Source of the DNA: a virus
DNA: 24,797 nt
Virus record (IMG/VR): IMGVR_UViG_3300035688_000439
Coordinates: 1-24,797 of that record
Reading direction: 5' to 3' (one strand)
This document shows positions 1-24,797 of this stretch, piece after piece; the first letter of the stretch is position 1; each line of letters starts with the position of its first letter. The notes under the pieces are model-generated. The model saw nothing but the letters and a program-made list of their open reading frames with translations. It was not told the DNA's origin and did no database searches. The position numbers were made by a program, and so were the translations under genes.

Positions 1-64
1 TCTTGTAGCGGACCTCGACCGTGAGTTTGCCGTAGGGCAGATAGGGATAGGTCGGGACGTTCAC
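1..64 (-). CDS. Start of a distal tail gene (partial)
   Basis: Only the first 21 codons are in the window, reading MNVPTYPYLPYGKLTVEVRY and onward. The GTG at 64-62 lies just after the tape measure stop and is preceded by a strong AGGAGG 5 bases upstream, embedded in the last codons of the tape measure. The position directly after the tape measure suggests a distal tail or tail-tip protein, as in other siphoviruses. Nothing in 21 residues identifies the family, so the role rests on gene order alone. Confidence 0.65.
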   Translation of the reverse strand, partial: MNVPTYPYLPYGKLTVEVRYK

Positions 65-66
65 TA

Positions 67-2742
67 TCACCTCCTGCCTACAGGTGCGTTCTCGCGCACG
101 GCGGTCTGAATGGCCGCCGCTAGGCCCGATCGGTTTCGCTGAAGCATGTCAACGAATGAGGCCGCGTCGTTCGCGTAGATCGTAACCTGCATGGTGGTGT
201 TGCCGCCTGCGCCCGCCATCGCCAGCTCAGGCCCGGTGTGGAACGGCCTGATGATCTCGGTTCCCCGCTCGCCGGCGAGCAGCACGGTGGGCCGGCGAAT
301 GACCATACCGGCGGCCGCGTGCGCGAAGCCCGGATCGCCCCAGCCGCCCTGGACCTCCCCGCCGCCAGCGCCCGCCTCCCCGCCGCCAGCGCCCGCCTCC
401 CCGCCGCCAGCGCCCGCCGCCCCGCCGCCGGTCATACCGACGAGGGCGTTGAACAGCCCGCCGAGCAGGCCCCCGGCCTGGCCGGTCTGCTGCATCTGAT
501 CGACGCCGAAAAGCCAGTCGGCGACCATCTTCGCGATCATCTGAGCAAAGGCACGCTGAATGCTGGCGAACAGATCAGAGAAGAATCCAGCCAGCGTGCT
601 CGCGCCACTCATCAGCTTCTCGAATGACGACGCGAACGCGTCGTGGATGTTCTCGGCAAGGTGCAGCCACAGCCCGCTGATCGTGTGTCCGGTGTCGTCC
701 CACTTAGAGGTCAGCAAGTCGATCTGGCGCTCTATCTCGCGCCGCTCCTCGACGATGGTCTCGCGCCGGCCGAGCGAGGCGGTGTCCCACTCTCGCTGCA
801 GCTCTGCCAACCGCTGTCGCAGCGCGGCCAGCACCTGCTCGGCCGTCTGCGGCATCGGCGGGAGCATGTCCATCATCGGAGCTACATAGGGGCCGGGCTT
901 GACCTGCGATATGCCGGCCTGCGCCTGCAGCCGGAGCTGCTCGTCAAGCAGCTTATTGAGCGTCTGCATCGCGTCGGTCCAGACGACCGTGCCCTCGTAA
1001 CCGAGCCGCCGCAGGCGATCCAGTTCCTCCCGCGCCAGCGCCACCCTGGGCGCCAGCTCCTCGATCTGCTCGGAGAAAGTGGCGGCCCTTCTGAGCTGGG
1101 CTTCATCCGTAACGCCGCCCATAGAAGCCGTCAGCTTTGCCAGCTCGCCGTTCACATCGGTGAGCCGCGTCTTTAGTTCCGTCGCCCACTGCCAAACCGC
1201 GGGCTCCTTTGACTGCTGGGCGAGCGCGCCCCACTTCTCCGCGGCCACAGTGAGCCAGGCCGCGTAGTCCTGCAGGACGCGCAGCCGCCTCTCGTCGTCC
1301 TTGTCAGCCGCCGCGAAGTCGAGCTTTGCCTTTAGCAGCGCGCCATAGGCCTGCGAAAGCTCGAGCGGAGTGGGACCCTTCTTGCCGCCGCCCGCGCCAC
1401 CTCGGCCACCGCCGCCACCGCCGCCACCGACCGCCTTCTGGCCGGCCTGCATGAGTTCAGCCAAGTCAGCCTTCTGTTTGTCCAACCATGCCTGCCACTC
1501 ACTCTTCGGCGTCCCCTCGGGAAGGATGACCTCCCACTGCGGGACGGCCAACTGTATCCGGCCACCACTCAGCTTGTAGAGCGCCGTGCTGAAGTCGCGC
1601 AGCGGCTTGTTGACGAACTCCATGAGTTGGTTCGCGATGGCCAGCAGCGCGTTGAATACCACCTCGCGGATGTGGCCCCAGTCAGCCTCCCATGCCACGA
1701 CCAGCGTGCCCAGCGCGGCGATCACGAGACCGATCGGGCCTGTGACTGCGGCAATGGCGGCACTTAGAGCGGGCCAGGCCGCGATCAGACCTGGCAGGGC
1801 GATGATCAGCGGCCCCAGTGCCAGCATGAGGCCCGATACGGCGCCCGCGGCCAGCAGCAGTCCCTTCGCCAAACCAGGGTGCTCCTTTGCCCAGTTGGCC
1901 GCCGCCGCCGCCAGCTCTTTCACCCTCTCCATCAGGTCGCGAAGCAGCGGCATGGCGCTGGTGATGACAGGCATGACCGCCGAGGCGATACTGACCGCGA
2001 CGCCTTGCATCTGCGCGTGCAGCATGTCGAAGGCCGCGTCCGCCCGGTCCGCGGCGGCGAACATGTCATCGCTCCACACGATCCCGAGGTCGCGCGCCGC
2101 CTGCTGCTGGCGCGCCATCTCCGCCGTGGTCATCGCGAGCAGCGGCGCGATCTCTTTCCAGCCTCGGCCGAAGACCTGGGCGGCGAACATGTTCCGTTGC
2201 GTCTCGTTCCCCATGCCCTGCAAGCTCCCGATTACCTCGGGCAGTAGCGCCGACATGGGCCGCAACGACCCGTCCGCCTCGTGGATCGCGATGCCCAGCG
2301 ACTTCATCACATCCGCGGCATTGCCCGTCCCCTCCTCGATGCCCATGAGGTTCCGCTGGAGAAATGCGGAAGCGTTGGTGATGGCCTCGGTGGAGAACCC
2401 CGCCTGTTGGGCGATGAAGGTGTACTCCTGCAACTGCTTGCGCGAGAGGCCCGTCATCGCGGCCTGATTCCGAAGCTGTTCGGCAGTCTCGCCGGTCTGT
2501 TGGGCAAGCCGCATCATGCCGGCAATCGCGCCGGCGATGCCCGCACCCATCGCCGTGATAGCGACGCCAGCCGCGCGGATCGCGCCGGCGTTGCGCTGAA
2601 TTGCAGCGTTCGCTTTTGCGAAGCCGAGTGACATCGAGGCGCCGGTCTTCGTCGCCGCGCCCTCGACCTTGCCCAGCTCCACAATCGCCTGGTTGGCGTT
2701 GGTGACGATGCGCCCGAACAGCGTAAAGAGCTCAGCCGCCAC
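67..2742 (-). CDS. Tail tape measure protein
   Basis: This 891-residue protein would set tail length and lie inside the tail tube. The N-terminal 280 residues are alanine-rich and helical, with the pattern of phage tape measure and minor tail proteins (for example GMGNETQRNMFAAQVFGRGW, about residues 176-195). Residues about 290-350 form a long hydrophobic stretch with several potential membrane-spanning segments. A glycine-rich linker follows near 440-460, then heptad-like helical segments, and a second glycine-rich linker encoded by 21-bp repeats lies near the C-terminus. The start is a GTG with GGAG 8 bases upstream, overlapping the end of the frameshifted chaperone by 11 bases. At the usual 1.5 angstroms per residue the tail would be about 130 nm; that is an inference. 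Confidence 0.92.
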   Translation of the reverse strand: MAAELFTLFGRIVTNANQAIVELGKVEGAATKTGASMSLGFAKANAAIQRNAGAIRAAGVAITAMGAGIAGAIAGMMRLAQQTGETAEQLRNQAAMTGLSRKQLQEYTFIAQQAGFSTEAITNASAFLQRNLMGIEEGTGNAADVMKSLGIAIHEADGSLRPMSALLPEVIGSLQGMGNETQRNMFAAQVFGRGWKEIAPLLAMTTAEMARQQQAARDLGIVWSDDMFAAADRADAAFDMLHAQMQGVAVSIASAVMPVITSAMPLLRDLMERVKELAAAAANWAKEHPGLAKGLLLAAGAVSGLMLALGPLIIALPGLIAAWPALSAAIAAVTGPIGLVIAALGTLVVAWEADWGHIREVVFNALLAIANQLMEFVNKPLRDFSTALYKLSGGRIQLAVPQWEVILPEGTPKSEWQAWLDKQKADLAELMQAGQKAVGGGGGGGGRGGAGGGKKGPTPLELSQAYGALLKAKLDFAAADKDDERRLRVLQDYAAWLTVAAEKWGALAQQSKEPAVWQWATELKTRLTDVNGELAKLTASMGGVTDEAQLRRAATFSEQIEELAPRVALAREELDRLRRLGYEGTVVWTDAMQTLNKLLDEQLRLQAQAGISQVKPGPYVAPMMDMLPPMPQTAEQVLAALRQRLAELQREWDTASLGRRETIVEERREIERQIDLLTSKWDDTGHTISGLWLHLAENIHDAFASSFEKLMSGASTLAGFFSDLFASIQRAFAQMIAKMVADWLFGVDQMQQTGQAGGLLGGLFNALVGMTGGGAAGAGGGEAGAGGGEAGAGGGEVQGGWGDPGFAHAAAGMVIRRPTVLLAGERGTEIIRPFHTGPELAMAGAGGNTTMQVTIYANDAASFVDMLQRNRSGLAAAIQTAVRENAPVGRR
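361..423. repeat. Three 21-bp tandem repeats in the tape measure gene
   Basis: The + strand unit GCCGCCAGCGCCCGCCTCCCC occurs at 361-381 and 382-402, with a nearly identical copy at 403-423 (one T changed to G). On the coding strand it encodes the heptapeptide GEAGAGG three times, a flexible linker near the C-terminus of the tape measure. The unit keeps the reading frame, so copy number can vary by slippage without breaking the gene. Confidence 0.9.
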
Positions 2743-3220
2743 GCGCTACTCTCCTTGCCCGCCGCCGCTCGCGCCGCGCTTCACACTCGGCGAGTTGTTT
2801 GCTCCGGCCGAACACCCGCTTCTGTCCGGGGTGCTCCCGGAACCACGTCAATGCGCGCTCTGCGTTCGCCATCGCCACCTCTTTGCTCACCAGCCCTGTC
2901 CGCTGCACCTGCTGCGGACCCAGCTCACGTGTCTCATAGCCCAGGCCGGCCGTCCGCAGGTACTCGCCGAAGCTCTGCTTGCCGCCCGCCCCGAATTGCC
3001 AGCCGACAAACGCGGCCCGTCGCCACCGCTCCTCGTTCTCCTCGGCTACCGCCTCCTGCACGCTGTCCAGCACGTCGTACCAGCGCGCCAAACGCAGCCT
3101 CTCCGGGTCGCGGAACACATCATCCGTCCAGCCGTAGCGCGCCTGTATCAGGTCGAGGACTCGGCGGAGGGGGAGGGCTCGGCCGGCGGCGCCTCGGCCG
3201 CGGTTCCTGGCCCAGCCGGT
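2732..3220 (-). CDS. T extension of the tail assembly chaperone (made by -1 frameshift)
   Basis: This frame overlaps the end of the G chaperone and is open from upstream of the slippery site to a TGA at 2732. It has no convincing start of its own: the residues upstream of the slip read like a shadow frame, while the residues after it (LIQARYGWTDDVF, then a charged helical region ending in an arginine-rich tail) look like genuine protein. After the slip the first residues are TGWARN. The fusion with the first 124 residues of G gives a GT product of about 286 residues. In lambda-like phages gpG and gpGT bind the tape measure and recruit tail tube subunits. Position between tail tube and tape measure genes supports this. 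Confidence 0.85.
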   Translation of the reverse strand, partial: TGWARNRGRGAAGRALPLRRVLDLIQARYGWTDDVFRDPERLRLARWYDVLDSVQEAVAEENEERWRRAAFVGWQFGAGGKQSFGEYLRTAGLGYETRELGPQQVQRTGLVSKEVAMANAERALTWFREHPGQKRVFGRSKQLAECEARRERRRARRVARGG

Positions 3221-3591
3221 AAAAAAGCCGCCACGTCCCGGCTCTGCCGCACGGCTCCTATCACGGCCATCATATCGGCCAGCGAGAACCGCTCGGGGTC
3301 GTGCAGTTCCTCCTCCGGTACGCCCAGCAACTGCGAGGCGAGGTTGAACACCTCTTCCGTGCAGTGCGCGACGGCAAAGATCATCAGGCGCGGCCCCTTG
3401 CTCCCGTCCTCGAGCTCTGCAGGGTCCGCGATGATGCCGCGCGCCAGCGCCATCTCGACGATGCGGGCCAGCGGCACCATCGCATCGAGGCCCAGCTTGC
3501 ACAGCCGATACTCCCGGCCGCCCAGGGTCAGCACCGGCTCCGGTCCGAACATTGCCTGCTCGCCCGCAGTGGCTTGCGTCTGTCCTGTCAT
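3148..3591 (-). CDS. Tail assembly chaperone G
   Basis: This 147-residue product is translated without frameshifting. Residues 15-115 form the conserved-looking part (TLGGREYRLCKLGLDAMVPL, later FSLADMMAVIGAVRQSRDV), typical of small tail chaperones that begin by describing a target 'field' followed by helices. The tail from about residue 125 is low-complexity, rich in Ala, Pro, Glu and Ser, as expected for the in-frame end past the slip. The ATG at 3591 follows GGAAGAG at a usable distance. Its place after the tail tube gene and before the tape measure is the standard order in siphoviruses. Confidence 0.87.
   Translation of the reverse strand: MTGQTQATAGEQAMFGPEPVLTLGGREYRLCKLGLDAMVPLARIVEMALARGIIADPAELEDGSKGPRLMIFAVAHCTEEVFNLASQLLGVPEEELHDPERFSLADMMAVIGAVRQSRDVAAFLPAGPGTAAEAPPAEPSPSAESST
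3220..3226 (-). promoter_or_regulatory. -1 ribosomal frameshift slippery site T TTT TTA
   Basis: On the coding strand the heptamer TTTTTTA falls in frame as GCT TTT TTA CCG, which is the X XXY YYZ pattern and the same heptamer as the HIV-1 gag-pol site. A one-base backward slip joins the G frame to the T frame without meeting a stop. The downstream coding strand is very GC-rich and could form a stimulatory structure, but I did not define one. Confidence 0.88.
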
Positions 3592-3645
3592 GTCACACTC
3601 TTCCGCGCATATTGGTCAGTGGCCTGGGGGCGAGCCTTCAGCAGT

Positions 3646-3666
3646 GGCGGGGCTGCCAGACCCGCC
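3646..3666. other. Small hairpin between tail tube and chaperone genes
   Basis: GGCGGG at 3646-3651 pairs with CCCGCC at 3661-3666 around a 9-base loop, in the 109-bp gap between the tail tube stop and the chaperone start. There is no T-run on either side, so it does not look like an intrinsic terminator. It could slow 3' decay or affect coupling between the two genes. Confidence 0.4.
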
Positions 3667-3700
3667 CCCTGCGGTCTCTAACTCAGTCGGCGCTCAGCGA

Positions 3701-4291
3701 CTACGAGCCACCGATGTCGGCCGGAATCCACAGCTCCCACGGCTCGGTGTACGGATCGCTCAGGGAGAAGTGGCCGGTCCACTTTGCGGCGATCACCGCC
3801 TCGTCTTGCGGCGCCAGCGGGATGGTCAGCGGGCTCTCCGGCAGCGCGTTCAGCACGATGCCCACGAAGGGCAGGTCGTTGCCGTGGATGGTCCCCACCA
3901 GCGCGAGGTTGCTGATGTAGTCGCCGTCCTCGACCGGCCCGCCGGTGATCACAGTGAAGTCCGGGTCGCTGATATCCACATCCGCGCCCGCCACCAGTCG
4001 CTCGATGTTGTTCGGGAACACCTCCATCGCGCTGGCCTCGATGGTGGCGACCACGCGGCTGCGCCGGCGCAGGCCCCTGGTGGGGCCCATTACGCCGTCC
4101 GCTGCGATCTCCCGGATCTCCCGCTCGAGGTTGAACCGGCTGCCGCCGCGGGTTGCCCCGACACAGATTCCGGGATTATCCTCGTCGGTAAATCCCGCAT
4201 AGATCGCCCCGGCGTCGATCAGGATGCGGTTCGGGGTGTCGGTCGAGAGGCCGTTCAACCCCACGTCGCCAGGCATGACAGGCAGACTCAT
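3701..4291 (-). CDS. Major tail (tube) protein
   Basis: The 196-residue product has the look of siphovirus tail tube proteins. An N-terminal segment describes a 'baseline' strand (PNRILIDAGAIYAGF), then GATRGGSRFNLEREIREI followed by ADGVMGPTRG, matching the common pattern R-G-x-F...E-x-R-E-I...D-G-x-x-G-P-x-x-G. This is followed by strands and the segment VFPNNIERL. It would polymerise into the tail tube around the tape measure. The ATG at 4291 has AAGGAG close upstream. The leader before it is long and highly structured (4292-4478), consistent with a strongly expressed gene under its own control. The gene order completion protein, tube, G/GT, tape measure supports the call. Confidence 0.85.
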   Translation of the reverse strand: MSLPVMPGDVGLNGLSTDTPNRILIDAGAIYAGFTDEDNPGICVGATRGGSRFNLEREIREIAADGVMGPTRGLRRRSRVVATIEASAMEVFPNNIERLVAGADVDISDPDFTVITGGPVEDGDYISNLALVGTIHGNDLPFVGIVLNALPESPLTIPLAPQDEAVIAAKWTGHFSLSDPYTEPWELWIPADIGGS

Positions 4292-4354
4292 CTCGGTCTC
4301 CTTCGCGGCTCTCCCGCCGCTTATGGTCTCGGGCGGTTGCCCGGAACGTCCGTC

Positions 4355-4467
4355 GGCCCGGCCAAAGAGAAAGGCGGTCCCCTGCCTGCGCGCAGGAAAC
4401 CGCCTTGCAAGCCTTCTCTCGACTCCCCGTTAGCTAGGCGGGGGGCCGGGCCTGTTATGCGCTTGTC
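4355..4467 (-). promoter_or_regulatory. Structured leader A upstream of the tail tube gene
   Basis: On the minus strand the order is motif GACAAGCGCATAAC (4454-4467), outer stem GGCCCGGCC, hairpin 2 (CCCCG at 4425-4429 with CGGGG at 4439-4443), a CGAGAGA single strand, hairpin 1 (AAGGCGGT 4371-4378 with ACCGCCTT 4399-4406, capped by the mini-palindrome CCTGCGCGCAGG), a TCTCTTT tract, then the closing outer arm. The outer arms at 4355-4363 and 4444-4452 are perfectly complementary over 9 bases, giving a three-way junction. Further small hairpins (4331-4342 and 4305-4320) lie between it and the tube start. The same layout occurs upstream of the capsid gene and, in reduced form, near 21200. Confidence 0.7.
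4364..4406 (-). terminator. Terminator-like hairpin within leader A
   Basis: An 8-bp stem (AAGGCGGT/ACCGCCTT) is followed on the minus strand by TTCTCTTT, an imperfect U-tract. It may be a partial terminator or attenuator ahead of the tail tube gene. The competing 9-bp outer stem begins right after the U-tract, so the two structures could be alternatives. Confidence 0.55.
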
Positions 4468-4478
4468 TCAGCGGGCCG

Positions 4479-4943
4479 CTAGACCCGCGCCTTCATATCC
4501 GCCACCTCGGCGGTCGGGTAGACCCTCATCGTCCACATCATCGGCCGCGCCCAGAGTTCCTGCTCTGGGTCGGCCAAGTCGAAGTCACTGACGAACCGGA
4601 GGCCATGCCCCCTGAACTCGTCGCACTCGATGGTTCTCCTATTGAGCAAGCCCACGACGCGCTTGCGCATGTCGAGCACCCGCCCACTCGACGGGTCCGC
4701 GTCCCAGATCTTCAACTCGATGTCCGCTACCTGATAGCTGCTCTCGTCCTGCTCGTCCCGGATGCCCACCGTCACCGAGAAGTACGGGAAGTGGCAGTTC
4801 GGCGGCGCCCACACATGGTAGTAGCGTAGCGCGCCCTCATCGGCTGGCGGCACAGGCGGTATCAGCGCCAGCAGCCTCTCGTCTGTCGCGAGGATGTCGC
4901 GGATCTCTTCTATGATCGCCTTGACCGTGTCGCGGTCACTCAT
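4479..4943 (-). CDS. Tail completion / minor tail protein
   Basis: The 154-residue product begins with a helical segment (TVKAIIEEIRDILATDERLL), then YYHVWAPPNCHFPYFSVTVG and a run of beta strands containing IELKIWDADPSSGRVLDMRK. This pattern (N-terminal helix, P-F-P-Y-F/Y-V strand, later helix with V-x-x-L-L) fits the tail completion proteins that sit between the gp10-like gene and the tail tube gene and cap the tail tube. The start overlaps the stop of the gp10-like gene (ATGA), implying coupled translation. No exact family is recognised with confidence; the assignment rests on fold-like pattern and gene order. Confidence 0.65.
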   Translation of the reverse strand: MSDRDTVKAIIEEIRDILATDERLLALIPPVPPADEGALRYYHVWAPPNCHFPYFSVTVGIRDEQDESSYQVADIELKIWDADPSSGRVLDMRKRVVGLLNRRTIECDEFRGHGLRFVSDFDLADPEQELWARPMMWTMRVYPTAEVADMKARV

Positions 4944-5542
4944 ATGATCCGCCTGCCGAGTATGCCGCGCACCGCGCCGCGGGTGTGCTCAAGCGCCGGC
5001 CGCAGCGATGGCCGCGGCGCCATGCCCGACTTGCTCCCATGCGCGTAGCCTGCGGGCAGATCGCCCTGCCCTGCGGCCGCCCCAGCCCTTCCAGTCCCGA
5101 ACTCGAGCCACGGTGCCTTCTCCATGTCGCTGCCGACGATCCCCTCCCAGTTCCCGTCATCCCCGCGCCGCGATACCGCTTTGATCGATCGGCGATGGTC
5201 GCCGAGCGCGACCGCTGGCGGCTCACCCGGCGCCGATGCGATATACGTGCCCGGGCCGCTGACCAGCGCGAATGCCGCGCCCATCTGCGTCGCCATCGCC
5301 TTACTCCAGCCCTTCGGCCGCTTCGCTCGCACATAATGCCGACGCCGCCCCTTGCCGCCCGGAATCTTGTAGACCCGCCCACTGCGCGGTCCGCTGAGCA
5401 TCTTCAGCCAGTCATGTTTGACGACGTTGGCGGCGGCATAAGTGCGCTTCTGGGCTTCCTCGTCCAGGCACTTCGCCACCTCGCCGAGGAAGCTCGTCAG
5501 CTTGCAGTTCCCGCCCGCCCCGAACGCTGTGATGGTCGGCAT
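4940..5542 (-). CDS. HK97 gp10-like neck/tail component
   Basis: The 200-residue product carries the usual signature of the HK97 gp10 family: YIASAPGEPPAVALGDHRRS (about residues 99-118), meaning an exposed loop followed by a 'reduce or test' strand, then PWLEFGTGRAG and a C-terminal MAPRPSLRPALEHTR segment. Members of this family sit at the head-tail junction or tail terminator. The central region is unusually basic (KIPGGKGRRRHYVRAKRPKG). The ATG start directly follows the stop of the head-closure gene with a short TAATG overlap, and its end overlaps the next gene by ATGA. Confidence 0.85.
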   Translation of the reverse strand: MPTITAFGAGGNCKLTSFLGEVAKCLDEEAQKRTYAAANVVKHDWLKMLSGPRSGRVYKIPGGKGRRRHYVRAKRPKGWSKAMATQMGAAFALVSGPGTYIASAPGEPPAVALGDHRRSIKAVSRRGDDGNWEGIVGSDMEKAPWLEFGTGRAGAAAGQGDLPAGYAHGSKSGMAPRPSLRPALEHTRGAVRGILGRRII

Positions 5543-5874
5543 TACCGCTGCACTTCCTGCGCGATGAGCAGACTACTCTCGTCCGTTTCCGCGTCGTATT
5601 CAGGCGGCTCGATCGCCCGGTAGTACCTACTGGCGAGCACGAACCGGGTGTTGGCGATATCCACCACCAACTCGCCCCGGAAGATCAGGCGTTCGACCCG
5701 CTCCTCGTGTCCTCGCTGTGCCAACACCATCGCGTACTGAGCCGAGATCAGCGCCCGCCTGCACCAGCGCGTTGCAGTCGTCGCCCACTCGGTCGGGTCG
5801 TTGCCAAACGTCCCCTCGTTGGGCGTGCGTGTCTGGATCTCGACGCGGTCTCGGTAGACGTCGGCCGCTAACAC
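5542..5874 (-). CDS. Head-closure / head-tail adaptor protein
   Basis: This 110-residue protein resembles the small head-tail joining proteins of the SPP1 gp16 / HK97 gp7 type. It has an early strand DRVEIQTRTPNEGTFG, then WATTATRWCRRALIS, and the late segment TRFVLASRYYRAIEPPEYD describing a 'position of measured value' strand pair. The start is GTG with GGAG 5 bases upstream, and the next downstream gene begins within its stop region. Neighbours on both sides are head-tail connection genes, which supports the role. Confidence 0.7.
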   Translation of the reverse strand: MLAADVYRDRVEIQTRTPNEGTFGNDPTEWATTATRWCRRALISAQYAMVLAQRGHEERVERLIFRGELVVDIANTRFVLASRYYRAIEPPEYDAETDESSLLIAQEVQR

Positions 5875-5960
5875 TTCGTCTCCTTCGGCCCGCGCAGATT
5901 CTGCGTCTGCGACGGCCTCGGCAGTCCGCGCTTCGGCTTTGGTCGCTTGCTCTTCCTCAT
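5868..5960 (-). CDS. Tiny basic ORF, 30 residues
   Basis: Between the zinc-finger gene and the head-closure gene, the minus strand holds an ATG overlapping the previous stop (ATGA at 5960-5957) and a 30-residue frame, MRKSKRPKPKRGLPRPSQTQ and onward, that ends at a TAG just inside the head-closure gene. About a third of its residues are Lys or Arg and it also has several Pro. Both junctions have the overlap style of the rest of the operon, and it fills what would otherwise be the only gap here. Alternatively it is just a translated leader that carries the next ribosome binding site. No family is recognised. Confidence 0.45.
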   Translation of the reverse strand: MRKSKRPKPKRGLPRPSQTQNLRGPKETKC

Positions 5961-6142
5961 CGGTCTATCCCGTGCTCCCGCCGCAGATGGTCCCGTATCA
6001 GTTCAGGCGCGAGGACCACCTGGCAGTGCTTGCAGACGCAGACGCGGCCCGGCCGCCTGATGCCGTGCCTCGACAGCGGGATCGGCACGACCCTGCCGGT
6101 ATCGTCTGCCAGCCGCTGTATGTCCGCGCCCCTGATTCTCAT
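5957..6142 (-). CDS. Small C2H2-like zinc-binding protein
   Basis: The likely start is the ATG at 6142, which overlaps the stop of the connector gene (ATGA), giving 61 residues. The C-terminal half has C37-x2-C40-x11-H52-x4-H57 (CKHCQVVL, then DHLRREHG), a plausible C2H2 zinc site, with an additional Cys at 35. The N-terminal half (MRIRGADIQRLADDTGRVVP) is unremarkable. Function is unknown; it may bind nucleic acid or stabilise a small structural adaptor. Its position within the head-tail connector cluster is unusual for a regulator. Confidence 0.65.
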   Translation of the reverse strand: MRIRGADIQRLADDTGRVVPIPLSRHGIRRPGRVCVCKHCQVVLAPELIRDHLRREHGIDR

Positions 6143-7146
6143 GTCCCCGGGTTCTTCCGGTGCGGTGCCCACATCTCGTAGGCGATGGGCGGCGCGCCGT
6201 AGGTGGTCGAGCCGCGCCCACTAATCGCCTGCGCCCCTACCCCGTCCTGGCGCTGGTCGTACAGTGCAGCGATCGTGCGCAACACACCGTTTCGCACCGC
6301 CTCGGGGATGCCAAGTTGCGTCCGCCTCGCCCGCACCGACAGGGTCGTGCTGACCTCGGACGCAGTAACCGGCTCCCGCTTGGGCTTGCGCCAGGTCAAC
6401 TCGATCTCGGTATCGTCCTGAGTCGCCAGCACATTGAGCGACCCGTACATCTCGTCGTTGATGATCGCCGCTAGGTTCACGGCGGTCCCCGCGTCGTCGG
6501 CCCCGATGGCGAAATCCTGGAGCACCACGTCCTGGGTGCGAGTCGCGGGCGCGCTGGCGGCCACGCGGAACGTCATGCCGTCCACATACACCGTGTCGCC
6601 CACCGCCGCGCCGTTCACCACGATGACCGCCCGCAGCACCTCGAATGCGTTGTTCAGGTAATCGTCGGCGGCCTGCTTGGCCGACGTGATCAGCGCGGTT
6701 ATCAGGTCATTGTCGGCATCGTGCTCGACCCGCAGATAGGCCTTTGCCTGCGCCGGCGTCAGCGCCAAGCGGGATTCGACCGGACCGCCCTCGCCGGGCT
6801 CGACCGGCGGGGCCGGCGCGAAGGCCGCCTCGACGTCGAACTCCCTGTCGGTCGGATAGCATCCAGTCCCTATCGCGTGGATCCGTAGCGTGCCAGGCGT
6901 ATCGGCGTCAACGGCGTTGGCCGCGATATGGTAGTAGCCATCGGCCTCTTCAGTGATGGCCCCCGCGGGTAGCACTGGCACCGCGCCGTTCTTGATGAGG
7001 GTCACGATCAGCGAAACGCCAGGGACCAGTCCGGCGATCCCGGTGATGCCCTTGATGATCGGCGGCGGACCCGGATCATCGTGATCCGACACCATCAGGA
7101 ACGGCAGAACCTCAGCCGTGTTGTATTGGTCGATCTCGCCAGCCAT
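6139..7146 (-). CDS. Composite head-tail connector protein
   Basis: The 335-residue product looks like three modules. Residues about 13-106 resemble a beta-rich phage structural domain: a strand with LIVTLIKNGAVPVLPAGAI, then EEADGYYHIAANAVDADTPG and a closing strand. After the linker APPVEPGEGGP, residues 128-167 match the start of gp6-like head-tail connectors (LTPAQAKAYLRVEHDADNDL). Residues about 170-271 then form an inserted beta domain (GDTVYVDGMTFRVAAS, GTAVNLAAIINDEMYGSLNV) common in phage structural proteins. The connector resumes with GIPEAVRNGVLRTIAALYD at 279-297. The connector would form the ring under the portal; the extra domains would be exposed on it. Confidence 0.78.
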   Translation of the reverse strand: MAGEIDQYNTAEVLPFLMVSDHDDPGPPPIIKGITGIAGLVPGVSLIVTLIKNGAVPVLPAGAITEEADGYYHIAANAVDADTPGTLRIHAIGTGCYPTDREFDVEAAFAPAPPVEPGEGGPVESRLALTPAQAKAYLRVEHDADNDLITALITSAKQAADDYLNNAFEVLRAVIVVNGAAVGDTVYVDGMTFRVAASAPATRTQDVVLQDFAIGADDAGTAVNLAAIINDEMYGSLNVLATQDDTEIELTWRKPKREPVTASEVSTTLSVRARRTQLGIPEAVRNGVLRTIAALYDQRQDGVGAQAISGRGSTTYGAPPIAYEMWAPHRKNPGT

Positions 7147-7172
7147 GATCTATCCCTATTCGTTGCCGCCCC

Positions 7173-7592
7173 TTACACCTGGGTCAGGGTCAGAATCCCG
7201 TTGGGGTGCCACTGGATCGTGAACGTGCCATTGGTACAGGTCTGGGCACCGCCAAAGTCGATGGAGCAGATCAGCTCATCGCTGCCAGCGAGGTCATCCC
7301 ACAGCACCGCGAAGTAGCACGTGAGAGTCTCGCCCGGGCCATAGGCGTGATTGGTGGCAGCGAACTTCGTGGTCGTCCCCTGCGTCACCGCCTTGCCCGC
7401 CAGCGCGCTGCCGCCCGCGACATAGACAACCTTGTTGCCGATGTCGTTGGCGGATACGTCGCCCCAGACCTGGTGGGCGGGGTTGAAGGCATGGGAGTCG
7501 CTCATCAGCGCGACCTTGATCGTGTCGGCCTCCATGTCCACTACCTTGTTCATCAGGTTAGCGAAATACCTTGGGTAGATTCCGTTGGCCAT
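7173..7592 (-). CDS. Phage structural protein of unknown role
   Basis: This 139-residue protein starts MANGIYPRYFANLMNKVVDM and continues TIKVALMSDSHAFNPAHQVW. That opening, with a short helix, a 'value' strand IKVALM and then H-x-x-x-x-D-V, is common in a family of small phage virion proteins found near head or tail genes. Later segments (TKFAATNHAYGPGETLTCYF, SIDFGGAQTCTNGTFTIQW) are beta-rich. The ATG has GGAG 8 bases upstream. It is probably a decoration or head-fibre-like subunit, but this is inferred from general resemblance and position. Confidence 0.65.
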   Translation of the reverse strand: MANGIYPRYFANLMNKVVDMEADTIKVALMSDSHAFNPAHQVWGDVSANDIGNKVVYVAGGSALAGKAVTQGTTTKFAATNHAYGPGETLTCYFAVLWDDLAGSDELICSIDFGGAQTCTNGTFTIQWHPNGILTLTQV

Positions 7593-7604
7593 CGTCAGTT
7601 CTCC

Positions 7605-7841
7605 TTAGTTGGGTTGCTTCAGATCCATCCGCACTTCGAGGCAGGGCACATGGACGATGCAATCAGTCCCGCCCTGCGCGTTCGGCTTTTGCTCGCTCCA
7701 CACGCCGCCTATGCTCTCGATGTCTGGCTTCCAACTGCCATCATCGGCCTGCACCACAGGGACTGCCCTGGTCACACCCGCCTGCTGAAAGATCAGGTAG
7801 TGCTTGCCCTCATGCTCGATCAGCCGGCCCTCCATCCTCAC
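7605..7841 (-). CDS. Small protein, unknown function
   Basis: The 78-residue product (starting MRMEGRLIEHEGKHYLIFQQ if the GTG at 7841 is used, or at the ATG two codons later) appears to be a small beta-rich domain, with short strands separated by turns. The start overlaps the stop of the repeat protein (GTGA), so translation is probably coupled. Its two cysteines (DCIVHVPCLEV) lie close together. No family is recognised. Confidence 0.6.
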   Translation of the reverse strand: MRMEGRLIEHEGKHYLIFQQAGVTRAVPVVQADDGSWKPDIESIGGVWSEQKPNAQGGTDCIVHVPCLEVRMDLKQPN

Positions 7842-9637
7842 GGCGCCTCTCGCTTCCCGGGCCGATGGCCTGCCCTTCGCCTCTGAACGATCCCGCCGCC
7901 CGTCACTATCACGATGGTCGGATTCGGCAAGCCCATTGCCATCGCCAACGACGCGGGCAGCACTATCGCCGTACCAGTCTCTGTCGGGTTGAGCAGTGCC
8001 GCCTGCATCGCGAGCACCGCGGGATGAACTGTCACGGTCGGTTCAGGAGCGGGCAGGCTCATGCCCATATCCAGAGCCGCGGCCAGCGCGATTGCCGTTG
8101 CCTCGAGGCTAGGCGGCGGGATGCTCATCGCCATGCCCAATGCCTCGGGCATCACTATCACGTCGCCGCTGCCCATGATGACCACCGTGGGCCCGGGCAA
8201 TCCCATTTCCATCGCCAGCGCCGCGACCTCAGCGAGCGCGGTTGCGGTCGTGGTCGGCGATGGCAAACTCAGCGCCATGCCGATGGTCGCCGGCGTGAGC
8301 GCGATCACCGGCTCGGGCACTGGCATCCCCATTGCCGCCGCAAGCGCGGCCGGCATCACAATGGCATCGCCCACTGCTACCGGCGCGGGCAGGCCCATCT
8401 GCATGGCGAGGGCCGTTGCCTGCACCAGCGCCGTGGCTACGACCGAGGGGGATAGAACTGCCATCTCCATCACGAGGGCACTAGCATCGGCGATTGCCGT
8501 AGCGACTGTCGTGGGCGATGGTAAGCTGAGGGCCATTGCGATAGTGCTGGGATTCATCCCGATGGTCGGTTCTGGCGGCAGTAATCCCAGGGCCATCCCG
8601 AGCGCGTCGGGATAGACGATCTTGTCTACGATGCCGCCCATGTCCAGCGTCGGGGCCAGCAGTTCCATGAGCATGGCCAAGGGACTAGGTGCGACGACAG
8701 CCATCGCTATAACGACGGGGCCCGGCAGACCCATCGCCATCGCCAACACGGAAGGCGAGATGTTAGCCGTACCGACTTCGCTTGGGGCCGGGACGCCGGC
8801 GGCCATGCCGAGGCCTGAGGGAAAGACGCGCACCTCCTTGCTCGGAGCCTGCAGCGACATTGCCATGCCGAGCGGAGCAGAGAGTGCCTTGATGGCAGTC
8901 CCTATCTCGGTCGGGGCCGGCACGCTCATCGTCATCCCTAGCGCGGAGGGGGTGACAATCTTATCCACGACCGGCGGAGGGGACTTCAATCCAAACGCGA
9001 TGTAGGCTTTTGGCCACGCGTTGCTGAGCGTCGCCGCGAAGGTCCCCATCGCACCGGCTACCGCAAGTCCGCCCTGGTCGAACGCGAACCCTCCACCATG
9101 GCCGGAGGTCGTCTCGTAATCCATCTTCTCGGCCATGTTCGATAGATTGCCATTGGTCATCACCGTGAATTGGCCGGTGTTCGAGTCCTGACTGGATGTG
9201 CAGATGCAGACGCATAGCCGATCCGGCCCCGTGGTCGAGATGGTCGTGACGAATTGGAAGCTGGTATCCGATGCTACCTCGGTCCCGGTCTCCGACACGT
9301 CCACGGGATCGCCGGATGCGATGCAACCGCTGTACGCGTTACAACCAGCGCAGACATGGTCCACAGTGGCCTGCACGCTCGGTGCGGTATTGCCGGAGGC
9401 GTGTCTGCGCCACCAGAGATACAACTTCGAACCGCTGGCAACCGTTATGGGTGAGCCAGTAAAGGCCGTCCATGCTTGCCCGCCGGTCACCGTGATACTG
9501 ACTGTGCCCGTAGGATCGGTCTCGGCGACCAGGATCGCGATATCACCGATCGCGATATCGGCAGGCAACGGCACAGAGACGGCACCAGTGGTGCCGCTGG
9601 CCTTCGCTCCTGGCGTTCTACTGACCGGCATCGCCAT
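7838..9637 (-). CDS. Repeat-rich virion-associated protein
   Basis: The 599-residue product has two parts. Residues 1 to about 217 form a beta-rich domain with many Thr, Ser and Gly and several Cys (HVCAGCNAYSGC, LCVCICTSSQ), ending in AFGLKS; it resembles N-terminal domains of phage receptor-binding or surface proteins. Residues about 225-585 consist of roughly 16 degenerate repeats of 21-26 residues with consensus P-x-x-L-x-M-x-M-x-L-P-x-P-T (for example EALGMAMSIPPPS). The last 17 residues (ending HRPGKREAP) are basic and lie outside the repeats. It sits next to a glycosyltransferase and a double methyltransferase and could be the protein they modify. Function is not known. Confidence 0.72.
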   Translation of the reverse strand: MAMPVSRTPGAKASGTTGAVSVPLPADIAIGDIAILVAETDPTGTVSITVTGGQAWTAFTGSPITVASGSKLYLWWRRHASGNTAPSVQATVDHVCAGCNAYSGCIASGDPVDVSETGTEVASDTSFQFVTTISTTGPDRLCVCICTSSQDSNTGQFTVMTNGNLSNMAEKMDYETTSGHGGGFAFDQGGLAVAGAMGTFAATLSNAWPKAYIAFGLKSPPPVVDKIVTPSALGMTMSVPAPTEIGTAIKALSAPLGMAMSLQAPSKEVRVFPSGLGMAAGVPAPSEVGTANISPSVLAMAMGLPGPVVIAMAVVAPSPLAMLMELLAPTLDMGGIVDKIVYPDALGMALGLLPPEPTIGMNPSTIAMALSLPSPTTVATAIADASALVMEMAVLSPSVVATALVQATALAMQMGLPAPVAVGDAIVMPAALAAAMGMPVPEPVIALTPATIGMALSLPSPTTTATALAEVAALAMEMGLPGPTVVIMGSGDVIVMPEALGMAMSIPPPSLEATAIALAAALDMGMSLPAPEPTVTVHPAVLAMQAALLNPTETGTAIVLPASLAMAMGLPNPTIVIVTGGGIVQRRRAGHRPGKREAP

Positions 9638-9663
9638 TAGGCTATCATCCTCACCTGCGCTAC

Positions 9664-9954
9664 CTACCCAGCCTTTCCGGCCTCGACCTTGCGACGATGC
9701 TCCTCAAGCGCCCCGCGGGTCGGAAATGAAGGCCCGCGGCCATCGCGGTAGGTCATCGTCAGGCTCGGTTTGACCTCGGTCGGTCCGGTCTGTACCTGCG
9801 TCTCCTGCGGTTCTGCCACTGGCGTCTCGTCCGGCTCCAGCAGTTCCACCAGCCCGCGCCGGAGCAGATTCCGTGCCTGGTCGGTTCGCAACTCCACCAC
9901 CTCACCCGTCTTGGCGATGCCCGCCAATCTCTGCAACGCCCGCACTCTCGCCAT
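9664..9954 (-). CDS. Possible internal-start product: small phage protein within the GT4 gene
   Basis: An in-frame ATG at 9954 is preceded by AAAGGAG with a 6-base spacer, one of the best ribosome binding sites in the window. The resulting 96-residue protein begins MARVRALQRLAGIAKTGEVV and continues LRTDQARNLLRRGLVELLEP, which is the usual form of short phage proteins found near the major capsid (a K/R-V-x-x-L strand, a G-x-x-V-E-L strand, then A-x-x-L-x-x-x-G-x-V-E). The glycosyltransferase fold is already complete before it. Either a fusion, a separate product, or both are made. Confidence 0.55.
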   Translation of the reverse strand: MARVRALQRLAGIAKTGEVVELRTDQARNLLRRGLVELLEPDETPVAEPQETQVQTGPTEVKPSLTMTYRDGRGPSFPTRGALEEHRRKVEAGKAG

Positions 9955-11025
9955 TCCAGTCTCCTTTATGCTCACCGGCAGGTCGCCCGGCCGGGGCCGC
10001 TCGCGCTCTCGCGCCCGCCACTCCTCACCGATCCGCACCAACTCAGCCTCCAGCGCGTCCATCTGCGCGGTTGGCTCCAACTCACCTGATCGCTTGAGCG
10101 CCGCCGCCGACATCTCCGCATACGCCGTCTCATCGTCGAGCGCCCGGATCGCTTCGACCCACTGCTCCGGCTGGTAGCGATCGGCGAACATGCCGGCCTC
10201 GCCCAGTGACTCCACCAGCCCAGGCGTCGGGTGTGCAATCGTCGGGATGCCGCTGGCCGCCGCCTCGATCCCGATGCGCCCGAAGCTCTCGGTCCAATAC
10301 TTGCCGCCCGGGGTACCGAGGTCTTGGCTCGGCATCAGGATGATGCGCGCACGTCGGTATATCTCCCGCGGGTCAGTGCAGTGCTCCATCACCTCGGCAT
10401 TGGGGGGCAGCGGATTGGGGACGATCTGCCCTCCCCAGCCACCCTTGACGCCGATGAAGTGATGGTCGGGCATCCTGCGCGCCAGCTCCCAGAATAGGTG
10501 TCCGCCCTTCTCCACGCAGAGATTGACGAGCACGATGGCGTCGCCCGTCTCCTCGACCCGGTAGTCGGCCGGCTCGACGAACGGGTAGACGACCAGCGCA
10601 TTGTCGGCTCGCCCCTTCTCCTGCGCCGCCCTGCGCACCCATTCCGAGTTGTAGACGGCGAGTTGCACCCGCGCTGCCTTCGCCTTGAAGTATTCGAGCT
10701 GGCCCTCGTCATGAATCAGGTGCACCAGCGGCTTCTCGTAGGCCCGACATAGCGCCATCGCCTCGGCCGTCGCCTCGCCCTGCGTGACGATGATGTCCGC
10801 TTCCTGGTAGCGTCGGCGCTTCGCTACCGGCAGCGGCGCCGAGTACACATCGGTGATGCCGAATTGGCGCGCCCCGTGGCTGCGCGTAGGTTTCAGGTTG
10901 CCCTTCTGCAGCATCAGGCCGACCGAGTGCCCGCGCCTGCGCATCTCCTCCAGCACCAGGCACATCGTCACCACGCCGCCGCCCCAGCCCCACCCCAGGT
11001 GGTATATGTGGCCCAGAATTCTCAC
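9664..11025 (-). CDS. GT4-family glycosyltransferase with a C-terminal small-phage-protein domain
   Basis: The first 350 residues are a GT-B glycosyltransferase of the GT4 type. The N-terminal glycine loop HLGWGWGGGV, the donor-domain strand VYPFVEP, and the E-x7-E motif TESFGRIGIE (E246 and E254) followed by AAASGIPTIA are all visible. It should transfer a sugar from an activated nucleotide sugar in the cytoplasm. Residues from 358 on (MARVRALQRLAGIAKTGEVV) look like an unrelated small phage head protein, fused in frame, with its own ribosome binding site still present. The GTG start overlaps the double methyltransferase stop (GTGA). Acceptor unknown; virion protein or cell-surface glycan are both possible. 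Confidence 0.88.
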   Translation of the reverse strand: MRILGHIYHLGWGWGGGVVTMCLVLEEMRRRGHSVGLMLQKGNLKPTRSHGARQFGITDVYSAPLPVAKRRRYQEADIIVTQGEATAEAMALCRAYEKPLVHLIHDEGQLEYFKAKAARVQLAVYNSEWVRRAAQEKGRADNALVVYPFVEPADYRVEETGDAIVLVNLCVEKGGHLFWELARRMPDHHFIGVKGGWGGQIVPNPLPPNAEVMEHCTDPREIYRRARIILMPSQDLGTPGGKYWTESFGRIGIEAAASGIPTIAHPTPGLVESLGEAGMFADRYQPEQWVEAIRALDDETAYAEMSAAALKRSGELEPTAQMDALEAELVRIGEEWRARERERPRPGDLPVSIKETGMARVRALQRLAGIAKTGEVVELRTDQARNLLRRGLVELLEPDETPVAEPQETQVQTGPTEVKPSLTMTYRDGRGPSFPTRGALEEHRRKVEAGKAG

Positions 11026-12233
11026 AGCACTCTCCTCACGACGGCGCAGCCGTGGACGATCTCGGATGTATACCGACCCTCTTTCAGCAGGCAGTCTCGA
11101 ATGGCCCGGGCGACCCCCCAGTCCTCGGTCGCCGCGTCGTGGAAGACCATGATCCCATCCGGCTCGACCCGTCGCGCCCAGGCTCCGATGTCGCGACAGA
11201 CCGCCTCATAGGAGAGCTCGGCGTCGAGAAACAGCAGCCCGATCGCCGGGTCGACGAACCGGGACGCCTCGACGCTATCTGCCTGCAGGGCGATGGCCTG
11301 ACTGTTCAGCCCGAGGTGCCCCAGGTTCTCTGCCCAGGCGGTATGAGCGGCAGGGTCCGCGTACTGCCGCCATGGCGCCCGCTCCCACAGGTCAATGCTG
11401 TAGACGATGGCACCGCCGCCGGCCAGCGCGCCCGCCGCCAGGTAGCAGGTCGACTTGCCCTTGTAGGCCCCGATCTCGACGATGGCGCGGTCGCTCGGGA
11501 CCTGCGCGGCGAGTGCGGCCAGGACCATGCCCTCCTCGGGCAGAATCTCGCCGTGGACTTCACCGCAACGCCGGCGCAGTTCCTCTGAGAGAAGGGGTGC
11601 CTGTCGCTTGCGGAACCAGGCCGAGTAGGGCTGAACGAACGGCAACTCCTCCCACTCGCCGGTGGGCCGGATTGATTCCCCTATCACACGGTCGATGCCC
11701 GGCCAAGCATGGTTCCGGGCGTCGTGCATCATCAGCAATCCGCCCGGCACGAGGTGGGGCGTCCATGCCTGAAAATCCGCCAGCACCTGCTCGTACTCGT
11801 GGCCAGCATCTATCACCAGCAGGCCGATGGGCCGGCTCCAGCCCCTCGCTGCCTCGACGGTGTCGGAGCGCGTCAGCGTCACCAGCTCGTTGACCCCGAA
11901 ACGCTCGGCCCACGACCGGGCGGTCAGCTCGTTCTCCGGGGTATCGTACTTCTGCTCCTGGCCGCTTGGTCGGGACCCGAACAGGTCGATGCCAATGACC
12001 GGCACTGAGCGGGCAAAGCGCGACCCGCAGGCGAGGCTCGTCAAACCCTGCCCGGTGAACACGCCCAACTCGACGATGCAGTGGGGAGGCTGTACCTGCA
12101 TCGCGTAGTGGACCCGCGCCTCGCACTCGGTTCGCGGGCCGCCGCCGATGGTGGCCAGGAAGTCGAGCGTATCCTGAACCTCGTCAGTCGCTGTCGCCAC
12201 GTCCCTCTCGCAAGTTGTCTGATCGGCACTCAT
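11022..12233 (-). CDS. Double SAM-dependent methyltransferase-like protein
   Basis: The product is 403 residues from the ATG at 12233, preceded by GGAG; the longer frame to 12284 would read through a 13-bp hairpin and is unlikely. Two class I methyltransferase-like domains follow each other. Domain 1 has motif I VELGVFTGQ (54-62), GIDLFG (81-86), LLVIDAGHEYE (138-148) and GGLLMMHDA (164-172). Domain 2 repeats this as VEIGAYKGKST (252-262), YSIDLW (278-283), LLFLDAELSYE (333-343) and DGIMVFHDA (359-367). The pattern is that of the Methyltransf_24/CmcI-like group, often linked to glycan or natural-product modification. Domain 2 has DAELSYE where domain 1 has DAGHEYE, so only one half may be catalytic. 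It is flanked by capsid and glycosyltransferase genes. Confidence 0.85.
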   Translation of the reverse strand: MSADQTTCERDVATATDEVQDTLDFLATIGGGPRTECEARVHYAMQVQPPHCIVELGVFTGQGLTSLACGSRFARSVPVIGIDLFGSRPSGQEQKYDTPENELTARSWAERFGVNELVTLTRSDTVEAARGWSRPIGLLVIDAGHEYEQVLADFQAWTPHLVPGGLLMMHDARNHAWPGIDRVIGESIRPTGEWEELPFVQPYSAWFRKRQAPLLSEELRRRCGEVHGEILPEEGMVLAALAAQVPSDRAIVEIGAYKGKSTCYLAAGALAGGGAIVYSIDLWERAPWRQYADPAAHTAWAENLGHLGLNSQAIALQADSVEASRFVDPAIGLLFLDAELSYEAVCRDIGAWARRVEPDGIMVFHDAATEDWGVARAIRDCLLKEGRYTSEIVHGCAVVRRVL

Positions 12234-12245
12234 CTGGTTCTCCAG

Positions 12246-12282
12246 GGGGCCGGCGGGCAAAGGAGCAAAGCCCGCCGGCCCC
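12246..12282. other. Perfect 13-bp hairpin after the capsid gene
   Basis: GGGGCCGGCGGGC at 12246-12258 pairs with GCCCGCCGGCCCC at 12270-12282 around the loop AAAGGAGCAAA. It lies between the capsid stop and the methyltransferase start. No T-run follows on either strand, so it is not a standard terminator; it could protect the 3' end of capsid mRNA or reduce read-through into the downstream enzyme genes. Confidence 0.8.
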
Positions 12283-12316
12283 ACATGACCCCAGGAGGCG
12301 AGGTCGTTAGCTGTCG

Positions 12317-13627
12317 CTAGCTGCCCTCAGCCGTGAATGTCCCGAGCACTGCCGCCTCGGGGCGGTAGACCGTGAGCGCCAGACGCTCCTCGGCCAATAT
12401 CGCCACCAGGTTCTTGGTGAAGAAATCGCTGTGCTGGTCGCTGATGCGAACCGTCGCATCCTCGCGACTCCACAGAGCGCACGCCACGTCGAAGGCGCCA
12501 GTGCAGAACGACCCCTCGTCCATCTTCGAGGTCGTCACTACCGGCAGGCCCCACAGGCGCCGCACGCCGGACTCCTGGACGCGCGCCCAGATGTACCGGC
12601 CATCGAGGTCCTTGAGCAACTCGATGTCTTCCCAGTCGTTGGGGTGCAGCACGATCCCCGAGGCCGAGTACTCGGCGATCTCGACCAGGGTCATCGCCCG
12701 GCGGACCGCATCGGCCTTGTTGTCATCAGCACCCTGCGTCAGGAGCTGGATGTCGCTGTCCGTGAGCAGCCCTTCGAGGTGGCTGCCGCCGCCTGTGCCG
12801 TTGAGGATCTCGTCGTCCTCGGTGATCGCCAGGCCGTAAATCAGGCGGGAGTCGATGTACTGCTGGAGGACGGGCGCGTCGGAGATGATCTGACGCGCCG
12901 CAGCAAGCCAGTGAGCGATGGTGCTCACCGTTACCGACTTGCTCTCGAAGGTCAGGACCGACTGCGCCTTGGCCGCCGGCGTCGCCTCGTCCTGGACCGC
13001 GGCGAGGTTCGTGAAGCCGCTCTCCCGGACGAACTCCACCGCCCCGACCGAGGTCGTCATGACTTGGAACAGGTCGCGCACGCGGGGCTGCAGCATCGCC
13101 GGCCCGATGATGCCCGGCACGCGCTGCACCGCGTAGAGGTAGCTGCCCACGTTCCCCAGGCTGGCGCCGGTCAGTTCGCCGGCCTTCGCCTCGCGGGGGA
13201 AGAAGTTCTTGACCGGGATGGCGCCAGAGTTGCTCTTCTGGCCCGGCTGGAACTCCTTGTAGGCCTCCGACGCGATCACAATCTGCCCGACGCTCTGGCG
13301 CTCGTCGGAGCGTCCCTGCGGGAGCCGCTTGCTGGCGGCCTCCACCTCGTCCAGTCGCTTCGTCACGCCACCCATCGCCTCGACGACCTCGGCCAGTTTC
13401 TTCTCGGCCTCGTCGAGCGCGGTGCGCTGCTTCTTGACCTCTTCCTTGGCCTCGACCAGTTCGGCGATGCTCGCCGCCCCGGCCGTGACCTTGGTCTTCA
13501 ACTCCTCGATGGCCGCCTCGGTCTTTTCGACCCGTTCGGTGGCGGCCTTGACTTCACCGACGCGCTTGTCGAAGCTGCTTTTGAGCGCCTCGATGCTCTC
13601 GCCGATGGTCTTCAGTTCGTCACCCAT
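12317..13627 (-). CDS. Major capsid protein, HK97 fold
   Basis: The 436-residue product (ATG at 13627) starts with a charged coiled-coil of about 100 residues (ESIEALKSSFDKRVGEVKAA onward), the scaffold-like delta domain of HK97-type capsids, removed by the prohead protease. A basic, flexible segment near SKRLPQGRSDERQSVG marks the likely cleavage region. The rest has HK97-fold features: SGFTNLAAVQDEATPAAKAQ, SVTVSTIAHWLAAARQIISD, TEDDEILNGTGGG and SGIVLHPNDWEDIELLKD, typical of E-loop, spine helix and A-domain. An upstream in-frame ATG at 13654 sits in the loop of a 5-bp hairpin (13645-13659) and has no binding site, so the later start is preferred. It follows the protease gene and structured leader B. 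Confidence 0.95.
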   Translation of the reverse strand: MGDELKTIGESIEALKSSFDKRVGEVKAATERVEKTEAAIEELKTKVTAGAASIAELVEAKEEVKKQRTALDEAEKKLAEVVEAMGGVTKRLDEVEAASKRLPQGRSDERQSVGQIVIASEAYKEFQPGQKSNSGAIPVKNFFPREAKAGELTGASLGNVGSYLYAVQRVPGIIGPAMLQPRVRDLFQVMTTSVGAVEFVRESGFTNLAAVQDEATPAAKAQSVLTFESKSVTVSTIAHWLAAARQIISDAPVLQQYIDSRLIYGLAITEDDEILNGTGGGSHLEGLLTDSDIQLLTQGADDNKADAVRRAMTLVEIAEYSASGIVLHPNDWEDIELLKDLDGRYIWARVQESGVRRLWGLPVVTTSKMDEGSFCTGAFDVACALWSREDATVRISDQHSDFFTKNLVAILAEERLALTVYRPEAAVLGTFTAEGS

Positions 13628-13665
13628 CTTGCGTCTCTCTTTCCGCCCCGTCATGGGGCAACTAG

Positions 13666-13774
13666 GGCCCGGCCAAAAGAGAAGCCTCCGCAGTCTCTCG
13701 CGCGAGAACGGAGGCTTGTGCTCTCTCGGTTCGGCGGGGATCAGCCGCCTAGGCCGGGCGCTTATCCGATTGTC
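13666..13774 (-). promoter_or_regulatory. Structured leader B upstream of the capsid gene
   Basis: The minus-strand order matches leader A: motif GACAATCGGATAAG (13761-13774), outer stem GCCCGGCC, hairpin 2 (GGCGG 13733-13737 with CCGCC 13745-13749), a CGAGAGAG single strand, hairpin 1 (AAGCCTCCG 13682-13690 with CGGAGGCTT 13709-13717, capped by TCTCGCGCGAGA), a TTCTCTTTT tract, then the outer arm. The outer arms (13667-13674 and 13752-13759) pair over 8 bases. Compared with leader A, both inner hairpins keep pairing with different bases, while GCGCGC in the cap, the single-strand CGAGAGA and the outer stem sequence are kept. A 5-bp hairpin (13645-13659) follows before the capsid start. Confidence 0.72.
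13675..13717 (-). terminator. Terminator-like hairpin within leader B
   Basis: A perfect 9-bp stem (AAGCCTCCG/CGGAGGCTT) is followed on the minus strand by CTCTTTT. It would end or attenuate transcription coming from the protease gene ahead of the capsid gene, unless the outer stem or a bound factor interferes. Confidence 0.6.
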
Positions 13775-13783
13775 AGATGCGAC

Positions 13784-14506
13784 TCAGCGGACTGACTGGG
13801 CGAACTCTTCGAGTTCCTCTCCGAGCTTCACCCGCTGCACAAATGCCGACAGGTCTGCTGCCGCTGCCTTCACCGCGGGATCGAGGGCCTCTCCGTCTCC
13901 GTCCAGCGAGGGCGGGCGGCCGCCCGGCGTCGCCTCGCGGAGAGCCTTGAGGGTGTCGATCATCCGGTCGAGGTAGGTCGGGTCCAGCATCCGGTCAGCA
14001 GTGATCTCGTCCTGAATCGCCGCGAACCGCTTCAGCGCCAGCGCGAAGTCGCCGTTCTTTACTCCCGTCACTCGCGCCAGCCTGTTCATCGCCCAGGTGA
14101 CTGGGCTGTACTCCCACAGGTCCACTTCGAGGAGATCGCGCACACCCGTCTCCTCGTCGGTCATGCTACGCACAGTGTTGTAGCCGATGCTCATCTGCTT
14201 GACCGCGCCGTCGCGTAGCAGCACCAGCGCGTCATTGCCCGAGCTCGTCTCCGAAACGTACGAGCGAGTGAACAGCCCTGTCGAATGCTCCTCGACTACC
14301 TGCGGGACGCCGATCGGCCACTTCCAGTCGTGCTGCCAGCAGAATGCGATCTGATCGAAGTCCTCCTCGATCGAGCGGGCGAACATCCCGCGGTTGGCGC
14401 GGTCGCCGCCCTCGTCCACGTTGCCGAAGATCGAAGCATAGGCCTCGACGATCCGGCCCTCGGTGTCAACCACCTTGAACTCTGCCGGGTAGCTCTTGAA
14501 CTCCAT
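13784..14506 (-). CDS. Possible internal-start product: protease core alone
   Basis: An in-frame ATG at 14506 has GAGGAGAG upstream with a 7-base spacer. It begins MEFKSYPAEFKV, which is where stand-alone S78 prohead proteases usually start, and gives 240 residues containing both likely catalytic residues. Two forms of protease, with and without the N-terminal domain, could therefore be made. Confidence 0.55.
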   Translation of the reverse strand: MEFKSYPAEFKVVDTEGRIVEAYASIFGNVDEGGDRANRGMFARSIEEDFDQIAFCWQHDWKWPIGVPQVVEEHSTGLFTRSYVSETSSGNDALVLLRDGAVKQMSIGYNTVRSMTDEETGVRDLLEVDLWEYSPVTWAMNRLARVTGVKNGDFALALKRFAAIQDEITADRMLDPTYLDRMIDTLKALREATPGGRPPSLDGDGEALDPAVKAAAADLSAFVQRVKLGEELEEFAQSVR

Positions 14507-14935
14507 GCCTGTTCTCTCCTCACCGCCCGCGGCCGCCGCCTTGCTCTTCCAGGGCGGCTGGATGGTGTCATCATCCCATTCGCGGCGCATCTTCGCGTAA
14601 TACTTGCCGATGTGCGCTTTCACCGATGGCACATCGCCAGCGGGTATGTCCACGCCGCCGCGCGCCCCCTGGATCGCACCGGCGCAGGCGAAGACACCGC
14701 GAGGGACCGCTACCAGCGAGCCCTCGATGATGTCGGCAAACTGCAGCTTGAACGCCCCGAACGTGTCCGCTGCCTCGCTATCGAACCAGAAGAAGGCGCG
14801 GCGGTACTTCGCGTTCGGCTTCTCGTCCGCGCCAGCCCAGGCGCGCACCCGCTTGTCGGCGGCCGCACGGTCCCACGATCGCTCGCGCGGCGCCAGCTTC
14901 AAATCCCCAAACGTCGTCGCACCCTTCTCGTCCAT
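13784..14935 (-). CDS. Prohead protease (S78 family) with extra N-terminal domain
   Basis: The 383-residue product matures the capsid by cutting the delta domain. Residues about 144-300 are the HK97-type S78 protease: MEFKSYPAEFKVVDTEGRIV, then YASIFGNVDEGGDRANRGMF, with likely catalytic His202 in CWQHDWKWPIG and Ser249 in VKQMSIGY. Residues 1-130 form a separate domain (RSWDRAAADKRVRAWAG, KYRRAFFWFD, ADIIEGSLVAVPRGVF, QGARGGVDIPAG, YYAKMRREWDDD) seen in other phage proteins of this region but not needed for proteolysis. The ATG at 14935 follows GGGAG at 6 bases. A strong internal binding site precedes residue 144. The C-terminal 80 residues are helical and acidic. Confidence 0.92.
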   Translation of the reverse strand: MDEKGATTFGDLKLAPRERSWDRAAADKRVRAWAGADEKPNAKYRRAFFWFDSEAADTFGAFKLQFADIIEGSLVAVPRGVFACAGAIQGARGGVDIPAGDVPSVKAHIGKYYAKMRREWDDDTIQPPWKSKAAAAGGEERTGMEFKSYPAEFKVVDTEGRIVEAYASIFGNVDEGGDRANRGMFARSIEEDFDQIAFCWQHDWKWPIGVPQVVEEHSTGLFTRSYVSETSSGNDALVLLRDGAVKQMSIGYNTVRSMTDEETGVRDLLEVDLWEYSPVTWAMNRLARVTGVKNGDFALALKRFAAIQDEITADRMLDPTYLDRMIDTLKALREATPGGRPPSLDGDGEALDPAVKAAAADLSAFVQRVKLGEELEEFAQSVR

Positions 14936-14936
14936 C

Positions 14937-15533
14937 TCAGTCTCCCGTCTGCTGCGAATTGGACTGCAAGCGAGATGCCAGACACAGCGATCCCAGCGCG
15001 CCGTGAAAGCCGCGGGCGCGCAACACCAGTTCCCATCCGGCACAGGCCGGGAACGCACGCTCCCACATCTCGAGCCAGGTTTCCTCGGTCAGCGCGCAGG
15101 TGTGATAGGGGCTGGCGTCGAGGTTGATCTCGCAGAACACCAGGTAGCGGCTCACCCGCTCCATCTCGTGCAGGATGCGCTCGGCCTTCTCTGCATCGGG
15201 CATATGCTCTAGCAGGTGGAAGCTGGTCACGAGATCGAACGACCTCATCCACTCCGCAGGAAGCCGTGAAACGTCGCCTTCAATGTATCGCTCGGGAGAC
15301 AGCAGCCGGGTGTGCTTCTCCTTGCGCATCCAATCCATGCCGCGGGCATCGAACCCGGCCGCGCAGAGCGTCGTGGCGAAACGGTTGTTGCCGCAGCCCA
15401 GGTCGAGCGCGGTCGCCAGCTTCTTGCCGCGGGCGAGCCACTGGCAGGCGCCAACCCAGATGTCGCCGCGGTTCACCACGAAATAGTAGTGATCGGGCAG
15501 CAACTTCTCGTACTCTTCGGGTCGCTGCAACAC
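14937..15533 (-). CDS. Class I SAM-dependent methyltransferase
   Basis: The 198-residue product starts at the GTG at 15533, which overlaps the stop of the upstream gene (TAGTG). Motif I is ALDLGCGNNRFATTLCAAGF (about residues 42-61), followed by GMDW at the end of the second strand, GDVSRLP, and the acidic loop FDLVTSFHLLEHMPD. This is a Methyltransf_11-type small-molecule or glycan methylase. Substrate is not evident. Its neighbours, a capsule-type glycosyltransferase and a prohead protease, suggest modification of a sugar or virion protein. Confidence 0.85.
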   Translation of the reverse strand: MLQRPEEYEKLLPDHYYFVVNRGDIWVGACQWLARGKKLATALDLGCGNNRFATTLCAAGFDARGMDWMRKEKHTRLLSPERYIEGDVSRLPAEWMRSFDLVTSFHLLEHMPDAEKAERILHEMERVSRYLVFCEINLDASPYHTCALTEETWLEMWERAFPACAGWELVLRARGFHGALGSLCLASRLQSNSQQTGD

Positions 15534-16720
15534 TAGCTCTCTCCCAGCAGACGCCGCCACTTCGCCACTAACAGCGCCGGCGCGTCGCCCCACGGGTCGC
15601 CGCCCCAGAAGCTGGCGCTGCTCCATCCCGGTAGCCACGCGCCCTCGGGCGTCAGGTACTGGACCATGCGGGCGACGTGCCCGCACACCGCTGTGCACTC
15701 ATCCTCGGTCTGCGGGGCCGCGTCTTCCTCTCCCCACCCGTCTCCCCCCCGCCTATCGCGGGTGAATCCGCGCCCCGAATGTGGGCCCTCGCCGAACGCA
15801 TACGCGGGCAATCCCGCCATCGCGGCCTCGAGCAAAACGTTCGAGTTTATCGCCGCCACCGCGCTGACCAGCGGGAACAGCCCGTGCAGGTTCTCATTCG
15901 CGCCGAGCCACATCCCGCCCTTGGCCTCGATCTCGAGCCGACAGTGCTCGCGCCGCTCCTCGAATGCAGTCTCCCACTCGACCCGCGCGGCGACCGGATG
16001 GCGCTTGACCAGCACCGGCCCGGGCCACTGGATGCAGTGCCGGATGAAGTCGCGCTGGCTCTCGTACTCGACGCGGTGATAGACCGAGGCCCCGTCCGTC
16101 TCCAACTGCATCGCCACCAGCAGGGTTCCCCCGCGCCGGCAGAACCGCTTCACCGCATCCGCAGGCTCCGCACCCTGCGCGTGCTTGGAGAGTCCGAGGC
16201 GCCGCCATTTCTCGATGACGCTGGCGCCTGCCTCGGCCTCCACCCGCAGGTGGTCGATTCGGTCCCAATCGCTATGCCCGACCACGTAACCGCCCACAGG
16301 GTCGAAGATCCGCGTCTTCGGTAGCCAGCCGTGCTCAACATGCATGACCGGGATGCCCCGCTCTCTGCACAGCATCGCCCACGCGTTCTGGTCGGCGTTC
16401 CCGCAGTTATACAACAGGATCGCCGCGGGCTTGCGCTTGTCCAGGTATCGCCGAGCCCCGGCCCAGAGCCGACCTACGTTTTCGAGTATCAGCCTGCGAT
16501 CCGCGCCGCTGATCGACGACCGACGTAGCTCCTTCGGCGCCAGCTCGGCCAGCGCCGCCAGGTCCTCGGTCTCGGGGCGAGTATGCCGCCAGTCAATGAA
16601 GGCCAGCTCCGGCGGATGAGCGGCAGCGATCAGTGCCGGCACTTGGGCCAGCCAGCCCGCCGCTGTCTCCGACGAGGGAGGCGCTGTGGCATGGTAGTCA
16701 ACCGGGATGATGATGCTCAC
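15533..16720 (-). CDS. Capsule-polysaccharide-type glycosyltransferase-like protein
   Basis: The 395-residue product starts at the GTG at 16720, overlapping the portal stop (GTGA), with GGAGG upstream; a longer frame to 16891 runs antisense through the endonuclease start and is rejected. It has a GT-B-like layout. VMHVEHGWLPKTRIFDPVGG (about 125-144) matches the 'HGWLP...DP.G' motif of capsule polysaccharide synthesis and export proteins (KpsC/KpsS-like). Later, AINSNVLLEAAMAGLPAYAF followed by GEGPHSGRGFT matches their conserved nucleotide-sugar-binding region. The reaction, acceptor and sugar are unknown. The long tail after residue 340 is rich in Trp and Gly. Confidence 0.75.
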   Translation of the reverse strand: MSIIIPVDYHATAPPSSETAAGWLAQVPALIAAAHPPELAFIDWRHTRPETEDLAALAELAPKELRRSSISGADRRLILENVGRLWAGARRYLDKRKPAAILLYNCGNADQNAWAMLCRERGIPVMHVEHGWLPKTRIFDPVGGYVVGHSDWDRIDHLRVEAEAGASVIEKWRRLGLSKHAQGAEPADAVKRFCRRGGTLLVAMQLETDGASVYHRVEYESQRDFIRHCIQWPGPVLVKRHPVAARVEWETAFEERREHCRLEIEAKGGMWLGANENLHGLFPLVSAVAAINSNVLLEAAMAGLPAYAFGEGPHSGRGFTRDRRGGDGWGEEDAAPQTEDECTAVCGHVARMVQYLTPEGAWLPGWSSASFWGGDPWGDAPALLVAKWRRLLGES

Positions 16721-19700
16721 GTGCTCAGTCCCTCCACCAGGTGGGCAGCGGCGCAACGACAGTTTTGTGCTATAATGCCACCAGCGATGTAGCAACCGCT
16801 GTGCGTCTGGAGATTGTAGACATGCCCCGCAAAGTGGCGTATCCGGACCTCGCAGATGTGCGTCGCCTCTATGACCAGGGCATCGGGACATCCACCATTG
16901 CCCGACAGTACAGAATCAGCAAGTCCACGATGCTCAAATGGCTCCATCAGCAGGGCTTCGCGTTCCGGCCTCCCGGCTGGCGCTACAACGACCTGTCTGC
17001 GATCATCGTCGAACTCTACCGTTCTGGGCTTTCCGAGAAGGCCGTCTCCGAGCGCCTCGGCATCGAGCGTACAGTTGTCCGGCGCCGACTCCTCGAAGCT
17101 GGCATCACCCCCCGCAACCGCTCCGAGTCCATGTACCTGCGGATGAGCCAGACCAGCCCCGACGAGAGACAACGGCTGACCGCGGCCGCCCATGCCGCGG
17201 TCCGCGGAAAGGCGAGGAGCGAGGAGGAACTCTGTGCCCGCGCGTTGCGGCGGGAGCGGACACACGAGGAGGTCGGCAAGGGCGAGCGCATCGTCGCCCA
17301 GTGGCTGACTGACCGCGGCTGCACTGTCACGATGCAGAAGGCGGTAGGCCGTTACAATCTCGACCTCGCCATTCCGCCCGTCGCCGTGGAAATCCATGCT
17401 CAGGCCCGGCATCCGGTGCAGGCACTCGATAGTCGCAAGCGCATGAAATACCTGACCGATCGCGGTTGGCACGTTCTCTACATCTGGGTTTCTATTCGAC
17501 GCTTCCTCATCGCGGAAGCGGCCGCAGATGATGTTGTCGCCTTCTTTCAGCGATCCAAGCGCGACGAATCCATCCCGGGTCCATATCGGGTGATTCGGGG
17601 TTCCGGCGAGTTTGTGGCCGAGGGACGTGGTGATCTCGATTAGCGGTCCCTCGTACCAGCGGCGGTAAGCCTTCTCAATGCCTCTGGCCTGCACCATCGT
17701 ATCGCCAGGGAAGCAGTTGATGACCTCTTCCGCCGGCGCGCCCGGCGCATTCGGATACAGCAGCCCATTCGAGAAGCCCTCATGCAGCGCCCGTATCTCG
17801 CCGTCTACCATCGCGTGCGAATCCCGCACCCTATCGTCGCGGCTGCTGATCCACTCCTTGAGCACCACCGCGCCGGTCTGCTTTTCGACCTGCAAGGCCC
17901 CCATGTTGTGGCCGAAGTTCACCGCCGCGCCAGCCTCGGTGCGCGCGATCAGGAAGCTACGGCTGCGGTCAAGCGCGCTGTCGCCCTCGCCCGCCCAGTC
18001 CGCGTAGGATGCCCGAATCCGCTTGGCGATGTCGGAGGCCCCTTCGTTCTGTGACAGCCCCTCGGCCACGCCCTCGGCTATCGCGTCGCGCGTGGTCTGG
18101 CTCATCGCCGTGACCTTCTGCGCCGTCTCTGAGCGAATGAAGTGCTCGACCGCCGGGTCGTCGAAGTCGAATGCCCAGGCGCGCTCCTTGTACTCGAGGG
18201 CCTTGCGCTGGAGCTCTGGCATCGCGCCTTTCGGGATCGCCCTTATGATCCGCCGCCCCTCCAGCGTCCCGAAGTGGGCGATCATCTGCTTGTAGGCTGC
18301 CATCAGCCATACCGACCACTGCGTCTTGTTGCGCTCGATCGCGCCGACGATCGCCGCTTTGCCACCACCCTCGAAAGCCGCCCCTACCGCCTCCCCCTCG
18401 GCCATGAACAGCGTTGCGATCTGTTTGGCGATCCGGTCTTCCCAGCGCGCCCTGTCGTTATCGAATGCCTTCCAGTATGCCGCCTTCTCGTCTGCCGCCA
18501 TCCCGGATTTCACTTCGAGTGCCGGCACCGCGGTCTTCGGCGGCTCCGAGATCGGCGCGTACCCCAGCGTTGGCGGCTTGCTCCCGCCCCACGGCAGGTC
18601 CCCGCCCTCCACCGCCGCGACGCCCAGCTCCAGCCGCTGGTTCACCTCGTTGAATGGCACCCCCATGTCCCAGAGCTTGCGGCCCGAATCCACTTTCTCG
18701 CGCCAGATGCTCTGCATTGCCGGGATGCCGGACACGTCATAGCTGACCCGCAGTGTCTTCTTGCTCGCGTCCTTCAGTCCCTCCGGGTTCCAGTATGGAC
18801 AGAGTCGCAGATCGAGCGCATCGCCCAGGTCGTCGAGCCGCGGGATGACCGTGTCTTCCCAGAAAATCTTCCGGCCGACCTCCATGTTGTTGAAAGTCGT
18901 GCGCTCCTGCGTGACCAGCACGACGGGCACGCCGAAGACATTGCAGTTATGGACCGCGCCGCTGGTAGTTACATACGACTCGTCCTCTTCAACCTGGAGA
19001 TTGTAGACAGGCCCGCAGTAAGGCTCTCGCTCGGCCTTCTGCATGGCATAGTGGGCATAGCCATTGCGTATCGTGATCGACGGCGGACGCCTGCGGACGC
19101 GAGGCCACTGTAGGTCATACCGATCACTTTGCGCGAAATGCCTGCCGCCGATACATCCTTCGGTCCCCGAAAGACGGGCTGTCCGAATACTCGCATGCGC
19201 GCCAAACCGCAGTACAAGCAGGCGGACCTGCCAAGCTAGGGTAGCACTCGTGGTGCAGAAGCGCACCACTGATGGTGTTCGCAGGCTGCCATCACCAGCG
19301 ACGAGTCCGGCGAGTGCCCCCCGAGCAAGCTCATCACTGCCGCTGATCAACCAATTCGGCAAGCGCTTCTTGCTGGCTCCAGCACCGCCGCACATCTCGC
19401 GTAACAACTCGCGGAGTCTCTGCGATCGGGCCTCGACGCGCCAGACGTTCGTGTATGCATTCTGTACCCGCCTAACGCTCACGCGAGCGCCGAACCGTTC
19501 TCTCGCCATGCCCGCCGCCCACCGCCCAAGGGCCTCTTCCTCGGGCCCCAGATAGATCACGATTCCGCCCTTCGAGGAGCAACCATCCGCCGCATAGAGT
19601 CCGATCAGCTTGGCGAGATCATAGTCGGCGCCATCTATGGCTGGCGGTTCATCGTTGGTAGGGACTGGCAGGGTGAGTTGGTCGTATGCCCGCCTACTGT

Positions 19701-20904
19701 TTCTCGCCCACACCCGCAACTGATCTGCTGCTATCCACTGTTGGTCGCCGTCGTGACGCCGCCGATGCGTTCTTGTGGGCTTTTCGTTCACTGCGAGGTA
19801 GGGATGATTCGGCGTAACCAGTGCGGAATCAAGAGCTTTCGCCTTCAGGCGCACCATCGGACCTTCGTACAATTTCTCCGATATGGCCGTCACTTTCCGA
19901 TAGCGGCCCCGGTGGGTCAATACCAATGTTCCCGGCACAACATCCTCGATCGGTTGTACGCCCCGCTCCGTGATTACGCGGGCCCCAGGAGCGAAGCATA
20001 TTGAGGAGACGTTGAACTGTCGTGTCTTCAGGAAGTCCATCTCGACCGGGCTGAGACTCATGGGCGTGTAGCTGGCATCCGATCCCAGCACCCAGGGCAT
20101 GTGCGCGTTGTCGGCCCCCAGGTGCTGCTCCTTGACCTGCTCCTGCGCATCTTCCCACTGCTCCTCAGTCAGCGGATGTTTGAACGCGAACAGCCCATCG
20201 GTCACCGCCCGGTTCTGCAGGCTGACCTTGTTCCAGCGCACCGCCTCCACGTCGGTGTCAACCGTCTGCATCGCGGCCCTAAGCGGCGCCAGGCCCCAGA
20301 AGGGAGTGCCCGGGTCGGCGATCATGAGATGGCAGATGTCCTGCGGCTCGAGCGGCTTCATCAGGCTCCCGATCCGGTACTCGTAGCGGGCCACCTCCAG
20401 GCCTGTGCCGGCAGGCACTGGCTTGATCTGGTCGGGCATCAACGGGACGATGTTCTGTGGGATGCCCGCGCTGTTGCGCTCCAAGTGCCAGACCGCGTTG
20501 CCGCCGAGGTACAGGTGGTAAGCGGCTCGCTCGAACAGGTCCTGCCGGCTCATATACGGGTTCGGCCGCGAGAGCAGGTTGCTCAGCGGGTGCGAGTCAT
20601 CGCGCTCCCATTCGTCCTCGCCCACGCGCTGCTCGACGAACCAGGCGGCGGCGGAGATGGCATCGGCCAGCTTGCGAACACATGCGTAGACCCATTCGCT
20701 GGCCTTCAGCCCGTTCTGGATCGCGTTGGCGGTGCTCCAGTCGGTGAACGTCGGCCGGTTCGCCTGCTGGGGCGTGACTAGGGCGAGCTGCTCCCGCGCG
20801 TCGCGCAGGGCGGCCTTGGCGGCCGCTACCCGCATCTGTGGGGTCAGCGGCCGCGGCGGCACTCCCTTGCCGACCATCCGCCGTAGCGTCTCAGTCAGGC
20901 CCAA
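16717..20904 (-). CDS. Portal-MuF fusion interrupted by two inteins
   Basis: The 1395-residue precursor would yield a 726-residue protein after splicing. Residues 1-302 and 654 to about 780 are an HK97-type portal (EWVYACVRKLADAISAAAWF, HPLSNLLSRPNPYMSRQDLF, QFNVSSI joined to CNVFGVPVVLV). Residues about 800-1063 plus 1382-1395 are a MuF/SPP1 gp7-like minor head domain (FLIARTEAGAA, KEWISSRDDRVRDSHAMVDG, and the terminal NCRC). Intein 1 splits the portal at a conserved Ile-Cys, and intein 2 splits MuF between Asn and the first Cys of NCRC. The start is a TTG at 20904 preceded by GAGGG; an in-frame TGA lies just upstream, so no longer start exists. Portal-MuF fusions are known; two inteins in one are not usual. 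Confidence 0.93.
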   Translation of the reverse strand: MGLTETLRRMVGKGVPPRPLTPQMRVAAAKAALRDAREQLALVTPQQANRPTFTDWSTANAIQNGLKASEWVYACVRKLADAISAAAWFVEQRVGEDEWERDDSHPLSNLLSRPNPYMSRQDLFERAAYHLYLGGNAVWHLERNSAGIPQNIVPLMPDQIKPVPAGTGLEVARYEYRIGSLMKPLEPQDICHLMIADPGTPFWGLAPLRAAMQTVDTDVEAVRWNKVSLQNRAVTDGLFAFKHPLTEEQWEDAQEQVKEQHLGADNAHMPWVLGSDASYTPMSLSPVEMDFLKTRQFNVSSICFAPGARVITERGVQPIEDVVPGTLVLTHRGRYRKVTAISEKLYEGPMVRLKAKALDSALVTPNHPYLAVNEKPTRTHRRRHDGDQQWIAADQLRVWARNSRRAYDQLTLPVPTNDEPPAIDGADYDLAKLIGLYAADGCSSKGGIVIYLGPEEEALGRWAAGMARERFGARVSVRRVQNAYTNVWRVEARSQRLRELLREMCGGAGASKKRLPNWLISGSDELARGALAGLVAGDGSLRTPSVVRFCTTSATLAWQVRLLVLRFGAHASIRTARLSGTEGCIGGRHFAQSDRYDLQWPRVRRRPPSITIRNGYAHYAMQKAEREPYCGPVYNLQVEEDESYVTTSGAVHNCNVFGVPVVLVTQERTTFNNMEVGRKIFWEDTVIPRLDDLGDALDLRLCPYWNPEGLKDASKKTLRVSYDVSGIPAMQSIWREKVDSGRKLWDMGVPFNEVNQRLELGVAAVEGGDLPWGGSKPPTLGYAPISEPPKTAVPALEVKSGMAADEKAAYWKAFDNDRARWEDRIAKQIATLFMAEGEAVGAAFEGGGKAAIVGAIERNKTQWSVWLMAAYKQMIAHFGTLEGRRIIRAIPKGAMPELQRKALEYKERAWAFDFDDPAVEHFIRSETAQKVTAMSQTTRDAIAEGVAEGLSQNEGASDIAKRIRASYADWAGEGDSALDRSRSFLIARTEAGAAVNFGHNMGALQVEKQTGAVVLKEWISSRDDRVRDSHAMVDGEIRALHEGFSNGLLYPNAPGAPAEEVINCFPGDTMVQARGIEKAYRRWYEGPLIEITTSLGHKLAGTPNHPIWTRDGFVALGSLKEGDNIICGRFRDEEASNRNPDVENVPTAIGQVFHALATIECLHRMPGLSMDFHGDGRNGEVEIVTAYRLLHRDSAAAVSQPLGDDALALADLLVCPLPPQRAGTEFLLAPRLSADRGMGGRGQPLSLVGAGLAHPQVHGLGAVAGGDASFEESAPDNCTLDAEALGDGLLGKPRTVEFDDDRRQVVVAPAGRPEREALLMEPFEHRGLADSVLSGNGGCPDALVIEATHICEVRIRHFAGHVYNLQTHSGCYIAGGIIAQNCRCAAAHLVEGLST
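16768..16776 (+). promoter_or_regulatory. Extended -10 promoter for the antisense endonuclease
   Basis: TGCTATAAT is a perfect -10 hexamer with the TGn extension, followed 39 or so bases after the likely transcription start by the endonuclease ATG. There is no -35 match at the usual distance (GCGGCG), which extended -10 promoters tolerate. On the minus strand the same bases are codons ATT ATA GCA for Ile-Ile-Ala of intein block G, AT-rich codons that stand out in this GC-rich DNA. Confidence 0.65.
16822..17643 (+). CDS. Homing endonuclease, two HTH motifs and Vsr/EDxHD-like nuclease domain
   Basis: The only plus-strand gene, 273 residues. It starts at ATG 16822 with GGAG and a 9-base spacer; a GTG at 16741 is in frame but lies upstream of the promoter. 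Residues 20-46 (IGTSTIARQYRISKSTMLKW) and 69-95 (GLSEKAVSERLGIERTVVRR) are two helix-turn-helix units. After a basic linker, residues 152-227 form a compact nuclease core: GERIVAQWLTDRGCTV, then YNLDLAIPPVAVEIH (D181, E190, H192), then SRKRMKYLTDRGWHVLYIWV. This resembles the very-short-patch-repair-like EDxHD homing endonucleases known from phage introns and split inteins. It would cut intein-less MuF genes so that intein 2 is copied. Its last 24 residues lie opposite intein block B and are probably not part of the fold. Confidence 0.85.
   Translation: MPRKVAYPDLADVRRLYDQGIGTSTIARQYRISKSTMLKWLHQQGFAFRPPGWRYNDLSAIIVELYRSGLSEKAVSERLGIERTVVRRRLLEAGITPRNRSESMYLRMSQTSPDERQRLTAAAHAAVRGKARSEEELCARALRRERTHEEVGKGERIVAQWLTDRGCTVTMQKAVGRYNLDLAIPPVAVEIHAQARHPVQALDSRKRMKYLTDRGWHVLYIWVSIRRFLIAEAAADDVVAFFQRSKRDESIPGPYRVIRGSGEFVAEGRGDLD
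18946..19998 (-). other. Intein 1, in-frame LAGLIDADG type
   Basis: Intein 1 is 351 residues, precursor residues 303-653. It begins CFAPGARVITERGV (block A), has block B SALVTPNHPYLA (TPNH at 62-65), two LAGLIDADG motifs (KLIGLYAADG at 130-139 and GALAGLVAGDGS near 227-238), block F GPVYNLQVEEDESYV and ends TSGAVHN before Cys+1. It is a complete, conventional homing intein. The insertion point lies between conserved portal residues SSI and CNVFGVP, the usual kind of conserved site for phage inteins. Confidence 0.93.
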
Positions 20905-20920
20905 GGTCCCTCACCCATCG

Positions 20921-21166
20921 TCACACGACTCCCAACTCCCGCCTCATCTCGGAGGGCGGGCGCCCCATGACATCGCAAATCACTGCGAAGAGTCCTTGCG
21001 GGTCGCGGAACCAGCGCCGGGCCGCCTCTCTCTGCACCCTGCGGGTCTGCGGGGATGGCGGCCTGCCCCGGTGCTTGACCGTCACCCTTCCGCCCGCCTC
21101 GCGCGCCGCGCTTCGCACTATCGCCCCCGCCAATGCCAGCAACCCGTCATCGCTAGGAATCCTCAT
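20921..21166 (-). CDS. Small phage protein before the portal, unknown function
   Basis: The 81-residue product starts at the ATG at 21166 with GGGAGAGGG upstream. A longer frame to 21229 would be translated across a terminator hairpin and is unlikely. The opening MRIPSDDGLLALAGAIVRSA is helical, followed by a basic loop (VKHRGRPPSPQTRRVQREAA) and the segment RWFRDPQGLFAVICDVMGRP ending MRRELGVV. That last part, W-F/I...F-x-x-x-C-x-x-x-G-x-x-P-x-x-x-R-R-x-L, recurs in small unassigned phage genes; it looks like a small DNA- or protein-binding helical domain. It ends 16 bases before the portal start. Confidence 0.7.
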   Translation of the reverse strand: MRIPSDDGLLALAGAIVRSAAREAGGRVTVKHRGRPPSPQTRRVQREAARRWFRDPQGLFAVICDVMGRPPSEMRRELGVV

Positions 21167-21183
21167 GCCCTCTCCCACAAACG

Positions 21184-21262
21184 CAAAAAGGCGAGCCCTC
21201 CCGGTCTCCCGGAAGAAGGCTCGCCTCACTGAGGTCAGTGCCGGGCGAAGTATTCGCTTGTT
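21184..21262 (-). promoter_or_regulatory. Structured leader C upstream of the portal region
   Basis: On the minus strand this has the motif AACAAGCGAATACT (21249-21262), GCCCGGC, hairpin 2 (CACTGA 21227-21232 with TCAGTG 21235-21240), hairpin 1 (AGGCGAGCC 21189-21197 with GGCTCGCCT 21218-21226, capped by CCGG-TCTC-CCGG) and a T-run. Order and spacing follow leaders A and B. The long outer stem is missing here: only the 5' arm GCCCGGC is clear. GCGAA and TTCGC (21245-21257) can also form a small alternative hairpin inside the motif. Confidence 0.65.
21185..21226 (-). terminator. Rho-independent terminator within leader C
   Basis: The 9-bp perfect stem AGGCGAGCC/GGCTCGCCT runs directly into TTTTT on the minus strand (bases 21189-21185). 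This is the clearest intrinsic terminator in the window and would separate the upstream small genes from the portal cluster. Confidence 0.8.
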
Positions 21263-21315
21263 AGGCTCTTACCACACTACGCCGGCTTCTTCCTGCTGTC
21301 AATGGGGACCCTACA

Positions 21316-21513
21316 TCAGCTTTGTCCCATGAGCGGTGCCGCCGACTTGCCGAGTCGGTAGACGCTCACGGAATCGCTAGCGTGGCACTCCCGTGGCTGG
21401 CCCTGGTAGAACTTGACGCGCATGGTGAACTCACCATTGCCACCGAGCTTGTCGGCCTCTATCTCCATGGCCTCCAGCAGATCGGCCCAGTGTTGGTCGC
21501 GGGGCTGTCTCAC
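21316..21513 (-). CDS. Small protein, unknown function
   Basis: The 65-residue product (GTG at 21513, with GAGGGA upstream) has an acidic helical start (HWADLLEAMEIEADKLGGNG) and then beta strands (EFTMRVKFYQGQPRECHASD, SVSVYRLG). An internal ATG gives MEIEADKLGGNGEF, which could be the true start. The strand-rich end with K-F-Y-x-G-x-P resembles small phage proteins of unknown role. It lies 24 bases after the preceding gene and is the last gene before leader C. Confidence 0.6.
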   Translation of the reverse strand: MRQPRDQHWADLLEAMEIEADKLGGNGEFTMRVKFYQGQPRECHASDSVSVYRLGKSAAPLMGQS

Positions 21514-21537
21514 CTATCCCTCGCCTCGCCCGACTCG

Positions 21538-21957
21538 TCAGCCAGAAACCGGGGCCGCCGGCGTATCTCCGCGTGTAGCATCCGAGGCCGTGGTCGGCTC
21601 GTCGAGGCGTTGGCCTCCGCCGCCTGCCCTGGCCTCATGCGTTGTGTTTGGCGAAGTGCTCTCGGCGGCCCCGATGACTTGCTCTGTCTCGCTCTCCACG
21701 CACCCGAGCCGCTCCAGGTAGCGGCGCCGGCGCAGCGCCGTGCTCGACCCCTGCTTGCCCAGCTTGGCGACATGGGCCCGGGCGCCATTGTTCTCGCGCA
21801 CCCCGAAACGCACCTCGCGCATGAACGCTGGCATATCGTCGGCCCGCATCTTGGCTATCAGCAGCCCGGCCTCCTCATCGGTCAGCGCGACCGCTTCGTA
21901 CCAATCCGGGTCGGAGAGCTTGAGCGCCTGCTTCTCGGGGAGGGTTAGGGTGTGCAT
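21538..21957 (-). CDS. Hypothetical phage protein
   Basis: The 139-residue product starts at ATG 21957 with GGAGG 5 bases upstream. Residues 1-90 look folded: a helical start MHTLTLPEKQALKLSDPDWY, then AVALTDEEAGLLIAKMRADD and RARAHVAKLGKQGS-like basic segments, ending RRRRYLERLGCVE. The remaining 45 residues are low-complexity (Thr, Glu, Ala, Gly) and probably disordered. No family is recognised. It overlaps neither neighbour but belongs to the same leftward series. Confidence 0.65.
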   Translation of the reverse strand: MHTLTLPEKQALKLSDPDWYEAVALTDEEAGLLIAKMRADDMPAFMREVRFGVRENNGARAHVAKLGKQGSSTALRRRRYLERLGCVESETEQVIGAAESTSPNTTHEARAGGGGQRLDEPTTASDATRGDTPAAPVSG

Positions 21958-21972
21958 GTCACCCTCCTGCGC

Positions 21973-22350
21973 TCAATCCCAGTCGCCATGGATTGCACCA
22001 TCGCTCACCCCTGATACAATTCGTTCAACCCTGCCCTGCCAAGGCGGAGGAAATCCTTGCGCTCGCATCCGCCATACTTCCCCTCCCGCGCGTCGGTTCT
22101 CGACGATCAGTTGGGTGATAGCCTGTACCACCTGTGGATCGTAGCCTTCCTTCGCGGCGAACCAGGCGTCCATAAAGTCTGATGAGCAGTTAGGTTTACA
22201 CTCAGCGCAAAGGACGTATATCCCCTGGACGGGGCGCCCCTTCTGAAGGTGGCACGTGATTGCGTAGAATAACCTCTGCCCCTGATCGTGCGGCAATACG
22301 TCAAACCAGTCTCGCCCGCAGATTTCGCATCGGTCCCCAGGATCAGCCAT
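21973..22350 (-). CDS. Cysteine-rich zinc-binding-like protein, unknown function
   Basis: This 125-residue protein has C8-x2-C11 (CEICGRDW) and a second set near C33, C48, C51 and C55 (VLCAECKPNC), suggesting one or two zinc sites. The remainder is helical, with DPQVVQAITQLIVENRRAGG. The start overlaps the stop of the upstream gene by 8 bases, and AGGAGG lies 7 bases before the ATG. It may be a small nucleic-acid or protein-binding factor, but nothing beyond the metal motif is visible. Confidence 0.7.
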   Translation of the reverse strand: MADPGDRCEICGRDWFDVLPHDQGQRLFYAITCHLQKGRPVQGIYVLCAECKPNCSSDFMDAWFAAKEGYDPQVVQAITQLIVENRRAGGEVWRMRAQGFPPPWQGRVERIVSGVSDGAIHGDWD

Positions 22351-23008
22351 GATGCAACCTCCTGCGCATCCTCCCCGCGGCGATCGCTGCGGCCGAACCG
22401 GGATAGGTTCCGCACAGGTTCTGTCTGTTCACCTCCATCGCGTCCATGAATTCGCGCTCGATCCTGGTTACAGGGAGGTCGCGGAAGATGGCCGATCCGT
22501 CCGCGAGGGTTTGCGGGGAGCCAGTCTGTGCGACAGCGCGGCGCGACCATATCACTGATCCGGGGCATGGGATCGGCACGCCCATGTTCAGCAACTCTAC
22601 TCTGATGGTCTTCGCGGGGGGTATGGGTGGCGGGATGCGAGTGGGCGTGGGAGTAAGCAAAGTGGCCTGCCCACCACGCATAGCATCCATCAGCTCATGC
22701 AGCCGCTGGCATGCCTCCGCGGTAACAGGCTCCTCGTCGAAGACGAACATATCCTGGCCGCCCACATCGCGCAGTATGACGCGCACGTCCGGCCGCCCGC
22801 GGGGACGCGGCTTCGGCTTCGGGCGCGGGTTGGGTGGACCGACTTTGCGCGTGACTGTCGGAAGTTGGCGCGGTTTATTGGAATCCTCGAAGTCCACGAT
22901 GCGCTCGCATCCACACCTGCGACAGGTCTCGTAGTGAAGAACTATCATGTCCCCCCGGTCCTCGATCTCGCCCCACTCATGCAGCCCCAACCAGCAGCGC
23001 AGGTTCAT
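22343..23008 (-). CDS. Zinc-ribbon-like N-terminus with basic proline linker
   Basis: The 221-residue product opens MNLRCWLGLHEWGEIEDRGD and has C29-x2-C32-x-C34, a pattern like the short prophage proteins that carry C-x-x-x-G-H-x-W followed by C-x-x-C. A basic proline-rich linker follows (NPRPKPKPRPRGRP, about residues 60-73), then a domain with VRVILRDVGGQDMFVFDEEP and a second Pro-rich stretch (RIPPPIPPAK), and a C-terminal region with REFMDAMEVNRQNLCGTYPG. It overlaps the previous stop by ATGA. It looks like several small modules joined by linkers; function is unknown. Confidence 0.65.
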   Translation of the reverse strand: MNLRCWLGLHEWGEIEDRGDMIVLHYETCRRCGCERIVDFEDSNKPRQLPTVTRKVGPPNPRPKPKPRPRGRPDVRVILRDVGGQDMFVFDEEPVTAEACQRLHELMDAMRGGQATLLTPTPTRIPPPIPPAKTIRVELLNMGVPIPCPGSVIWSRRAVAQTGSPQTLADGSAIFRDLPVTRIEREFMDAMEVNRQNLCGTYPGSAAAIAAGRMRRRLHHG

Positions 23009-23322
23009 CGGTCCTCCAGTCTCGCCACCTCCGCCTCCTTCTCCAGCGCCAGCATCGTCAGGTCGTCGAGCTTCGCCCCTTGCTCGGGCCGGCTCACTAC
23101 AGCGACCTTGCCCTGCGCGAGCATTGCCATGTCCACCACCGCGCCGTCAGGCAGACCGTCGAGGGCGGCGATACACTCCTCGCCCTCCGGACTCTGCGGC
23201 CTCAACCGCACCCACTGCGGAGCGATCACAAGTGGGTAGCCCGTGCGCGGGTCGCGCGTCACCGCGGACAGGTAGACGCGTACGCCATCCCCGAACCGCC
23301 GGACCTCGCCCAGCTCAGGCAT
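23005..23322 (-). CDS. Small phage protein, unknown function
   Basis: Two ATGs lie in tandem (23325 and 23322); the second has AAAGGAG with a 5-base spacer and is preferred, giving 105 residues. The sequence MPELGEVRRFGDGVRVYLSA and SRPEQGAKLDDLTMLALEKE suggests a beta-rich front half and a helical, charged end. It comes just after the pentamer array that follows the ParB-like gene, and its stop overlaps the next start. No family is recognised. Confidence 0.65.
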   Translation of the reverse strand: MPELGEVRRFGDGVRVYLSAVTRDPRTGYPLVIAPQWVRLRPQSPEGEECIAALDGLPDGAVVDMAMLAQGKVAVVSRPEQGAKLDDLTMLALEKEAEVARLEDR

Positions 23323-23357
23323 CATCGCTCCTTTCGATCATCGCCCAGCCTTTCCGA

Positions 23358-23432
23358 CCTGTGCTTTGGTGTGCTGCGCCTTGCCGCGCCGGGCGTCGCG
23401 TCGCGCCGCGCGACGCCGCGCCGCGACAGCCT
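23358..23432. repeat. Pentamer array 5, after the ParB-like gene
   Basis: Fifteen consecutive pentamers in register, starting CCTGT-GCTTT-GGTGT-GCTGC and continuing GCCTT, GCCGC, GCCGG, GCGTC, GCGTC, GCGCC and on to the ParB-like stop. Eleven of the 15 begin with GC. It occupies almost the entire gap between the ParB-like gene and the next gene. Confidence 0.75.
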
Positions 23433-24130
23433 TACGCCGCCACCTTCTTGAGTGCACCCTTCTTGCCCAGCGAATTCAGCACGTCTCTCAACTCGCCGAG
23501 CAGTTCCACGATCCGCGGGTTGTCCAGGTCAAGCAGCCGGTGCTTGACGAGGTCGAGCGTCCGCCCCAGGTAGTATTCGGGCCGCATACCCGCCAGCCGC
23601 GCATTCGCCTCAGACTGCGCCTTGCTGAACCGCATTCCCGGGCGCTTCGCGATCAACGGCTGAAGCGTCCGCTTCGCGATCTCCGGCAGGCCGTCCGAGC
23701 CAATGACGACGCGCTGCGCGGTGATACTCTCCAGGTCTATCACCTGCACCGCAAGCGCCTTCGCCACTCGCGCCGGGGCGATGCCGAGGTCCTGCGCCTT
23801 GAGCACGACCCGCGCCCGGTCAAGCGGCTCCAGTGGAACGCCATGCCGAGCATTCAGCTCGATGGAGGTTAGCAGCATCTCGGCCTCGTCGCGGAAGACG
23901 CGGGTCTCCACGGCGACCTCCCCGCCCTCGCCTAGCTCTCTCAGGTAGGCCTCATAGCGGTGGAAGCCGTCGATGATCGTGAGCGTCCTCCGATCACACA
24001 GTAAGGGCGGGAACTCCTCGCCCGCGCGTAGCGCCACCACCATCCGGCGCACCTGCGTCTTGTCCACGTTCGCCCTGGGGTACAGGTCCCAGTTTCTGAG
24101 CAACTTCGCCAACGGCATCATCGTCGCCAT
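23432..24130 (-). CDS. ParB-like nuclease/partition domain protein
   Basis: The start is taken at ATG 24130 after AAGGAG, giving 232 residues; the longer frame to 24442 only translates the pentamer repeats. Residues about 5-100 are a ParB/Srx domain, with an early LLRNWDLYPRANVD strand, RTLTIIDGFHRYEAYLRELG (DGFHR at 54-58) and later ELNARHGVPLEPLDRARVVL. A helix-turn-helix-like segment follows (GIAPARVAKALAV), then a basic, helical C-terminal region ending KKGALKKVAA. Phage ParB-like proteins are used in DNA binding, modification or nuclease roles near replication and packaging genes. Repeat arrays on both sides could be its binding sites, which is only an inference. Confidence 0.85.
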   Translation of the reverse strand: MATMMPLAKLLRNWDLYPRANVDKTQVRRMVVALRAGEEFPPLLCDRRTLTIIDGFHRYEAYLRELGEGGEVAVETRVFRDEAEMLLTSIELNARHGVPLEPLDRARVVLKAQDLGIAPARVAKALAVQVIDLESITAQRVVIGSDGLPEIAKRTLQPLIAKRPGMRFSKAQSEANARLAGMRPEYYLGRTLDLVKHRLLDLDNPRIVELLGELRDVLNSLGKKGALKKVAA

Positions 24131-24158
24131 CGTCTCCTCGTCTCCTTTGGGTCTCTGT

Positions 24159-24248
24159 GCTATGGTTTGCCTCGCCATACGTAGCCTGGCGGTGCGAGGC
24201 ATCGCGAAGCGCGGCCCAGCCTGGCGTCGCCGGGGAACATCACGCCAT
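24159..24248. repeat. Pentamer array 1
   Basis: Eighteen pentamers in a single 5-bp register (GCTAT-GGTTT-GCCTC-GCCAT first, GCCAT last), 14 of them starting with GC. It begins about 29 bases upstream of the ParB-like start codon. The 395-bp stretch 24131-24525 has no convincing gene; the open frame across it has the biased composition of translated repeats. Confidence 0.75.
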
Positions 24249-24271
24249 CCCACTCCTCGCCCTTCGACTTC

Positions 24272-24336
24272 GCTGTGCTGTGCGCGGCGTCGCGTCGCGT
24301 GGCCTTGCGCCGCTGAGCCTTGCCTGGCCGGGCATC
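24272..24336. repeat. Pentamer array 2
   Basis: Thirteen perfect-register pentamers, all beginning with GC (GCTGT-GCTGT-GCGCG-GCGTC, repeated GCGTC, then GCGTG, GCCTT and others). This is the most regular of the five arrays. It is shifted 3 bases relative to array 1, so the two are separate blocks. Confidence 0.8.
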
Positions 24337-24369
24337 GGTTCATTTGCCCGCGCCCCGAACGGCTTTCGT

Positions 24370-24419
24370 CCTGTGGTTTGCTATGCTTGGCCTGGCCAAA
24401 CCCGACCGCGCTGCGCATC
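24370..24419. repeat. Pentamer array 3, with conserved leading motif
   Basis: Begins CCTGT-GGTTT-GCTAT-GCTTG and continues GCCTG, GCCAA, then two off-pattern units and GCTGC-GCATC. The 16 bases at 24367-24382 recur exactly at 24450-24465, 83 bases apart. Confidence 0.7.
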
Positions 24420-24452
24420 ACCCTTCGTGCACCCGACCTCACCTGTCATCGT

Positions 24453-24507
24453 CCTGTGGTTTGCTGTGCGATACCTCGCGCCGCGAGGCGTCGGAACGCT
24501 TCGCGAA
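24453..24507. repeat. Pentamer array 4, with conserved leading motif
   Basis: Begins CCTGT-GGTTT-GCTGT-GCGAT and continues through GCGCC, GCGAG, GCGTC, GGAAC, GCTTC, GCGAA. The first 13 bases match array 3 exactly. It ends 18 bases before the stop of the partial gene at the window edge. Confidence 0.7.
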
Positions 24508-24525
24508 GGGCAGAGTACCCGTCCC

Positions 24526-24797
24526 CTACGCCGCCATCTCCTCCCACTTCACGATCCTGAACTTCCCGAACCATCCGCCTGTCGCCACACCCTGTACCAG
24601 CGGACGGAAGCCACCCACGCCGACCTGCCGGCCCGCCCGCTCCATGCAGTAGCGAATCAACGCGGGCGTATCCGTCGGACCCGCCTGATCGTCCCAGATG
24701 ATGTCGAAACTCGCCTCCCACGGAACCTCAATCAGCGGCCGCGCCAATACGATCCGCGCAGCCGGCCTCGTGTTCCGGTTGAGTCCTGTCCGAATGT
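24526..24797 (-). CDS. Conserved phage protein, C-terminal part only
   Basis: The frame is open from the window edge to a TAG at 24526, so the true start lies outside; a TTG at 24747 need not be the start. The visible 89 residues contain LARPLIEVPWEASFDIIWDD, then TPALIRYCMERAGRQVGVGG and FRPLVQGVATGGWFGKFRIV. The pattern P-x-W-x-x-x-F-x-I...L-x-x-x-x-E-x-A-G-R-x-V-G-x-G-x-F-R-P...G-x-F-G-R/K-F is shared by a family of unassigned phage proteins. It is the gene just before the ParB-like region. Confidence 0.7.
   Translation of the reverse strand, partial: IRTGLNRNTRPAARIVLARPLIEVPWEASFDIIWDDQAGPTDTPALIRYCMERAGRQVGVGGFRPLVQGVATGGWFGKFRIVKWEEMAA

Follow-up and report, generated by a model that had tools for sequence, protein, structure and literature searches.

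Mobile inteins in their canonical form carry a LAGLIDADG or HNH endonuclease in frame. The element described here shares with them a Hint domain that has C1, TxxH and xN/C within a conserved motif of the host protein (a slash marks a splice junction throughout), and also the co-existence of empty and occupied alleles, with endonuclease-driven spread expected. It differs in that the endonuclease is no domain of the intein but the product of a distinct gene, the homing endonuclease gene (HEG), which lies on the opposite strand and has a predicted promoter and ribosome-binding site (RBS) to itself.

Dassa and colleagues (2009, cited in PMC12350094) reportedly described fractured-gene loci in which split inteins are accompanied by homing endonucleases of the EDxHD/Vsr type. 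Helix-turn-helix (HTH) type DNA-binding modules and a Vsr-like core are common to HEG and to enzymes of this type such as I-Bth0305I. However, only an E, a D and a second E are invariant in HEG, as opposed to E-D-x-H-D, and HEG lies antisense in a contiguous intein, whereas the EDxHD enzymes are found in a group I intron or between the halves of a split intein. A split-intein, fractured-gene arrangement was considered for our loci and rejected, since the N- and C-terminal splicing regions lie in one ORF at those loci where both ends are present. Some nuclear group I introns carry antisense endonuclease genes, and these resemble HEG in being transcribed opposite to the host gene. A group I intron is removed as RNA, so stops in the host frame are tolerated, whereas in the pair formed by the present intein and HEG both strands must stay open.

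In the searchable literature, the arrangement that comes closest is the ShiLan insertion, in which a phage methylase harbours an HNH endonuclease hidden out of frame (PMC11855218). As with HEG, the inserted sequence keeps the host frame open and conceals an endonuclease in another frame. The ShiLan enzyme is encoded on the same strand in a shifted frame, with no splicing domain and with no RBS detected by its authors (PMC11855218). A ShiLan-type assignment was rejected for HEG, which is a PD-(D/E)XK enzyme on the opposite strand at register 0, inside a true intein and with promoter and RBS signals. No description of an antisense endonuclease within an intein was found in the searchable literature. 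A 2025 preprint (10.1101/2025.01.02.630785, cited in PMC11855218) may overlap with our findings: it concerns actinobacteriophage inteins and its title refers to non-canonical architecture, so it could include Gordonia cases.

Based on the analysis below, the locus is very probably a mobile intein that lacks an in-frame homing endonuclease domain, the enzyme being encoded instead by an opposite-strand gene that overlaps the intein fully and in codon register.

Intein 2 and the gene on its opposite strand

The 24,797-bp window comes from IMG/VR, where it is a virus record. Its host ORF (16717-20904, minus strand, 1395 aa) encodes a portal protein fused to a MuF minor head domain (Pfam Phage_portal, 6e-56; Phage_Mu_F, 1.8e-9) and contains two inteins. 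Intein 2 (16762-17715, minus strand, 318 aa, CFPGDT...AQN/CRC), for which the coordinates of the original prediction proved exact, is inserted before the C-terminal CRC motif of MuF (EEVIN/C...AQN/CRC). The splicing blocks claimed for it are all present on the minus strand, although its penultimate residue is Q and not H. Block A (CFPGDTMV, 17692-17715) supplies the catalytic C1, and block B (GTPNHPIW, 17581-17604) has the HEG tail PYRVIRG as its shadow. The reverse complement of block F (GHVYNLQ, 16807-16827) holds the RBS and start codon of HEG, and that of block G (AGGIIAQN, 16762-16785) holds its predicted -10 box. Residues C1, T39 and H42 are invariant in 27 homologous inteins, N/C stands at the C-terminal junction, and NCBIfam intein_Nterm matches the host ORF above cut-off. 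With C1, the TxxH of block B and N/C, all in frame with the host protein, intein 2 has the sequence features expected of a Hint splicing domain and is predicted to splice.

The head-protein profile phrog_15127 (PHROG) matches intein 2 over its full length (1.1e-38). This profile was apparently built with intein-containing MuF proteins, so that what is really the endonuclease's shadow takes on the look of a domain conserved among head proteins. Intein 1 (18946-19998, minus strand), in the portal part of the host ORF, is conventional, with an in-frame LAGLIDADG_3 endonuclease and C...HN/C ends, and its register-antisense frame has stops; the two inteins of this one ORF represent two different endonuclease strategies. 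A capsule-synthesis-like gene (15533-16891, minus strand; Pfam Capsule_synth, 4.5e-7) and a methyltransferase-looking ORF (14937-15698, minus strand) separate the MuF gene from that of the prohead protease, an unusual cargo for a head-gene cluster.

HEG occupies 16822-17643 of the plus strand, from the ATG at 16822 to the TAG at 17641-17643, and encodes 273 residues. Its register offset against intein 2 is 0, with HEG residue j opposite intein residue 299-j; the codons of the two genes are exact reverse complements, just as had been predicted. The first HTH unit covers residues 8-45 (16843-16956, plus strand; Pfam HTH_7 at 8-42, helices at 10-18, 23-29 and 34-43) and the second residues 56-95 (16987-17106, plus strand; from Pfam and predicted structure). 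The nuclease core, delimited by conservation, AlphaFold (AF2) modeling and fold and profile matches, spans residues 153-225 (17278-17496, plus strand). It is followed by a C-terminal tail opposite block B (residues 237-266; 17530-17619, plus strand).

The profile search that had been proposed for this protein returned both HTH and nuclease families. The Pfam matches to HTH_7 (4.7e-8) and HTH_23 (2.4e-7) are above cut-off, and those to the MTES_1575 endonuclease family (7.8e-6) and DUF559 (1.1e-3) fall below the curated cut-offs. A phmmer search with the single HEG sequence against the PDB gave no significant match; the profile of 35 HEG members matches PDB entry 3hrl (5e-4), and 11 of these 35 members match MTES_1575 at E<=0.01. 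Across the 35 members E155, Y178-N179, D181 and E190 are invariant and Q172 nearly so. The conservation pattern points to E155, D181 and E190 as the putative catalytic set, with no invariant Lys or His. HEG shares the E...Q...YxxD...(A/V)E pattern of the DUF559/MTES_1575 proteins, but adds two N-terminal HTH units, a conserved (R)SEAMYLRMSQ linker and residence in an intein. The nuclease is best called a PD-(D/E)XK enzyme of the DUF559/MTES_1575/Vsr-like kind. Of the original description, the 273-residue protein, its two HTH units and its Vsr-like core are borne out, but the EDxHD assignment is not; an invariant E and D are found among the 35 members without an invariant H-D pair, and because that pair is not conserved we do not claim membership of the EDxHD family.

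AlphaFold models set the two products of the locus apart. The HEG model (mean pLDDT 92.4) comprises a pair of HTH units and a helical linker, followed by an alpha/beta nuclease core, which is predicted to adopt the alpha-beta-beta-beta-alpha-beta PD-(D/E)XK fold with the conserved acidic residues. Its best PDB fold match by Foldseek is the catalytic domain of the homing endonuclease I-Bth0305I (3r3p), at a probability of 1.00 and a target-normalised TM score of 0.54-0.57, with an E-value of only 3.6e-3; the modeling suggests that HEG has the fold of that domain. For intein 2, pLDDT reaches 90+ at residues 1-70 and 280-318, the splicing halves, and the leading PDB matches are inteins, in agreement with a predicted Hint fold. 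The middle of intein 2 is predicted to be disordered (pLDDT ~33). Its conserved motifs, DFHGD and VEIV, together with constraint on the intein frame in the overlap core (dN/dS ~0.5, see below), might suggest that the middle is itself a functional protein and that the antisense ORF is a by-product. We consider this highly improbable, as both motifs exactly shadow active-site motifs of HEG (AVEI and YNLD), the disordered middle faces an antisense product with a pLDDT of 92, the constraint on HEG is stronger, and where the intein has been lost the HEG frame persists. Under the preferred reading of an intein with a separate antisense endonuclease, the splicing domain would consist of the N-terminal 70 and C-terminal 40 residues, and the intervening ~150 residues would be an open, unstructured shadow of HEG.

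The paired family and selection on both frames

The original prediction drew attention to the avoidance of TTA, CTA and TCA codons in HEG. None occurs among the 39 Leu and Ser codons of the window copy, but in this GC-rich window openness is weak evidence when taken alone, because the probability of an open shadow frame at this position is ~0.024 under a synonymous-codon model and longer register-antisense frames are open elsewhere in the window (446 codons opposite the capsid gene; others are of 280 and 257 codons). As openness in the window is not surprising, the question was decided by comparison across loci.

Using tblastn with either protein, ~126-128 phage records were matched, and within MuF or head genes the hits of the two proteins fall on opposite strands. 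Loci were collected with profile HMMs for HEG and for the two intein halves, giving ~60 distinct loci; their sources are contigs of viruses, phage isolates and a single Muribaculaceae metagenome-assembled genome. At every intact intein examined, including the MuF inteins whose collection had been suggested, HEG is antisense at register 0 and lies opposite one ORF with both splicing regions; at two loci on contig ends only one intein half is visible. The paired loci span phages of Actinobacteria, Gammaproteobacteria, Bacteroidota and Chloroflexota, and a Chloroflexota plasmid record also carries the intein and antisense HEG, judged by match strand and annotation. Isolates with the element include Gordonia phages Vivi2, Angelicage, Fosterous and Malisha, Rhodococcus phage REQ3, Salmonella phage LPSE1, E. 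coli phages Snoke and fEg-Eco06, Klebsiella phage KpTDp1 and Pseudomonas phage BR313c, and further Cronobacter phage ES2, Edwardsiella phage MSW-3, Idiomarinaceae phage 1N2-2 and Haemophilus phage Aaphi23. The embedded endonuclease is annotated in none of the isolate records examined, and the intein in some of them. The locus that the original prediction treated as a single case is real, but it belongs to a phage-wide family with promoter and RBS signals of its own and is not a one-off.

The antisense layout is kept in a second host gene, found in Virus Rctr197k (2165-3517) and in a 177-kb contig (2812-4155). On inspection of the sequence this gene reads as a dCMP deaminase, unrelated to MuF, and the insertion lies inside its zinc motif (HLPCVxC...HN/CAK). 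Vibrio phage 1.266.O (692-2818) carries, at the same MuF site as the window, a diverged antisense HEG in register (E 2.7e-15) within an intein that has a canonical N-terminus and matches PT-HINT/Hint_2. As these are other Hint families, at least two intein lineages host HEG; either the endonuclease family may have passed from one of them to another, or there may have been an exchange of the splicing domain.

Codon alignment of the two frames allows any substitution to be scored as synonymous or nonsynonymous in both, and the proposed examination of selection on both strands was carried out on this basis. In the overlap core, the overlap-aware dN/dS of HEG is 0.225 (0.19-0.26; second estimator 0.243) and that of the intein frame 0.515 (0.43-0.61; second estimator 0.557), against 1.02 (0.80-1.34; second estimator 0.79) for the control, a register-antisense shadow of the MuF N-extein. 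The codon-position ratio p3/p1 is 1.56 in the core and 0.81 opposite block B; the constrained strand switches, and substitutions in the stretch encoding the HEG tail follow the intein frame. Stop-making codons are avoided in both directions. The 49 embedded HEGs contain 0 TTA, CTA or TCA codons where 317 are expected from codon usage at the same loci, and in the reverse direction the count is 0 against 448.5 expected.

A decisive natural control for this avoidance comes from Acinetobacter phages P1068 and IME285 and an IMG/VR contig, in which a free-standing HEG stands beside an intein-less MuF gene, convergent with it and overlapping the MuF stop by a few bases. These copies have 12-13 TTA, CTA or TCA codons. 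Their tail can still be aligned with the segment that lies opposite block B at the embedded loci, and this alignment suggests that they probably escaped from an intein. Homologous inteins whose middle is conserved as protein but whose plus-strand frame is broken had been named as a finding that would count against an antisense endonuclease. None was seen among the loci examined, and the Acinetobacter phages show the opposite pattern, with HEG intact and the antisense intein frame full of stops.

It could still be argued that HEG is a chance shadow ORF in GC-rich coding DNA with accidental similarity to HTH and nuclease proteins, given the modest odds against openness at intein 2 and the other long open shadows in the window. 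This explanation is almost certainly wrong and is refuted by the comparative data: the HEG protein is conserved at 34-68% GC with a dN/dS of ~0.23, stop-making codons are absent where hundreds are expected, a free-standing copy exists, the predicted fold is of high confidence, and the RBS and promoter signals are conserved. Domain homology and the tests across loci uphold the view that this is more than a chance frame.

Translation and transcription signals on the endonuclease strand

Across the family, block F, GHVYNL(Q/E), reads in reverse as (G)GAGG-8nt-ATG. The codons used there are biased towards this signal: CTC encodes the Leu in 36 of 48 loci, where usage at the same loci predicts 8.0 +/- 2.4, and CAT encodes the His in 37 of 41, where 19.6 are predicted, a bias that holds at 34 to 68% GC. 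In the window the predicted Shine-Dalgarno-like GGAG (16809-16812, plus strand) lies 9 nt before the ATG; taken alone it scores no better than recoded sequence, whereas the family-wide codon test is significant.

Between the end of the intein and the start of HEG, sigma-70-like promoters are predicted on the HEG strand. In the window the predicted promoter has an extended -10, TGCTATAAT (16768-16776, plus strand), opposite the codons ATT ATA GCA, and scores p=0.003 against synonymous recoding. Predicted promoters elsewhere comprise the consensus TTGACA-17-TATAAT in one locus (L004) and TTGACA-18-TATAAT in two others (L048 and L054). Compared with synonymous recodings of the same peptides, the promoter score has a mean z of 2.06, with p<0.05 in 28 of 52 loci, the window included, and p<0.01 in 12 of 52; in 260 control windows the mean z is -0.04 and 3.1% reach p<0.05. 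The per-locus tests are not independent because the loci share ancestry, but the positions of the boxes differ between lineages.

Homing endonucleases commonly decay after fixation, and the window copy might therefore be an unexpressed relic of a once-active antisense enzyme. The modest GGAG of the window would fit this, as would Rhodococcus phage REQ3, where the HEG match (2516-3139) does not begin until profile position 111, so that just the nuclease part is retained and the HTH units are either absent or diverged; that copy, with its nuclease frame still open opposite the intein, is possibly decaying. For the window phage we think such a fate unlikely, as its frame, start codon, invariant residues and extended -10 are intact and the family as a whole is under strong purifying selection. 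A functional antisense gene, our preferred reading, would be transcribed from its own sigma-70 promoter in block G and translated from the RBS and ATG of block F to give a two-HTH PD-(D/E)XK endonuclease, while the minus strand would be translated as portal-MuF plus intein, from which the splicing domain would excise itself. Having its own promoter, the enzyme may be made early, uncoupled from the late head operon; such timing would favour homing when phages infect a cell together.

Mobility and biological meaning

Intein-free MuF genes with exteins up to 97% identical occur within the same Salmonella phage group. As the choice of close HEG pairs biases a comparison of HEG with exteins, mobility was judged over all pairs and in both directions. 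Two loci (L007 and L010) share 93% identity in HEG and 45% in MuF; conversely, phages Vivi2 and Sedona are 99% identical in MuF and 31% in HEG, and fEg-Eco06 and a Salmonella locus (L061) are 96% identical in MuF and 24% in HEG. Empty alleles, replaced alleles and such mismatch between HEG and MuF identity are the pattern predicted by horizontal homing. These sequence comparisons place HEG in an element with empty and occupied alleles that appears to spread horizontally, as expected of a homing endonuclease. The enzyme would cut intein-free alleles at the MuF site, and repair would copy the whole element in.

A genuine antisense endonuclease could instead serve another role, such as marker exclusion or the shutting out of rival phages, and the intein would then merely shelter it. 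The Acinetobacter phages, which keep HEG beside an intein-free MuF in the manner of free-standing phage endonucleases, lend this some plausibility, but there is only a small chance that it is correct: homing predicts both the residence of HEG in a mobile intein with one conserved insertion site and the existence of empty and replaced alleles, and the free-standing copies keep a tail resembling the block B shadow, which points to escape from an intein. We therefore retain homing as the preferred role. It seems likely that the loci together form a class of phage mobile element not described before, in which an intein on one strand is set codon against codon with an independently expressed endonuclease on the other, block F doubling as RBS and start and block G as promoter. 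The phages that carry it infect at least four bacterial phyla, and it occupies two host genes and no fewer than two lineages of intein.

The element is of an already known kind, the mobile intein; what sets it apart is the antisense, in-register packing of its endonuclease. Textbook inteins are in-frame fusions of splicing and endonuclease functions, and here these functions are uncoupled onto opposite strands, so that a stop mutation in either frame harms the other. As the embedded HEG is unannotated in the isolate records examined, well-studied genomes have been harbouring a family of enzymes that escaped notice. Isolate phages of Gordonia, Salmonella, E. coli, Klebsiella and Pseudomonas, together with intein-free relatives, make experiments possible. 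The locus offers a large, testable example of fully overlapping antisense genes in which selection can be measured on both frames, and shows how, in nature, a selfish gene and a phage head gene can become genetically entangled.
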